This document shows, in pieces, positions 1-64,000 of a DNA stretch of 64,000 nucleotides. Position 1 is the first letter of the stretch, and each line of letters begins with the position of its first letter. Source of the DNA: Crenothrix sp. D3 (GTDB taxonomy: Bacteria; Pseudomonadota; Gammaproteobacteria; Methylococcales; Methylomonadaceae); the NCBI GenBank assembly GCA_002134785.1, contig MBQZ01000029.1, positions 62,001-126,000 of the forward strand. Reading direction: 5' to 3'. Under the pieces are notes generated by a model. The model saw nothing but the letters and a program-made list of their open reading frames with translations, was not told the origin of the DNA and searched no databases. Made by a program: the position numbers and the translations under genes.

Positions 1-1
1 C

Positions 2-28
2 AGGGCAACCACAAGGGATTGCCCCTAC
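2..28. repeat. 27-bp dispersed repeat, copy 1
   Basis: This 27-mer (starts AGGGCAACCACAAGGG, ends GCCCCTAC) recurs identically at 30651-30677 and, inverted, at 24412-24438. It lies just past the proS stop codon. All three copies are intergenic. Its function is unknown; it looks like half of a palindromic REP/MITE-type element. Confidence 0.85.
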
Positions 29-32
29 GAAA

Positions 33-1778
33 TTAAACCAACTTAGCTTTTAAGAATTCAACAATATCAGCCAGTGCAATCACTTCATTGTCACTGGCTG
101 TTCGGTCTTTGTATTCAACTGTGCCAGCATCCAAACCGCGATCGCCAACGATTAAATAATGGGGAATGCCAATCAGTTCCATATCAGCAAACATAAAACC
201 AGCGCGGACTTTTCTATCATCAAATAACACATCAAAACCAGCGGCAACTAAATCAGCATACAGTTGTTCAGCGGCTTCTTTTAGGCGTTCAGATTTGTGC
301 ATATTCATTGGGCAAATTGCTACTTGAAATGGCGCAATATTATTAGGCCAAACAATACCGTGGGCATCGTGATTTTGTTCAATTGCTGCCGCGACCACGC
401 GAGAAATACCAATGCCGTAACAGCCCATAATCATGGTTTGGTATTTACCACCTTCGTTAATAATACCTGCTTTCATGGATTCGCTGTATTTAGTACCCAG
501 TTGGAAAATATGCCCAACTTCGATACCACGCGCTAAAGTAATTTCACCTTGACCATCGGGGCTTTTATCGCCTGCAACCACATTGCGTAAATCGTGAAAG
601 TTAGCTTGTTCATAAAAGGCTTTAGTTTTTGGATCAGCCGTCCAGTTGCAACCGCGTAAATGAAAACCCGCTTCATTCGCACCGCAGACAAAATCACTCA
701 AATATTTAACCGAATGGTCAAACAAACACGCATGAGCTGCATCTAATTTAGGGCCTAAAAAGCCTGCGCCACAGCCGTGATGTGCGGTAATTTCTTCGTC
801 AGTGGCTAAACGAAATTCACCGATAATTTTACGCGTTTTAATTTCATTAAGTTCATGATCGCCGCGTAAGAATAAGTCATAAAAAGTTTCTTTAATGACG
901 TTGCCTTCGTCATCACGCTGCATTTGCATAATAGCGAGGGTTTTTAAAATGCGTTGCGCGGGGACGTTTAAAAATTCACTGACTTCGGCGATGGTTTTTT
1001 GCGTGGGTGTAGCCACTTTTTCATACGGTTCAGCGGGTGCGGCTAAGGTTTGTTCTTCCAATAACGCGGTGGCACTTTCGACATTTGCCGCATAATCGCT
1101 ACCCGTAGAAAAGGCAATCGCATCTTCGCCAGATTCTGCTAATACATGAAATTCATGCGAAATCGCTCCACCAATTGAACCAGAATCGGCAATCACCGCA
1201 CGGTAATTTAGACCTAATTTATCAAAAATAGAGCTGTAGGCTGCGTACATGACATCGTAGGTTTCTTGCAAGGATTCCTGCGTTAAATGAAACGAGTAAG
1301 CATCTTTCATGATGAATTCGCGTGAACGCATGACACCGAAACGCGGGCGAATTTCATCACGGAATTTGGTTTGAATCTGATAGTAAGTGATGGGCAGTTG
1401 TTTGTAACTTTTCAATTCATGACGTGCCAAATCGGTGATGATTTCTTCGTGTGTTGGCCCTAAGCAAAAATCGCGTTCATGACGGTCTTTTAAGCGTGCC
1501 AATTCTGGGCCGTAATGTTGCCAGCGTCCTGTTTCTTGCCATAATTCCGCAGGTTGTAAGGCAGGCATTAACACTTCTAACGCACCCGCTTTTTCCATTT
1601 CTTCGCGGGTAATTTTTTCGACTTTGCGTAATACGCGCAGTCCTAACGGTAGCCAACTATATAAACCAGCGGCAAGTTTACGAATCAAGCCCGCACGAAT
1701 CATCAATTGATGACTAGCAATTTCAGCATCGGAGGGAGTTTCTTTGACGGTATTAAGAGGAAATTGAGAGGTACGCAT
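33..1778 (-). CDS. proS: Prolyl-tRNA synthetase
   Basis: Charges tRNA-Pro with proline in the cytoplasm. The 581-aa length fits the bacterial type (about 570 aa). The class II catalytic core is visible: FCLGPTHEE near residues 104-112 (motif 2 region), [17 protein letters not shown] after it, and motif 3 GCYGIGISR near residue 450. Between motifs 2 and 3, roughly residues 230-390, lies the inserted YbaK-like editing domain that hydrolyses misacylated Ala-tRNA-Pro. The C-terminal anticodon-binding domain follows ([20 protein letters not shown]). It is a single gene facing left, with no obvious operon partner in the window. The start is the ATG giving MRTSQFPL, the usual N-terminus in this family. 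Confidence 0.97.
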
Positions 1779-1982
1779 GATTGATTTAAGAAAATGAAAA
1801 AGGGCTATTTTACAGATTTAATAGGCGTTACACAGAGCGTTTTTAACTAAGCATCAAAATCAGCGCACTCGAAAGTGACTTTATTGTCAGGTTTTCATTG
1901 CTGTTTTTCTTGCTGAAAGCGTGTATTATCCTGTTTCACTTAAAGATAATAATGCTATTAATACAAAATTCGAGGAGTCGTC

Positions 1983-2189
1983 ATGGGTGAAATTATTGAG
2001 CTGTTAGTCATCATGTTAATTATTGCGACGGTTGCATTCGCGCCGTTAGCCTATTTTATTCACAAATATACCCAAAAAAATGGGCAACCTTTTGGTGAGA
2101 CTGAACCACACGGTGATAGCCCATCATTGGTTAATGACTTAGCAGAAACCGCTATTCATTTTGTTAAAAGCAAATTGGGTAAAAAATAA
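1983..2189 (+). CDS. Small single-pass membrane protein
   Basis: A 68-aa protein with one clear N-terminal membrane segment (about residues 5-27, IIELLVIMLIIATVAFAPLA) followed by a polar tail ending KSKLGKK. A good ribosome site (GAGGAG, 5 nt before ATG) supports it as a real gene. I do not recognise the family. It is monocistronic and convergent with moeB; a 33-bp hairpin at 2201-2233 separates the two genes and probably terminates both. Confidence 0.7.
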   Translation: MGEIIELLVIMLIIATVAFAPLAYFIHKYTQKNGQPFGETEPHGDSPSLVNDLAETAIHFVKSKLGKK

Positions 2190-2200
2190 TTGCCTTCAAT

Positions 2201-2233
2201 AGACCTTTCAGGTTTTAAAAACATGAAAGGTCT
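2201..2233. terminator. 33-bp hairpin, probable bidirectional terminator
   Basis: A palindrome with arms AGACCTTTCAGGTTTT and AAAACATGAAAGGTCT (one mismatch) around a single central base. It lies between convergent genes and contains the moeB stop codon. A close relative of the same length sits at 44541-44573, so this is also a member of a dispersed repeat family. Confidence 0.7.
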
Positions 2234-2970
2234 CCACACGTTGGGCAGTTTGTATTCTTACGCAATCGCATGGTGTTGATTTCCATCGTTAAGCCGTCAA
2301 TTAACAATAACCGCCCCGTCAACGTTTCACCAATCCCCATAATTAGCTTCATGGCTTCCATTGCTTGTATGCTACCAATAATGCCCGTAATTGGCGCAAT
2401 CACGCCATTGGTCGCACAATTTTGTAATTCTTCACCGTCACTGGTATATAAGCAGTTATAGCAAGGGCTATTATTCTGCCCTGAAGTAAATACTGACACC
2501 TGCCCTTCAAAACGAATCGCCGCGCCTGATACTAACGGTGTTTGCTGTTTAACACACGCCTGATTGATTGCAAAACGGGTGCTGAAATTATCACTACAAT
2601 CTAAGACTACGTCCGCATTCATTACTTCTTTATCTAACAACTCACCTTCCAAGCGTTGTTGCACCGCGTGAACGTCAACGTCGGGATTTAATTTTTTCAG
2701 CGTTTCATGGGTTGAAATTGCTTTTCCTGTCCCAACATCGGCGGTGTAGTGAGCAATCTGTCTCTGTAAATTGGATAAATCGACGGTGTCATTATCATAA
2801 ATTGTGATATTACCGACACCTGCCGCAGCTAAATAAATAGCAGCAGGTGAACCGAGTCCACCAGCACCAACAATTAACACCTTAGCGTTAAGGAGTTGTT
2901 GTTGTCCCGCTATATCAATCTGCGGCAACATGATTTGACGGCTGTATCTCAGTAGTTGGTTGTCATTCAT
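2215..2970 (-). CDS. moeB: Molybdopterin-synthase adenylyltransferase (MoeB/ThiF/HesA family)
   Basis: E1-like enzyme that adenylates the C-terminal glycine of a small sulfur-carrier protein (MoaD, possibly ThiS) with ATP. At 251 aa it has the usual family length. Visible features are the nucleotide-binding loop VLIVGAGGLGSPAAIYLAAAGVG (about residues 31-52), DNDTVDLSNLQRQI, DCSDNFSTRF, and the zinc-binding pairs CYNC and CPTC near the C-terminus. No rhodanese domain follows. MoeB and ThiF cannot be told apart with certainty here because no moa or thi genes are adjacent. The stop codon lies inside the 2201-2233 hairpin. Confidence 0.88.
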   Translation of the reverse strand: MNDNQLLRYSRQIMLPQIDIAGQQQLLNAKVLIVGAGGLGSPAAIYLAAAGVGNITIYDNDTVDLSNLQRQIAHYTADVGTGKAISTHETLKKLNPDVDVHAVQQRLEGELLDKEVMNADVVLDCSDNFSTRFAINQACVKQQTPLVSGAAIRFEGQVSVFTSGQNNSPCYNCLYTSDGEELQNCATNGVIAPITGIIGSIQAMEAMKLIMGIGETLTGRLLLIDGLTMEINTMRLRKNTNCPTCGDLSCF

Positions 2971-3044
2971 AAGTCATATTTTTTGAGTAAGGTGATGCCA
3001 TGATAATGCCAAAGAACGTAACAGAGTGCAAAAGCTGATTAACA

Positions 3045-3074
3045 TTAGCACTCTCTAGCAGAGAGTGCTAAAAT
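3045..3074 (+). promoter_or_regulatory. CIRCE operator overlapping a groES promoter
   Basis: TTAGCACTC, 9 nt, GAGTGCTAA at 3045-3071 matches the CIRCE consensus perfectly; this is the HrcA repressor site. A promoter can be read across it, with -35 TTAGCA (3045-3050) and -10 TAAAAT (3069-3074) at 18-nt spacing, so HrcA binding would cover RNA polymerase's site. hrcA itself is at 16570 in this window. The promoter reading is inference; the operator is directly visible. Confidence 0.95.
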
Positions 3075-3114
3075 CAACCCAATTTGTAATTTAACTAAAT
3101 CTTAGGAGCTATAA

Positions 3115-3402
3115 ATGAATATACGTCCATTACATGACCGCGTTATTGTTAAACGTCTTGAAGAAGAAACTAAAACCGCTGGCGGTATCGTTCTTCCTGG
3201 TTCAGCAGCAGAAAAACCAAGCCAAGGTATCGTATTAGCAGTCGGCACAGGCAAAGCCTTAGACAACGGTACGGTTCGCCCTGTTGATGTGAAAGTCGGC
3301 GATAAAGTGTTGTTCGGTAAATACGCAGGTAACGAAGTGAAAGTTGACGGTGAAGACCTTATCGTTATGCGTGAAGAAGACATCATGGGTGTTTTAGGTT
3401 AA
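3115..3402 (+). CDS. groES: Co-chaperonin GroES
   Basis: The 95-aa cap of the GroEL chamber. It begins [18 protein letters not shown], has the mobile loop [14 protein letters not shown] (about residues 18-31) that contacts GroEL, and ends [15 protein letters not shown]. Length and sequence are typical. An AGGAG ribosome site precedes the ATG. It is the first gene of a groES-groEL operon with an 83-nt gap, under the CIRCE operator at 3045-3071, and is therefore expected to be derepressed by heat or by titration of GroEL. Confidence 0.98.
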
Positions 3403-3476
3403 GCCTGAACCCTTTAATCATCATAACTTTGGAATAAAAAATCATGATTTTTTACTCCACCAAACAACTTAATTAG

Positions 3477-5135
<1,659 letters not shown>

Positions 5136-5170
5136 TCGTGCGGCTTTAACGCCTCCGTTTTGAAATAGAA

Positions 5171-5202
5171 GCCTCGATTGTGTATGCAATCGGGGCTTTT
5201 TT
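5171..5202 (+). terminator. Rho-independent terminator of groESL
   Basis: Stem GCCTCGATTG / CAATCGGGGC (one G-T pair), loop TGTATG, followed by six T residues. It ends 67 nt after the groEL stop codon. Confidence 0.9.
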
Positions 5203-5251
5203 GTTATCATGGACTTTGCACTTTCGTGAAAATATCTAACGGATTTTTAAA

Positions 5252-5524
5252 ATGAAAATAAATGTACTAATTCTTGTGCTACTTGTTGTGCCATGCGTCT
5301 CTTGGGCGGATGATAATTCTGATTTTGGTGCGAAACCATTACAAGAATACGATAACCAACAAAATAAGCTTATATTGCTTCAACAATTTTACGATACTGC
5401 CCGTTCTAAAGCATTGGATTTTAAAATGCAAGTTGATAAATTAACTGAAGAAAATAGAAAATTAACTGAAGAAAATGAAAAATTAAAAACACAATTAAAA
5501 GAAAAAGAAGGGGGAGGCAATTAA
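5252..5524 (+). CDS. Secreted coiled-coil small protein
   Basis: A 90-aa protein with a cleavable signal peptide (about residues 1-19, ending CVSWA) and a C-terminal coiled coil built on a near-perfect heptad, KLTEENRKLTEENEKLKTQL, ending in a GGG-containing tail. Its TAA stop overlaps the next gene's ATG by one base (TAATG), so the two are translationally coupled. I do not recognise the family. The pairing of a periplasmic coiled coil with a two-TM partner suggests an envelope complex, which is inference. Confidence 0.7.
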   Translation: MKINVLILVLLVVPCVSWADDNSDFGAKPLQEYDNQQNKLILLQQFYDTARSKALDFKMQVDKLTEENRKLTEENEKLKTQLKEKEGGGN

Positions 5525-5961
5525 TGGCAACTAACGATACATATGAAAAAATAGCACAAGATATTCTTCCGCCAAGTGCCAAAATAATTGCTCAACAATC
5601 AGAGCAATTGACATCATTTAATTCAACAGCTTTCATTGTACTGAGTGGATCACTTCTTATTCTTGGTATTATTGTTTTATTTTCAATGACCTACCTTATT
5701 AAGAATGGAAAAGAGCCTACAGAAATACTAAAAGCATATGGAATTCCATTGATTATAATTTCTGCCGTTTTAATGGCTGTCAGTGGTTTTGGTGTAAGAG
5801 ATATGTCCCCTGTTATTGGTTTACTAGGTACTGTAGCTGGCTACCTTTTAGGTAGAACAGATGCAGAAATTCTTAAACAACAAAAAACACACGAAATTGT
5901 GAAAGCTAAAACAGAAGACGATCCTCAAAAGCTTAATCAAAAAAAAGCTGATGACACTTGA
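5524..5961 (+). CDS. Two-pass membrane protein coupled to the coiled-coil protein
   Basis: A 145-aa protein with two hydrophobic spans, about residues 36-59 (TAFIVLSGSLLILGIIVLFS) and 76-95 (IPLIIISAVLMAVSGFGV), plus a possible third short one at VIGLLGTVAGYLLG. The tail is charged and Lys-rich. The start codon overlaps the upstream stop (TAATG), so it probably interacts with or depends on the 90-aa protein. No family was recognised. No terminator is obvious; palindromic repeats follow. Confidence 0.7.
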   Translation: MATNDTYEKIAQDILPPSAKIIAQQSEQLTSFNSTAFIVLSGSLLILGIIVLFSMTYLIKNGKEPTEILKAYGIPLIIISAVLMAVSGFGVRDMSPVIGLLGTVAGYLLGRTDAEILKQQKTHEIVKAKTEDDPQKLNQKKADDT

Positions 5962-6030
5962 AGCAAGCCCTGTAGGTTTAATCATACAAGGGTGGGCAAA
6001 CGGCTTTATCGTTTGCCCACGCAGCGAGTG

Positions 6031-6111
6031 CATAGGATGTGCTGAGGTACGAAGCGCATCGTTCGAGTTATGACGCGAATGATGCGCCTCCTATCGTCGG
6101 CACATCCTATG
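6031..6111. repeat. Long imperfect palindrome (CATAGGATGTGC family)
   Basis: An 81-bp imperfect inverted repeat: CATAGGATGTGC at the left and GCACATCCTATG at the right, with further pairing inside (GCGCATCGTTCG with CGAATGATGCGC). A degenerate relative lies at about 8433-8490. Together with 6124-6240 it fills the 5962-6267 intergenic gap, where I see no gene. Confidence 0.8.
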
Positions 6112-6123
6112 TCGTTGTAGCCC

Positions 6124-6240
6124 TGTAGGTCGGAATAAGCCTTATTGAGCGGGAGCGAAATAATGCGTTTCGACATTTCCATGAGTTGTCGGAAACACCC
6201 ACCCTGCGCTATCGCTTGGGTGGGTTTATTCCGACCTACA
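6124..6240. repeat. Palindromic repeat (TGTAGGTCGGAATAA family), copy 1
   Basis: Ends in the inverted arms TGTAGGTCGGAATAAGCC and GGGTTTATTCCGACCTACA, with an inner hairpin (ACCCACCCTGCGC ... GGGTGGGT). A diverged second copy lies at about 9931-10057. The size (117 bp), palindromic ends and intergenic position suggest a MITE or REP-type element. Confidence 0.8.
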
Positions 6241-6267
6241 AAACTACATAGGATAATGATATGGCAC

Positions 6268-6732
6268 TTACGTTTTCATGCCAAATTTGTTTTGTAAATA
6301 GGCGTGGCGCGTATCGAAAATACGTTCAAGTTTATCTGCGATTAAAGCCCTGTTTATAAGCTGTCCTAACCAGCCTAAAGGCATGGCATAAAACATAATA
6401 TCTTCCAGCAAAATACCGTTTTGCTGTTCAGTTAAACACACCTCGTGACTCCAGAATTTGAATGGCCCAATACGTTGTTCATACACAAAACGTTTTGGCT
6501 CATCGCAATGACTTACTTCTGACAACCAACTCATCGGTATGCCGAATACTGCTTTCATTTGATAGCTAATCATAAGCCCTGCATAAATTTTTTCGGGGAC
6601 TTTTGAGGTGATGGTGACATGAAAAAAATCAGGGGTAATGTCATTCAAATGATAGGGCGATGAAAAAAATGACCATGCGTCCTGAACTGTCATAGTGAGC
6701 GTTTGCTGCCGATAAAGCTGATAAATTTTCAT
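6268..6732 (-). CDS. SRPBCC-family ligand-binding protein
   Basis: A 154-aa single-domain protein resembling the START/SRPBCC (polyketide cyclase/dehydrase-like) fold: N-terminal strand YQLYRQQTLTMTVQDAWSFF, helix, FHVTITSKVPEKIYAGLMISY, then WLSEVSHCDEPKRFVYEQR. The family binds hydrophobic ligands; the ligand here is unknown. Its ATG overlaps the SOUL gene's stop (ATGA), giving a coupled operon with the haem-binding SOUL lipoprotein. The assignment is by overall pattern, so the function is open. Confidence 0.75.
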   Translation of the reverse strand: MKIYQLYRQQTLTMTVQDAWSFFSSPYHLNDITPDFFHVTITSKVPEKIYAGLMISYQMKAVFGIPMSWLSEVSHCDEPKRFVYEQRIGPFKFWSHEVCLTEQQNGILLEDIMFYAMPLGWLGQLINRALIADKLERIFDTRHAYLQNKFGMKT

Positions 6733-7349
6733 AGGTCAATATCAATGTGTACTTCATTGCGCCGCAGAAACGACAGTGTCCAAGGTGGGTCGTAAGCCGC
6801 AGAACGCGGTGCGGAAACAGCCTTGTAGTTGTGCTTGCTTAACCATGTTGTTAATTCTTCAGCTTTGTCGTCAATAGCCTGTTCAGATAAGCTACCCGTG
6901 TATTTAATCACCGCCACTTTTTTTTCTGGTATCTCTTTAATCAATACAGCCGAATCAAGCGGTATGGGTGCAGTGGCTACTGAATAACCTTGTGGCAATA
7001 CAAAAGCCATCGACCAAACAGTCCCTGATTTTTGCTGCATAACAGGCGCGGTCATAGCAATAGTTTCTGCTGTTTGCTGTTGAATAACAGGGGCTGTCAT
7101 GTCTATTTTTTGTTGTTTTTTATTGTTGCCGAAAATATATCCAGCAAGGCGTTGAAAGCCCTGACTACTGCTGTCTTTATAATCCGCATTGACCTCAGTT
7201 TGCGCTATCACCAATGCGGGATACTGCCTAATTTCAATAGTATCGTACTGCTTAAGCACTTGATAAATCGGTTCTTGTGTCGTGCGTATGCCCACGATAT
7301 TACAACTGGCTAGAAAAATTGAACTTAAAATACTGATTAATTTTTTCAT
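6729..7349 (-). CDS. SOUL-family haem-binding lipoprotein
   Basis: A 206-aa protein with a lipoprotein signal (lipobox LASC, Cys at about residue 16), so probably anchored in a membrane facing the periplasm. The SOUL/HBP signature repeats are clear: IDMTAPVIQQ, IAMTAPVMQQ, then a WSMAFVLPQGYS segment and an RSAAYDPPWTLSFLRRNEV ending. SOUL proteins bind haem or tetrapyrroles. It lies 27 nt downstream of a 48-aa membrane protein gene and overlaps the SRPBCC gene by 4 nt, so the three genes form an operon. Confidence 0.88.
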   Translation of the reverse strand: MKKLISILSSIFLASCNIVGIRTTQEPIYQVLKQYDTIEIRQYPALVIAQTEVNADYKDSSSQGFQRLAGYIFGNNKKQQKIDMTAPVIQQQTAETIAMTAPVMQQKSGTVWSMAFVLPQGYSVATAPIPLDSAVLIKEIPEKKVAVIKYTGSLSEQAIDDKAEELTTWLSKHNYKAVSAPRSAAYDPPWTLSFLRRNEVHIDIDL

Positions 7350-7376
7350 CGAATAGCCTTATTAAATTAAAAACCA

Positions 7377-7523
7377 TTATTCAGCCGATTTTTTTCTGCG
7401 CCAAATAAAAAAACCAACCGCAGCGACTGCGACGACTAAAAGCAATATTAAAAGTGGATATTCGTAAAACATTTCAATAACCGCGCCCATTCCGTGTGAC
7501 GTACCGCGATAATATGGCCCCAT
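7377..7523 (-). CDS. 48-aa single-pass membrane protein
   Basis: Starts MGPYYRGTSHGMGAVIEM, has one membrane helix at about residues 23-41 (PLLILLLVVAVAAVGFFIW) and ends RRKKSAE (positive-inside, C-terminus in the cytoplasm). A strong ribosome site, AGGAG 7 nt before ATG, supports translation. It is first in the operon with the SOUL lipoprotein and SRPBCC protein. I do not recognise it; it may be a small membrane partner of the SOUL protein. Confidence 0.65.
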   Translation of the reverse strand: MGPYYRGTSHGMGAVIEMFYEYPLLILLLVVAVAAVGFFIWRRKKSAE

Positions 7524-7603
7524 GATGTTTCTCCTGTTTCAGAATGTTTTGTATTTTAATGATTATGTACTGTAACGCAGTAATATGTCATCTATGTTTT
7601 CTC

Positions 7604-7617
7604 GTTCCCAAGCTCTG
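7604..7617. repeat. Solo half of the GTTCCCAAGCTCTG repeat
   Basis: The sequence GTTCCCAAGCTCTG matches the terminal arm of the palindromic element at 48184-48295 but has no partner arm nearby. It lies between two leftward genes. Confidence 0.45.
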
Positions 7618-7647
7618 TCCCTCTTTACGCGTTGCTTAAAAAAGAAA

Positions 7648-8328
7648 TCAATAAGGCGGTTCAGCAGGGCCTTCATAACCACACATACCCATGCGTGGCG
7701 AATTAACTAACTCAATAGGCTCGCCGTAATCATCATGCGGGTGGTTTTTGGCGTGTTCATCGCATAAGAAACCACTCTCATCATGTTCAGAAATACATTC
7801 CTCGCATAACCATCGGGCGGTTTGTTCACATTCCATACAAGTAGAGACTGGCATTTCATTCCGTGCCATGAGCATAATCGGATGTTTGGTTAACGGTTTG
7901 CCTGTGCGTTTGCCGACAACTTTAATCAGTGTTTCCGAAGACGTTCCAAAATCGTAAATATGTACCAATTCGCTACTGCGCTCAAAAATACTCTGCACAG
8001 ATTTCGACATGGCAATTTCATTGCCACTCCAGCCGCCAATTGAGAATTGGCTCAAATGACCGCAACACTCCAGCCAAATGCCTCGCAAATACTCATCCAA
8101 TTTTTTTAATTTCGCATTACCATTTATTTCTAGGTGCAACCAGAAGTCTTTCAAATAAAGGTCTTGAATAACCAGATGATACAAAGTCTCCTCTTTAGCG
8201 TTGCCAGCATTGGCGGTTTCAATGACTTCCTGATGTTTTTTACAGCCAGTGAGATGTTTAGTCATGCTACGTTTAGCGAATGCTTCGCCGCAAAATATGC
8301 AAGCACCGCGTGATTCTTTCTTTGCCAT
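7648..8328 (-). CDS. Zinc-ribbon, pRiA4b ORF-3-like protein
   Basis: A 226-aa protein from the ATG at 8328 (MAKKESRG), which has an AGGA ribosome site 8 nt upstream; an in-frame start further upstream at 8409 lacks one. It carries an N-terminal C2H2/C2HC-like finger (CIFCGEAF...H..GCKKH), a central region like the plasmid pRiA4b ORF-3 fold (HLVIQDLYLKDFWLHLEINGN read in parts, LDEYLRGIWLECCGHLSQF), and C-terminal Cys/His pairs (CMECEQTARWLCEECISEH, CDEH). Likely a metal-binding protein; the role is unknown. Confidence 0.7.
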   Translation of the reverse strand: MAKKESRGACIFCGEAFAKRSMTKHLTGCKKHQEVIETANAGNAKEETLYHLVIQDLYLKDFWLHLEINGNAKLKKLDEYLRGIWLECCGHLSQFSIGGWSGNEIAMSKSVQSIFERSSELVHIYDFGTSSETLIKVVGKRTGKPLTKHPIMLMARNEMPVSTCMECEQTARWLCEECISEHDESGFLCDEHAKNHPHDDYGEPIELVNSPRMGMCGYEGPAEPPY

Positions 8329-8432
8329 AGTGTTATTCCTACAAAATTTTAGTTTTATGGTGTGTATCTTGGACTCCTCTCCACTTCTGGCGGTGTCATA
8401 ATGCACCACTGAACACGATAAGACGCGCTAAC

Positions 8433-8490
8433 AGAGGATGTTCTACGGTACGAAGAAATATAACACGTCCTATCATCGACATTCTATAGG
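8433..8490. repeat. Degenerate CATAGGATGTGC-family repeat
   Basis: The sequence from AGGATGTTCTACGGTACGAAG to CCTATCATCGACATTCTAT, read in two arms, resembles the palindrome at 6031-6111 with many changes. It occupies part of the 8329-8707 gap, where I see no other feature. Confidence 0.5.
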
Positions 8491-8707
8491 CACTATTTGA
8501 CTAAATTTAATGTATTGTATGGCGTGGAGAATAACTGGGCTGAATTAATCACGATTAGCTCGCTGAAAAATGCAACGTGTTGTGCTAATTAGACATTTAG
8601 TTATTGGACATAGACAACAAGCTCTCCCAAGCTCTTACTTTTATAATCACAGGTGATTGGATTGTAATTCATGGGTTAAACATAATTTTTATATTTTGGA
8701 GAACATA

Positions 8708-8953
8708 ATGAAATCTGTAGTAAAAACTTTTATAGTCTTATCTTTGTTTTTGGTAACTGCGATTGCTTTTGCAGCTGATTCTGAAGAGATTTCAGCGCGT
8801 GTACAACAATTAGACAGCAACAAAGATGGCGGCGTTTCTATGGCTGAAGCCACAGCAGGTGATGCAACTCGCATTAAAAATAATTTTGAGAAACTGGATG
8901 CTAATAAAGATGGAAAAGTGACGGCAAAAGAAATTGAAGATGCAAAAAATTAA
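8708..8953 (+). CDS. Secreted EF-hand calcium-binding protein
   Basis: An 81-aa protein with a signal peptide (MKSVVKTFIVLSLFLVTAIA, cleavage after AFA) and two EF-hand loops: DSNKDGGVSMAE and DANKDGKVTAKE, each with the DxNxDG core and a Glu at loop position 12. The chosen start is the ATG at 8708, with GGAG upstream; a longer frame from 8657 would bury the signal peptide. It probably binds calcium in the periplasm. Monocistronic. Confidence 0.85.
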   Translation: MKSVVKTFIVLSLFLVTAIAFAADSEEISARVQQLDSNKDGGVSMAEATAGDATRIKNNFEKLDANKDGKVTAKEIEDAKN

Positions 8954-8962
8954 TTTGGTCAG

Positions 8963-9000
8963 CAAAGCCGGTCCTTATATTTTGTTGAAATAACGGTTAG
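8963..9000. repeat. 38-bp direct repeat, left copy
   Basis: CAAAGCCGGTCCTTATAT ... AACGGTTAG matches 9522-9559 at 35 of 38 positions in the same orientation. The two copies bracket the gene at 9156-9443. Confidence 0.85.
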
Positions 9001-9155
9001 CAAGCTGGTAGGTAGCGTCTTGCCACATAGAAAGCAAGCGATACACAACGGCATAGTTTGGGTTAAAAAGTTGCCTTGATCTTAGATTTAAGCCAACGGA
9101 TGACGTGATGTTTTGTGTCATTTAAGATGTCTAATATTTAGTTATGGAGAAAAAT

Positions 9156-9443
9156 ATGCCGAAATTCTCTTGGTATTGGTCTGAAAAGTCCCACAACGCA
9201 TGGGCAGATGTCAGAAAAATGGGAAGGTGGAAATTCATCCTCTACAATGGTGTAGTACGTTGGGGCGTGCCTATGTTTCTCGTTATGGCTTGTAGTCCTG
9301 TTTTTTTTGGTTTTCCCTATCGAATACAGCCTACTGGTTATTACTGGGTATGGCAGCCATTGCTCTGGGCAGTAATTGGGTTTCTTTATGGATTGTTCAC
9401 ATGGAGTGCATCAGAAAAATGGTTTCAGAAATATGACCAATAA
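9156..9443 (+). CDS. Two-pass membrane protein between direct repeats
   Basis: A 95-aa protein rich in Trp (PKFSWYWSEKSHNAWADV start) with two membrane spans, about residues 35-52 (GVPMFLVMACSPVFFGF) and 62-82 (WVWQPLLWAVIGFLYGLF). The start at 9156 is preferred over the ATG at 9144 because GGAG at 9146-9149 is spaced 6 nt from it. I do not recognise the family. The gene is flanked by 38-bp direct repeats at 8963 and 9522. Confidence 0.65.
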   Translation: MPKFSWYWSEKSHNAWADVRKMGRWKFILYNGVVRWGVPMFLVMACSPVFFGFPYRIQPTGYYWVWQPLLWAVIGFLYGLFTWSASEKWFQKYDQ

Positions 9444-9521
9444 GCCCCATAACCCAGTATATCCAAATGCACTCCGCGATGCTCCATACTGGCTACGCTA
9501 TTTATTCTGACGTACCCGCAA

Positions 9522-9559
9522 CAAAGCCAGTCCTTATATCTTGCTGAAATAACGGTTAG
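9522..9559. repeat. 38-bp direct repeat, right copy
   Basis: Second copy of the 8963-9000 repeat (35/38 identical). The sequences outside the repeat share no further similarity. Confidence 0.85.
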
Positions 9560-9652
9560 AATAATCATTCGAGTTTGCCCCTATTGGTTCACTACGGGAC
9601 TGACCGAGTTACATTAATTTTTTGAATCACCATTCAAGCTAAAGAGGTCATT

Positions 9653-9928
9653 ATGTTACATATCAACTTAAAAAAACTCACCTTGCCATTATGTCTTTGT
9701 GTCATATCTGTGCTGTTCACGCCATCTATTGTATTGGCAGAAGAAACTGGCCCGATAGCAGCGACTAAGGCGGCGGATCAAAAAGCTGCGCTGGCGAAAA
9801 AAGCGGCGGAGAGAGAAGCAAAAAAAGCCGCTGATGCGAAAAAAGCGGCTGAAACACAGCCACCTGCTGCGGAACAAAAGGCGACTGAAGCACCAACAAC
9901 GCCTGTTGAAGAACCAAAGGGGCAATAA
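9653..9928 (+). CDS. Secreted Lys/Ala-rich low-complexity protein
   Basis: A 91-aa protein with a signal peptide (about residues 1-29, ending IVLA) and then a low-complexity K/A/E-rich stretch (AALAKKAAEREAKKAADA) and a Pro/Thr tail. It resembles TolA-like helical linkers in composition only. An AGAGG ribosome site precedes the ATG. The gene is short and its composition makes homology calls unreliable. Confidence 0.55.
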   Translation: MLHINLKKLTLPLCLCVISVLFTPSIVLAEETGPIAATKAADQKAALAKKAAEREAKKAADAKKAAETQPPAAEQKATEAPTTPVEEPKGQ

Positions 9929-9930
9929 CT

Positions 9931-10057
9931 TTATAGGTCGGAATAAGCCTGTTTGAGCGACAGCGAAAATAGGCGTTTCCGACAAATCGTTTTACCTCAT
10001 GTTGTTGGAAATGCTCACCCCTCGCTACCATTTGGAGGAGCTTATTCTAATCTGCAA
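9931..10057. repeat. Palindromic repeat (TGTAGGTCGGAATAA family), copy 2
   Basis: A diverged copy of the 6124-6240 element: left arm TATAGGTCGGAATAAGCCTG, right arm GGAGCTTATTCTAATCTGCA. It fills the gap between two small genes. Confidence 0.65.
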
Positions 10058-10106
10058 TTCTGTAAGGGTAGATTGTATCAACTCATCCTAAGCATAAAAC
10101 ACTACC

Positions 10107-10583
10107 ATGAAGAAACTCTTATTATCACTCTTAGCCATCATCCTTATCATTGAAGAGTGGTTATGGGACGGACTCTCCGCGCTTGGGCATTTTCTAGCCT
10201 ATTATTTAGGCTTAGCAAGATTTGAATTGTGGTTGGAGAAAACGCAGCCGTATCAAGCATTAATCGCTATCAGTATTCCTATTTTACTGGTAACACCGAT
10301 TAATATTGCTGCCTTTTGGTTATTAGCGAATGGCTTGATTTTACAAGGTATTGGGCTGGAAATAGTGGCTAAGTTATTAGGTACTTTATTTGTGGCGCGT
10401 TTTTTTACGTTAACCAAGCCACAGTTATTAACATTTCGCTTAATCGCTTGGGTTTATAACACTGTTACTTATTGGTTACGGTGGGCGCATGAAAAAATTG
10501 TTGAAACTGCCGTGTATCAATGGGCAAAAGCCATCAAAATCCGTGCAAAAGCGACGCTGGCGACATGGTTTAAAAAGAATTGA
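10107..10583 (+). CDS. Hypothetical inner-membrane protein
   Basis: A 158-aa protein with hydrophobic N-terminus (MKKLLLSLLAIILIIEEW) and two more spans (LIAISIPILLVTPINIAAFW and the LLANGLILQGIGLEIVAKLL region), then a basic amphipathic tail ending WFKKN. Not recognised as a characterised family. It stands 33 nt before bioA and could be co-transcribed with it, but no functional link is evident. Confidence 0.75.
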   Translation: MKKLLLSLLAIILIIEEWLWDGLSALGHFLAYYLGLARFELWLEKTQPYQALIAISIPILLVTPINIAAFWLLANGLILQGIGLEIVAKLLGTLFVARFFTLTKPQLLTFRLIAWVYNTVTYWLRWAHEKIVETAVYQWAKAIKIRAKATLATWFKKN

Positions 10584-10615
10584 ACTAACAATTTGCCCAG
10601 CTTTAAGGAATTATT

Positions 10616-11971
10616 TTGAAAACTAACCAAGCCCTCGCGCAACGTGATTTGGCGGTGTTGTGGCATCCCTGTACCCAAATGCACGACCATGAAACCATGC
10701 CGATGATTCCTATTAAAAAAGGGCGGGGGGTATGGCTGGAAGATTTTGACGGGAATCGTTATCTGGATGCGGTAAGTTCGTGGTGGGTGAATTTATTCGG
10801 GCATGGTAATGCTGATATTAATGCCGCGTTGAAAGACCAGCTCGATAATTTGGAACACGTTATTTTTGCGGGTTTCACCCACGAATCAGCGATTAAACTG
10901 GCAGAAAAATTGGTGGAAGTCACTCCAGACGGTTTAACGCGCTGTTTTTATGCCGATAACGGCTCGGCGGCGGTGGAAGTCGCGCTGAAAATGAGTTTTC
11001 ATTATTGGCGTAATCAGGGCAGGGCGGCGAAAACTAAATTTATCACCCTAGAAAATAGTTATCACGGTGAAACATTAGGCGCGTTAGCAGTCGGTAATGT
11101 GCCGCTGTATAAAGAAACCTACGCGCCGTTATTAATGGACGTTATCAGTGTTCCCAGTCCCGATTGTTATCATCGTGAAGTAGGCGAATCGTGGGCTGAT
11201 TATTCTATCCGACGCTTTGAGCTGATGGAACAAACGCTGCAACAACACGCGGACAGCGTGTGCGCGGTAATTATTGAGCCGTTGGTGCAATGCGCGGGCA
11301 GTATGCGGATGTATGACGTAGTGTATTTAAAATTATTGCGCGAGGCGTGCGATAAATACCAAGTGCATTTAATCGCCGATGAAATTGCGGTGGGTTTTGG
11401 GCGCACGGGGACGTTATTTGCCTGTGAACAAGCGGCTATTACGCCTGATTTTATGTGTTTATCCAAAGGTCTGACGGGCGGTTATTTGCCGCTGTCAGCA
11501 GTGATGACCACCGATGTCATGTATCAGGCTTTTTATGATGATTATGTGAAGTTGAGCGCGTTCTTGCATTCGCACAGTTACACGGGCAACGCGCTTGCGT
11601 GTCGGGCAGGCGTAGCAACGCTGGAGATTTTCCAGCAACAGGGCATTATCGAAAAAAACCGTTCCTTAGCGCAAATAATGGCAAAAGTAGTGGCAGCGCG
11701 GTTTCATGACCATCCGCACGTTGCCGAAGTGCGACAAACGGGCATGATATTGGCGATTGAGTTGGTAAAAAATAAAGCCACCCGTGAACCGTATCCGTGG
11801 CAAGAACGCCGTGGCGTTAAAGTCTATCAATACGCATTGTCGAAAGGCGTGTTATTACGTCCATTAGGCAACGTGATTTATTTTATGCCGCCTTATATCA
11901 TCACCGAAGAAGAGCTGATATTGCTGGCGGAAGTCGCGTGGCAAGGCATACAGCACGCGGTGAAAGCGTAG
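10616..11971 (+). CDS. bioA: Adenosylmethionine-8-amino-7-oxononanoate aminotransferase
   Basis: A PLP enzyme that transaminates KAPA to DAPA with S-adenosylmethionine as amino donor in biotin synthesis. At 451 aa it is near the usual 430 or so. Motifs: LWHPCTQMHDHE and DGNRYLDAVSSWWVNLFGH at the N-terminus, SYHGETLGALAVG, the aspartate region LIADEIAVGFGRTGTLFA, and the PLP lysine in CLSKGLTGG. The start is TTG at 10616, with TAAGGA just upstream. No other bio genes are in the window. Confidence 0.95.
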   Translation: MKTNQALAQRDLAVLWHPCTQMHDHETMPMIPIKKGRGVWLEDFDGNRYLDAVSSWWVNLFGHGNADINAALKDQLDNLEHVIFAGFTHESAIKLAEKLVEVTPDGLTRCFYADNGSAAVEVALKMSFHYWRNQGRAAKTKFITLENSYHGETLGALAVGNVPLYKETYAPLLMDVISVPSPDCYHREVGESWADYSIRRFELMEQTLQQHADSVCAVIIEPLVQCAGSMRMYDVVYLKLLREACDKYQVHLIADEIAVGFGRTGTLFACEQAAITPDFMCLSKGLTGGYLPLSAVMTTDVMYQAFYDDYVKLSAFLHSHSYTGNALACRAGVATLEIFQQQGIIEKNRSLAQIMAKVVAARFHDHPHVAEVRQTGMILAIELVKNKATREPYPWQERRGVKVYQYALSKGVLLRPLGNVIYFMPPYIITEEELILLAEVAWQGIQHAVKA

Positions 11972-12038
11972 TTTGCCAAATTGGGTGCATTGTGCAATTC
12001 TAGCGCGTTAATCGTAGTAATTATTCAAGAAGGTTTAA

Positions 12039-12161
12039 ATGAGTAATAAAAATAATTTAGTCGATTCCAACTTTAAAAAAGATGATGGTTTTGTACGAAA
12101 ACAAGATAATGATGCGTTACATCAGCTTACACGCCAAGCAGAACAGGCTTTAAGAGCGTAA
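12039..12161 (+). CDS. 40-aa RQAEQ micro-protein, apparently cut short by a stop
   Basis: Encodes MSNKNNLVDSNFKKDDGF then DALHQLTRQAEQALRA. The segment LTRQAEQAL matches VTRQAEQIL in the next gene (12259). Reading past the TAA at 12159-12161 in the same frame gives QNNQSTEVKPEKPQE and a second stop at 12207-12209, parallel to the neighbour's KKQKESQSDAKPKKSNA. It therefore looks like a truncated paralogue, or a gene with readthrough. A modest AAGG ribosome site is present. The function is unknown. Confidence 0.5.
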   Translation: MSNKNNLVDSNFKKDDGFVRKQDNDALHQLTRQAEQALRA

Positions 12162-12258
12162 CAAAATAATCAAAGCACCGAGGTAAAGCCCGAAAAACCT
12201 CAAGAATAATAGCTTCAATTCAAGCTATTTCTATACAAAATTTTAAGGAGCATATTCA

Positions 12259-12438
12259 ATGAATACTCAAAAAAATGATGTCACTGTACCGCTTTTTATT
12301 ACTGAAAAGCGCGAAATCGTGCTTGAAGATAGCAAAGCTTTATATGCAGTGACACGTCAGGCAGAACAAATTTTACAAGCGTTCAAAAAACAAAAAGAAT
12401 CTCAAAGCGACGCAAAACCCAAGAAAAGTAACGCATGA
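12259..12438 (+). CDS. 59-aa RQAEQ micro-protein
   Basis: Starts MNTQKNDVTVPLFITEKRE and carries the ALYAVTRQAEQILQAFKKQ motif shared with the 40-aa gene at 12039. The tail is Lys/Ser-rich. AAGGAG lies 8 nt before the ATG, and its TGA overlaps the start of the next gene (ATGA), so it is coupled to the membrane protein at 12435. No family was recognised; small size and charge suggest a regulatory or accessory partner (inference). Confidence 0.65.
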   Translation: MNTQKNDVTVPLFITEKREIVLEDSKALYAVTRQAEQILQAFKKQKESQSDAKPKKSNA

Positions 12439-12905
12439 CAGACTACGAAGCCAAATCGTTAGACATTGCGCAAAACACTTTGTATGTTTATCTAGGAGCT
12501 GATTTAATAGCTCTCCTTGCCTTGATAGCCGCCATTTTTGGAGGCTTTATTGCTTTTTCGACATTGCGTAAAATTGAACAACAGCTTGAAAGCGCGAAAT
12601 GGAATGTATTATTACCCTTTGAGCAGGATATGAACACGCGCCGTCAGCATTTCAGCGATATGGCACAGAAATTAATTGTTGATCCTGCAAAATATGAGGA
12701 GAGCTATCAAGAAGCGAAAGAGCGTTATCTTAATTCGGTAGAGCGTCTGGCATCCGCGATTCTGAACGGTCAATTTCCTGAAACTGAAATGAAAATAAGT
12801 TATCGCGAATATATCATTTCCACTATAAGAGAATATCCAGATAAATTTGTCGCAGGTACACGTTATCCTAGAATTCTTAAGTTGTATGAAAAATGGTTAG
12901 ATTAG
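12435..12905 (+). CDS. Single-pass membrane protein with cytoplasmic helical domain
   Basis: A 156-aa protein with one membrane span at about residues 17-43 (VYLGADLIALLALIAAIFGG) followed by a helical, charged domain (TLRKIEQQLESAKWNVLLPF, and YEESYQEAKERYLNSVERLA). The layout resembles DUF4760-type proteins, but I cannot confirm this. The start codon overlaps the stop of the 59-aa gene by 4 nt. No promoter is visible between them. Confidence 0.7.
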   Translation: MTDYEAKSLDIAQNTLYVYLGADLIALLALIAAIFGGFIAFSTLRKIEQQLESAKWNVLLPFEQDMNTRRQHFSDMAQKLIVDPAKYEESYQEAKERYLNSVERLASAILNGQFPETEMKISYREYIISTIREYPDKFVAGTRYPRILKLYEKWLD

Positions 12906-12930
12906 TCATCACTCATACTCAAGGATAATC

Positions 12931-13662
12931 ATGCGAATCTCCAGACTCTACACCCCCATCCCCCTTACCATCAATCAAGCCATCGAACTCGATGATGACA
13001 ACGCGCATTATGTGCGTAGCGTGTTGCGCCTGAAAAAAGACGCGAAAATTATTTTATTCAACGGGCAGGGCGGCGAATACCTGAGCATCGTGCTGGAAGT
13101 GAGCCGTAAAGAAGTGCGCATTGTGCCTGAACAATGGCATGACCGTAGCGTGGAATCACCGCTATACATCACGCTGGGTTTGGGTATTTCACGCGGCGAC
13201 AGAATGGATTTTTCGGTGCAGAAATCTGTGGAACTGGGTGTGAATCAAATTACACCATTATTAACGGAACGCTGTGTGGTGCAGTTTAAAGACGAAAAAA
13301 AATCTCAACGTTTGACGCATTGGCAAAAAATCGCCCAACACGCCGCTGAACAAAGTGGTCGAACATTACCGCCTGATTTTACGGAAATTACCCAGTTATC
13401 AGACTGGCTGAATCATCAACAAGGTTTAAAAGTGTTTCTTGATCCCTATGCAGAAACGACGTTGGCAACGTTAAAACCCATAGCTATGCAGGTCACTTTA
13501 TTAGCGGGCCCTGAAGGTGGTTTTGCGAATAGTGAGCGCGACATGGCAACGCAAGCAGGTTTTATTCCTGTGCGTTTAGGCAGTCGTATTTTACGCACCG
13601 AAACTGCGTCATTGGCTGCACTGGCGGCGGTGCAGATGTTGTGGGGTGATTTTGGACTTTAA
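12931..13662 (+). CDS. rsmE: 16S rRNA m3U1498 methyltransferase
   Basis: A SPOUT-family enzyme that methylates N3 of U1498 in 16S rRNA. At 243 aa it has the normal length. Signatures: HYVRSVLRLKKDAKIILFNG (N-terminal PUA-like domain), GISRGDRMDFSVQKSVELGV, and the knotted SAM site LLAGPEGGFANSERD with LGSRILRTETASLAAL. AAGGA lies upstream of the ATG. Its 3' end overlaps the next gene by 17 nt, so the two are likely co-transcribed. Confidence 0.95.
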   Translation: MRISRLYTPIPLTINQAIELDDDNAHYVRSVLRLKKDAKIILFNGQGGEYLSIVLEVSRKEVRIVPEQWHDRSVESPLYITLGLGISRGDRMDFSVQKSVELGVNQITPLLTERCVVQFKDEKKSQRLTHWQKIAQHAAEQSGRTLPPDFTEITQLSDWLNHQQGLKVFLDPYAETTLATLKPIAMQVTLLAGPEGGFANSERDMATQAGFIPVRLGSRILRTETASLAALAAVQMLWGDFGL

Positions 13663-14572
13663 TAGACTACCTGCAACAATGTTGCAAAGCCTCCGTGTTA
13701 TTTTTTACGCACTCGTCCCGTTGGCTGTATTGTTTGTCGCTATTTGTCTGTCTTGTATTCTGGCTTTTTTTGTTATTAAAGGCATTGGCGACGTTGTGCC
13801 ATTTCAAAAAATTATCAGTAAATCCACGCAGATATTGTTGATTTTGAGTATTTTCCCTGCGATGAAACTACTGGCTATTGATAGAGAGCAGCTTGGTTTT
13901 GCATCACGCCCTGTGTTTTTTAAGCAATTACTGCAAGGCTTAGGCTTGGGCTTATTGACGCTGCTACCGATTTTTATCGTGTTATGGGTGTTAAAAATTA
14001 ACGTGTTTGATGCCACTAAAGTCTGGACAGTGGGTTTGGTGTTGGGGAAATTGGGCTTCACCTTATTACTGGCGTTAATTATTTCCCTGATTGAAGAGCC
14101 GTTATTTCGCGGCATACTTTTGACGGGCTTAAGTCGGAAAATCCCTGTGGCATTAGCGATTGTAATCAGTGCAGTTTATTACGCCGCCCTACATTTCATG
14201 GATAACAATGTCGTCATCGCGGCTCAAGATGTGCATTTCTTAACGGGATTCAAATTATTGAAGGGCGCGTTTATTAATGTATTTAATCCGACGATGTTTT
14301 CATCGTTTCTGTCGTTGATGATGGTCGGTATTTTCTTAGGAATTGTCAGAACTCAGGTAAAAAGCAGCTTGGGCTTATGTATTGGTTGTCATGCGTGTTG
14401 GGTGTGGCAAATAAAAATGAGCAAAAGCCTGTTTGATACCAATTTATGGTCTGACTATATCTATCTGGTTGGCAATTATGACGGTATCGTTGGCCCGTTA
14501 GTGACAGGCTGGTTAGCGTTAGAAATCGTTCGCTATTTTGTCTATCGGCGCATGAATAAAATGGTTCACTAA
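13646..14572 (+). CDS. CPBP-family intramembrane glutamic protease
   Basis: A 308-aa multi-pass membrane protein with the CPBP/CAAX-protease motifs: EEPLFRG (EExxxR, about residues 152-157) and YYAALHF with the second-motif His, followed by LGIVRTQVKSSLGLCIGCHA. Family members cleave peptides within the membrane; some bacterial members mature bacteriocins. Start is GTG at 13646, inside rsmE; the ATG at 13679 is an alternative. No bacteriocin gene is next to it. Confidence 0.85.
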   Translation: MILDFNRLPATMLQSLRVIFYALVPLAVLFVAICLSCILAFFVIKGIGDVVPFQKIISKSTQILLILSIFPAMKLLAIDREQLGFASRPVFFKQLLQGLGLGLLTLLPIFIVLWVLKINVFDATKVWTVGLVLGKLGFTLLLALIISLIEEPLFRGILLTGLSRKIPVALAIVISAVYYAALHFMDNNVVIAAQDVHFLTGFKLLKGAFINVFNPTMFSSFLSLMMVGIFLGIVRTQVKSSLGLCIGCHACWVWQIKMSKSLFDTNLWSDYIYLVGNYDGIVGPLVTGWLALEIVRYFVYRRMNKMVH

Positions 14573-14574
14573 AT

Positions 14575-14643
14575 CACAATAAAATGATGCTATTCATGGT
14601 GAGCTTATCGAACAGTTGAACCATAATTCGGCAAGTTCATTAC
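14575..14643. repeat. GTTCGTGGTGAGCTTGTCGAA-type repeat, degenerate copy
   Basis: ACAATAAAATGATGCT then CATGGTGAGCTTATCGAACAG resembles the copies at 56533-56650 and 59642-59738, and the inverted copy at 32499-32588. It lies between the CPBP and PilZ genes. Confidence 0.7.
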
Positions 14644-14647
14644 AGGT

Positions 14648-14968
14648 TCACTGTGCTTTATCGAGTAGATCAATGCTCGCACCTATTTCGAAATCATCAT
14701 TTTCGGTAGTTTGGCATCGGACAATAGTAATAAAAAAATGTGATACTGATAGTGCTGTTGTTTTTGGTGCAATGCTCATTTTCACCTTTGCCCCGATTTC
14801 AAACGGTTGCTTGCTAATAAAAGAAATGCCGTTGTCGCTAAGCGTAACGCATAAGACCTTGTTCCATTCTTGAGTCTTGTTCCATTCTTGAGTGTTAAGC
14901 AATTTACAATAAATTTCATAACTGACACTCATCCTTACTGCACTACGTTTTTCTTCAATAATATTCAT
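14648..14968 (-). CDS. PilZ-domain protein
   Basis: A 106-aa stand-alone PilZ-like domain. The N-terminal KRSAVRMSVSYEIYC contains the arginine box expected to bind c-di-GMP, and TLSDNGISFIS matches the (D/N)xSxxG box. Residues about 25-37 hold a duplicated hexapeptide (TQEWNK TQEWNK) from an 18-bp tandem duplication (14858-14893). It is a likely receptor for the c-di-GMP handled by the GGDEF-EAL protein at 17613, though that link is inference. Confidence 0.75.
   Translation of the reverse strand: MNIIEEKRSAVRMSVSYEIYCKLLNTQEWNKTQEWNKVLCVTLSDNGISFISKQPFEIGAKVKMSIAPKTTALSVSHFFITIVRCQTTENDDFEIGASIDLLDKAQ
14858..14893. repeat. 18-bp tandem duplication inside the PilZ gene
   Basis: CTTGTTCCATTCTTGAGT occurs twice back to back, in frame, adding TQEWNK to the PilZ protein. 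Exact identity suggests a recent slippage event. Confidence 0.9.
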
Positions 14969-15077
14969 TGGGTTCGTTTAAAATTAAAAATCATGGGTTA
15001 AGAAATGGAAGCAGTCTACACCAAAAATTATTTTTGATTGTAAAAATAGGCTTATTAGTTACGCAGTTTGAGTGTCA

Positions 15078-15956
15078 TTAATATGATTCCATTACCAGAA
15101 ATTCCAATTCATAGCCTGTAAATTTGCGGATATTAATCACGCCCGTATCAAGCAACAAATACTGCCCTTTAATGCCTTGTAAAATCCCCGATACTTCAGG
15201 ATGCTGGTCAAAGTTAAACGACTTGAGTTTGTCAGGATAATGGTTGATTGGAAATTGTATATCGACGACTGGTTCATTGAGCAAGCATTCAATAGTAGCG
15301 GTAGCAAATTGTTGTCTAATGTTCGTTAGTTCTACTTCACACACTGTCAGTAATACATCGCGTTGCGCGATTAAATCAATCGACGACGGCTGACTTTTGA
15401 GCATTTTTTGCCAACTGGTTTTATCACTAACGTGTTTCGCTAACACCACTTCAATTAAACCCGCGATATAACGAGAACTAACGTTAAAAATCGGTAAGGC
15501 TTGCACCGCGCCTTGATCTATCCAGCGGGTGGGGATTTGCGTTTGTCGGGTAATACCCACTTTAATGCCGCTGGAATTAGCCAAATAAACAATATGCGGT
15601 TGAAAACAGAAAGTTTCGCCCCATGCTGGTTCTCGACAAGTGCCTAAGTGATAGTGGCACGTTTCAGGTTTCATAATGCACATATCACATTGAGCTAGTT
15701 TAATAAAACAGGGGTAACAATAGCCTTGATTGTAAGTTTTTTTAATGGACTTGTGGCAATGCACACACGCAATATTCCCCGTAAAACGGAGCGTGATGTG
15801 CTGACCCAAGTAGGAATTTAAGTCGATGCTGTCATTATTTAACAGTAATTGGTACTGAACAGGGTCGCTCAGTTGGGTGAGCATTTTTTTAGTAACTCCT
15901 TGCATAACGGGCATTCCTCTCAGGTCAAGCAGTGAACAACTGGTATAATGCGCCAT
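15078..15956 (-). CDS. DUF2797 family protein
   Basis: A 292-aa protein with a central zinc-type cluster (CVHCHKS ... CYPCF ... [21 protein letters not shown]) and the conserved [19 protein letters not shown] followed by [19 protein letters not shown], typical of DUF2797. The KVGITR ... RWIDQGA part resembles a GIY-YIG-like fold. The biochemical role is not established. It is transcribed away from ppa with a 25-nt gap to the ppa start, so promoters must overlap the two 5' ends. A downstream Met (about residue 15) is an alternative start. Confidence 0.8.
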
Positions 15957-15981
15957 TCTATCATTTACTAAAGAGTCTGTT

Positions 15982-16530
15982 ATGCTGCAAATACGAGTTC
16001 CGTCTGGACGAAACGTACCTATGGATATTAATGTTGTTATTGAAATCCCTGCGTTTAGTTATCCTGTGAAATATGAAATGGACAAAGAGACGGGCGCATT
16101 GACGGTAGACCGTTTTATGGGAACTGCTATGCAATACCCGACTAATTACGGTTATCTTCCCCAGAGCCTTTCAGGCGATGGCGATCCAGTGGATGTGTTA
16201 GTCATGACTCCAGACCCCGTATTAGGTGGTTGTGTGATACGTTGTCGCCCTGTCGGTATGTTAAAAATGATTGATGAAGCGGGCGTTGATAATAAAGTGT
16301 TGGCTGTCCCTGTCAAAGAACTGACTTCAACCTTTGACCGCATAAAAACCTATCAAGATATTTCTGAAGGTCGTTTAGCTAAAATCGCTCATTTCTTTGA
16401 TCATTATAAAGACCTTGAAAAAGGGAAATGGGTGAAAGTCGAAGGCTGGGTTGGCATAGACGAAGCGTGTGAAGAAATATTGTCCAGCATTGCGCGTTAC
16501 GATGCCTTAGAGCATAAACCCGCGTTTTAA
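15982..16530 (+). CDS. ppa: Inorganic pyrophosphatase
   Basis: Hydrolyses pyrophosphate to phosphate, driving biosynthetic reactions. The 182-aa family I enzyme shows [16 protein letters not shown], the metal-site signature DGDPVDVLV (about residues 70-78), [17 protein letters not shown] and [16 protein letters not shown]. The ATG at 15982 (MLQIRVPSG) aligns with the usual N-terminus; the ATG at 16021 is too far in. hrcA follows 39 nt downstream. Confidence 0.96.
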
Positions 16531-16569
16531 CTGGAATACAAACCTAGGTTTATAGTTTTAGAGGTTAGT

Positions 16570-17616
16570 GTGAGCAATACGCAAGTTTTAAGTGATAGAT
16601 CACTGCAATTATTAAAAGCACTGGTTGAACGTTATATCAGTGACGGTCAGCCAGTTGGCTCAAAAGTATTAGCACAAGATTCTGAATTGAATTTAAGCCC
16701 CGCGACTATTCGTAATGTCATGGCGGATTTAGAGCAGAAAGGCTTTATTCATTCGCCGCATACCTCCGCAGGACGTGTTCCTACTGTGAGCGGTTATCGC
16801 TTATTTGTCGATAATTTATTGACCGTTAAAGCCTTAGATTCCGAAGATTTAAACCGCCTGCATGAAGGTTTATCAGCCGAGGATAATCATGATGTTATTG
16901 GTGCAGCATCGCGGTTATTGGCTGATTTAACCCAAATGGCGGGTGTGGTTACACTGCCACGTCGAGAATTAGTGTGTTTGCGCCATATCGAATTTTTACC
17001 GTTATCTAGCAACCGCGTGTTAGTGATTTTTGTCACTAATGAACAGGAAGTACATAATAAAATTATTCATACCGCTAAAGTCTTTAGTGCGGCTGAATTA
17101 CAACAAGCGGCGAATTATCTTAATGCCATTTATTCTGGACGTAGTCTGGATGCGGTGCGCGAAGCCGTCCTTAAAGAATTGCAAGACGCACAAGAACGCA
17201 TGAATCAAGGAATGCTTGATGCTATTAACATGGCGCAATTGGCATTTAGTCAAAACCCCGAAAAAGACGATTATGTATTAACAGGGGAAACCAATTTAAT
17301 GGGTTTTTCAGAATTGTCGGATAGAGAGCATTTGCGCACTTTGTTTGAAGCCTTTAGCCAAAAACAAGGTGTGATTCACTTGTTAGACCACTGCATGAAA
17401 GCCGACGGCGTGCAGATTTTTATCGGTAAAGAATCAGGCTATCACGCCTTTGACCAATGCAGTTTAGTCACCTCTTCGTATTCGATTAGTGATGAAGTCG
17501 TTGGCGTGTTAGGCGTTATTGGCCCGACACGCATGGCGTATCAAAAAATCATTCCTTTTGTCGATGTCACTGCAAAATTATTAAGCGTTGCCTTGAATCC
17601 AAAACCGTCGTTTTAA
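16570..17616 (+). CDS. hrcA: Heat-inducible transcription repressor HrcA
   Basis: Repressor that binds CIRCE, as found at 3045-3071 before groES. 348 aa, family length. The N-terminal winged helix reads DRSLQLLKALVERYISDGQPVGSK, and the recognition region LSPATIRNVMADLEQKGFI, then SPHTSAGRVPTVSGYRLFVD. Start is GTG at 16570 behind AGAGG. HrcA needs GroEL to fold, giving feedback on chaperonin levels. It lies apart from grpE-dnaK, unlike the common hrcA-grpE-dnaK order. Confidence 0.96.
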   Translation: MSNTQVLSDRSLQLLKALVERYISDGQPVGSKVLAQDSELNLSPATIRNVMADLEQKGFIHSPHTSAGRVPTVSGYRLFVDNLLTVKALDSEDLNRLHEGLSAEDNHDVIGAASRLLADLTQMAGVVTLPRRELVCLRHIEFLPLSSNRVLVIFVTNEQEVHNKIIHTAKVFSAAELQQAANYLNAIYSGRSLDAVREAVLKELQDAQERMNQGMLDAINMAQLAFSQNPEKDDYVLTGETNLMGFSELSDREHLRTLFEAFSQKQGVIHLLDHCMKADGVQIFIGKESGYHAFDQCSLVTSSYSISDEVVGVLGVIGPTRMAYQKIIPFVDVTAKLLSVALNPKPSF

Positions 17617-20600
17617 AATTCAAAGGCGGGGGTATCTGTTAACAAGGTCTCAAATACAGCCAACGGCACGGGCTTACTGAATAAATAGCCTTGATACAAA
17701 GAACAACCGTGTTGCTTTAAAAATATCCGTTGTTCTTCAGTTTCCACACCTTCTGCAACCACTTTTAGCCCCAAATTATGTGCCATTGCAATAATGGTTT
17801 GTACGATAGTGGCATCGTCTTTATTAACAGTGATGTCACGCACAAAAGTTTTATCTATTTTGAGTTCATTAATTGGGAGTTTTTTCAGGCTGGACAGGGA
17901 TGAATAGCCTGTGCCGAAATCATCCATAGAAAACTCTACGCCAATGGCACGCAGGACTTGCATTTTGGTGACGGTGTCGTTGACATCGTCTAACACCAAG
18001 CTTTCGGTGAGTTCCAAGGTCAGTTTATCGGGATTAATACCCGTGTGGTTAAGCACTTGACACACTTGTGCGGCAAAATCAGGTTGATGAAATTGCCGCG
18101 CACTGACATTAACCGCCAGTGTTAAATGCTTCGCCAATGGATTATGCTCCCACGCCTTGAGTTGAGCGCAGGCTTGTTCCAGTACCCATTGCCCCAGCGG
18201 CATAATCAAGCCTGTCTGTTCTGCTAAATGAATAAAATCTGCGGGGAAAATCAAGCCCGTCTCAGGGTGTAGCCAGCGAAGCAACACTTCGGCACTAACA
18301 ATTTTGCCATCGTGGGTGTTTTGTGATTGGTAATACAGGACAAACTGCTCTTGATCCAATGCTTGTCGCAAGGCGAGTTCTTGGATAACGCGAGCATTAA
18401 TCGTTGCCTGCATTATCGGATTAAATAAACAAACCGTATTACGACCTGCTGCTTTGGCTTCATACATGGCAATATCGGCTTGTTTCAATAACTCTTCTTT
18501 GCTGGTTTGATGGTCTTTAAACAAGGTAATGCCAATACTGCCTGAGCTGTGATGTTCTTGTGTGACTAGCTGGTACGATTGATTGATAGTGGTGCTGATT
18601 TTATTGGCAATAAGCTGTGCCTGTGTTTCTGCCTTATCAGGTAATTCGCTCAACTCGGTGAGCAGTACTACAAATTCATCGCCGCCCAAACGGGCAACAG
18701 TATCAGTGTCACGGACACAAGATTGCAAACGCTCAGCGACTTGTTGCAACAACATATCGCCGACATCATGCCCTTGTGTGTCATTGAGTATCTTAAAATT
18801 ATCCAAATCAATGTATAACACTGCCCCCAGTTTGCTACTGTTTTCACTGGCGATTAAGGCTTGATGCAGTCGCTCTAGTAATAGCCAGCGATTGGGCAGG
18901 TGAGTCAGCGTGTCATAAAATGCCAATTGGTGAATTTCATTCTCAGCCGCTTTGCTTTGGCTAATATCGCTGAAGGTAGCGACATAGTGGGTGATTTGCC
19001 CGTCCGTGTTTCTGACCACGGTAATAAACAGGCGTTCGGGATAGATTTCACCGTTTTTACGTTTGTTCCATAATTCGCCGCTCCAACCGCCTGTGGTATT
19101 AATGCTGAACCACATCGCCGCGTAAAAATCGCTGTCTTGATAACCTGAATGCAGAATAGCGGGGGTTTTGCCTAGCACCTCAGCGGCGGTGTAGCCTGTA
19201 ATGGTGGTAAAGGCGCGGTTTACGCGAATGATGGCGTTAGCCGCATCAGTAATCACGATACCTTGTTGCGATTCAAAAGCGGTTGCCGCGATACGCAGTT
19301 CTGCTTCATTGGTTTTACGCTCAGTAATGTCTCGAATAGAGCCACAATAGCCCTGCAAACTATGCTTCTCGTCATACAAAGGCTGGCAGTTATATTCAAT
19401 CCAGCGTTCAGCACCGTCTCGATGGCTGATTTTCAGCTCTATATGCTGTGCATCATGGTTAGCAAACGGTTTATGATAGGTCTCGTAGAGATTGTGATAG
19501 TCAGGATGGAGTATGGTTTTCAAAAAATCGGGGTTGCTAGTAATCGCCTTGAGCGAGTAGCCCGTGATTTTCGTACAAGCGGGTGAGTTGTAAGTTACCT
19601 GAAATTCCTTGTCGGTAATGAAAATCCAGTCATTGGTATTGTCAGCCAAAAGGCGAAACTGTATCGCCTGCCGCGCTTTTTGGATGTCAGTTATATCAAT
19701 ATAAGTGAGTGTGATACCTACTATTTTGTTATTGGCATCGCGATACGGCACGATGCGCCGTAGACGCGTACCGCCACGCCCCCATGCAAGTTCTTTCTCG
19801 ATAATTTGTTGACCTGTCAGCACACTGGCAAAGTCAGCAAATAAACTGTCGTCGGGGTGTAAGGGTTGAAAATGCCGCAAATCCCGACCGATGTCGCGTA
19901 GCCCTAGCGGGAATATTTCCACTGTTTTGGGGGTAAATAACTGTATAAAACCCTTGGTATCGAGAAACAGGGTGGCTAATTCGGTGGAGTTAATCAAGTT
20001 ATTCAAATCACTGGACACTTTATTCAACTCACCAATTTTCAGCTCGTGTTCTGTATTGACACTATGAAGTTCTTCGTTGACTGATTGCAGTTCCTCGTTG
20101 GTACTTTGCAATTCCTCGTTAGCGGCGAGTAATTCCTCATTTGTCGCTTGTAACTCTTCGTTAATGGTCTCCAATTCTTCGACGGTCGTTTGCAATGAGT
20201 CCCGCGTCTCGCGTAGCTCAGCTTCCAGATGCTCAATTTGCGTACCTACTTCGCCGTCAAGTTCGATAGGTAGTTTACTGTTGATTATTTGGAGTGCTTG
20301 CTCCTCCAACAAAATGATGTAGTAAACAGTGTTGTCGAGGTTTTCGGGTATCGGTTCAACGGTGATATTGAGCAAACAATCGACATCCCCGCGTACAAAA
20401 TGAATGCCTTTCAAGGAAACACAGGTTTTATGCTGTTCAGCATTGCGTAATGCCGTCATCAATGCCACGCGCAAACTGCCCTCTGCCATTGTAAACAATT
20501 CATTACTGATGCGACCTGTCGGTAGCTGCAAATAACGCCCCATATTACCAAAGATATGCACGGCTTCTTGCTGATCGTTGACTAAAATACCCGAAGGAAT

Positions 20601-22151
20601 AAAGCGTGCTAACAAGGCATCATAAACGCGCCCGATGCGTAATTCCTTTATGCCCGTATGATGCCCAGTGGCAGCAGGCGTATAAATAAGCGGGGCGCGT
20701 AGTTCCGCAGTCAAACGATCTTCACGGCTTTTGGAAAACAGTTTCCAGTGCTGATCTTCAACGCGAAATTGATTCCCCAATTCGCTCAGTCCTTCGCTAG
20801 TTCCCAGCATAAGATAGCCATTGAGCTTGAGCACGAAATGAAAAAACGCAATAACGCGAGTTTGCGCCGCCGTCTGTAAATAAATCAGCAAATTGCGACA
20901 ACTCACTAAATCTATGCGAGTAAACGGCGGGGCTTTTAGCACATTGTGTTCAGAAAAAATCAGGTGTTTGCGTAGCTTGGCGATGACTTTATAACTGCCA
21001 TCGGTTTGAGCAATGAAATATTTTTCGCGTAGGGTTTCAGAAAATTCGGGAAAACTGCTGTTCAAATACACGCCATCGGCAGCAACGCGCAAGGATTCAC
21101 GGTGTAAATCCGTTGCCAGAATTTTCAAGCGCGGCTCTTTGCCTTGTTTTTCAAAGGCTTCGAGAAATAAAATCGCGATTGAATAGGCTTCTTCACCTGT
21201 CGAACACGCGCACACCCACACCCGCACTTCATCGTTATCATTGATGCGCGTTTTCAAAATGTTGGGAATCACCGTTTGCTGTAATACCTCAAAGGCTTCA
21301 GGGTCACGAAAAAAACGCGTAACCCCGATTAATAAATCCTTGTACAACAAATCGAGTTCAGCGCGGTCATTCTGTACGCGCCGCCCATAGTCTTCGATGC
21401 TGATATGTTCTGGATGCAGGGCAATACGCCGCTCTATACGCCGTGTGATGGTTTGCGGTTTGTAAAAATTAAAATCAATGTCGTAAACACTGTGCAGACG
21501 TTCAAAAATACTCGGAAGCCCCGCTTCAGTGGATTCCTGCACAGGATAATCGAGCTTAATTTTGGGATTTTGCGCGTACACTTTGAGCGCGGCGGGCATT
21601 GCGTCTGGACTGAGAACAAGATCAGCGCACCCCGTAGCGACTGCACTGCGCGGCATACCATCAAAACGCGCACTTTCCGCACTCTGCACCAACACCAGTC
21701 CACCGCCTTCATGCACATCCATCACCCCCACACTGCCATCCGACCCTGTGCCAGACAGCACGATAGCTATTGCTTTCTCGCCTGCTGTGTTTGCTAAGGA
21801 ACGAAAAAAATTATTAATCGGTAAACTCAGCACTTTATCATTCGTGCGATCCGTGCAAATCAGCTCATCACCGTCCAGCACCATGTCTTTTTTCGGCGGC
21901 AATAAATAAATAGTGTTAGCTTCCACACGACTCCGATCCAGTACGGAAATAATCGGTAGCGTGGTATAACGCGCTAACTGCTCAGCCATCAGGCTTTTGA
22001 AATCAGGCGATAAATGCTGAATGACAACAAACGCCATGCCACTATTCACTGGCATCGTCTGAAAAAGATTCTCCAAGGCTTCCAGACCGCCAGCTGATGC
22101 ACCGATGCCGACAATATAAGTCGGTGGAGCCTGTGAGATTTGACTGTTCAT
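17613..22151 (-). CDS. CheB-CheR-PAS-GGDEF-EAL fusion protein
   Basis: A 1512-aa multidomain signalling protein. Residues about 12-195: CheB methylesterase, with the catalytic Ser in GIGASAGG (S19), His in [10 protein letters not shown] (H46) and Asp region SGTGSDGS. About 210-470: CheR methyltransferase ([11 protein letters not shown]). About 636-725: a heptad coiled coil (repeats of NEELQ). About 730-1095: three PAS-like domains. About 1100-1265: GGDEF with intact [11 protein letters not shown] (c-di-GMP synthesis). About 1275-1505: EAL, with EVLLRW and [10 protein letters not shown] (c-di-GMP breakdown). There is no CheB receiver domain. It overlaps the 3' end of hrcA by 4 nt, convergently. 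Confidence 0.93.
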
Positions 22152-22300
22152 TATCGTTAGGATCTTCTTTTTTTAGGCAAATATGATTCCTAATAATACT
22201 ACAGCTAAAAAGCTGACTATATATCTTTTAACATTTTGGCTGGGCAGGATTGTTAAGCCTGTTTTCCATTTTGTTAAAAGACTTTTGAGTGACTACTTAG

Positions 22301-24346
22301 TTAATAACTCACTCGTATGCCCACTTCACCGCTACGCCCTGCTTCGGGGGCAAAATTGCGTAAATAAGAGGTTGAATTGCGGATATTTTCATTAGTTAGA
22401 TTTTTGGCATTGGCAAACAGCATGATGTCAGAATCGGCGATACTGGCAATATGGTATTGCGCTCCTAGATTCAGCAATAAATAACTCGCAGTGCTGGTTT
22501 CATTGGCACCTGCATGAGTTTGGGCTTCGCCGCGTGTTAAACGGGCGTTAGTGCTGAAGTCGTTTTTCTCGTAACTCAGTTGTAAGCCATAGCGTAATGG
22601 CGGCATTCGTGGCACATCACCGCCTTTATTGAATGTGCCGCGCGTGTAATCACTAAATAAACTCAAATCGACTAAGCCATAACGATTTTCCATCAAGGGG
22701 AATTTCAATTGGGCTTCATAGCCTTTAAAGGTCGCACCTGTTTGTTGACTTATTTCCACAGGAATACACGGTTCACCTAATGCGCACGCATCGGTAAAAT
22801 CACCCGCGTCAGTATTAAATAAATAATCGGCGCGTTGCTGATAAATGTAATTACTGACCCAGTTATGAAAGACGTTCACTTCCGCACTCATCCAGTCGCT
22901 GTTGAAGCGATACCCCAAATCAATATTATTGGAAAATTCTTTGCTTAAATTGGCATCGCCCAGTTCATAGCTGCGCGAGGCTTCATGAACACCGTCATAA
23001 AACAATTCCTGAATTAACGGGGCGCGTTGTGAATGCGTATAAGCAAGACTGAGTTGATGTTGTTTAGTGACTTCCCATAAGGCAGACATTGAGCCGCTGA
23101 TGGGTAAATACGTCAGGCTACTCGCGTTTTCGGGTGAAATTGTCACCCATTCACCGCGTCCACCTAGCTCATAAGTAACCGCGCCGTTTTTATAGGATTC
23201 AACGGCAAATAAACCGTAACTATCAATGTTGGATTTGGGGACTAACGGCGCAGAACCATCGGCATTAATCGCTGCAAACTCGCTGTTAGTCGATTGAAAA
23301 CCCAGTGAACCTGTTAATGCGCCAATCGCTTTTTGTTCTAATTCCAAACGGCTGGAGTAGGCTTTATTTAAAAAGTGCGTCGCAGGTTGTCCACCGTCTA
23401 ATTCGGTATGCTGATAATCGGTGTAGCCAAACTTCATTTTCAGTTTTTCAGCAAAGGCAAACGGCTGATTAAGTTGGGCTTTAAAATCGTATTTGGTTTG
23501 TTTTAAATCCACCGTGACAGGTGCGCCGCCTGAGCCGTCGGACGGAATGCCGTAATTTTTTTCTAATTGATTGATAGACGCACCGACTAAGCCCGCCTCG
23601 CCTATCATGGAAACGCCGACTGAACCGCCGCGTGAACGGGCGTTACTGTTATTAATCACACCGTATGAATTTTCAGGCGCGGTAAAGCTGGGATCATTAA
23701 TCTGTACTGCCGCTTCATCTATGGCTTGTCCGCCAATATGCGTGTTGCCTTGGTCACGATAAAAACCATCAACATGATAGGCAAAGCCGTTGTGACTGCC
23801 TTCCACTTTCACCACGCTGGAGGTTTCATTGGTTGCTGAATCGTAGCGTTGTTCACCCGCGCCACCGATGACTTTATCAAAGGCTTTTTCAGGAATACGG
23901 TTGTCGATAACATTGACGATACCGCCTATCGCGCCATTGCCATATAACAAAGTTGCAGGCCCGCGTAATACTTCAATGCGTTCTGCTAAAATCGGCTCAA
24001 CCCCATTGGCGTGGTCTGGACTCAATGACGAAGCATCATTATTACTCATGCTGTTTTGCATTACCTGCACACGCGGCCCTGATTGCCCGCGTATCACAGG
24101 CGAACCGACACCTGCGCCAAACGATTGACTGGTTACGCCTAATTCATTTTTTAGCGTATCGCCGATAGTTGTACCCATTTTGCTATGCAGTGCGTCACCT
24201 GTGAGTACGGTGACAGGTTTGGCAGATTTTGAACTAGATATTGGCACGGGTGAACTAACCAGTATGGTATCTAATTCTTTAATTCCGTTGTCAGCAGCTT
24301 GTGCTGTTGTGATGGATAGGAAAACAAGCGGAAGGATTTTTTTCAT
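22301..24346 (-). CDS. znuD: TonB-dependent zinc receptor (ZnuD-like)
   Basis: A 681-aa outer-membrane receptor: signal peptide (MKKILPLVFLSITTAQAA), plug domain (TILVSSPVPISS TonB-box region, PVIRGQSGPRVQVMQN, ERIEVLRGPATLLYGNGA), and a beta-barrel ending VGIRVSY. A long loop holds DFTDACALGEPCIPVE, with a Cys pair as seen in zinc receptors. The Zur box at 24383-24405, 37 bp upstream, and the neighbouring zur gene support zinc as substrate. Energy would come from TonB-ExbBD (50261-52157). Confidence 0.85.
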   Translation of the reverse strand: MKKILPLVFLSITTAQAADNGIKELDTILVSSPVPISSSKSAKPVTVLTGDALHSKMGTTIGDTLKNELGVTSQSFGAGVGSPVIRGQSGPRVQVMQNSMSNNDASSLSPDHANGVEPILAERIEVLRGPATLLYGNGAIGGIVNVIDNRIPEKAFDKVIGGAGEQRYDSATNETSSVVKVEGSHNGFAYHVDGFYRDQGNTHIGGQAIDEAAVQINDPSFTAPENSYGVINNSNARSRGGSVGVSMIGEAGLVGASINQLEKNYGIPSDGSGGAPVTVDLKQTKYDFKAQLNQPFAFAEKLKMKFGYTDYQHTELDGGQPATHFLNKAYSSRLELEQKAIGALTGSLGFQSTNSEFAAINADGSAPLVPKSNIDSYGLFAVESYKNGAVTYELGGRGEWVTISPENASSLTYLPISGSMSALWEVTKQHQLSLAYTHSQRAPLIQELFYDGVHEASRSYELGDANLSKEFSNNIDLGYRFNSDWMSAEVNVFHNWVSNYIYQQRADYLFNTDAGDFTDACALGEPCIPVEISQQTGATFKGYEAQLKFPLMENRYGLVDLSLFSDYTRGTFNKGGDVPRMPPLRYGLQLSYEKNDFSTNARLTRGEAQTHAGANETSTASYLLLNLGAQYHIASIADSDIMLFANAKNLTNENIRNSTSYLRNFAPEAGRSGEVGIRVSY

Positions 24347-24382
24347 AGTTTTAAACGTCTGGATGAATAAAAGATATTAAGT

Positions 24383-24405
24383 GATATGTTATAACATAAC
24401 ACATT
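24383..24405 (-). promoter_or_regulatory. Zur box upstream of znuD
   Basis: GATATGTTATAACATAACAC matches the gammaproteobacterial Zur consensus at 18 of 23 positions, with a perfect 12-bp palindrome ATGTTATAACAT at its core. It lies 37 bp before the znuD start. Confidence 0.85.
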
Positions 24406-24496
24406 GCAACTGTAGGGGCAATCCCTTGTGGTTGCCCTAAAACTAATAATGGTGTGTTATGAAAGAGCAGGCACAAGACCAGCCCCTACAGTTGCA
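24405..24496. repeat. Palindromic composite element containing the 27-mer
   Basis: Perfect 14-bp terminal inverted repeats TGCAACTGTAGGGG (24405-24418) and CCCCTACAGTTGCA (24483-24496). Inside is an inverted copy of the 27-mer (24412-24438) and a related segment (GCAGGCACAAGACCAGCCCC). The right arm overlaps the last codons and stop of zur. Confidence 0.8.
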
Positions 24497-24962
24497 CCGC
24501 GCATTGACTACACAGCCCATGAATCTCAATCGCTTTACTATGAACAATAAATCCTGCGTCGTTGAATTCTTCAGACAATGCCTGCATCACCTTAGGCGCG
24601 GTACGTTCTTCAACTTCCTGACAGTTTTTGCAAATCAATAATAATTGCTCATGTGGCGCGTTTGAACAGCGGCAACCAATAAACGCATTCAAACTTTCCA
24701 CACGATGAATCAAGCCTTGTTCGCTCAAAAATTCTAACGCACGATAAATAGTCGGCGGTTTTGCTGCCATTTGTAGCGGCTTAACCTGCTCTAATAACTC
24801 ATAGGCTTTCACCGCTTTATGACTCGCCCAAATGAGTTCTAATACTTGATAACGAATCGGTGTTAATTGCACGCCGCGCTCCAAACAGAGCTGTTGAGCC
24901 ATTGCTAGCGCGGTATTTACGCAGTGTTTGTGATTGTGTTTAGGAGAATCGTGTAGCGTCAT
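24486..24962 (-). CDS. zur: Zinc uptake regulator Zur (Fur family)
   Basis: A 158-aa Fur-family repressor. The winged-helix DNA-binding domain (LTPIRYQVLELIWASHKAVK, KPPTIYRALEFLSEQGLIHR) is followed by the Zur-type segment VESLNAFIGCRC rather than the Fur form. Zinc-site cysteines are CKNC and CSQC plus CRC and H residues. Two Zur boxes flank it: 24985-25006 before its own start and 24383-24405 before znuD. Its last codons lie within an inverted-repeat arm. Confidence 0.93.
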   Translation of the reverse strand: MTLHDSPKHNHKHCVNTALAMAQQLCLERGVQLTPIRYQVLELIWASHKAVKAYELLEQVKPLQMAAKPPTIYRALEFLSEQGLIHRVESLNAFIGCRCSNAPHEQLLLICKNCQEVEERTAPKVMQALSEEFNDAGFIVHSKAIEIHGLCSQCAVQL

Positions 24963-24984
24963 GATAATAATAATGAGTGATAGT

Positions 24985-25006
24985 GAATGTTACAGTATAA
25001 CAAATG
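24985..25006 (-). promoter_or_regulatory. Zur box upstream of zur
   Basis: GAATGTTACAGTATAACAAA follows the Zur consensus (TGTTAxA-TATAACA arms) and sits 23 bp before the zur start, indicating autoregulation. Confidence 0.8.
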
Positions 25007-25063
25007 AGAGACGAATCCCTGCAAGTAGCCCTTAGAATAGTGCGTAAAATTATTGGCTGTCAC

Positions 25064-25089
25064 CTTGAATCCAAAATCATTACCCCCAT
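25064..25089 (+). promoter_or_regulatory. Sigma32-type heat-shock promoter for grpE-dnaK
   Basis: -35 CTTGAA (25064-25069), 14-nt spacer, -10 CCCCAT (25084-25089): a close match to the sigma32 consensus (CTTGAA, 13-17 nt, CCCCAT). It lies 68 nt before the grpE start. No CIRCE is seen here. Confidence 0.85.
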
Positions 25090-25156
25090 TGTAGAAACTT
25101 GATTGTACGCTGGGCGTAAACCAGCATTTAGCTAACAATAACAACAGGCATAAAGC

Positions 25157-25723
25157 ATGAGTACAGAACCAGAAAACCTCGAAACACCGATTGAAGACAT
25201 CATCTCTGAAGACCTGTCACACACGGAAGTTGGCGAACATGAATACACGATTGATGAACTGAAACAAGAATTACAAGAAGCCAAGCAAATGGCTCATGAC
25301 AATTGGGATAAAGCGGTTCGTGCGCAAGCCGAAATGGAAAATCTCAAACGTCGCACTCAAAAAGATTTAGAAGACGCGCATAAATACGCGCTGACAGGGT
25401 TTGCTAAAGAGCTACTGACTGTTTTAGACAGCTTAGTCTTAGGCTTACAAGCGGCTACAGGCGATAGCGAAGAAGTACAAAAATTCAGAGTGGGTAGCGA
25501 AATGACTATCAAACAATTTGAATCAGTATTCGCTAAATTCAAAATCGAAACCATAGACCCGATGGGTTTACCGTTTAACGCTGAACAACATCAAGCAGTC
25601 ATGATGCAGGTGGTTGAAGGTGCAGAGCCTAACACCGTGGTCAATGTATTTTCCAAAGGTTACACGCTCAACGGTCGTTTATTACGCCCTGCGATGGTTG
25701 TGGTTGCAAAAGCCGCTGATTAA
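25157..25723 (+). CDS. grpE: Nucleotide exchange factor GrpE
   Basis: Releases ADP from DnaK. The 188-aa protein has the long N-terminal helix (TIDELKQELQEAKQMAHDNW) with NLKRRTQKDLEDAHKYAL, and the C-terminal beta domain (DPMGLPFNAEQHQAVMMQVV, YTLNGRLLRPAMVVVA). It is transcribed from the sigma32-type promoter at 25064 with dnaK 68 nt downstream. Confidence 0.97.
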   Translation: MSTEPENLETPIEDIISEDLSHTEVGEHEYTIDELKQELQEAKQMAHDNWDKAVRAQAEMENLKRRTQKDLEDAHKYALTGFAKELLTVLDSLVLGLQAATGDSEEVQKFRVGSEMTIKQFESVFAKFKIETIDPMGLPFNAEQHQAVMMQVVEGAEPNTVVNVFSKGYTLNGRLLRPAMVVVAKAAD

Positions 25724-25791
25724 CCCTTGAACAACAAAAAATAACCCCCATTTAAGTAACAACTTTTACACATTCAATAGGAACAACAATA

Positions 25792-27717
25792 ATGGCTAAA
25801 ATAATTGGCATAGATTTAGGAACGACTAACTCCTGCGTGGCAGTCTTAGAAAACGGCGTAGCAAAAGTCATCGAAAACAGCGAAGGAGCGCGTACTACGC
25901 CTTCTATTATCGCCTTTAGTAGTGATGACGAAGTGTTGGTTGGTCAATCAGCAAAACGTCAAGCGGTCACAAATCCAAAAAATACCTTGTTTGCGATTAA
26001 GCGTTTAATTGGTCGTCGTTTTAAAGATGATGTTGTCCAAAAAGACATCAAAATGGTGCCTTACTCGATCGTTGAAGCCGAAAATGGTGATGCGTGGGTT
26101 GAATGTCACGGCAGGAAAATGGCTTCGCCTGAAATTTCTGCTCGCGTGTTGATGAAACTAAAAAAAGATGCAGAAGCCTATTTAGGTGAAGCGGTAACAG
26201 AAGCTGTTATCACTGTACCTGCGTATTTTAACGATTCACAACGTCAAGCCACGAAAGACGCGGGTCGTATTGCAGGCTTAGATGTTAAACGTATTATTAA
26301 CGAACCGACTGCGGCGGCGTTAGCCTTCGGTATGGATAAACCCAAAGGCGACACTAAAATCGCGGTGTATGATTTGGGTGGTGGTACATTCGACGTGTCG
26401 ATTATTGAAATTGCTGAAATCGACGGCGAACATCAATTTGAAGTATTAGCCACTAACGGCGACACTTTCTTAGGTGGTGAAGATTTCGACTCACGCGTTA
26501 TTGAATATTTGGCGGCTGAATTTAAAAAAGACACAGGCGTTGATGTTCATAACGATCCACTGGCGTTGCAACGTCTAAAAGAAGCGGCTGAAAAAGCGAA
26601 AATCGAGTTGTCTTCTAGTCAACAAACCGATGTGAACTTACCGTACATCACCGCTGATGCCTCAGGCCCGAAACATTTAAACGTGAAATTAACCCGTGCA
26701 AAATTAGAATCCTTAGTGGATGAATTGATTGTACGCACTAAAGCACCGTGTGAAATGGCGTTAAAAGATGCAGGCGTGTCTATATCTCAAATTGACCACG
26801 TCATTTTGGTGGGCGGTCAAACGCGTATGCCGAAAGTACAAGAAATGGTGCAAAGCATTTTTGGCAAAGAACCCCGCAAAGATGTCAACCCAGACGAAGC
26901 GGTTGCCTTAGGCGCGGCGATTCAAGCAGGCGTGTTATCAGGTGATGTCAAAGACGTGCTGTTATTAGACGTTATTCCGTTGTCATTGGGTATTGAAACC
27001 ATGGGCGGCGTATTGACTAAATTGATTGAAAAAAACACCACCATTCCAACCAATGCGCATCAAGTATTTTCAACCGCAGACGATAACCAAACAGCGGTAA
27101 CAATTCACGTTTTACAAGGTGAGCGCGAAAAAGCCGCTGCAAATAAATCACTGGGACGTTTTGATTTAGCGGACATTCCACCAGCGTCACGCGGCGTACC
27201 ACAAATTGAAGTGTCGTTTGACATTGATGCTAACGGTATTTTAAACGTGTCTGCAAAAGACAAAGCCACAGGCAAAAAACAATCTATCGTTATCAAAGCC
27301 TCTAGCGGTTTATCCGATGATGAAGTGGAACGCATGATTAAAGATGCTGAAGCGCACGCAGAAGAAGATAAAAAATTAGTTGAATTAGTTCACGCGCGTA
27401 ACCACGCCGACGGCATGATACACGCCACTGAAAAATCAATCAAAGAACTAGGCGACCAAGTCGGCGCAGACGAAGCCGCCAGTATTCACCATGCAATTGA
27501 CGCACTGAAAGAAGCCGTTAAAGGCGATGATAAAGACCTTATCGAAGCCAAAACTAACGACTTAACTGAACTGTCAGGCAAATTAGCTGAACGCGTTTAT
27601 GCCCAAAAAGGCGGCGAAGAAGGCGGTGACGAACACGCACATCATGCAGGTGGTTCTAGCCACGCAGCAGAAGATGACGGCGTGATTGATGCGGATTTTG
27701 AAGAAGTGAAGAAATAA
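25792..27717 (+). CDS. dnaK: Chaperone DnaK (Hsp70)
   Basis: The 641-aa Hsp70. ATPase-domain signatures: [26 protein letters not shown] and [14 protein letters not shown]; substrate-binding domain with [15 protein letters not shown]-terminal tail ending [12 protein letters not shown], which contacts co-chaperones. It shares the grpE promoter and is followed by a clear terminator. dnaJ, its usual downstream neighbour, is not here. Confidence 0.99.
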
Positions 27718-27740
27718 TACTTCTTTGATTTAAAACTAAA

Positions 27741-27769
27741 AAAGGCGAAACTTAGGTTTCGCCTTTTTT
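27741..27769 (+). terminator. Rho-independent terminator of grpE-dnaK
   Basis: Stem AGGCGAAAC / GTTTCGCCT with a TTAG loop and a run of T residues, 24 nt after the dnaK stop. Confidence 0.9.
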
Positions 27770-27840
27770 GTTATTAAATACAACATATTAAGATGTATTT
27801 AATAACAAAGTGCATCATTATATCTATTTAAATTCAGTTC

Positions 27841-27925
27841 GTAGGTCGAGTTAGCGATAGCGTAATCCGACACACACCGTACACCACGCAATTGTCGGGT
27901 TACGGCTAACGCCTAACCCGACTAC
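27841..27925. repeat. Palindromic repeat (CGGGTTACGGCTAACGCC family), copy 1
   Basis: Imperfect inverted arms: GTAGGTCGAGTTAGCGATAG at the left and TTACGGCTAACGCCTAACCC at the right. Relatives at 47103-47177 and, more degenerate, 62975-63048. Confidence 0.8.
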
Positions 27926-27940
27926 AAACTCAGATAACAC

Positions 27941-28315
27941 TCAATCACCTTGCAATTTGTGTTCGCCTTTTCCATAAACTCTAGCGACTGCTTGGTAGAA
28001 CCATTTCGGTCTGCTTAAAATAATTGCAAAAGCGACGACGGGTGTCACAGGGACAGGCGCAATATCAAGGATGAATAATCCTACTAAGCTGAAAAAGCAT
28101 TTTTTGCGTGTTTGCTTGGTCTGTATCGTGTCGATTTCGACAATGGTTTGAGGTAGTCGCTTTTTTGCATACAAATTACCTGTGAGTATCCAGAACCAGA
28201 AGGGTCTGAATAACACTATATACATACCAATCAAACAACCAGGTGAAATTGGCCCGAAACCAATCATGGCAAAAATAGTAAAGACGGAAAGGCATTTAAT
28301 TTGTGTCGAATTCAT
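27941..28315 (-). CDS. Hypothetical membrane protein
   Basis: A 124-aa protein with two to three membrane spans (KCLSVFTIFAMIGFG, IGMYIVLFRPFWFWILTG, and FFSLVGLFILDIAPVPVTPV) and short basic loops. FRPFWFW and RPKWFYQ look like repeated elements. The family is not recognised. No operon partner is seen; it is convergent with dnaK and separated from it by a terminator and a repeat. Confidence 0.65.
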   Translation of the reverse strand: MNSTQIKCLSVFTIFAMIGFGPISPGCLIGMYIVLFRPFWFWILTGNLYAKKRLPQTIVEIDTIQTKQTRKKCFFSLVGLFILDIAPVPVTPVVAFAIILSRPKWFYQAVARVYGKGEHKLQGD

Positions 28316-28366
28316 ATTTATGGCGAAGTTGTATAAAAAAGTGTTAATTAACCCAAGCTACAAAAC

Positions 28367-29353
28367 TTAATCCCGCTGTAAATCCTTATAAATCGCTTGC
28401 GCCAAACTCTCTGCTAAATTACACGGTACGGCATTGCCTACCATTTTGTAACCTGCCGATAAATTCTTGTAATAAAAAATATGGTCATCAGGAAAAGTTT
28501 GGATTCTGGCGCATTCTCGAACACTTAAACGTCGATAACTATCTTCTTGTCCTGCAACAAAAATACGTTTATTGGTCTCGACCAATTCCATTTTTGGGGC
28601 TTGTGGGTGAATGGGCGCGTGTCGTCCACCTGCTTGGATGGTGAATGAGGGTTCATGCCAGTGACGCACGCGGTTTCTGGACATATAAATAGTCGAAAAG
28701 CCGCCGTTTAAATATTCATGATTTGCTAACGCGCAGCCATTATCATTGGTATGCCCTTTGTCTTTTGCCACTAACGCGCTGTCTTTTAAATCAAAAATCG
28801 CATCTTGCAAATTGACTTTGCGTGATAACGACTCAGGAAAGTGAAAGCGTTTGTTTAAATCTTTGCGATAGCCGACAAAAAACACCCGTTTTCTGTCTTG
28901 CGGCACGCCGTAATCGACCGCGTTCAATAATGAAAAGGATAAATCATAGCCACACTCAGAAAACATTTGTTTGATGCCTAATAGTGCGGGTGCATGGCGT
29001 TTAGCCAGCATTCCCGATACATTTTCTGCTAAAAAAAACAGTGGTTTTTTATCGGTTAAAATGCGAATGAATTCATAAAATAACTGCCCGCGTTTATCAT
29101 CTATACCGCGTAATGTACCGCCTTCGCTCCAACTTTGGCACGGTGGGCCACCGATAATGCCATCGCAATCGGGTATGTCTTTTGATGGAATATGAACGAT
29201 TGAACGTTTATCCAATACTGTTTCAGGGAAGTTTTTTTCGTGGGTTTCCCAAATATCTTTGTCATATTCGTTTGCCCAGATAATATCAAAACCCACACGC
29301 TTAAAGCCCAGATCAAGTCCACCAGCCCCCGAAAATAAAGAAACAATCTTCAT
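28367..29353 (-). CDS. DNA (cytosine-5) methyltransferase, M.HaeIII-like
   Basis: Methylates cytosine at C5. From the ATG at 29353 it is 328 aa and begins [19 protein letters not shown] (motif I), like M.HaeIII; an in-frame start at 29464 would add 37 unrelated residues across the promoter region. Catalytic [12 protein letters not shown] (motif IV), LAENV (motif VI), QDRKR (motif VIII), and [20 protein letters not shown] near the target-recognition region all follow the HaeIII pattern, so GGCC is the likely target (inference). It is divergent from the controller and restriction genes. Confidence 0.93.
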
Positions 29354-29433
29354 AAATGTAGTAATCGCCGTAATGTGGCTGTGTTGCACAACCGTTTTAA
29401 TGTAAAGCGTTTCATTGTACCACAAAAAATTGT

Positions 29434-29459
29434 TACTTATAGTCTGTAGACTTATAGTA
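29434..29459 (+). promoter_or_regulatory. Tandem C-boxes for the controller protein
   Basis: TACTTATAGTC (29434-29444), 4 nt, GACTTATAGTA (29449-29459): two half-palindromes close to the C-box pattern GACTnnnAGTC of restriction-modification controllers. They lie 22 nt before the controller start and 81 nt or more from the methyltransferase start. Confidence 0.85.
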
Positions 29460-29481
29460 TCCAAAAAGCCATATTGGCTTT

Positions 29482-29694
29482 ATGGACGAAAATATAAAAC
29501 TTAAATTCGGTTGTACCGTTAAAAAACTACGCGCAGAAAAAGGCATTTCTCAAGAGAAATTGGCTGATTTATCTGGTTTACATCGCACTTATATTGGCTC
29601 TTTGGAGCGTGGAAAACGTAATGTTTCGCTGGAAAATATTAACAAGCTCGCCATTGCTTTGGGCTGCACAATTTCTACTTTTTTTGGTGAGTAA
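29482..29694 (+). CDS. Restriction-modification controller protein (XRE family)
   Basis: A 70-aa helix-turn-helix protein: KLRAEKGISQEKLADLSGLH and RTYIGSLERGKRNVSLENIN form the DNA-binding unit. Length and HTH are typical of C proteins, which first activate then limit restriction enzyme expression. Tandem C-boxes lie directly upstream, and the restriction gene starts 2 nt after its stop. This delays nuclease production until DNA is methylated. Confidence 0.92.
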   Translation: MDENIKLKFGCTVKKLRAEKGISQEKLADLSGLHRTYIGSLERGKRNVSLENINKLAIALGCTISTFFGE

Positions 29695-29696
29695 CG

Positions 29697-30584
29697 ATGG
29701 CAGAAAATATTTCTGATAGAAATGGTAGGGCATTGGAATTTGCCATTGTTAACACGTTAATTAAAAAAATTCCTAATCTCGCATTATTAGGCGGTACGTT
29801 AGCAGACCAACAACGCGACAGCGTGAAGTTTGCCGCGCTTGCTGAACCGCAACAAACGCATTTTATAGACAGTGCGGAGACTATTTTTACATGGCTGGCA
29901 AGCAAGCACACGATTAATTCAGGCAAGATAACGCTGGAACGGTTAAGTGATGATGCAGCAAAAAAAGGCGATGTCACCGATATACGGCTGGTTATTGCAG
30001 GTAAAATCGTCAATTTATCAGTTAAACATAATCACACTGCCCTAAAACATCAACGACCAACGGCAACGGCTACGCAGGGCGGGTTTGCAAAAAAATCGCT
30101 GGAAGATATAAAGTACCGCGCTGATTATAAAAAAATAACCGATGCTTTTCTAAATAGTGCGGCACAGTTAAAAAATGGCGCGGTAGAATTTTCTGAGTTA
30201 AAGGTGATTCAAGCGGATTTTATTGACACCCAGTTATACGCGCCGATGTGTAAGCTGGTCACTGATTTTTTAAATCTGCACGTTGCCCAACAACCTTATG
30301 CACAGCAATTTTTTAGTTTTATTGTCGGTATGACGGATTATCATAAAATTATTGTCTACAGTGACAAAATAGACATTCATGAATTCGCCGCCATGCCACC
30401 TGCACAGTCATTAAAAGCAATGCAGGTAGGTAATAGCTATATTCATGTTCGTTTTTCTAATGGCTGGGTAATTTCTATGCGCTTACATACGGCAAGTTCG
30501 AGAATTAAGGGAGTCAGTCTAAAGTTCGATACGCAATTATTGGATGTCAGTACGCCTATTGAGCTGTCACCTATGGAAATATAA
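29697..30584 (+). CDS. Type II restriction endonuclease, HaeIII-like
   Basis: A 295-aa protein with features of the HaeIII endonuclease family: NGRALEFAIVNTL near the N-terminus and the GDVTDIRLV ... NLSVKHNHTALKHQRP segment (about residues 99-125), where Asp and Lys form a PD-(D/E)xK-like site. It is paired with the HaeIII-like methyltransferase, which supports cleavage at unmethylated GGCC (inference). It is co-transcribed with the controller gene (2-nt gap). It appears intact. Confidence 0.88.
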   Translation: MAENISDRNGRALEFAIVNTLIKKIPNLALLGGTLADQQRDSVKFAALAEPQQTHFIDSAETIFTWLASKHTINSGKITLERLSDDAAKKGDVTDIRLVIAGKIVNLSVKHNHTALKHQRPTATATQGGFAKKSLEDIKYRADYKKITDAFLNSAAQLKNGAVEFSELKVIQADFIDTQLYAPMCKLVTDFLNLHVAQQPYAQQFFSFIVGMTDYHKIIVYSDKIDIHEFAAMPPAQSLKAMQVGNSYIHVRFSNGWVISMRLHTASSRIKGVSLKFDTQLLDVSTPIELSPMEI

Positions 30585-30650
30585 CGTTTGGTGGTATTGA
30601 GTAAAGTAGGGGCTGTGCCTTGTGCCAGCCCTTAATAACAGGTCGTTATC

Positions 30651-30677
30651 AGGGCAACCACAAGGGATTGCCCCTAC
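30651..30677. repeat. 27-bp dispersed repeat, copy 3
   Basis: Identical to 2-28. A related segment (GTAGGGGCTGTGCCTTGTGC) lies just upstream at 30606-30630, so the whole resembles the composite element at 24405-24496. Confidence 0.85.
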
Positions 30678-30711
30678 GGTAAATCGGCAGTGGATTAGCT
30701 TAATTGGTCAC

Positions 30712-31200
30712 TTATTTGGCAGGTTCAGGGTTAGCTTGGGCAGGTGCCGCAACTGGAGCTGGTTCGGTAGTAGCGGGCGCGGCTTCTGCGGGCTTTTTAT
30801 CGGTTATTTTAAGTAACCAGCCCATTTCTTCGTGACAAGTCCCATCAAAAACAGCAGCTGTCACATTCAGTCTGACATATTTACCTGTGTATTCTGCGGG
30901 TAGTTTTGCGTTGACCTGATGAAAGCTACTGGTGCTTTCCACAGTAAAGGGTATTTTTTGATTTTTTATCGTGAGTTTAATGCTTGTTGGATTGGTAAAT
31001 GCGGATGCTCTAAAACTGAATTCTGATTCAGGTGCGGTTTCAATATTTTCAGGGGCTTTATACTCAGTTAGTGTAAAGTCGGTAAATTTTGGTTTGTGAC
31101 ACTCTTTTTTTAATTCGTCAGGGCTATAGGCGAAAGCCGCACCATTCGCCACCATTACCGCAGTAAATAGTACCGTTTTAAGCATTTTTTTTATGTTCAT
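30712..31200 (-). CDS. Secreted hypothetical protein with Pro/Ala tail
   Basis: A 162-aa protein with a signal peptide (about residues 1-24, ending GAAFA), a globular beta-rich domain with two Cys (KKECHK and GTCHEE) that could form a disulfide, and an Ala/Pro-rich tail (EPAPVAAPAQANPEP). The family is not recognised. Monocistronic; it faces away from purM. Confidence 0.7.
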   Translation of the reverse strand: MNIKKMLKTVLFTAVMVANGAAFAYSPDELKKECHKPKFTDFTLTEYKAPENIETAPESEFSFRASAFTNPTSIKLTIKNQKIPFTVESTSSFHQVNAKLPAEYTGKYVRLNVTAAVFDGTCHEEMGWLLKITDKKPAEAAPATTEPAPVAAPAQANPEPAK

Positions 31201-31401
31201 TTTATTCCTCGCAGAGTGCTTTATGTTGTTAATAATTAAAAGCTATTCACTATCAGCCGCCGCCACTTTAATTATTTTTGCACTGAAATTCAACTGATTC
31301 ATGCGTTGATTTTAACCCTAAAAAAACTAAGCTGTTTATCGGTCGCACAAAACCGCGTAGGTCTTGTACAATATCGCCACAATATTGTTTAAAAGAGATG
31401 C

Positions 31402-32439
31402 GTGAAAATGGTAGAAAGTTTGAATTATAAAAGTGCTGGTGTTGATATTGGAGCAGGGAATGAATTAGTTGAACGCATCAAACCGATTGCGGCTGCAACC
31501 CGTACAGCGGGCGTAATGGCAGGCTTAGGCGGTTTCGGTTCGATGTTTGAGTTGCCGTTAGACCGTTATTCACAGCCTATTTTAGTATCAGGCACGGACG
31601 GTGTCGGCACAAAATTAAAATTAGCGATTGATTTAAATATCCACAACACGGTGGGGATTGATCTCGTCGCTATGTGTGTCAATGATATTATCGTCCAAGG
31701 TGCAGAGCCGTTATTTTTTCTGGATTATTTTGCGACAGGTAAATTAGATGTCGATACCGCTGCCGCCGTGATAGAGGGCATAGGCAAAGGTTGTCTGTTA
31801 GCGGGGGCTGCGTTAGTTGGCGGTGAAACCGCTGAAATGCCAGGTATGTATGCCGATGGTGAATATGATTTAGCAGGATTTTGTGTCGGTATCGTCGAAA
31901 AATCTAAAGTGCTAGATGGTAGTAAAGTGCAAGTTGGTGACAAGTTAATTGGCATGGCTTCTTCAGGCCCGCATTCCAATGGTTATTCGCTGATACGCAA
32001 AATAATCGCTCATAGCAATGCCTCATTGAGTGACACATTCGGTGATGCAACGTTAGGCGAAGCGTTATTGAAACCCACGACTATTTATGTCAAATCGTTG
32101 TTAGCTCTACTGGATAAAGTCCCAGTCCATGCTTTAGCGCATATTACTGGCGGTGGTTTAACGGAAAATTTACCGCGTGTATTACCCGAAGGCATTGATG
32201 CCAACATTGATTTACAAGCGTGGGAATTTCCTGCCATTTTCAACTGGTTGCAACAACAAGGTAATGTTGCATTAGCCGATATGTTGACTACGTTTAATTG
32301 TGGTGTGGGTATGATTATTTGTGTAGCCGCAGAAGATGAACAAGCGACGTTGGATAGTCTGACTAAACTGGGTGAAACTGTTTTTACTCTAGGTGAGTTA
32401 GTGGCAGCTGAAGGCAAGCCGCAGGTGAATTATTTGTAA
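31402..32439 (+). CDS. purM: Phosphoribosylformylglycinamidine cyclo-ligase
   Basis: AIR synthetase, fifth step of purine synthesis. 345 aa, normal length. Signatures: [54 protein letters not shown] and [16 protein letters not shown]. Start drawn at GTG 31402; ATG at 31408 is equally possible. purN, a frequent partner, is not adjacent. A 12-bp perfect hairpin follows. Confidence 0.97.
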
Positions 32440-32452
32440 GTTTAAGTAAAAA

Positions 32453-32480
32453 AAGCTGGGCAAGTTTACTTGCCCAGCTT
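32453..32480 (+). terminator. Hairpin after purM
   Basis: Perfect 12-bp stem AAGCTGGGCAAG / CTTGCCCAGCTT with a TTTA loop, 13 nt after the purM stop. The following T tract is weak, so termination efficiency is uncertain. Confidence 0.75.
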
Positions 32481-32498
32481 GATTTGAATATAGCTAAT

Positions 32499-32588
32499 CG
32501 TCAATAAAATGATTAAAAAACCGTTCGCACTGAGCCTGTCGAAGTGTGAATGTGGTTCGACAAGATCACCACGAACGGTATCGTTTTA
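32499..32588. repeat. GTTCGTGGTGAGCTTGTCGAA-type repeat, inverted copy
   Basis: Contains CCGTTCGCACTGAGCCTGTC and later GGTTCGACAAGATCACCACG, the family's two arms. It lies between the purM hairpin and the 3' end of the chemoreceptor gene. Confidence 0.8.
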
Positions 32589-32594
32589 CTCTGC

Positions 32595-34802
32595 CTACGC
32601 CGCTTTGGGTTGTGGCAGTGTGAATACCCCAACTGATTCCACTAAATCGTTAGATAATTCCACCAACTGTTCAGTTTGTAGCCCTTGCTCTTGTAGTTTA
32701 TCAAACGTTTCTTCGGTACTTTTACTAATTTCCACCGCTCGTTTTTGTAAACTTTGCGTGACGACTACTTGCGCGTTAGAGTCAGCGGCGATACGTTGTA
32801 CCAACAGTACAAGATCCGCTGTAGTATCACGCGTGATGCGCATTTCATTACCCGCTTGTTGTGCTAGATCTGTTCCTCTAACAACCTGTCCAATCGCTTC
32901 GTTCATGGTGATAACAGTATCCGCTGTTTCTACCTGAATGTTGTTTACCAGTGCCGCGATTTTTGAGGTCGCTTCACGAGAGTTTTCTGCAAGTCGTTGT
33001 ACTTCGTTGGCAACAACCGCGAAACCACGACCTGCCTCACCCGCTGATGCCGCGTGCATAGACGCGTTAAGTGCGAGAATGTGGGTACGTTCAGCGATGT
33101 TGTTAATCAAGTTTACAACGCCGCCAATTTCTTGCGAACGTTCACCGAGGCGTTTAATCCGTTTTTCAGTTTCGCGGATAGTGTCACGAATGGTAGTGAT
33201 ACCTTGAACGGTGTCTAGTACGGTCTCTTGTGCTTTATCGGTATTTTTAATGGCGCGTTCTGCTGCTTCGTTACAAGAAACAGCGAGTCGCGCTACCCCT
33301 AACATCGCTTCAGACGCGCTATTAAGCTCAATGTTAGATTGTTCTACTTCACGTTTTTCTTCTAACGCTACTTGAATAACGTTATCTGATTGCGTTTTTA
33401 CGCTTTGTGATACTTGTGCCACGCTACCCGCCAGCTGTACTACCCTATTCAAAACCTTTGCTGTTTCATCGGCAAGTAAGTTTAACGCATCGGCAATCAG
33501 ACCTGTTACGTCTTCGGAAACAGGTACTTTAGCGGTAAGGTCTTTTTGCGATAGTTTTGCCACAGCTTGGAGTAAGTTAATAATTGAGGCATTTAAGGTT
33601 TCGTTTTCTTTTTGAATACTCGCACTGACTAACTCGCGTTGGTCAACCATCATGTCAAACTGCCGCCCCATTAAACCCAATTCGTCAAAGGTTTCAGGAT
33701 TAACACGGATAGTGTTATCACCCCCTGCCAGCTTCTGCATAACGTCTACTAATCGACCGAGTGGATTGGTAATACTGCGAATAATATAAAAAGTGAATGC
33801 AGAGCCGATTAATATCAATGCCAATAGACCAAAACTGATGTAAAGTTCTTTTTGCCGTAATTTATTAGCTTTATCATTCAACAGCTCACCCAATAACTGC
33901 ATCCCTTTTTCATTACGTTTTGAGTAACTATCAATGGTTTTAGTGTAGGTGTCGAAGTAATTACTCGCTTCATAGGTCAGTTGAGGTGCGGTTAATATTT
34001 CTTTTCGTGCTAATTCGATCGCCGTAGTGTAATTATCACTTGCGGTTTTTGTTAAGCCTTCCAGCTCTGTTTTAATTCGAGGATCAAGAGCAAAGGCTTT
34101 TTCTAATGAACCCAGTGCGACTTTTCGTTGTGATACGGTAAGGTCAATTAAACCTGATAAACGTTGTAAGTCGGCTGGTATAGCTTCTTTTTTTACCAAA
34201 ACACCAGAACCTAATGCGCGTAACTTACCGAGAGTTTCAGTCAAAGCAGGGTTTGCATACACGAACGCTTGAATCATAAAGTAAGTCTTTGCTTCAGGGT
34301 CTAAGGTTAAACCATATTGGTCAGCAATTTTGTCGTTTAAGGTCAGGTAGTCTTCGATAACATCGATATGTTCTTGAAAACTTTGCGCTACGGTGACTTC
34401 CCCTTTATCAACTTGATTTTGTAGTGTTTTCCAATGCTGAGTGATGCTGTCCCAGTCTTTGTTAATGGCTTCATTGGGTATTGCTTTAATCATAGGATTT
34501 AGCGTGGCAATAGTTTTATTGGCTTCTTGTTTGGTTGCGTCACGTTGTACTGCCGCTTCTTTATCACCGCTTAATAAACGTGCTGATAAACCCCGATGTT
34601 TTTGTAGTAGTCGAACTAGCTCTAACAAGTTTTGTACGGGTGGAATCCCTTTGGTTTCCAATATCGCCGCGTTTACCGCTTTTTCTGTTTCGATAACATA
34701 AAAACCAAATGGGAGTATTACTAACACGAGGGCAAGCACCCCCAAAATAACGAACTTCTGCCAGAGCAGCATTCGGCTAAATAGGCTTATATTCTGTTTC
34801 AT
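32595..34802 (-). CDS. pilJ: Methyl-accepting chemoreceptor of the PilJ type
   Basis: A 735-aa receptor with two membrane spans (about residues 14-34 FVILGVLALVLVILPFG; about 322-343 ISFGLLALILIGSAFTFYI). The periplasmic part is helical with a NIT-like start (LVRLLQKHRGLSARLLSG). A HAMP domain (RSITNPLGRLVDVMQKLAGG) precedes the signalling helices, whose tip (NNIAERTHILALNASMHAAS, AGRGFAVVANEVQRLAENSR) contacts CheA/CheW. It is last in the Pil-Chp operon, which supports the PilJ call. Confidence 0.85.
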   Translation of the reverse strand: MKQNISLFSRMLLWQKFVILGVLALVLVILPFGFYVIETEKAVNAAILETKGIPPVQNLLELVRLLQKHRGLSARLLSGDKEAAVQRDATKQEANKTIATLNPMIKAIPNEAINKDWDSITQHWKTLQNQVDKGEVTVAQSFQEHIDVIEDYLTLNDKIADQYGLTLDPEAKTYFMIQAFVYANPALTETLGKLRALGSGVLVKKEAIPADLQRLSGLIDLTVSQRKVALGSLEKAFALDPRIKTELEGLTKTASDNYTTAIELARKEILTAPQLTYEASNYFDTYTKTIDSYSKRNEKGMQLLGELLNDKANKLRQKELYISFGLLALILIGSAFTFYIIRSITNPLGRLVDVMQKLAGGDNTIRVNPETFDELGLMGRQFDMMVDQRELVSASIQKENETLNASIINLLQAVAKLSQKDLTAKVPVSEDVTGLIADALNLLADETAKVLNRVVQLAGSVAQVSQSVKTQSDNVIQVALEEKREVEQSNIELNSASEAMLGVARLAVSCNEAAERAIKNTDKAQETVLDTVQGITTIRDTIRETEKRIKRLGERSQEIGGVVNLINNIAERTHILALNASMHAASAGEAGRGFAVVANEVQRLAENSREATSKIAALVNNIQVETADTVITMNEAIGQVVRGTDLAQQAGNEMRITRDTTADLVLLVQRIAADSNAQVVVTQSLQKRAVEISKSTEETFDKLQEQGLQTEQLVELSNDLVESVGVFTLPQPKAA

Positions 34803-34916
34803 AGGGTGTGTTCCTTTTCAATGATAATAATTTTGCCGAATAGCCTGAACTGCTGTTGTCACAGAAGAAAGCTAAACGAGTTTATACAGGTAGTGTTATT
34901 GATGTAGATTAAGTTT

Positions 34917-35369
34917 TTACAGGTTATTTTGAGACGCAAATAAGCGTTCAAGGTTTAAAATTGGCGTTGCTTTTTTAGTTTTCGTGTCTTGAAAACAACA
35001 GCGGATGTAGGGTGTCCATGCAGTTAAATTAGTAGATAGTGGACACGCTTGTGTATTGCCCACTTCAATTCGACTTGGCGTAGCTGTTAAAAATAATGCA
35101 CCGTATTCGATTTGTTCCGTTTTTTCTGTACGGTAAGCGAAAATACTCACAATAAAATTATCGCTTTTTTCTGGTAGACCGAATCGGGTCGCAAGATTCA
35201 TCACAGGTATGATTTTATTTTGCCATACGAATACTTGCTGACAATAATTTGGTGCTGTGGGTACGGTAAATAAGACAGGGGTATCAGTTAGGATATGCAC
35301 CAACTCAAACTCACCGACAGATACGGACACGGTGTCGGTAATCGACATAATCCAAGCAGGCACTTTCAT
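34917..35369 (-). CDS. CheW-like coupling protein (third in cluster)
   Basis: A 150-aa CheW-like beta-barrel: KVPAWIMSITDTVSVSVGEF, FVWQNKIIPVMNLATRFGLP, and PILNLERLFASQN at the C-terminus. It would scaffold receptor-kinase contacts. Low conservation makes it hard to match to PilI or ChpC; ChpC is plausible given its position after the ChpA-like kinase. It lies 17 nt downstream of another CheW-like gene. Confidence 0.7.
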   Translation of the reverse strand: MKVPAWIMSITDTVSVSVGEFELVHILTDTPVLFTVPTAPNYCQQVFVWQNKIIPVMNLATRFGLPEKSDNFIVSIFAYRTEKTEQIEYGALFLTATPSRIEVGNTQACPLSTNLTAWTPYIRCCFQDTKTKKATPILNLERLFASQNNL

Positions 35370-35386
35370 TTAATATTGTCCATAAT

Positions 35387-35836
35387 TCAATGCGAGAGCA
35401 GGCGACTTAGCGCGTTTGCAGAACTGATATAGCGCACTTCTTCACCAACCAGTGCTAATGCCAGTAACGGTGAATTTTCACGGCGCATAGCAGCAGGTAC
35501 TGGATGAATGCTGAGTTGGTCACGCTTAATGGTATCAATCTGCTCACAAAGCACTCCATAAACTGGATTGACATTTTTCATCAATACCGCGATTCGATAA
35601 GATTCTGGGCAACTGTTGAGTAACGTTAATTCAGCGGACAGTGCGTATAAGGCATAAGCCTGATTGCTTTGTTGTAGTTGTCCCACGCCGCCGATAGATA
35701 GGGCGGCGGGAGTCATATCAATGGTCGGTTCTAAAGAGAAAATATCATTTTGCGGAATTAATAGCTGAAGCCCAGCAAAAATCAATACCGCAAAGCTGTC
35801 TGGTAATTCCATATTATCAACGGGGTTAGCGTGCAT
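35387..35836 (-). CDS. CheW-like coupling protein (second in cluster)
   Basis: A 149-aa CheW-like protein (FAVLIFAGLQLLIPQNDIFS, NPVYGVLCEQIDTIKR). Its start codon shares one base with the stop of the ChpA-like gene, so they are coupled. It is more diverged than classical CheW. It probably tunes the same receptor-kinase array. Confidence 0.7.
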   Translation of the reverse strand: MHANPVDNMELPDSFAVLIFAGLQLLIPQNDIFSLEPTIDMTPAALSIGGVGQLQQSNQAYALYALSAELTLLNSCPESYRIAVLMKNVNPVYGVLCEQIDTIKRDQLSIHPVPAAMRRENSPLLALALVGEEVRYISSANALSRLLSH

Positions 35837-38800
35837 CAGGCTTCTACCGTACTGTGCTGTTTATCAATGAGAGACTGTATTTTTGTCAGTAAATTATCAT
35901 CTTGTACAGGCTTAACCAGATAGAAGTCGATACCTGCCTCATCCGCCATAAGGCGATGTTTTTCTGTGGATCTTGAGGTAATCATGATGATGGGCAGTGT
36001 CTTAAGCCGTTCTTGGGTACGAATATGTGAGGCTAATTCAAGACCGTTCATGCGTGGCATTTCAAGGTCGGTGACAACAACCAGTGGTTTGCTGTGTGCT
36101 AGCCATTCTACTGCTTCGATACCGTCGCGTGCCGTGTGTACACGGAAGCCTGCATCGGTCAAAATTTGTTCAAGTGCGCGGCGTTGACTGAGTGAATCAT
36201 CAACAACCAATATGGTCTGTAGCGATGAAAAATATTGCGTCTCTTCTTCGATGGCAGTATGACTGGTTTTGGCGGGGCGTGGCGCACGCAGTAATTCAGG
36301 AATGTCTAATACAGGGGTAATTGAGCCATCACCCAAAATAGTTGCCCCGACAAAACCATGAATTTTTCTCATGTAATAGCCCAAACTCTTAATAACCACC
36401 TCGCGGCTGTCAGTAATTGCATCGACTAATACCGCTGTGATTTTATCCGCATTCTGCACTAATAAAATAGCACCATGATAGCGTTCTTCCTTGCGCCGAT
36501 CATTCACGCGTAATAAGTCTTCCAGTTTAACGACGGGGTAAATATCATCGCCTATGATTAGAACCTGTTCATTACTGATAATTTTTATATCACCCGCACC
36601 CGAATAAAGAATTTGCGTCAGTCCCTTGCTGGAAATAGCTACTTTGTAAGGACCTGCATTGGCTAGTAGTGCGTGTGACCGACTTAATGGCAAGGGTATT
36701 CTTAATTCAACGGTTAAACCCTGTCCCCAAACGGAATGTAAGGACAAACTACCGCCTAAGGAAAGCACTTGAAAGTTGACCACATCCATGCCCACACCAC
36801 GTCCTGATGTTTGCGTTGATTGGCTGCGCGTAGAAAAATTAGGACGTAAAATTAGCTGTTTTAATTCGTCTTCAGTAATGGCTTCGCCTACTTTAAAATG
36901 ACCATTTTGCTGGGCGGTTTGACGAATAGCGGGGAAATCTAAGCCACGTCCATCATCACGGCAACGCACTAAAATGCTGTTGCCTTCGCGATCAAATTCA
37001 ATAGCTATTTGTCCCACAAGCGGTTTACCGACGGCGACACGCTCTTCTTCAGGTTCTAAACCGTGATCGATAGCGTTGCGTAACAAGTGCATCAACGGCT
37101 CAACTAAGGCACTAAGGGTATCGCCATCAATGAGCAGCTCTTCCCCTGTTAATTTTAATTCGCCTTGTTTGCCTGTTAGCCGACAGGTTTGTCTAAGCCC
37201 ACGTTGCAGACGTAAACTAATAGAGCCAACGGGTACAAAACGCGTTTGCATGACGGCTTCTTGGGTGTTAATAACTAGGCGTTGTTGATACTCCAACACT
37301 TCGTTCATGGTGTCGAGTTCTTTTTTCATATCAACGCTGATTTCACGCGCATCAACCGATGCTTCAACCATGCGCCGACTGGCGGTATGCAATTCGTTGT
37401 ATTGATCCATTTCCAAGGCATCAAAGTCTTTGCCTGTATTGACTAAAGATCGTCCTGATAAGTCTTTTAAATCAATTAACTGTTCTAATTCTGCACCGAG
37501 TTGTTGCAACAAAGTGAACTGCGCTTCCATTGCTTGCAGTTGATTTTTTAGGCGGCGTTGACGTTCGTAAATTTGACCGTTGAGAATAATACTTTCACTG
37601 GATAGTTTAAATAAATTTTCAATTTGATTGGTTGGTACACGCACCATAGCGACTTGAGCGGATTCAGTTGGCTCAGTCGTGGTTTCTTTTGGACTTTGCG
37701 ATGAATCAGGCTCTCGATGTTGCGCAACTGTGGTATTAGCAGAAGAGGTTGTTGGTTTGATAAAATCTGGGGTGTCTTGAATGCCATTTTTGGCGATTTC
37801 ATTTGCCCAATCTAGCACTTCCTGTAGCGTTTCACGCGCATCATTGGGCGGCTCACCTAATCCCAGTAACGATTCACACATCGCTTCTAAACAGTCAGAC
37901 GCATTGATAAGCGTATTCATCAATGCAGCATTAGGTTGTTTACGCGCTTTAGCGCACGCCATCAAAATATCTTCTATTTGATGAGTGAGAACTGCAATCC
38001 CTTTGATACCAACAGTATTAGCAGACCCTTTAATGGTATGCGCGATACGTTGAGCAACGTCTATGTCTTTTGAACTACCATTGCCTGATTGTAACCGCTG
38101 GATTGCTTCGGAAAACTGTTGCATATAGACGGGCAGTTCTTGTAATAACAAATCAAGCAGTTCTTTATTAACGTCATCGGGCAACGCTAGAGAAATATTA
38201 GCGTCGGTAGCAACTGTTTCGCGGCTATCGGTTTCCGCAGATTCATCATTTAATCCCTTAACCTGCATAAGTGGTAACAAGTTCGCACTGGCTTCGGGTG
38301 TTAGCCGCTGAATCCAATTCGGGTTGCTCATTTGTGCCAATAATTGTTTACCAGCCCCGTTTTTGCTAAACGCTAATAAATAGGCTTTAACTTCGCTAAT
38401 CCACTGAATTAACAATTCATGGTTAGTCAACCTGAAGCTGTCAATGTGTTGCAAATAGAGCGCGATATTGGCGTTGACCTGTGTACAAGTTGCTGCTAAA
38501 CCTGCAAAACCAACCATTGTTGCCGCATTGGTTAGGCGATCTAATTCTTCGCTTGCAAGCTGTAAATGTTCTTTTCGTGAGTCAACTGGCTCATCAAAAG
38601 AAATTGCTAGAAAACGGTAATTAATTAATCCTGCTTCGGTATCCAGCAGTTCAACCAGTTCTTGTGCCATTGCTGATAAGGGTTCGGCAATGTCGTTATC
38701 GTCATCGGCTACTGTTGTTAAAGTGTCTAATTCATCGGGTGTATTGTCAAAGACGGTATCAACAGCCTGTTCTACGTTGTCCTGACTGCCTATTTCTTCA

Positions 38801-39495
38801 ACAAGTAGGGTGTTAAAAGTGGTGAAATCATCTTCATCAAACGGTAGGTTTAAATCGGGATGTCGCAGAATACTTATGATGTTATCAATAGCGTCTAGGG
38901 AATTTTGTCGATAGGCATTACACTCCCGACACCAGTTGTCGAGCAATGAGGGTAGGTCGGTTGTTACGGCAATCGTGCTTTGTGATAATTCGTGTAGCGT
39001 GTCTATGATAAGCAAGTTAAGGCTGTATAAACCAGAATAACCCTCTTTATTCACTAATTCGGCGAGTTGTTCAATAGTCGTAATATAATCGGTAATTAGA
39101 GTAAGCGGTAACGCAGAGTCTTGATGGGTTGTGGCGGTTTCATTATCAACTTCAGCGCACTCTATTATTTCACTGCTTGATAACGACCAATCGTTAAGTG
39201 AAGAAAATAGATTCACTCGTGCAACGGCAAATTCATCGGGTGATAATTGGCGCAGTACATCTTCTATCAATAAGCAAGCATCGTATAAATCACTGTAACA
39301 TTCATTGAGTGCCGCTTGATTAGCGAGATTTTTAAAGGCATCAATATAATCTTCAACAGAGCTTTCAGTAGCTGGCGGTTCGATAAAAATACCGTTGTCG
39401 TGTGTCTTATTTTGAGAGGTTTTAAATTCGCGCAATAAGTGCAGACCTAGTTCTAGTTCTTCTAACGTTTCGCTATTATTAGATTGTTGAATCAT
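35836..39495 (-). CDS. chpA: ChpA-like hybrid histidine kinase
   Basis: A 1219-aa CheA-type kinase. N-terminal helical region (about 1-420) with degenerate Hpt-like segments; one intact Hpt with HTIKGSANTVG (about residue 485); dimerisation helices near 640-760; HATPase with HLLRNAIDHGLEPEEE (about 805) and DDGRGLD (about 845); CheW-like domain (about 930-1060); receiver at about 1093-1215 with DDS and the phospho-Asp in VVVTDLEMPRMNG. Pseudomonas ChpA carries many Hpt domains; only one canonical one is evident here. It overlaps the upstream CheW gene by 4 nt. Confidence 0.9.
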   Translation of the reverse strand: MIQQSNNSETLEELELGLHLLREFKTSQNKTHDNGIFIEPPATESSVEDYIDAFKNLANQAALNECYSDLYDACLLIEDVLRQLSPDEFAVARVNLFSSLNDWSLSSSEIIECAEVDNETATTHQDSALPLTLITDYITTIEQLAELVNKEGYSGLYSLNLLIIDTLHELSQSTIAVTTDLPSLLDNWCRECNAYRQNSLDAIDNIISILRHPDLNLPFDEDDFTTFNTLLVEEIGSQDNVEQAVDTVFDNTPDELDTLTTVADDDNDIAEPLSAMAQELVELLDTEAGLINYRFLAISFDEPVDSRKEHLQLASEELDRLTNAATMVGFAGLAATCTQVNANIALYLQHIDSFRLTNHELLIQWISEVKAYLLAFSKNGAGKQLLAQMSNPNWIQRLTPEASANLLPLMQVKGLNDESAETDSRETVATDANISLALPDDVNKELLDLLLQELPVYMQQFSEAIQRLQSGNGSSKDIDVAQRIAHTIKGSANTVGIKGIAVLTHQIEDILMACAKARKQPNAALMNTLINASDCLEAMCESLLGLGEPPNDARETLQEVLDWANEIAKNGIQDTPDFIKPTTSSANTTVAQHREPDSSQSPKETTTEPTESAQVAMVRVPTNQIENLFKLSSESIILNGQIYERQRRLKNQLQAMEAQFTLLQQLGAELEQLIDLKDLSGRSLVNTGKDFDALEMDQYNELHTASRRMVEASVDAREISVDMKKELDTMNEVLEYQQRLVINTQEAVMQTRFVPVGSISLRLQRGLRQTCRLTGKQGELKLTGEELLIDGDTLSALVEPLMHLLRNAIDHGLEPEEERVAVGKPLVGQIAIEFDREGNSILVRCRDDGRGLDFPAIRQTAQQNGHFKVGEAITEDELKQLILRPNFSTRSQSTQTSGRGVGMDVVNFQVLSLGGSLSLHSVWGQGLTVELRIPLPLSRSHALLANAGPYKVAISSKGLTQILYSGAGDIKIISNEQVLIIGDDIYPVVKLEDLLRVNDRRKEERYHGAILLVQNADKITAVLVDAITDSREVVIKSLGYYMRKIHGFVGATILGDGSITPVLDIPELLRAPRPAKTSHTAIEEETQYFSSLQTILVVDDSLSQRRALEQILTDAGFRVHTARDGIEAVEWLAHSKPLVVVTDLEMPRMNGLELASHIRTQERLKTLPIIMITSRSTEKHRLMADEAGIDFYLVKPVQDDNLLTKIQSLIDKQHSTVEA

Positions 39496-40061
39496 GATGC
39501 TGTTTCTTCGGCTGTATATTGACGACCTAGTGTTTTGAATAACTCATCAAACTGAACATTGAACCAGAGTTGGTCATTTTGAAAATAACCACCCGATACA
39601 CAGCGTTGTAAGATACTGGGAAGCGGTGGTAGCTGTTTAAGCGACTGTGTAAAAATGTGTTGTATTTCTGGCAGTCCATCAATCCAAAACGCCATTGCTT
39701 TGTCGCCCTGACCAATAGCAAATAATTGCCGCTTTTTACGGTCAGTAGAGGCTTCGCCTAATAACAATTGTAAGTCAATCACAGGAACAAGATCGCCCCG
39801 AAGGTTAATCAAGCCACTGAACCACGCTTCGACATTAGGCAGTGGATTAACTTGTAATTGTTCAATTACTTCACAATAAGTGCTACTGGTCACTAAAAAC
39901 CCTAAGCTGCCCACGCGAAAACCAAAAACGGCTTCAGCGTGAGTGGCTAGATCGGCTGTATTCACCTCGGCTGCCAATGGTAAAAAATGCGTTAATGCGT
40001 CCGTTGGAGAGAGCCAATCAGTGTCTTGTTGTTTGGCTGTTTTGAGGTGATTTTCTGCCAT
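39492..40061 (-). CDS. pilI: CheW-domain protein (PilI-like)
   Basis: A 189-aa CheW-domain protein: FGFRVGSLGFLVTSSTYCEV, PNVEAWFSGLINLRGDLVPV, IDLQLLLG. The position before the ChpA-like gene fits PilI. It overlaps the kinase gene by 4 nt (ATGA), giving translational coupling. Confidence 0.82.
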   Translation of the reverse strand: MAENHLKTAKQQDTDWLSPTDALTHFLPLAAEVNTADLATHAEAVFGFRVGSLGFLVTSSTYCEVIEQLQVNPLPNVEAWFSGLINLRGDLVPVIDLQLLLGEASTDRKKRQLFAIGQGDKAMAFWIDGLPEIQHIFTQSLKQLPPLPSILQRCVSGGYFQNDQLWFNVQFDELFKTLGRQYTAEETAS

Positions 40062-40111
40062 TAGTGCTGTACCTTTTTATAAAGCGTTAAACAATAACTA
40101 ATAACTAGCGA

Positions 40112-40474
40112 TTACAGTGCCGCCAGTGCAGCTAGAATTTCTTTGGCATCGCCTGGTTTACCGATTAAGTCTTTAGCACCTTGCATTTGCGCCCAGACTT
40201 TATCGGCTTTTTGGTTTTTTGAACTGACAAAAATAACAGGAATATGTTTTGTATCTGGGTCTTCATGTAAAGCGCGGCAGGTTGCAAAACCATCCATACC
40301 TGGCATAACAATATCCAGAAAAACAACGTCTGGTTTTTCTGCTTTGGCTTTTTTTAGTGCTTCAGCACCGTCTGTTGCTTCAATGAGTACACAGTTTGTG
40401 GTTTGCAAAATGTTTCTAATATTGGCAAGATCAGCAGGTGCGTCGTCACAGATTAATATTTTTTGAATGGCCAT
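40112..40474 (-). CDS. pilH: PilH-like response regulator
   Basis: A 120-aa single receiver: KILICDDAPADLANIRNIL, phospho-acceptor in DVVFLDIVMPGMDGFATC (about Asp 52-54), switch residues PVIFVSS, and a conserved Lys in LIGKPGDAKE. It has no output domain, as for PilG/PilH, which act on the pilus extension and retraction motors. It lies 38 nt after the 283-aa regulator and 50 nt before pilI. Confidence 0.82.
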   Translation of the reverse strand: MAIQKILICDDAPADLANIRNILQTTNCVLIEATDGAEALKKAKAEKPDVVFLDIVMPGMDGFATCRALHEDPDTKHIPVIFVSSKNQKADKVWAQMQGAKDLIGKPGDAKEILAALAAL

Positions 40475-40512
40475 GATTTTTCCTATTGGTTTTGGTTTAA
40501 AAGCGTCTACTG

Positions 40513-41364
40513 TTAAGGTATTTTTTTATCCGCCAACCATGTCATCATACGATGACTTAGCTTTTGAAATGCCTCATTTTGGACTGGTTTGGTTAAATAA
40601 GTGGTACAGCCTGCGACAATGCCTTTTACCTCATCGAGGGGAGAGCATTTTGCAGAAATCATTACTATCGGTGTTTTTTTGTACAGTGGTTTTTTACGCA
40701 TTTGCGTACACGTTTCATAACCATCAATACCTGGCATCATCACATCCAGAAAAATAATATCATATTGCTTAGCTTCGATTTTCTCTAAAGCCATTTCGCC
40801 GCTATCAGCAAAATCAATTTGACCAATGTTGGGTAGCGTCAATAAATTCAGTTCCAGCGATTTTTGTATCGAAACACTGTCATCAACTACTAATACGCAA
40901 TAGCTATTAGTCGTTTCTATTGGAGGAGCATCGTCGCTTTTTGGTATATCAATTGCAACTGTTTCGAAAGTAGAAGAGCTATTCGACACTTTATCAAGAA
41001 CACTCAATATTCGGGCAGCGAGTAGAATACCATGAACTTCATAAGGATGAAGCGGATAAGGTATCGATTCGTCCGATAAAGCCACTTGGCTTGCAGCCAC
41101 AATGTGAGCATTAGGGCAGTATTTACTGATAATAGCGTCTTTTTTAGCTAACACTAATGGATTGTCATAATTCACTAAAAAAATATCAACCTCCCCACCC
41201 GTGTAAGGATGAACAGCGGTATAGGCTCTCTGTCCTAATCGCTCACGCTGGAAAATTTTTTTCAGTTTCTCTACAACATCCGCATCAAACCCTAATGGCA
41301 CGACGCGCATTGGTTGGTTTTGCTGTAGGTCGTTTAATTCCATATTTATACCCGTCATTCTCAA
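40513..41364 (-). CDS. Response regulator with extra N-terminal domain (PilG-like position)
   Basis: 283 aa; a Met at residue 8 (MELNDLQQ) is a second possible start. The C-terminal receiver (about 155-278) has LVVDDSVSIQKSLELNL and FLDVMMPGIDGYETC, with the Lys in YLTKPVQNEAF. The N-terminal ~125 residues (VDIFLVNYDNPLVLAKKDAI) resemble a receiver-like fold but lack the acidic pair, so they look like a pseudo-receiver. First gene of the chemosensory operon, where PilG is usual. Confidence 0.8.
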   Translation of the reverse strand: MRMTGINMELNDLQQNQPMRVVPLGFDADVVEKLKKIFQRERLGQRAYTAVHPYTGGEVDIFLVNYDNPLVLAKKDAIISKYCPNAHIVAASQVALSDESIPYPLHPYEVHGILLAARILSVLDKVSNSSSTFETVAIDIPKSDDAPPIETTNSYCVLVVDDSVSIQKSLELNLLTLPNIGQIDFADSGEMALEKIEAKQYDIIFLDVMMPGIDGYETCTQMRKKPLYKKTPIVMISAKCSPLDEVKGIVAGCTTYLTKPVQNEAFQKLSHRMMTWLADKKIP

Positions 41365-41467
41365 TAATAGATTAGCTTATCTGATAATACACTATCAGAT
41401 AAGTGGAAACTATAGTGCTCTAATTAACACTCGCAGCGTAGTTGAGTTTTTAACTATTGTTAGAAAT

Positions 41468-42355
41468 TTAAGAATTAACGCCTTCTTTCAATAAACGTAA
41501 TAAATATTGTCCATAGCCATTTTTAGCTAACGGTTGGGCTAATTTTTGTAGTTGTTCGGCGTTAATAAAACCATTGTTGTAAGCGATTTCTTCTGGGCAA
41601 GCTATTTTTAAGCCTTGGCGATGTTCGATAGTTTCAATGAAATTTGATGCTTCAATCATACTTTCATGTGTACCCGTATCTAGCCACGCATAACCGCGTC
41701 CCATGATTTCTACTGATAGTTGATTGCGTTCCAGATAAATACGATTAACATCGGTAATTTCTAATTCGCCGCGTGGCGATGGCTTAAGATTAGCGACAAT
41801 ATTGACGACTTCATTATCATAAAAATATAAACCAGTGACTGCATAATTAGACTTAGGCTGCTCAGGTTTTTCTTCTAAGGTTTGTGCGCGACCTTGTTTG
41901 TCAAAACTGACCACACCGTAGCGTTCTGGATCGGCAACATGATAGGCAAATACGGTCGCGCCTTCAGTTCTTGCTAAGGCATTGGACAGTTGCGCTGGCA
42001 AGTTTTGACCATAGAATATGTTGTCACCCAATACTAAAGCGGAAGGATTATTACCAATGAAATCTTTACCAATAGTAAATGCTTGTGCCAGACCATCTGG
42101 ACTGGGTTGCACTGCGTATTGCAGATTAATACCCCAATCGCTACCATCCCCCAATAATTGTTCAAAGCGGGGCAAATCCTGTGGCGTAGAAATAATTAAA
42201 ATATCGCGAATGCCAGCTAACATCAAGGTGCTGAGTGGGTAATAAATCATCGGTTTGTCGTAAATAGGCAGTAGTTGTTTGGACACTACCTTAGTGACAG
42301 GATAAAGCCGAGTGCCAGAACCGCCAGCGAGAATAATACCTTTTCTATTTGTCAT
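41468..42355 (-). CDS. rfbA: Glucose-1-phosphate thymidylyltransferase
   Basis: Makes dTDP-glucose for dTDP-rhamnose synthesis. About 295 aa from ATG 42355: [19 protein letters not shown] with the nucleotide-binding GGSGTRLYP loop, [31 protein letters not shown], and [16 protein letters not shown]. An ATG at 42358 overlaps the rfbD stop (TAATG) and may be used for coupling. The substrate could vary slightly among RmlA homologues, but the pairing with rfbD supports rhamnose. Confidence 0.94.
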
Positions 42356-42357
42356 CA

Positions 42358-43254
42358 TTATTGTCCTAAAATTTCGGTGAGCATTCGTGCTACACCTGTT
42401 TGCCAATGGGGTAAGTTTAGATTAAAACTAGTACACAGCTTGTGAGTATTCAATCGTGAATTAAGAGGGCGTTGAGCGGGTGTGGGAAATGCGGTGGTCG
42501 GTACTGGGGCAATGGCATCATCGGTTACCTTAATGGCTACGCCTGTATCACGCGCAAAATTCAGCACAAAACGTGCGTAGTCATGCCAACTGGTTTCACC
42601 ACTTGCGACAAGATGATAAAGCCCTGCTAGTTCGGGGTGTTGCTGTACGGTGCGAATGGTATGAGCAGTGACATCTGCTAATAAATCCGCGCCTGTGGGT
42701 GCGCCGATTTGGTCATTTATAACAGTGAGACTGTCGCGGTCGCCTGCCAGTCTAAGCATGGTTTTAGCGAAGTTCGCACCGCGTGCGGCATACACCCAAC
42801 TGGTACGAAAAATGAGGTACTGACAACCAGAGTTAATAATGGCTTGTTCGCCTTCCAATTTAGTTGCCCCATAAACACTCAATGGTGCGGTGGTATCGGT
42901 TTCTAACCACGGTGTATCACCACTGCCATCAAACACATAATCAGTGGAATAATGCACTAACCACGCATTGCAACGTTTGGCTTCTTCGGCTAAAACACGC
43001 GCTGCGTGGGCATTGATAGTCCGTGCTAATTCTGGTTCGCTTTCGGCTTTATTCACCGCTGTATGGGCAGCGGCATTGACGATAACATCAGGCGCGATGG
43101 CGCGAATCGTGTCAGCGATACCCGTAAGATTAGTAAAGTCTCCGCAGTAATCTTCGCTATTAGTATCTAGCGCAATCAATTCACCCAAGGGCGCGAGGCT
43201 ACGTTGTAACTCCCAGCCAACTTGCCCGCCTTTACCGAATAACAGAATTTTCAT
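42358..43254 (-). CDS. rfbD: dTDP-4-dehydrorhamnose reductase
   Basis: NAD(P)H-dependent last step of dTDP-L-rhamnose synthesis. 298 aa: [18 protein letters not shown] (nucleotide loop), the catalytic YxxxK of [25 protein letters not shown], and [20 protein letters not shown]. It is upstream of rfbA and coupled to it. rfbB and rfbC are not in the window. The product probably feeds surface polysaccharide. Confidence 0.95.
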
Positions 43255-43446
43255 TATTTCATAATCCTCATCGTGATTTATATCATGTCCTCACTTTGCG
43301 TTACTCAAATGAAAGTAAGTAAAAGTCAGAGATAGAGTAGCGCGAATAAACTCACGCCCACAGCAGGATTATAATACATTAATTTGGTAGCAGTAACGCG
43401 GGAACACTCGAATAAGGTGACCAGTCGCTCAGTGATCCGCGACAGT

Positions 43447-43953
43447 TTATTCGGCGTTAGCTTGTTGTCGTAGTTGAATTCGAGCGCGTATCAGGGACGC
43501 AATAACGGCGATTATCAAAGCGAGTAAGGATAATTCCAGCATTAGAAACGCTGCCACTTTAAAATAAGCGAACAGTGGATGAGCAAAGCGCACTAGCCAG
43601 CCAGCAGCTTCATCGGCTAATGCAGAAATGTAGGTTAAGCCGCTCACCCAAATTTTTAGGCGAATAGAGAATTCAGTCATTAACATTAAATGCGTTAGAG
43701 TGACGACCAACATCCCCATCGAGAATAGATGAAAATGCGATACTTCTAGCATCCCTTGATAACTGCGAGGTGCGGTGAATTGTTCTTCAGAACCCAGATA
43801 ATAGGCAATCACGGAGCTGGGATTTAAGTCCATGTGATGAAAATACATCATGCCATTACTGACCCATAACAGAGCAACATAGCCTAAGAACATGAGTATT
43901 AAGGCATTTAGCAACGATTTACGCTGTTGTTCACCTGTTACAAAATAGCGCAT
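43447..43953 (-). CDS. Membrane protein of the YYxGSxEQ / VSHxHLF family (no haem motif)
   Basis: A 168-aa protein with about four membrane spans. After span 1 comes IAYYLGSEEQ, then LEVSHFHLFSMGMLVV at the start of span 2. The same order, IYYHGSDEQ then IRVSHIHLFGIAF, is seen in the protein at 55778, so the two are paralogues. The SHxH residues could bind haem or metal at a membrane face (inference). It lies 4 nt after the FMN-binding gene, in an operon-like set with a porin. Not recognised as a characterised family. Confidence 0.7.
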   Translation of the reverse strand: MRYFVTGEQQRKSLLNALILMFLGYVALLWVSNGMMYFHHMDLNPSSVIAYYLGSEEQFTAPRSYQGMLEVSHFHLFSMGMLVVTLTHLMLMTEFSIRLKIWVSGLTYISALADEAAGWLVRFAHPLFAYFKVAAFLMLELSLLALIIAVIASLIRARIQLRQQANAE

Positions 43954-43957
43954 AGTT

Positions 43958-44494
43958 TCACTCTGGTTTTTTAACTAACACTTGGTAGATTGCCATCACC
44001 TTACGAATACTGTCGAGGTCAGCGTGAGTACTGAGAGTTGCCCCTGAAATACCATCGACACCTTTGTTAAAATCCATATCGGCTAACGGACGCTTGGTGA
44101 ATTGTTCAAACCAGCGTTCAGGTGGCATATATTCGGGCGGTTCGTGAAACGCAAGCGTGTAAACGTTGCGTAGTTCACCGTCAGGCGTTAACACTATCAT
44201 CAAGGTTTCAGGTTTAGTTCTGACGGTAATCGTTTCTATTGCCGCGTAACCGAGAATTTTATCTTGGTTTTTACCGACATAAAAAGTAAATAGCCCTGAC
44301 TCTAGTTTAACTTTAGCTAGTTGCTGTATAGCGGCGGTTTGTTGCTCGTTAGGAAATAAAGCTAACTGCTCTACGGAAGTGTCTTTACCAAATGCTAATT
44401 CCATTGCTTCGGTTTTACTGTAAAAAACAGTCGCAAAACTGGAACTAACGGCAGTTAATAGCCCTAAAATCAGGATAGATTTAATGAAATTCAT
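43958..44494 (-). CDS. Periplasmic FMN-binding domain protein
   Basis: A 178-aa protein with a signal peptide (MNFIKSILILGLLTAVSSSF, cleavage after FA) and an FMN-binding domain. The motif VDGISGATLST near the C-terminus matches the (S/T)GAT signature where ApbE attaches FMN to Thr in RnfG/NqrC-like proteins. Likely a periplasmic electron carrier. It is followed after 4 nt by a polytopic membrane protein, suggesting an electron-transfer pair (inference). Confidence 0.82.
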   Translation of the reverse strand: MNFIKSILILGLLTAVSSSFATVFYSKTEAMELAFGKDTSVEQLALFPNEQQTAAIQQLAKVKLESGLFTFYVGKNQDKILGYAAIETITVRTKPETLMIVLTPDGELRNVYTLAFHEPPEYMPPERWFEQFTKRPLADMDFNKGVDGISGATLSTHADLDSIRKVMAIYQVLVKKPE

Positions 44495-44540
44495 AGCGGT
44501 TCTTTGTTGAATTGACGCGGGGCGTTGATTATAGCAGACC

Positions 44541-44573
44541 AGACCTTTGAGGTTTTTAAAACCTCAAAGGTCT
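44541..44573. terminator. 33-bp perfect hairpin
   Basis: AGACCTTTGAGGTTTT and its perfect 16-nt complement flank a single central base. It lies between the porin and FMN-binding genes and is a sibling of the hairpin at 2201-2233. It may attenuate transcription between the two genes. Confidence 0.75.
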
Positions 44574-44587
44574 AAGATGTTTTGGTG

Positions 44588-45997
44588 CTAGAAAATAAAA
44601 CCAAAACCTAGATTAAAGTCATCGGGGACTGTGCCTTGTTTGGCGGTGAAGTTACGGTAATCCGCTTTAATGACGACATTTGGAATGGGCTTGTATTGCA
44701 AACCCACTTGGTAAATTTGCTGGTTTTTATTATCATTATCAATGTAACCATCGGGTGCAGTGGCAATGGTATCTAAATGCTCATAACGGAAAAATGGAGC
44801 TAAATATTGGCTGGTTGCGGTAAATAACGGTAAGACATCATAACCAATTTCAGTGTACCAACCGTAGTTTGATGAACCGACAGTTTGCTTTTTGGCTTGA
44901 CTTAGAACGTCAGCATCATCTATATGTCCGTAAGAACCCAAGGTGCGAAATTCTACGCCCCGATATTTTACTTGTATATGACCCTCATAAAGTTGGGTAA
45001 ACGCATCTGCCCGTTGCCCTGCATAGGTTTGATTCTGCCCAGAATTACCCAAATAAGCTGAACCACCGAATGACACGCCCGTCAAAAAATCAGGTGCGTA
45101 CTCCAATTTTCCAACAAAAGCTAAATCTTCAGCCCGCGCTTGTGCGCCTTGCTGTCTGCCTGAGCGTATGCCATTAGAATCAAATCCAGCCGCATCCAAG
45201 CCACTCACACCGTAAGCGGTATAAGTTAAGTTCGGCAATAATTCACCAAATATACCGACACCGACATCACGCCATGTGCTTGGAATAATGCGCCGCTCTG
45301 TTTCTGGGCGATTATTACCAAAATAAAACGGTGGTTCGTGAATGGTATTAATAAAGCCCATCGGCAATAACACCATCCCCGCACGCACATTGAACATTGG
45401 GTCAATAAAGAAATCAAGAGCCGCCATCTCTACGGATACCGTTCCCCCTTTATCAGTTGAACCATGCTCGAATTCAATTTCACTGTTAAATAAAATGTTA
45501 TCGGTGAATTTATAACCCATATACATTACCAAACGTTCAAAATCGGCATTGTTATGTAGATTGGCACTATCTCCATTTTTTTGAGGGGTTTCATCATTAA
45601 CTATCGCTTGATAATTCGCTTCACCATAACCACCAATAGATAGCCCTTTACCTACCTGATAGACCTTTGAAGCCGCAGGGCCTAAGCCATAAGCACTTTT
45701 TAGTGCTTTCTCTTCAGGAATGGCTAAATTAGTCCGTAATTTTTCCACTTCTTGCGTTAAGACATTAGTTTTGTGTTCTAAATTCTGCACTTCGGCGGCA
45801 GATTTATTACTCATAGGTGCAGTCGTCGCTGCCACTCTCTCTGATTTCATCTCATCAATTTGCTTTTGTTGCGCCTGAATAATTTTCCACATATCGTCCA
45901 TAGTTTGTGGTTTTTCTAACGCATTAACTGACGAACTTAAGGTAACTAACGCAGTCAGTATCCCCGCTGATATTGCTGATTTATTGAACATTTTCAT
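44588..45997 (-). CDS. Outer-membrane porin with N-terminal coiled coil
   Basis: 469 aa: signal peptide ending VNA, a coiled coil at about residues 35-90 (WKIIQAQQKQIDEMKSE, NLEHKTNVLTQEVEKLRTNL), then a beta-barrel ending in NLGFGFIF, with the terminal Phe that signals outer-membrane insertion. It resembles phosphate-selective (O/P-type) porins, though the solute is unknown. It is upstream of the FMN-binding and membrane protein genes, in the same direction. Confidence 0.8.
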   Translation of the reverse strand: MKMFNKSAISAGILTALVTLSSSVNALEKPQTMDDMWKIIQAQQKQIDEMKSERVAATTAPMSNKSAAEVQNLEHKTNVLTQEVEKLRTNLAIPEEKALKSAYGLGPAASKVYQVGKGLSIGGYGEANYQAIVNDETPQKNGDSANLHNNADFERLVMYMGYKFTDNILFNSEIEFEHGSTDKGGTVSVEMAALDFFIDPMFNVRAGMVLLPMGFINTIHEPPFYFGNNRPETERRIIPSTWRDVGVGIFGELLPNLTYTAYGVSGLDAAGFDSNGIRSGRQQGAQARAEDLAFVGKLEYAPDFLTGVSFGGSAYLGNSGQNQTYAGQRADAFTQLYEGHIQVKYRGVEFRTLGSYGHIDDADVLSQAKKQTVGSSNYGWYTEIGYDVLPLFTATSQYLAPFFRYEHLDTIATAPDGYIDNDNKNQQIYQVGLQYKPIPNVVIKADYRNFTAKQGTVPDDFNLGFGFIF

Positions 45998-46104
45998 TTA
46001 ATACTCGTATTAACAATAATTTAGATGGGTAAATTATATGTAAATAGCTATAAAGATGCAAATGATTGTTATTTGCAAGTAAAGCAATAGCTAGCGGGGA
46101 GTCG

Positions 46105-47026
46105 CTATTTTTGCGAAAGTAATCGCTGCAAGTGCATCGTAGCCACAAACGCGGCAAACAGGTGATTTTTGATAGCCACTTTGCCGCGAACTTGGAAGTG
46201 TTCAATATGGCAGACTTGTTTGATAGTGCGGTGATATTGCTCAATCATCCAGTGCTGGTCATGTAACTTGGAGAATTCTGTGCGTCCAAAAGAGCTGAGC
46301 GATTCTTCGTTGGGCAAGTGGACAACATAATGGCGCAGTGGGTCTTTCAACTGCGTCCTGAATAATTTCACTAACCCAACTGCTTTAACCAAACGACTAG
46401 CGCCTCTTCTGGAATCACCAGTTGTTGGGCTTGTACCCACTCGCCTTTTTCGACCGAAACCAAGCGGTTACTCTCCAGTACAAACAGCAAGCCCAGTTGA
46501 TAGTGCTTTATCAACTTCAGATTTGCCATACAGCTATACCAGCTATCACCCGTCACAAAGGCAGATTTCAGTCCCATGCCAACACCTTTTTCAGCATCTC
46601 TTGAAAGTAATCATTATTGGTTTTACCTTCGCGTTTGTCGTAGCCCCGAAAGTTGATGGATTGATGTTGATTGTGAATATCGGTGTAATAAAGCGTAATC
46701 AGGTTGATACCTTTGACTGTTCAATGATGCTTGCCTGACCAAAAATACCCCACCAATTCCATGTACTGACTGTACGGCTTGTCCAATACCGTATCATCAA
46801 CACTCAATGTCCCGCCCTTTAAATTCAATGATCCTCGGACTTCTTCAAATAAATCCAACGGCGTATACGCTTCTCGGTACAAGAATCGGTTAACGCTATC
46901 GTGTGAAATGCTCATGACTTCTCTTAAACGGAAACAGCGACTGGATTTCGGTTCACTCAGTAAAAAACTAATGGTCATCGGCAACGTACAACCTGCCGTT
47001 GGCGGGCGACTTGGTTTCCTTATCAC
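46105..47026 (-). pseudogene. Broken IS701-like transposase
   Basis: Pieces of one DDE transposase of the IS701/IS4 superfamily type. Right part (46721-47026): SVDDTVLDKPYSQYMELVGY, then FWSGKHH followed by TGA at about 46721-46723. The same frame continues TVKGINLITLYYTDIHNQHQ to KKVLAWD; after a frameshift comes GLKSAFVTGDSWYSC, and after another HWMIEQYHRTIKQVCHIEHF. One stop and at least two frameshifts make it inactive. No clear terminal repeats were found by eye. It lies between the porin and the AbiTii gene. Confidence 0.85.
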
Positions 47027-47102
47027 AATCTTGCTATCTTCTTAGTTAAGGGGTCACTCGTATTTTATAGCAGCTGTCAATGCGTAACTTCTAGTTTATA
47101 TT

Positions 47103-47177
47103 GTAGGGCGTGGTCGCGTAGCGTAACCCAACATAATGTGACAAAATCGTCGGGTTACGGCAAGCCTAACCTGACCT
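47103..47177. repeat. Palindromic repeat (CGGGTTACGG family), copy 2
   Basis: TAGCGTAACCCAACA and TCGTCGGGTTACGGCAAG match the arms of 27841-27925 with changes. It is located between the broken transposase and the AbiTii gene. Confidence 0.7.
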
Positions 47178-47273
47178 TATACATTAACCCTCATCACCGC
47201 AATGGGCATCGTGCGGGGTTTGGATTTATTGAGCGGTGAATAATTGCCGCGTATTTGTTAAACAGGAGTAAAA

Positions 47274-48167
47274 ATGACAGGTCTTGTTCTTGAGTTACAA
47301 AGGGATGCTTTGAATAGTGAAATTACGGTATCTAATCTTCTACGAAAAGTTTTTGTTATATCCAAAAAACTGAATATTGTCGAGATTGAAGGCTGGGTAA
47401 ATAAAGAGTTAAATGGTTATTTAACAGGGGATGAAATTCCAGAATACAGAATCGTTTACGGTGAAGTAAAAGCATGGAATCCTTATCGTGGGTGGATACC
47501 TGCTTTTTTTCAAGATACGCAAATGGCAGAGCTTTTTTCAAAGCGCAATATGAGTTTATCAATTGGAGAAATAGAGTCATTAACTGAAAATGAAGCGCAT
47601 GAATTACAAGTTTCTTTTTCTCCAGATATGGAAAGCTATTTAATAAGAAATACAAGACTCCAGTTCAAGCCTAGCTTAATCATTGGAAAAACTGGCATTA
47701 TTAATATATTAGAAACTGTTAGAAATAATGTTTTAGATTGGGCATTAGAACTTGAACGACAAGGCATTTTAGGAGAGGGTATGTCATTTTCACCCGAAGA
47801 AAAAAAGTTAGCGCACCAAACAAACATTACTAATAACATCGGCAGTATGCACAATTCGCAGATTCAACAAGATTCTGCGGGAGCAACGCAATCTTTAGCT
47901 ATCACAGAAACAGATACAACGGAATTAAAAAAATTTGTTGAAGAATTGAAAAACGCTATGGCTGGTTTTCAATTAGCACAAGAACAATCTCAAGATTTAA
48001 AAGAAGCTATTGCTACGCTGGAAATTCAAGTAAATTCAGCGAAGCCAAAAAACGTAATTATTCATGAATCACTGCATACTGTAAGAAATATTATCGAAGG
48101 TATGACTGGCAGTGTTATTGCATCAGGATTAATTTGTCAGTTGGGTTTATTTTTACCAGCGGTATAA
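47274..48167 (+). CDS. AbiTii-domain protein, putative abortive-infection toxin
   Basis: 297 aa. The N-terminal half (LVLELQRDALNSEITVSNLL, IEGWVNKELNGY, IPEYRIVYGEVKAWNPYRGW) fits the AbiTii domain, a component linked to phage abortive infection. The middle linker NITNNIGSMHNSQIQQDSAG and the C-terminal hydrophobic end (MTGSVIASGLICQLGLFL) are also typical of relatives. AGGAG precedes the ATG. It is a stand-alone gene; no antitoxin is evident beside it. The biochemical activity is not established. Confidence 0.82.
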   Translation: MTGLVLELQRDALNSEITVSNLLRKVFVISKKLNIVEIEGWVNKELNGYLTGDEIPEYRIVYGEVKAWNPYRGWIPAFFQDTQMAELFSKRNMSLSIGEIESLTENEAHELQVSFSPDMESYLIRNTRLQFKPSLIIGKTGIINILETVRNNVLDWALELERQGILGEGMSFSPEEKKLAHQTNITNNIGSMHNSQIQQDSAGATQSLAITETDTTELKKFVEELKNAMAGFQLAQEQSQDLKEAIATLEIQVNSAKPKNVIIHESLHTVRNIIEGMTGSVIASGLICQLGLFLPAV

Positions 48168-48183
48168 ATGTCAGCTTCCTATC

Positions 48184-48295
48184 GTTCCCATGCTCTGGCA
48201 TCACTGTCATTAAGTTAAGAAAAGGTAGGCGCGAATTTATTCGCGCAGTACGCTTTTCAGCTTAACTTAAGGCAGTGACGTTAGAGCTTGGGAAC
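48184..48295. repeat. 112-bp MITE-like palindrome
   Basis: Terminal inverted arms of about 35 bp: GTTCCCATGCTCTGGCATCA at the left and ACGTTAGAGCTTGGGAAC at the right, with inner pairing TTAAGTTAAG / CTTAACTTAA and a central GCGCGAATTTATTCGCGC hairpin. With 48491-48555 it occupies most of the 48168-48573 gap, where I see no gene. Confidence 0.8.
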
Positions 48296-48490
48296 TATAA
48301 CCAATGTGTGATATGACGCATTTTTTCGTTTAACTAGGGCATATCACGCATTTTTCTTGATGTTCTTAATGGATGTAAATTAAAAATACATTAACAATCA
48401 GTTGGTTAAAAAACTGGCTTACATATTGCTGTCAATAACGCACTAACGCGTTTGTTATTTGGTTTGAATGTATTGATAATGCCGCTATTG

Positions 48491-48555
48491 ACGCTCCAGC
48501 GTCTTCTTAGACGCACCGCTAATACGGTGTCAGAGGAATTCCTACGCTGGAGCGT
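48491..48555. repeat. Inverted repeat ACGCTCCAGCGT / ACGCTGGAGCGT
   Basis: Two 12-bp arms (48491-48502 and 48544-48555) separated by 41 nt, just upstream of the hydrogenase protease gene. Either a further dispersed element or a leader hairpin. Confidence 0.6.
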
Positions 48556-48573
48556 AGAAACTATAAAGTGATT

Positions 48574-49050
48574 ATGATTAAGCCAATTTTATTACTAGGC
48601 TACGGCAATCCTAGCCGTGGTGATGACGCGCTGGGCGTGTTATTGTTGGAAAGGATACCTGCGGCGTGTTTGCATTCAGTGGAATTATTGACCGATTTTC
48701 AGTTGCAAATCGAACACGCGCTGGATTTAAAACAGCGGCAACTGGTGTTGTTTGCCGATGCGTCGGTGGCGAATACTCAGCCGATTCATTTTAGGCAATT
48801 ACACGCGGTGATTGATAATAGCTATACTACGCACGCTATGAACCCAGCTAGTGTCATGCAGGTTTATTCAGATATTGAAAAAACCGCGCCGCCACCGTGT
48901 TTTTTATTGACGATGCAGGCAGTGCAGTTTGAATTAGGGGATGGTTTATCTGCGATAGCGGAAGAGAGTTTGCGACAGGCGGTTGCGTTGGTGGAAAAAT
49001 TATTCGCAGAGCCTAATTTAACAACGTGGCAGGCGTACACGCGTGCATGA
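48574..49050 (+). CDS. Hydrogenase maturation protease
   Basis: A 158-aa endopeptidase (from ATG 48574; GTG at 48568 also possible) that trims the C-terminus of a NiFe-hydrogenase large subunit after nickel insertion. LLGYGNPSRGDDALGVLL carries the metal-binding Asp pair and HAMNPAS the conserved His. The sequence is nearer HoxW-like than HyaD-like proteases (tentative). It overlaps hypA by 8 nt. Confidence 0.85.
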   Translation: MIKPILLLGYGNPSRGDDALGVLLLERIPAACLHSVELLTDFQLQIEHALDLKQRQLVLFADASVANTQPIHFRQLHAVIDNSYTTHAMNPASVMQVYSDIEKTAPPPCFLLTMQAVQFELGDGLSAIAEESLRQAVALVEKLFAEPNLTTWQAYTRA

Positions 49051-49384
49051 AATTTCATTATTAGAAAGCGTGCTGGAGTCGCTGGAAGCTCAAGCCAAAC
49101 AACAAGGTTTTCAGCAAGTCAAACAAGTGGTATTAGAGATAGGTGCGTTATCCTGTGTTGAAGCGGACGCGCTGCGTTTTGGTTTTTCGGCGGTGATGAA
49201 AAATTCCGTGGCAGAACACGCGGAGCTAGTCATTGTTAAAATAGCAGGGCAGGGCTTATGTCCGACGTGCCAACAAACTGTTTTATTAGAAACTCGCCAT
49301 GATCCTTGTCACCATTGCGGCAGTTTTGGTGTAAAGGTGTTACAGGGGCAATCTATGCGTATCAAAGAATTAATCGTTATTTAG
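49043..49384 (+). CDS. hypA: Hydrogenase nickel incorporation protein HypA
   Basis: 113 aa. Starts at GTG 49043 to give the conserved MHEISL, whose His2 binds nickel. The zinc-ribbon pairs CPTC and CHHC lie near residues 74-93. With HypB it delivers nickel to hydrogenase (or urease) precursors. It overlaps the protease gene and lies 9 nt before hypB. Confidence 0.95.
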   Translation: MHEISLLESVLESLEAQAKQQGFQQVKQVVLEIGALSCVEADALRFGFSAVMKNSVAEHAELVIVKIAGQGLCPTCQQTVLLETRHDPCHHCGSFGVKVLQGQSMRIKELIVI

Positions 49385-49393
49385 GAGTTAAGT

Positions 49394-50152
49394 ATGTGCG
49401 GTATTTGCGGTTGTGGTTCTTCATCTAAAAGTAAGTTTTCCCCTCTTAAACCCCATCATCACTCTCACGATGATGCACATTCACATAGCCACGCGCACGA
49501 AACGCATGGTGAACGGTTGATTCGTGTCGAGCAGGATATTTTGGCAAAAAATGACAGTTATGCGGATGAAAACCGTGCGTATTTTCAACAACACGGTATT
49601 TTTGCGTTGAATTTTGTCTCTAGCCCTGGTGCGGGTAAAACCACGTTGTTGGTCGCAACGATTAATGCACTGAAAAATACTCGTCCTATTTTTGTGATAG
49701 AAGGCGATCAACAAACGGATTTAGATGCCGATAGAATTCGTGCGACAGGTGCGGCTGCCTTACAAATTAACACGGGTAAAGCCTGTCATTTAGATGCGCA
49801 CGATATTGGTCATGCCGTGCAGACTTTGCAAGTCGCCGATAATAGTGTGTTAGCCATTGAAAATGTTGGTAATTTAGTTTGCCCATCGTCATTTGATTTG
49901 GGCGAGGCTCATAAAGTGGTGGTGTTATCAGTCACGGAAGGTGACGATAAGCCGCTAAAATATCCCGATATGTTTCATGCTGCCGATTTGATGATTATCA
50001 ATAAAATTGATTTGCTGCCGTACACTAATTTTGATGTGGCGCGGTGTATTGAGTTTGCCAAACGCATTAATCCTGACATTGAAGTGTTGCAGTTATCAGC
50101 GACGCAAGAGCAGTCGTTGGGTGCGTGGCTAGAATGGCTTAATCAACACTGA
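49394..50152 (+). CDS. hypB: Hydrogenase nickel incorporation GTPase HypB
   Basis: 252 aa. MCGICGCG with the N-terminal high-affinity nickel site, then a His-rich stretch (HHHSHDDAHSHSHAH) for nickel storage, P-loop SSPGAGKTT (about residues 75-83), GDQQTDLDA, LVCPSSFDLGE and NKIDLLPY. Works with HypA. The rest of the hyp set and any hydrogenase structural genes are not in the window. Confidence 0.96.
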   Translation: MCGICGCGSSSKSKFSPLKPHHHSHDDAHSHSHAHETHGERLIRVEQDILAKNDSYADENRAYFQQHGIFALNFVSSPGAGKTTLLVATINALKNTRPIFVIEGDQQTDLDADRIRATGAAALQINTGKACHLDAHDIGHAVQTLQVADNSVLAIENVGNLVCPSSFDLGEAHKVVVLSVTEGDDKPLKYPDMFHAADLMIINKIDLLPYTNFDVARCIEFAKRINPDIEVLQLSATQEQSLGAWLEWLNQH

Positions 50153-50260
50153 GTGCGGTAAAATAGCCATCGCGCTGAACTTAATCTATTTATATAAACT
50201 GCGTGGCAATCGCTTCTTGTAGTAGTCATACAAGAATGTCGATACACCTAAGATAAGGTA

Positions 50261-51061
50261 ATGATTTTTATAATGTATTTGTTAAATAATACGGTATCAC
50301 CGATGATGGCAAAAAAAGGTTTATGGGGTGAGATGTTGACGGCTGAAGAGCAACCTCAATCTATGGGAGGCTTGTTACTGACGTTAGTGCTGTTGCTCCA
50401 CATAGCGGGGTTGTATTTGTACAATTCAAGCACGTCTATCACGGTAGCAAAACCAGAAAAAATCATGGAAGTTTCTTTGATTGCGATACCGCTTCCTGTT
50501 GCAGATGTACCACCGCCTGCACCTACGCCACCCACACCACCCAAGCCAGCAGAACCGCCTAAACCTGTGCCACCCAAACCTGTGGTTAAGCCTAAGCCTG
50601 TGGTTAAGCCTAAACCAAAACCTGTGGTTAAAGAGTATAAGACTGATCCTATACTAATACCTGTAGCGAAAGAGCCAACGCCGTTACCTGTAACTCAACC
50701 CGTTTTTGCCCCCACACCTGCACCTGCAAAAGCCGCGCCAGCTAAAGCGGCTCCGCCTGCGCCAGCAAAGGAAAGTTTCACTCAGGCACAAGTAGGCGCG
50801 AATTATGGTTATAACCCTAAGCCGAAATATCCTAGTGTAGCGCGTAGTCGCGGTTGGGAAGGTAAAGTAATATTGCGTGTACAGGTCTCTGCGGATGGAG
50901 ATAGTGAGGGCGTGACAGTTGTACAAAGTAGTGGACACGACATACTGGATGAAGCGGCGGTTGATGCTGTGGAAGGTTGGCGTTTTGTGCCTGCTAAACG
51001 GGGTGATAACGCAGTTTCGAGTACAGTGAATGTGCCAATCAACTTTAAGTTGGACAATTAA
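50261..51061 (+). CDS. tonB: Energy transducer TonB
   Basis: 266 aa. One N-terminal membrane anchor (GGLLLTLVLLLHIAGLYLY, about residues 41-59), a Pro/Lys-rich periplasmic spacer (PKPVVKPKPVVKPKPKPVV), and a C-terminal TonB domain (PKYPSVARSRGWEGKVILRV, SSGHDILDEAAVDAVEGWRF). The start is uncertain: ATG 50261 or 50273. Followed by exbB and exbD; likely powers ZnuD. Confidence 0.93.
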   Translation: MIFIMYLLNNTVSPMMAKKGLWGEMLTAEEQPQSMGGLLLTLVLLLHIAGLYLYNSSTSITVAKPEKIMEVSLIAIPLPVADVPPPAPTPPTPPKPAEPPKPVPPKPVVKPKPVVKPKPKPVVKEYKTDPILIPVAKEPTPLPVTQPVFAPTPAPAKAAPAKAAPPAPAKESFTQAQVGANYGYNPKPKYPSVARSRGWEGKVILRVQVSADGDSEGVTVVQSSGHDILDEAAVDAVEGWRFVPAKRGDNAVSSTVNVPINFKLDN

Positions 51062-51090
51062 TTTTTTAAACTCAAAAAGGAGAAAAACCA

Positions 51091-51744
51091 ATGCTTGACC
51101 ATGCTGCACACGCTGAGGCTATTATTGATGGCACAAAATACACCCTGTACGCCTTTTCGGTGTTAACGTGGACACTGATTTTTTTTAAAATCTGGCAACT
51201 GACTAGAAATAGCTCATACAATAAAAAATTTAATGAGGTATTTTGGAGTTCAACTAATTTAGCGGAGGCAGAAAAATTATCTGATGAGGTTTTTAAAGGC
51301 TCACAAGCGCGTATTGCCCGCGCTGGTTTTCAATGGTTACGCGAAAGTGTGACTGCTATGGGCAAAACGCTAAAATTTCACGGTGAACCCGCAGAATTAT
51401 TAGAACACGCACTATTAGTACAAATGCAAAAAGAACAACACACAATGGAAGGTGGCTTAACCATACTCGCTAGTATTGGTAGTACCGCGCCGTTTGTTGG
51501 TTTATTTGGTACGGTACTGGGCATCATGCACGCTATGCAACAAATTACTGCCAGTGGATCAACCAGTTTAGAAGTGGTTGCAGGGCCTATCGGTGACGCA
51601 TTAGTGGCTACCGCTATTGGTATTGCGGTCGCTGTGCCATCCGTGTTGGCATACAATATGTTTTTGCGGACAGTCAAACAACAACGCGTAGAATTAGAAA
51701 ATTTTGTGGCTAGTTTTATGCACAACGCTTTCAGCAAGGATTAA
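51091..51744 (+). CDS. exbB: Biopolymer transport protein ExbB
   Basis: A 217-aa MotA/TolQ/ExbB proton-channel protein with three membrane spans. Key segments: ILASIGSTAPFVGLFGTVLG and EVVAGPIGDALVATAIGIAV. AAGGAG lies upstream of the ATG. Forms the inner-membrane motor with ExbD and TonB. It lies 2 nt before exbD. Confidence 0.95.
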   Translation: MLDHAAHAEAIIDGTKYTLYAFSVLTWTLIFFKIWQLTRNSSYNKKFNEVFWSSTNLAEAEKLSDEVFKGSQARIARAGFQWLRESVTAMGKTLKFHGEPAELLEHALLVQMQKEQHTMEGGLTILASIGSTAPFVGLFGTVLGIMHAMQQITASGSTSLEVVAGPIGDALVATAIGIAVAVPSVLAYNMFLRTVKQQRVELENFVASFMHNAFSKD

Positions 51745-51746
51745 TT

Positions 51747-52157
51747 ATGGCATTCAAACCACAAGGCGAAAGCTCAGAAGCGATGAGTGAAATTAACGTC
51801 ACACCGCTGGTCGATGTGATGCTGGTGTTGGTTATTATTTTATTAGTGACCGCGCCATTGGTGACACAATCGGTACACATGAAATTACCTGAAACCGCTG
51901 AAACCACCGCAGATATTGACAAACAGCCGTTTCAACTGGCTATTAATGCAAAAAATGAGATCACCCTTAATAAAATTCCTTATGCCAATTTGGTCGATTT
52001 AGAAACTGCGTTAAAAGCAGAGTTAGCAAAAAATCCTGAGATGGAAATCCATTTACACGCCGATGAAAGCATTGTGTATGGCAAAGTTGCCGAATTAATG
52101 GCAACCGTGCAGCACGCGGGCATTGTAAAAATGGCATTTGTGACGGTAGAACAGTAG
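51747..52157 (+). CDS. exbD: Biopolymer transport protein ExbD
   Basis: 136 aa. MSEINVTPLVDVMLVLVIIL holds the proton-carrying Asp in the single membrane span, followed by a periplasmic domain (LHADESIVYGKVAELMATVQ). It completes tonB-exbB-exbD. Confidence 0.95.
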   Translation: MAFKPQGESSEAMSEINVTPLVDVMLVLVIILLVTAPLVTQSVHMKLPETAETTADIDKQPFQLAINAKNEITLNKIPYANLVDLETALKAELAKNPEMEIHLHADESIVYGKVAELMATVQHAGIVKMAFVTVEQ

Positions 52158-52353
52158 TGCGATTACCCATCAGCAAGTAGCTTAAAATAGAACCTAGCGA
52201 AATCTGGAGTTTGTCGCTAGGATGCTATGGTTCTGTGCTACGCGCCGATTTTTATAGGCATCACTTTGTGATAGCATCACGAAAATTTAATCCCCGCCCT
52301 ATCTAACTGCTATATTATGCCCTACACCTCGACCGCTATTTTCTAGGAACAAT

Positions 52354-53769
52354 ATGAAGCTTTTTCTTATAATTACTGCATTCCTCTTTCCTGATTTAGT
52401 TTTTGCAGCAGAAGCAATGACTCCGCTAGATTTAACTCATCATATTGTCGGTTATCTTGCCGTGTTGATTACGGTAGCATCCTACATAGCGGCAATGTCT
52501 GAGGAAGTGATTGAATTACGAAAATCCAAACCAATGGTCTTAGGGGCAGCATTAGCGTGGTTTGCGATTTGTATTTATTATGCCCTTGATGGACACGCTA
52601 AAGTTGCATCGCTAGCATTTGAAAGTAATTTGTTGGCTTATGTTGAGTTGCTGTTATTCATTTTGGTGTCCATGACTTATCTTAATACGATGGAAGAGCG
52701 CGGGATTTTTGATGCGTTGCGCATATTTTTATTAAATAAACGTTATAGCTATCGGCAATTGTTCTGGATTACGGGGTCATTAGCGTTTGTGCTTTCTACG
52801 ATTATCAATGGGTTAGCAATTGGTTTATTAATGGGTGCCGTTGCCTCGGCAGTGGGAAAAAAGCAACCGAAATTTGTCGCTTTAGCCTGCGTCAATGTGG
52901 TGGTCGCTGCTAATGCGGGTGGGACTTTCAGTCCTTTAGGCGGTATTTCTACGCTGTTTGTTTGGCAACATGGCATTTTGCAATTTACTGATTTTTTTCA
53001 TTTAGCCATTCCGTGTGTAGTCAACTTTGTAGTACCCGCGAGTATCATGCACTTTTTTATTCCTAAAGAAACGCCTGATGTCTCACCACAAACAATTAAC
53101 CTGCGTCGTGGTGCTAAATGGGTGATTGCGTTGTTTGCACTGACCCTAATGATTACGGTTTGCTCTAATGTATTTTTACTATTACCACCCGCCGCTGGAA
53201 TGATGGCTGGATTGGGAATATTGCAATTTTTTAATTTTTATCTGAACAAAACTGCTCATGAAGAACAAAGCGATTTTGCCCACGTTTATCAACTTTTTCA
53301 GGTCGATGTGCCTAAAAAGAATAGTAATCAAACCTTTGATGTTTTTAAAAATGTTGGGCATATTGACTGGGATACCCTGCTGTTTTTTTATGGCGCGATG
53401 ATGCTGATTGGTGCTATCGGTTTTGTCGGTTATTTGGATGCTATTGCCCACTTTCTATTTGGTCAAATGAATACATCTGTCGCCAATATTTTAATTGGTC
53501 TGTCATCGGCTTTTGTTGATAACGGTACGCTGATGTTTGCGGTGCTGAGTATGCACCCGCCTATTCATGCGGGTCAGTGGCTATTATTAACCTTAACCTT
53601 AGGTGTAGGCGGAAGTTTGTTAGCCATCGGTTCAGCACCCGGTGTCGGTATGCTGGGACAAATTAAAGAATATTCGTTTAGTTTTCATCTGCGTTGGATG
53701 CCTGCTGTTTTGTTAGGCTATTTTGCGAGTATCGCTGTACACTTTTGGGTTAATGCTGCGTATTTTTAA
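52354..53769 (+). CDS. nhaD: Sodium/proton antiporter NhaD
   Basis: A 471-aa polytopic transporter of the NhaD (IT superfamily) type: signal-like first span, HIVGYLAVLITVASYIAAMS, STIINGLAIGLLMGAVASAV, CVNVVVAANAGGTFSPLGGI, and SSAFVDNGTLMFAVLSMHPP. Exports Na+ (and Li+) in exchange for protons, suggesting exposure to salt or alkaline conditions. kup follows 132 nt downstream in the same direction. Confidence 0.9.
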   Translation: MKLFLIITAFLFPDLVFAAEAMTPLDLTHHIVGYLAVLITVASYIAAMSEEVIELRKSKPMVLGAALAWFAICIYYALDGHAKVASLAFESNLLAYVELLLFILVSMTYLNTMEERGIFDALRIFLLNKRYSYRQLFWITGSLAFVLSTIINGLAIGLLMGAVASAVGKKQPKFVALACVNVVVAANAGGTFSPLGGISTLFVWQHGILQFTDFFHLAIPCVVNFVVPASIMHFFIPKETPDVSPQTINLRRGAKWVIALFALTLMITVCSNVFLLLPPAAGMMAGLGILQFFNFYLNKTAHEEQSDFAHVYQLFQVDVPKKNSNQTFDVFKNVGHIDWDTLLFFYGAMMLIGAIGFVGYLDAIAHFLFGQMNTSVANILIGLSSAFVDNGTLMFAVLSMHPPIHAGQWLLLTLTLGVGGSLLAIGSAPGVGMLGQIKEYSFSFHLRWMPAVLLGYFASIAVHFWVNAAYF

Positions 53770-53901
53770 TCGGCATATAGTTTTTTACTATGGAGTGACA
53801 TAAGGTAGACTATAAAAATATAGCAACGTTATTGACACAAGTATTTCTTTTTTAAACAAAGAAATGTTTACAACACCTCTCCCGTTTATTCAATAAATAC
53901 C

Positions 53902-55788
53902 ATGTCCACAAACTCAAACAATTATTCTAAAAAACAGCTAGCTGCTTTATCACTCAGTGCCATAGGTGTTGTGTTTGGTGACATTGGCACTAGCCCTCTA
54001 TATGCGGTTAAAGAAATTTTCGGCAATCATTTACTCATTGATAAACTCCATGTATTGGGCGTGTTGTCATTAATATTTTGGTCATTGACTTCAGTGGTTG
54101 CCATCAAATACGCCACTTTTATTATGCGGGCTAATAATAAAGGTGAGGGCGGTATCATGGCATTGATGGCGTTAGCGTTGCAGAGTTCTAAAGACCATCC
54201 AAAACGCCGAGGCTTTATTATTACCATTGGCTTATTTGGTGCGGCGTTATTTTATGGCGATGGCATTATTACGCCTGCCATTTCAGTATTAAGTGCGGTC
54301 GAAGGTTTACAAATTATTGCTCCGCCTTTAGCACATTACATACTACCCATCACCATTGTTGTCCTGAGTGGCTTGTTTATTTTGCAAGCTCGCGGTACGG
54401 GAAAAGTCGGGATATTATTTGCCCCGATTATGTGTGTCTGGTTTCTTACCTTGGGCGGTTTAGGTGTCGTTAATATTATTAAAAATCCAGAAGTATTAAT
54501 GGCAATTAATCCCTATTACGCAGTACACCTACTCACTGAATTAGGTTGGACAGGCTTGTTAATTATGGGATCAGTGGTCTTAGCGATAACAGGCGCGGAA
54601 GCCTTGTATGCTGATATGGGGCATTTTGGTTTGAAACCAATTCGTTATGCGTGGTTTGGCTTTGTGTTTCCGATGTTATTGTTGTGTTATTTTGGGCAAG
54701 GTGCATTGTTATTGGAACATCCTGAAGCGGTGAAAAATCCTTTCTATTTATTAGCACCTAAATGGGCAATGTATCCACTGTTAATTTTAGCCACGCTCGC
54801 CTCAGTCATTGCCTCGCAAGCCGTTATTTCTGGCGCGTTTTCAGTCACTCGACAAGCCATACAACTAGGTTATTGTCCGCGTATGAAAATCGCACATACC
54901 TCAGGTCAAGAAATGGGGCAAGTTTATTTATCCACTGTTAATTGGCTATTGATGGTGTGTGTGTTTATCGTAGTCTTGAGTTTTCAATCGTCATCTGCAC
55001 TCGCTTCTGCTTACGGTATTGCGGTCACAGGCACGATGATTATTGACACCGTGTTAGCATTTATTGTCATTCAAGGGCTATGGCAATGGAAAAAATCTAC
55101 CAGCTTTCTATTTTTATCCACGTTTTTGATTATTGATTTTCTATTTCTATTTGCCAACAGTTTAAAAATTCCCACGGGTGGTTGGTTGCCATTAGTAATA
55201 GGCACAGTGCTGTTTTTAATCATGACAACGTGGATTAAAGGACGTGCTTTATTAGCCAATTACATGGATGAACATCGTCTATTATTTGAGGATTTGGAAG
55301 AAAAAATAATCACGCATCAAGCTGTTTTTGTTAAAGGTACGGCGATTTATTTAGCGAAAACTTTACACGGTGTGCCGCAAGTGTTTTTACATAACTTTGA
55401 ACATAACCATGTTTTACATGAACAAATCATCATTTTGACCATCGTTACCAAAGACGAACCATACATTGATTATGAACACCGCGTTAAAATTCGTCGTTTC
55501 GGAGCTAATCATAATTTTTACCGCGTGAAGTTTTATTACGGTTTTCAACAAAGTCCAGATGTAAGACAAGATTTAGAATTGTGCGCTCAGGGTGGTATTC
55601 ATATTGATTTTCAAGACACTTCATTTTTTATTGGCAGTGAACAAATTACTTTTAAGGAAAGAAACTCATTACCCAGATGGCGTAAAACCTTATTCCTATT
55701 CTTATTTCACAATGCGGCTAGCGCGATAGATTTTTTCAAAATCCCAGTTGAACGGGTGATTGAACTGGGGATTCGCATCAATCTTTAG
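53902..55788 (+). CDS. kup: Low-affinity potassium transporter Kup
   Basis: A 628-aa K+/H+ symporter. The opening segment ALSLSAIGVVFGDIGTSPLY is the family signature, with EGGIMALMALALQ and YGDGIITPAISVLSAVEG, about 12 membrane spans and a C-terminal cytoplasmic domain (RVKFYYGFQQSPDVRQDLE). Its last 11 nt overlap the convergent gene at 55778. Confidence 0.96.
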   Translation: MSTNSNNYSKKQLAALSLSAIGVVFGDIGTSPLYAVKEIFGNHLLIDKLHVLGVLSLIFWSLTSVVAIKYATFIMRANNKGEGGIMALMALALQSSKDHPKRRGFIITIGLFGAALFYGDGIITPAISVLSAVEGLQIIAPPLAHYILPITIVVLSGLFILQARGTGKVGILFAPIMCVWFLTLGGLGVVNIIKNPEVLMAINPYYAVHLLTELGWTGLLIMGSVVLAITGAEALYADMGHFGLKPIRYAWFGFVFPMLLLCYFGQGALLLEHPEAVKNPFYLLAPKWAMYPLLILATLASVIASQAVISGAFSVTRQAIQLGYCPRMKIAHTSGQEMGQVYLSTVNWLLMVCVFIVVLSFQSSSALASAYGIAVTGTMIIDTVLAFIVIQGLWQWKKSTSFLFLSTFLIIDFLFLFANSLKIPTGGWLPLVIGTVLFLIMTTWIKGRALLANYMDEHRLLFEDLEEKIITHQAVFVKGTAIYLAKTLHGVPQVFLHNFEHNHVLHEQIIILTIVTKDEPYIDYEHRVKIRRFGANHNFYRVKFYYGFQQSPDVRQDLELCAQGGIHIDFQDTSFFIGSEQITFKERNSLPRWRKTLFLFLFHNAASAIDFFKIPVERVIELGIRINL

Positions 55789-56512
55789 GTGACACGCTAA
55801 AAAACCACATCTGATACACGCTGAGTAATACTTGCAGTCCCATTGAAATGCCCATTAACGCGCCACTTAACACGACAACATAAGCAAATGACGGCACGGA
55901 TTGAGTAATAAACCATGACAGTGTATCTAATAACATGGCGGCAAAGGGAATTATGACGGCGACTCTTTTGACATAGACATTAATGTCACAGAGTAAAAAT
56001 ATTTTGCCGACAAAAAATAAAATAAAGGCGATACCAAATAAATGAATATGGGACACGCGAATTAAGGAGGCAGTGCTTACTGCGCCTGAGTGGGCAACTT
56101 CGGAAACGCCTTTGTAATTGCCTAAATCAGGCAGACTAGGATTAACACTGGGGTTATGACACATCACGCAATCACGATTCAATATCGGGGCAATTTTATT
56201 TTCATAGCCTGATTCATCTGCACCCGATTGTATCCACGCCAAAATGACATCTTTATCACTTTTTACTTTTAGATTAGGAAGCATAATGCCATTAATCGCC
56301 GTCCCTAAGCGTGTTTGTTCATCAGAACCATGATAATAAATGGTGACATCTTCAATAGTAAGCCCTGCTTTACCATCACGCCCTTGATGGGTGTAGTATA
56401 AATTAGCCAGTGCGGCGATGTAACCCAGTCCTATCGTGAGTAGAAATACGGTATTTAAAATCCGTTCGCTAATAGAAATATCTTTGAAACGTGTATAACG
56501 TTCGTTAGTCAT
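55778..56512 (-). CDS. Membrane protein of the YYxGSxEQ / VSHxHLF family with a haem c motif
   Basis: 244 aa from ATG 56512 (MTNERYTR), preceded by AGG; a start at 56587 would extend into a repeat. Span 1, then IYYHGSDEQ, an extra segment with DCVMCHNPSVNPSLP (CxxCH, typical of c-type haem), then IRVSHIHLFGIAFILFF and three more spans. Without that segment the plan equals the protein at 43447. Probably a membrane-bound monohaem cytochrome; the partner is unknown. Convergent with kup (11-nt overlap). Confidence 0.72.
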   Translation of the reverse strand: MTNERYTRFKDISISERILNTVFLLTIGLGYIAALANLYYTHQGRDGKAGLTIEDVTIYYHGSDEQTRLGTAINGIMLPNLKVKSDKDVILAWIQSGADESGYENKIAPILNRDCVMCHNPSVNPSLPDLGNYKGVSEVAHSGAVSTASLIRVSHIHLFGIAFILFFVGKIFLLCDINVYVKRVAVIIPFAAMLLDTLSWFITQSVPSFAYVVVLSGALMGISMGLQVLLSVYQMWFFSVSPKD

Positions 56513-56532
56513 TATTGCCTCTTTAGTGCTGT

Positions 56533-56650
56533 TAGAGCTAACGTACAATAAAATGATGCCGTTCGTGGTGAGCTTGTCGAACCACATTCATACTTCGACT
56601 GTTCGACAAGCTCACAGCTCAGTGCGAACGGTTTTGTAATCATTTTATTG
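56533..56650. repeat. GTTCGTGGTGAGCTTGTCGAA-type repeat, left of the MmeI-like gene
   Basis: Begins TAGAGCTAACGTACAATAAA and holds GTTCGTGGTGAGCTTGTCGA and, inverted, TTCGACAAGCTCACAGCTCA, ending CATTTTATTG: a full palindrome. Its left portion is repeated directly at 59642. Confidence 0.85.
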
Positions 56651-56713
56651 ACGGTTGGCTATAGATAAAAAAAACGCAGAGACCAAAAGCCGCTGCGTCT
56701 AAGTGTACTCAAT

Positions 56714-59602
56714 TTACGACTTTATTTTTTTGGATTTTTTAGCAATCTCAGTGTCTATGAGTGGCGCGGTTAGTTTTTGATACTGTTCAAATAAAAATGC
56801 CACTCGTGCGGTGTCATCTTTGCCGCCTTTGTAGTCGTAAGCGGCATCAACGGCTTTGTCTAGGGCGGTATGGGCTTTGAGTAAATCAATGGGCATATTA
56901 CCAGCGGCGTAGAGGGTGGCGAGTGAGTATTTTTGACCTTGCTCAGTGCATCGTTTTTCTTCGGCTTTTCGTGCATTCAAAATCTGTTGTGCGGCGGTTT
57001 CGATTTTGGTTTTTGCCGCTGTTGTGATTTTTTCAGGGAATGGGAAGTTGTTGTAAACGATGGTGTTGGAATAGTTGTAGTCGCTTTTTAGTCGTCCGCA
57101 AACGGTTCGCATCCATGCGTTGTGTATGTGGCTAGTCAATATGCCAAAGTGAAACAAACTGGCATTGGGAACAAAGAATACTTTATTGCCGCAAATGACG
57201 TTAGCATCCAAATAGCCAATCGGTATGTAAAAACGATTTTCTGAAGAAACCGCTGGCATAGCTAAATAAGGCTGGTCAGTTTGTCGAATTTCACCAAACA
57301 AATACGGTGTTGCTGCTAATTTTTGCGTGGCTTCGCGTGGACTTTCTAAACGATTTTTTTTGACTTGTTCAACGCGCTTTTTGATTTCAGGTGAGTTAAG
57401 TCGGTCATTTGAGGTGCTATCTTTTAACCATAAACAGTAACGTGGGATGTTGTTAATAAATTCATTACCCATCAAAAACGGACGAATGTATTTAGCGGCA
57501 ATCGGGTCATTTTTACGAATAGTGTCGGCTTCTTCTTGTGACAGTAGTAAATAACCACCATCGTTGGGCATATTGCCAAAAACCATTTCAGGTACATCTG
57601 GACTTAACGGCTTACGGCGTTTATCAATTAACACCGTGGGCGCGTCCACTAAATACGGATTAATTTGCGTGGCTTTGATTTCAATCGGTTCGCCTTTGAT
57701 GTTGTCGCCATAATCAAATAGTCGGCACGTTTTAGGGATGTTATCCCTTGAAGGGATAACATCCCTGTCTCCTAAATGAAACCCCATAATCACACAATGC
57801 ACAGCGGCAACGCCTTTGCCTTCGTTGCTCCAGCGAAAAGTACGATGAGCAAAATGCAGTTTTACTTTTAGCTTTAATAACTCTGTCCACAAAATCGCGA
57901 CTTGTTCACCTTGCGCTACACTGTTGGTAGAGACAAACGCGACAGGAATATTTTTATTATTTTTTTTTGATTCAGGTTGAATGTAACGCGCCGCTTTAAC
58001 GTGCCAAGCCGCGACTAAATCCAAGACACCCGCGCCATTCATGCCTTGAAAAACTAAGGCTAAATCATCTTTTTGTTCTTTAGTTTGATATTGCCTACCG
58101 ACAAATGGCGGATTGCCCATAATAAAATCGCAATCCTTAGGTTTAATCACCGTTGCCCAGTCTATTTGTAAGGCATTGGCACACACAATATTGGCTTTTT
58201 TCACCAACGGAATGCGGTTGTAATAATTGCCCAATACCTGCACTTTCAAATTCACTTGATGGTCGGTTAGCCACATAGCAACCAGCGCGATATGTACCGC
58301 GCTTTCATCAATGTCGATACCATGAAACTGGTCAACATCACATAAAATCAATGATTGAATTTCTTTGTCAGTCGGCTTAGCACCGCATTGTCTTTTGATA
58401 ACGTCTAATTCTAATAAGCGTAATTCACGGTAGGCGATAATTAAGAAATTACCGCAACCACAGGCGGGATCAAAGAAGTTTAATTTTGCTAGTTTTTGAT
58501 GAAACGTCACTAATTTTCGTTGGTGGGTTTTTGGAATGGCATTAAATTCAGCGCGTAAATCATCCATAAACAACGGGTTAATGACTTTTAAAATATTGGC
58601 TTCGCTGGTGTAATGTGCGCCAAATTCACGGCGTTTTTTGGTTTTGGCAGTCGCAAGCTCATCATCAAAGTGCATAATGGCTTGAAATAATGAGCCGAAA
58701 ATCGCAGGGCTAATTTCGCTCCAATCCAAATTCGCGCATTCAATTAAGATGGCGCGTGAGGATTCATCAAAATAACATTCGGCTAAACCGCCTTCAAATA
58801 ACGCGCCATTAATGTAAGGAAAATCGGCTAAATGTTCGGGTAGATTTTTTAGGCGTTTTTTACCTTTGTAATCAGGATGTTCAGCTAAATATTTTTCATC
58901 GGGCGTGTTTAAGGTGTCAAACAGCTTATTTAACGCGCCATGCAGGTCTGAACCATCGGCGACCGTCCACGTTTTCAGGTAATGTAAAAACGTGCCATTT
59001 TCACCAAACAAGCCCGTATTATCAGCAAATAAACAGAACAATAAACGCACTAAGTAGGTTTCTAAGTCTTTGCCTGTGTAGTCTGTGGCTTTGATGGCAT
59101 CATGTAAGACTGCCATTTTATCAGCGGCTTCTTTGCTAATTCGTTCTAGCCGTTCGGTGACAATTTTTTGATAACCTGTTAAAAAACGAAACCGCTCAAT
59201 GTGTTGCGGTAATTCGGACAGTTTTATTTTTAACGGCTCTTCTTTGGTTTCTTGATTATATAAATGCAGGTTTTGAAAATCACTGACTAATACGCAACGC
59301 GGTAAATCCTCTGTTTTTAAGCCGTCAAAATACTCAGTTGCTTGAACGTAGGCTTTATATAAATCTTCACCTTTTGATTTCATTTCAACTAACAGCAAGC
59401 TAGGAAAAAACGCATCAATACGCCCGTGACCGCTGGCTTTTTTAACTCTATCTTCAAAACGGACGGCTTTGAGGTAGTCCAATTCAAATACATTGCACAA
59501 TCCGAATATAAACTTTTGCCCCTCTCCCATTTCATAATGGGCGGCAGAAAAATCGTTAGCAAATTTGGCAGCGTTATTTCTCAGGGTTTCAATGGTTATC
59601 AT
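56714..59602 (-). CDS. MmeI-like type IIG restriction-modification enzyme
   Basis: A 962-aa single-chain enzyme. N-terminal nuclease (about 1-155): RIDAFFPSLLLVEMKSKG gives a D...ExK site. Helical spacer about 160-330. Adenine-methyltransferase about 330-610, with FFDPACGCGNFLIIAY (motif I, about 377) and GNPPF (motif IV, about 496). Target-recognition region about 620-830, C-terminal helices to 962. The order matches MmeI-type enzymes that methylate one strand and cut about 20 bp away. A palindrome (57734-57766) adds about 11 residues in frame near 613-623. The frame is intact. Confidence 0.88.
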   Translation of the reverse strand: MITIETLRNNAAKFANDFSAAHYEMGEGQKFIFGLCNVFELDYLKAVRFEDRVKKASGHGRIDAFFPSLLLVEMKSKGEDLYKAYVQATEYFDGLKTEDLPRCVLVSDFQNLHLYNQETKEEPLKIKLSELPQHIERFRFLTGYQKIVTERLERISKEAADKMAVLHDAIKATDYTGKDLETYLVRLLFCLFADNTGLFGENGTFLHYLKTWTVADGSDLHGALNKLFDTLNTPDEKYLAEHPDYKGKKRLKNLPEHLADFPYINGALFEGGLAECYFDESSRAILIECANLDWSEISPAIFGSLFQAIMHFDDELATAKTKKRREFGAHYTSEANILKVINPLFMDDLRAEFNAIPKTHQRKLVTFHQKLAKLNFFDPACGCGNFLIIAYRELRLLELDVIKRQCGAKPTDKEIQSLILCDVDQFHGIDIDESAVHIALVAMWLTDHQVNLKVQVLGNYYNRIPLVKKANIVCANALQIDWATVIKPKDCDFIMGNPPFVGRQYQTKEQKDDLALVFQGMNGAGVLDLVAAWHVKAARYIQPESKKNNKNIPVAFVSTNSVAQGEQVAILWTELLKLKVKLHFAHRTFRWSNEGKGVAAVHCVIMGFHLGDRDVIPSRDNIPKTCRLFDYGDNIKGEPIEIKATQINPYLVDAPTVLIDKRRKPLSPDVPEMVFGNMPNDGGYLLLSQEEADTIRKNDPIAAKYIRPFLMGNEFINNIPRYCLWLKDSTSNDRLNSPEIKKRVEQVKKNRLESPREATQKLAATPYLFGEIRQTDQPYLAMPAVSSENRFYIPIGYLDANVICGNKVFFVPNASLFHFGILTSHIHNAWMRTVCGRLKSDYNYSNTIVYNNFPFPEKITTAAKTKIETAAQQILNARKAEEKRCTEQGQKYSLATLYAAGNMPIDLLKAHTALDKAVDAAYDYKGGKDDTARVAFLFEQYQKLTAPLIDTEIAKKSKKIKS
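57734..57766. repeat. Palindrome inside the MmeI-like gene
   Basis: AGGGATGTTATCCCTT and its perfect 16-nt complement around one central base, read in frame as part of GDRDVIPSRDNIPKTC. It falls at the boundary of the methyltransferase and target-recognition regions. Confidence 0.9.
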
Positions 59603-59641
59603 AAGTTGAGTGGGATTAGATGAAGTTTTTACGCGCTAGAC

Positions 59642-59738
59642 TAGAGCTAACGCACAATAAAATGACACCGTTCGTGGTGGGCTTGTCGAACAGTCGAACC
59701 ACATTCACACTTCGAGGAGCTTAGGTGCGAACGGTTGG
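59642..59738. repeat. GTTCGTGGTGAGCTTGTCGAA-type repeat, right of the MmeI-like gene
   Basis: CTAGAGCTAACGCACAATAA then GTTCGTGGTGGGCTTGTCGA: a direct copy of the left part of 56533-56650. The two copies bracket the type IIG gene. Confidence 0.85.
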
Positions 59739-59795
59739 CAGGTGTTAATCGTGCAACCTAGCAAAATAGAAAAGGGTGTGTCCTGTTTAGTGTAA

Positions 59796-60380
59796 TTATA
59801 TTAGCGAATCGGGAGCGGTAATATCAACACTGTGTTCTTGGCATATTTTTTCGCTATCACTGTGACTGAGTGTGCCTTTGGTCAATCCGCACTGAAAGCC
59901 ATCGTCCACGTTCGTAAAATAGCGACACGTTTTGCATAAGCCAAACGATTGTGAGCTATTGGATTTTTGTAGTGCTACCAGAGCTTCCATGAAGATTGTT
60001 TCAGGATTTATAAACGCATTTTCTGCAAAAACTGCCTCCGCCCGCTTAAATAAATCAGCTTGTCTTGTTTGGTTTAAAATCGTTTCACCTTCAGGTAAAA
60101 GACTAAGATGTACTACACGCCGATCTGCATTATCGGTAGTTTTTTCGATGTATGATTTTTTTTCTAGCAATAACAAGGTTTGTGAAACCGTCCCCCGCGT
60201 CATGCCTAAATAATTAGTCAGTGCCGCAGGCGTATCACTGTAGCGATTACAGCGTGATAAATAATCTAGCACTTGTAAATGCACGGGTTGCAAGCCGAAT
60301 TCTGTGCATCTTTTGCGCTCTTCTGAACGAATCAACGCTGCCATACGTTCAATCAAATCAAACACACTCACTGTTTCCAT
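59796..60380 (-). CDS. MarR-family regulator with Cys-rich C-terminal tail
   Basis: 194 aa. The winged helix is visible in LQVLDYLSRCNRYSDTPAAL, LGMTRGTVSQTLLLLEKKSY and NADRRVVHLSLLPEGE. An extra ~45-residue tail carries CKTCRYF, CGL and CQEH: four Cys and a His that could bind a metal or Fe-S cluster as a sensor (inference). It is divergent from the DUF2024 gene; a palindrome TATCGAATCGATA at 60446-60458 between them is a candidate operator. Confidence 0.83.
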   Translation of the reverse strand: METVSVFDLIERMAALIRSEERKRCTEFGLQPVHLQVLDYLSRCNRYSDTPAALTNYLGMTRGTVSQTLLLLEKKSYIEKTTDNADRRVVHLSLLPEGETILNQTRQADLFKRAEAVFAENAFINPETIFMEALVALQKSNSSQSFGLCKTCRYFTNVDDGFQCGLTKGTLSHSDSEKICQEHSVDITAPDSLI

Positions 60381-60445
60381 AGAACCTATACGGGCATAAT
60401 TATTAATTAAATTGACACAAAAGCGTAGTTTAATCTACTCTTAAG

Positions 60446-60458
60446 TATCGAATCGATA
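60446..60458. promoter_or_regulatory. Candidate MarR operator
   Basis: TATCGAATCGATA, a 13-bp palindrome with one central base, in the intergenic region shared by the MarR-type and DUF2024 genes. Assignment to the regulator is inference. Confidence 0.45.
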
Positions 60459-60573
60459 TTATTAGTGTATTTTAAATAATTGCGTCACGCAAACTAAGGT
60501 GACAGTTAATAATGTAAAAATCGATTTATCATTTTACGGCGACATCAGTGCCGATTTTTTTGAAGGAAAACCT

Positions 60574-60822
60574 ATGTCTATTTCCCATGTGTTTGACACT
60601 TACGCCAAAACAGCGAAAGGTAGAATTATACACTTTGATGTAATACTTGATGAACAAGATCAGCAAAAAGCCTTAGATTATGCGCAAAAATGGTTACAAA
60701 GTATCGGAGAAACCACGGCAACGGTCACATCGGGGAATTGTTATTTTTGTCACAGTATCGAAGCACCCGCAGAATTAAGACTGCAAATCGACTTGCAAGG
60801 TTACGCTATTTATCCAGATTAG
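60574..60822 (+). CDS. DUF2024 family protein
   Basis: 82 aa from ATG 60574 (GAAGGA ribosome site; the upstream GTG at 60499 lacks one). VFDTYAKTAKGRIIHFDVIL, ALDYAQKWLQSIGE, and the CYFCHSIEAP Cys-x2-Cys-His motif are the family's features. Probably a small metal-binding protein. The stop codon abuts the left end of the TnpB element, so the insertion just missed the gene. Confidence 0.8.
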   Translation: MSISHVFDTYAKTAKGRIIHFDVILDEQDQQKALDYAQKWLQSIGETTATVTSGNCYFCHSIEAPAELRLQIDLQGYAIYPD

Positions 60823-60993
60823 CGAAAAACCCGTCTCTTTAGGGCGGGGATGTATTTCTTTGGTGAATACACCACGCCGATATTTTGTTACGAAGACCAA
60901 ATGAACGATGCCCCATGAAAACACAATGCCTGCCTGTTCTTATTTCCATAAAACCATTGATAGAGTTGATTAAAAAATGCTAGGGTGGCGTTC

Positions 60994-62088
60994 ATGAAAC
61001 CCATAATCAAAACACTATCTGTCAGAGTCCGCGACAAGCACGCAAAACAATTGCGTCAATGGGCTTTTGAAGTTAATCAAGTGTGGAACGCGGCTAACGC
61101 GGAATCCGCTGAATTTTCGTGGGTGGGTATTCCCGAAGTGGGTTTCATGAATTGCCAAACGTCCGAATTCGATTTGAACAAATCATTAGTTGGGATACGC
61201 GCTGAACGCAACATGACTATTGGAGCGGCTACCGTTCAATCCACCATTGCGCAACACGCAAAATCACGCAAACAGTTCAAGAAAAACAAGCTGAATTGGC
61301 GGTGTTCTGGTGGTGCTAAAAAAGCACTTGGATGGATACCTTTTAAAGCCGCTGGCATTAAATGGGTAAACGGGTGTGTTCGGTTTTGTGGTCAATATTT
61401 CAAAGTCTACGATTCTTACGGGCTTAGCCAACTTGAATTAGGAACTGGTTGTTTTAGCGAGGATTCACGCGGTCGCTGGTACTTCAACACCACTGTGAAA
61501 TATCAACCAACTCCTAGGCAAGCCGAAGGTGGGCAGATTGGCATTGATTTAGGACTGAAAACCACGGCTACCTGTTCAAATGGCGATAGCTTGGAACGTC
61601 AAGATTGCTACCGAAACTTAGAATTAAAACTTGGCAAAGCCCAACGTGCTAGAGACAAAAAGCGCGTTAAAGCGATTCATGCAAAAATCAAAAACACCCG
61701 CAAGGATGCGATACACAAATTCACCAACAAAATTGTTTGTGAAAACAGTTTAATAATCGTTGGCAACGTCAGCAGTCAGAAACTAGCAAAAACCAAGATG
61801 GCTAAATCCGTTCTTGATGCAGGCTGGTTCATGCTGAAAACACAACTTGAATATAAGTCGATAGCGACGCAAGGCGTGTTTTTAGAAGTCAACGAAAGCT
61901 ACACTACCCAAACCTGCTCGTGCTGTGGCGTGATTAGCCAAAGTAGTCCGAAAGGTAGAGCAGGTTTGCGAATAAGAGAATGGACGTGTGCTGAGTGTGG
62001 CACTACGCATGATAGAGATATTAATGCGGCTAAGAATATTCTCGCGCTTGGGCATAAGCGTCTAGCAGTAGGAATCCCCCTGCTTTAG
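60994..62088 (+). CDS. tnpB: TnpB RNA-guided nuclease
   Basis: 364 aa from ATG 60994 (GTG 60985 also open). RuvC-I Asp in GIDLGLKTTAT (about 187), zinc finger CSCCG ... CAECG, RuvC-III Asp in HDRDINAAKNI. The strand that usually carries the RuvC-II Glu reads SLIIVGNVSSQKLAKTKMAK, with no Glu; a Glu in FLEVNESYTTQTC just before the zinc finger could substitute, as reported for TnpB clades with a rearranged site. The 3' end and right hairpin would form the guide (omega) RNA. Confidence 0.88.
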   Translation: MKPIIKTLSVRVRDKHAKQLRQWAFEVNQVWNAANAESAEFSWVGIPEVGFMNCQTSEFDLNKSLVGIRAERNMTIGAATVQSTIAQHAKSRKQFKKNKLNWRCSGGAKKALGWIPFKAAGIKWVNGCVRFCGQYFKVYDSYGLSQLELGTGCFSEDSRGRWYFNTTVKYQPTPRQAEGGQIGIDLGLKTTATCSNGDSLERQDCYRNLELKLGKAQRARDKKRVKAIHAKIKNTRKDAIHKFTNKIVCENSLIIVGNVSSQKLAKTKMAKSVLDAGWFMLKTQLEYKSIATQGVFLEVNESYTTQTCSCCGVISQSSPKGRAGLRIREWTCAECGTTHDRDINAAKNILALGHKRLAVGIPLL

Positions 62089-62106
62089 CGGGGGGAGGAT
62101 GTCAAA
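62030..62106 (+). ncRNA. Predicted omega RNA scaffold (guide starts after the right end)
   Basis: In TnpB systems the guide RNA overlaps the 3' end of tnpB and the right end, and the guide begins just past the element. Here the hairpin CCCCCTGCTTTAGCGGGGGG contains the tnpB stop. Limits are approximate and expression is unproven. Confidence 0.45.
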
Positions 62107-62193
62107 AATTAGAGGGTTGTCCGAAATAAGGCGCGTATTACTAGAAGATTGTCGGTCAATAGTCAAGTTGAGTAATCGCATATCAAAAAATCA

Positions 62194-62223
62194 TTGACGA
62201 ATTTGTAAAATCGCTTGTATAGT
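62194..62223 (+). promoter_or_regulatory. Sigma70-type promoter
   Basis: -35 TTGACG (62194-62199), 18-nt spacer, -10 TATAGT (62218-62223), 76 nt before the small membrane protein gene. Confidence 0.65.
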
Positions 62224-62298
62224 GTCGAATCGCTACTAAGAAAGTTGCAATTATAGCAGTGATATTTATTAACGACTCAATAGTATGAGGTGTAAAAA

Positions 62299-62487
62299 AT
62301 GAGCGAACTAGAACAAGAAAAAGATAGATTTTGGTGGTATGTAGGCGGTGCTATATTGGTCATCGTAACAGCCATTTTATTAATTAAACAAAGTGAAAAT
62401 GAAAAATTCGCACCGATTAAGCAACAAGTAGAAGCCGAAAATGCACAAATGAATATTCGGGTTTTAAGCGATAGTACAGAAAAATAA
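62299..62487 (+). CDS. 62-aa single-pass membrane protein
   Basis: MSELEQEKDRFWWYVGGAIL start with one membrane helix (about residues 12-29, WWYVGGAILVIVTAILLI) and a polar tail. GAGGTG lies upstream. 22 nt separate it from the next gene, so a two-gene operon from the promoter at 62194 is likely. Family unknown. Confidence 0.65.
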   Translation: MSELEQEKDRFWWYVGGAILVIVTAILLIKQSENEKFAPIKQQVEAENAQMNIRVLSDSTEK

Positions 62488-62509
62488 TAATAACAACGAG
62501 GAGTAAGTC

Positions 62510-62872
62510 ATGAAATTGAAACCCCTATATCTGTTGGCGGCATTGAGTTTTTTTTCGAGTAGTGCCTTTTCGACTGAATATATTTACCGAGACTTAATGG
62601 CGAATACCTTGGCATCGCCTAGCTGTTTGGCAGAGTCTGAAGCCATTACTGAAGCGTCTAAACCGTTTAATTTGAGTAAATACAGTAAGCGGTTTTGTCA
62701 GTCACAAGGTTATGGCTGGCACGTTGAACAAATCAAGGATAACGGTAAGCCTGTTTGCGTCGAATGCACAGGGGTTAAAAGTGCTAAAAAACAATGTCAC
62801 TTAGAAGATGTGGTGGTGACGTGTAAACGGATTAAACCAGGGTCTGTTGGTATGTTACCTGGAAAAAGCTGA
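62510..62872 (+). CDS. Secreted Cys-rich small protein
   Basis: 120 aa with signal peptide (about residues 1-21, ending AFS). Mature part has Cys at SCLAES, RFCQSQ, VCVECTG, KQCHLED and VTCKRI, enough for about three disulfides. GAGGAG precedes the ATG. Family unknown; probably periplasmic or secreted. Confidence 0.65.
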   Translation: MKLKPLYLLAALSFFSSSAFSTEYIYRDLMANTLASPSCLAESEAITEASKPFNLSKYSKRFCQSQGYGWHVEQIKDNGKPVCVECTGVKSAKKQCHLEDVVVTCKRIKPGSVGMLPGKS

Positions 62873-62974
62873 TAACACTGTTGAGGCTTGAAATTTTTCA
62901 AAAGAATCGAACTCTTGGAGTTCAAAATATTTTTTGTACTCCAGTTGCCTTTATAAATATCAATAAGTTCATTG

Positions 62975-63048
62975 TTCGGGTTAGCATAATCTAACTCGAC
63001 ACAAACCCTATTTATATTTAGGTTACGGCTATTGCCTAATCTAAGCGA
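62975..63048. repeat. Degenerate CGGGTTACGG-family repeat, copy 3
   Basis: TTCGGGTTAGCATAATCTAA and GGTTACGGCTATTGCCTAAT resemble the arms of 27841-27925. It fills the gap before the regulator remnant. Confidence 0.5.
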
Positions 63049-63080
63049 CAAAATATCTTTTCTCACAGGTTAAATTCTTC

Positions 63081-63577
63081 ATACCCAAACAAACCATTCT
63101 CGTCGTAGATGACGAAGCCAAAATGCGTCGTCTGCTGGAAATTATGCTCACTCAAATGGATTATGCGGTACTGCAAGCAGGTAATGGTTTAGAAGCCCTT
63201 GCTGTATTAGAACAACAAGCGGCTTATTAAAACAGTTACGCGAGCTAGCCAATAACATTCCTGTCATTGTTGTCACTGCTTACGGCACGGTAGAAACGGC
63301 GGTCGATGCGATGAAATATGGTGCGAGTGATTACATCGTGCGCCCGTTTGAATTGGATGCAGTCGAAGCCGCTGTGCAACAGGCATTAACCTTAAGTAAG
63401 GCGCAACGAAAAAACCGTTATTTAGGGCAGGAAAATAAAAAAAGCTGGCAGGGTTTTATCGGTTCTAGCGTTGCCATGCAGCACATTTATACGCTGATTA
63501 AACAAGTCGCGGCTACTAAAACTGAAGAAATATTTTTAATTTCTATTTTCGTTAAATATCGTCTGTATCAGACATGA
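63081..63577 (+). pseudogene. Decayed NtrC-type response regulator
   Basis: Reads KQTILVVDDEAKMRRLLEIM ... LEQQAAY then stop (63228-63230); in another frame LLKQLRELANNIPVIVVTAY ... DYIVRPFELDAVEAA, and a short start of a sigma54-activator AAA+ domain (WQGFIGSSVAMQHIYTLIKQ) before the frame runs off as EEIFLISIF. The missing middle is where the phospho-acceptor Asp should be, so a small deletion removed it. No clear start codon. The 3' end is cut by the junction with the convergent transporter gene. Confidence 0.88.
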
Positions 63578-64000
63578 TAACAGCTAGGGTGCAGTTAGCC
63601 TGAACATTAAGGGCGGTGATGATGGGGTCGATGACTGGGTCTATTGCCACCAGTAAAATAATTGCCACACCTGAGGGTAAGCCGAGGGGGTCAAGAATCA
63701 TGGCTATCATACTTAAACCAATGATGCTGGGGGTACTGGATGAAGCTAAACCCGCCAGCATGGAACCCACAAAAATAATAGTCAATTCATTAAAATCTAA
63801 TTCCATGCCGTAAATTTGTGCAATAAATAAACTAGAAATAGCAAATTGCAATACCGAGGCAGGAGGATTAATCGTCATACCTAAAGGAATCATTAAATCA
63901 CAGATGTTTTTATCAGCTTTTAAATTATTTTTTAGGGCATTTAATGCGGCTGGAATGGTGGCAAAACTACTAGCAGTTCCTAATGCAACCAGCAATGGTT
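63552..64000 (-). CDS. Dicarboxylate/amino acid:cation symporter (SLC1 family), partial
   Basis: The C-terminal ~149 residues of a DAACS/GltP-type transporter; the 5' end lies beyond the window. PLLVALGTASSFATIPAALN matches the serine-rich re-entrant loop, then DLMIPLGMTINPPASVLQFA, MLAGLASSSTPSIIGLSMIA and DPVIDPIITALNVQANCTLA. It would import dicarboxylates or acidic amino acids with Na+ or H+. Its 3' end overlaps the decayed regulator by 26 nt. Confidence 0.88.
   Translation of the reverse strand, partial: PLLVALGTASSFATIPAALNALKNNLKADKNICDLMIPLGMTINPPASVLQFAISSLFIAQIYGMELDFNELTIIFVGSMLAGLASSSTPSIIGLSMIAMILDPLGLPSGVAIILLVAIDPVIDPIITALNVQANCTLAVIMSDTDDI

Follow-up and report, generated by a model that had tools for sequence, protein, structure and literature searches.

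Why should a perfect palindrome of 33 bp stand in frame within the gene of a large restriction-modification enzyme, exactly where its methyltransferase domain gives way to its target recognition domain (TRD)? The question is raised by one locus in the window, by which we mean the whole stretch of 64,000 nucleotides from Crenothrix sp. D3 that was analysed. The answer that we reach, and hold to be probable, is that the turn at the methyltransferase/TRD junction is permissive and has time and again taken up REP-like elements in frame, and that these elements turn over and are exchanged locally between alleles. The features of the window gene on which the argument depends are as follows:

56714–59602, minus strand: gene for an MmeI-type (Type IIL/IIG) restriction-modification enzyme of 962 aa (Pfam, PADLOC, PDB 5hr4)
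57776–58528, minus strand: MmeI methyltransferase domain, residues 359–609 (Pfam PF20473)
57773–57802, minus strand: predicted beta strand before the insert, residues 601–610 (AlphaFold2 model)
57734–57766, minus strand: 33-bp palindromic element, residues 613–623 (RDVIPSRDNIP), on the coding strand AGGGAT-GTT-ATCCCT-TCA-AGGGAT-AAC-ATCCCT
57713–57727, minus strand: predicted beta strand after the insert, residues 626–630 (AlphaFold2 model)
57032–57643, minus strand: MmeI target recognition domain, residues 654–857 (Pfam PF20466)
57014–57034, minus strand: second permissive site at the TRD/C-terminal boundary, about residues 857–863, empty in the window gene

The palindrome is composed of AGGGATGTTATCCCTT-G-AAGGGATAACATCCCT, two 16-nt arms that are 100% complementary with 1 nt between them, and lies in frame in the 962-aa reading frame, to which it adds the residues RDVIPSRDNIP. 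An initial annotation had described it as a 33-bp palindrome with 16-bp perfect arms, in frame at the methyltransferase/TRD boundary, and both the sequence and the Pfam coordinates agree with that description. Four hexamers, alternately direct and inverted and set apart by spacers of three bases, make up the element: AGGGAT-nnn-ATCCCT-TNA-AGGGAT-nnn-ATCCCT. As RNA the element folds with −24.5 kcal/mol (z −6.8), a stability equalled by 0 of 200 shuffles and by 0 of the 102 segments of the same length in the window gene. The chance expectation for such repeats is below 0.001 per 64 kb (a 4^-16 estimate, with loops up to 60 nt).

The gene itself encodes an MmeI-type enzyme. All five MmeI Pfam domains (N, hel, Mtase, TRD, and C) score over the cut-off in the window protein, which thus combines N-terminal nuclease, helical spacer, N6-adenine methyltransferase, TRD, and C-terminal domain in a single chain, PADLOC assigns it to REase_MTase_IIG with 1059 bits, and the MmeI structure, PDB 5hr4, matches it with an E-value of 5e-262; the AlphaFold2 model compared with 5hr4_C gives a Z of 45.7 over 739 residues (rmsd 3.2, 53% identity). 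Because the methyltransferase match stops at residue 609 and the TRD match starts at residue 654, the insert lies between both domains, and in the AlphaFold2 model residues 613–622, all with a pLDDT under 50, form part of the beta-hairpin turn between strands 601–610 and 626–630. Columns D63, E73, K75, D378–L387, and N497–F500 are invariant in 39 sequences, and these we take to be the catalytic motifs (PD-ExK type, DPACGCGNF, and NPPF). With the turn left out, dN/dS is 0.13–0.16 in six gene pairs and 0.23 in a seventh, values which indicate that the MmeI-type enzymes in the pairs tested are under purifying selection. An inactivated window gene is rejected on account of its open frame and the dN/dS of 0.13–0.15 in its three pairs; the window enzyme is presumably active.

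The palindrome is not private to the window gene, as further copies in the genome rule this out. Searched with up to 3 mismatches, the full 33-mer has two sites in the own genome (that of Crenothrix sp. D3), one in the window gene and the other in a further MmeI gene, located on contig C51; the core, ATCCCTTNAAGGGAT, has 8 exact copies there and 2 more with one mismatch. Across the own genome and 40 relatives, the exact core is found in 11 of the 41 genomes, with 8 copies in the own genome, 7 in G004, 7 in G007, 59 in G022, and one or two in seven others; among viral contigs, the exact 33-bp pattern gave 0 matches. Nine of the ten own copies were examined (the one-mismatch copy L117 was left out), and three of these nine lie in open reading frames (ORFs) of at least 150 aa, namely the two MmeI paralogues and a gene for an nSTAND1-WD40 NTPase on contig C8:

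L108 (G000:C8), residues 285–295 of the translated frame, reverse: element in the nSTAND1-WD40 NTPase gene, reading RDNIPSRDVIP

A relative of this NTPase gene in G004, 53% identical, is without 12 residues at the place of the insert. Among the remaining six own copies, five lie in no frame of 100 aa, and L110 stands midway in a stop-to-stop frame of 106 aa. In G022, 22 of the 59 copies were examined, and none of them has 30 codons to either side within a frame of 100 aa; one core match in G018 (L119), in a 453-aa frame, has 7-bp arms only and is regarded as a chance match. Both MmeI copies have GTT as their first spacer triplet and AAC as their second; the order is reversed, AAC before GTT, in the other seven own copies.

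The element is thus REP-like, lying for the most part between genes and occasionally within them, and in the wide sense of the term (20–40 bp, multi-copy, mostly intergenic) it is a REP. The initial annotation had suggested that coding sequence here tolerates a REP-type insertion, to be checked by a search of the genome; that search finds the palindrome in multiple copies, and the suggestion is further supported by their position mostly outside long ORFs and by the absence of the added residues from relatives. As had been expected, these residues are missing from MmeI and from all of the homologues shown but the C51 paralogue, in which the palindrome is identical, and among the homologues aligned there is no case of RDVIPSRDNIP without the nucleotide palindrome.

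How exceptional such a position is can be seen from the placement of palindromes in general. With perfect arms of at least 13 and a loop of up to 60, the window has five palindromes. Only the 33-bp one is enclosed by an ORF (150 aa or longer, 30 codons to either side), and at this threshold the earlier statement that the other palindromes of the window are intergenic holds true. The palindrome at 56568–56615 (TGAGCTTGTCGAA...TTCGACAAGCTCA) overlaps the predicted start region of the ORF 55778–56587, and its repeat is a frequent one, accounting for 10 of the 32 palindromes in a 424-kb sample of the own genome. This sample consists of the window and 18 of 20 fetched stretches (those on C8 and C51, fetched for their copies in genes, were left out). 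At an arm length of 13 or more it contains 32 perfect inverted repeats; of these just 2, one being the window palindrome, lie inside ORFs of at least 150 aa. Mechanical ORFs of this length fill 83% of the 424 kb, and with even placement somewhat under 26 would be expected inside; palindromes are therefore generally kept out of genes, and the MmeI turn is the exception.

A sister family of 33-bp palindromes, built on the same nested plan from a hexamer of the ACCT type, is also present in the window (2201–2233 and 44541–44573). When up to 2 mismatches are allowed, the own genome has 51 copies of it, with inner triplets that vary and mostly stay complementary, and 1 of the 15 copies checked lies within an ORF, near the ORF start.

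The same turn is filled again and again in homologues of the window gene. We assembled 124 MmeI loci, 110 after duplicate removal (80 from public genomes, the rest from the own genome's family); the set includes fragments, many of the sequences come from metagenome-assembled genomes (MAGs), and the inverted-repeat scan covered the tblastn-aligned stretches only. In these 292,569 aligned bases, 13 perfect inverted repeats were found (arms of at least 12, loops up to 60), with centres at query residues 614–620 in 10 of the 13, at 857 and 863 in two, and at 547 in one. The turn has exactly 8 residues in 73 of the 110 homologues and 12 or more in 18. In a narrower alignment of 40 genes, cut at 55% identity or more and the presence of the turn motif, it measures 8 codons in 22 genes, 6 in 2, 10 in 1, and at least 11 in 15; the 16 turns of at least 30 nt were folded. 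Of the long turns, 13 of 15 form strong hairpins (z −2.8 to −11.3). In 11 of the 13 genes concerned, every other segment of equal length is less stable, the exceptions being L031 (1/173) and L038 (6/50). The long turns of L140 (z −1.5) and L090 (z 0.4) are without a clear hairpin, and the 10-codon turn of L046 has a z of −3.1, with 5 of 159 segments as stable.

Sorted by eye, the inserts of the 13 hairpin genes represent eight types of sequence: the 33-bp element, GTAGGTYGGGTT, GTGGGAGCG, GAGGTCAG, GTAGGTGCGAA, GTAGGAGCGGGC, GGCGAAAAATTTTTCGCC, and GTAGGAGAGGC. Genome copy numbers were counted for four of the eight. The GTAG-type GTAGGTYGGGTTRSG has 16 sites in G007, two of which are its two MmeI genes, and GGCGAAAAATTTTTCGCC is found at 2 sites in G105 and 2 in G085, with MmeI holding one of the two in either genome; a search with up to 1 mismatch gave no other copy of the GTGGGAGCG type (L029 and L048) in the two genomes that carry it. 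The aligned frames are free of stops in 12 of the 13 insert-bearing genes, with a stop at query residue 489 in L037; L156 is without about residues 313–550, and these two genes may be inactive.

At the second site, the TRD/C-terminal boundary, palindromes are found in L028 and L030 and, with shorter arms, in L038 and L048. Longer loops at this site were scored by eye in 7 of the 14 genes with a filled turn versus 1 of the 25 scored genes with an empty one (one empty gene does not cover the site). Separately, the MmeI gene of a Chiayiivirga MAG (L083), with an open frame of 1015 codons, contains, in frame at about query residue 547, an inverted repeat of 78 bp whose arms measure 30 nt; this is a third palindrome-accepting place of MmeI enzymes.

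The inserts also differ in their tags. The ends of the nine own copies are AGGG, ACAG, ACGG, or ATAG, and the 33-bp element has neither the GTAG nor the CGTC tag; several of the homologue inserts begin with GTAGG and finish with CCTAC. For GTAG types, the likely agent is a transposase of the REP-associated tyrosine transposase (RAYT) family, and the own genome has at least one such gene:

L163:678–1256: RAYT gene of the own genome (NF047646, 205 bits)

This gene lies between GTAGGATGGGTAGA GTAG palindromes and is not flanked by the 33-bp element of the window. A Pfam scan of the locus with all stops read through gave no match; the ordinary ORF matched the NCBIfam RAYT model.

The filling of the turn changes quickly. 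L057 and L043 have different palindromes despite 92–96% nucleotide identity in the four parts compared, and so do the window gene and L028 at 90–92% identity. On a quick tree calculated with the turn columns removed, the filled and empty states (14 vs. 26 genes) require no fewer than 8 changes (branches with strong support make 6 of these unavoidable), and the insert type at least 13; the filled state is somewhat clustered, as low a number being reached in 7 of 500 shuffles. The two own MmeI paralogues, in turn, are about 76% identical with a dS of about 1.1, yet their palindrome is identical, and it lies within a stretch of 93–100% identity, to which its nearest flanks (about 10 codons before it and 40 after) belong. 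An identical palindrome with its flanks fits local recombination between the paralogues. Flank identity is raised in three of the four pairs that share an insert (residual ranks 88, 19, and 25 of 697), and the fourth ranks 654. Alternatively, the turnover could be recombination with unseen alleles; among the homologues no empty allele differing only by the element was found, and the turn of the window gene minus its 33 bp would have 7 codons, not 8.

Identity also varies along genes that have no palindromes. Between L141 and L049 it is 0.98 in the N domain, 0.85 in the methyltransferase, and 0.56 in the TRD, and between L166 and L169 it is 0.88 in the N-terminal parts against 0.58 in the TRD; both pairs are cases of natural TRD exchange.

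We thus picture the following course of events. A dispersed 33-bp REP-like element would have entered the gene in frame at the short beta-hairpin turn with which the methyltransferase domain closes, just ahead of the TRD. The turn would tolerate added residues, and different palindromic elements could thereby be received repeatedly in Methylococcales, being gained, lost, or replaced faster than the genes diverge and sometimes passed between alleles by local recombination. The process behind this would be that REP-like DNA transposes or is copied, and that the products survive only at places where the protein can accommodate them. We infer that the element arrived as DNA, and that structural tolerance, rather than a target preference, makes the hotspot.

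Could the inserts instead be kept for a function, either by altering the hinge between methyltransferase and TRD or as an mRNA hairpin that slows translation at the domain boundary? A structured element with an effect on translation was also the second suggestion of the initial annotation. The hairpin of −24.5 kcal/mol would suit such an effect and the TRD rotation between BpuSI and MmeI, as given in the available portion of PMC4833311, a change of the hinge; palindromes at three places of the enzyme (residues 547, 614–620, and 857–863) and an identical palindrome in paralogues at a dS of about 1.1 would also speak for it. We nevertheless consider it unlikely: insert sequence and length differ between close genes, the turn has only 8 or 6 codons in 24 of the 40 close homologues, and in the paralogues the likeness extends from the palindrome to its nearest flanks (at least 93%), as is explained by recombination.

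Bolder, and decidedly improbable in our estimation, is a reading in which the MmeI-type enzymes of methanotrophs possess dedicated docking turns flanking the TRD that constantly capture palindromic repeats, these repeats being recombination joints that shuffle DNA specificities between alleles and paralogues. A plainer form of it takes the palindromes as recombination joints that swap TRDs, with the repeats at the methyltransferase/TRD and TRD/C-terminal boundaries bracketing a specificity cassette. Palindromes are indeed found at both ends of the TRD in L028, L030, and L038, the identity of L028 and L038 is higher in the TRD (0.89) than in the N (0.68), methyltransferase (0.76), and C (0.80) domains, and the raised flank identity in three of the four insert-sharing pairs would agree with it as well. 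What makes the plainer form very doubtful is that identity shifts gradually, with no sharp breakpoint at the palindrome, and that TRD exchange is equally strong without inserts, as in L141 and L049; as the main role of the palindromes, TRD swapping is rejected in view of the equally clear exchange in insert-free genes.

A preference of the mobile elements for a DNA target, in place of tolerance by the protein, would account for inserts that all lie within a few codons of each other, but it is highly improbable given that the site is common to eight palindrome types, GTAG-tagged and untagged, and that two other places are used. Finally, a chance palindrome arising from codon usage in an ordinary loop, in a family whose turn does vary in length, is effectively dismissed by the perfect 33 bp, the genome copies elsewhere, and an RNA fold that neither shuffles nor gene segments (0/102) equal.

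The reading that we prefer, a permissive turn filled by REP-like elements, has several precedents. GTAG/CGTC REPs are short multi-copy palindromes, in the available text of PMC3733652 mostly intergenic, some intragenic, and many in DNA replication or repair genes; recB of two Xanthomonas species has different REPs at about the same site (PMC3733652). They likewise include intragenic palindromes, and several of the MmeI-homologue inserts have the form GTAGG...CCTAC; unlike them, as far as they are described in that text, the window element is without a tag, and in the present case eight types share a single turn of a single enzyme family. The Rickettsia palindromic elements (RPE), known here by description, are in-frame repeats that add residues to proteins probably still working, with RPE-4 and RPE-6 counted among the CGTC repeats and RPE-1 called longer in the same portion of PMC3733652. 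An in-frame palindrome is common to both; the 33-bp element of the window differs in having no CGTC tag and in belonging to another lineage. The QMITEs of Coxiella are inverted repeats that are mobile and extend proteins by in-frame amino acids (PMC5896051), but they concern other element families and other genes, and that source notes no preference of location within hypothetical proteins. MmeI itself (PDB 5hr4; PMC4833311, in the portion available) has the five domains in common with the window protein and is without an insert in the turn. Among the matches listed in a literature search by title and start of abstract, none concerns palindromes in MmeI-type genes. In-frame REPs are known; what appears to be new is the multi-family, fast-turnover hotspot in MmeI enzymes.

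In-frame palindromic repeats have mostly been reported as scattered oddities; here, a single turn of a defence enzyme has them in eight types, and near-identical genes differ in which one they carry. This amounts to a natural insertion series, in which one can follow how selfish DNA becomes protein sequence, whether it is put to use or just tolerated, and how fast it turns over. At the methyltransferase/TRD junction, it also provides natural homologues with 3 to 28 extra residues, which may serve the engineering of MmeI enzymes.
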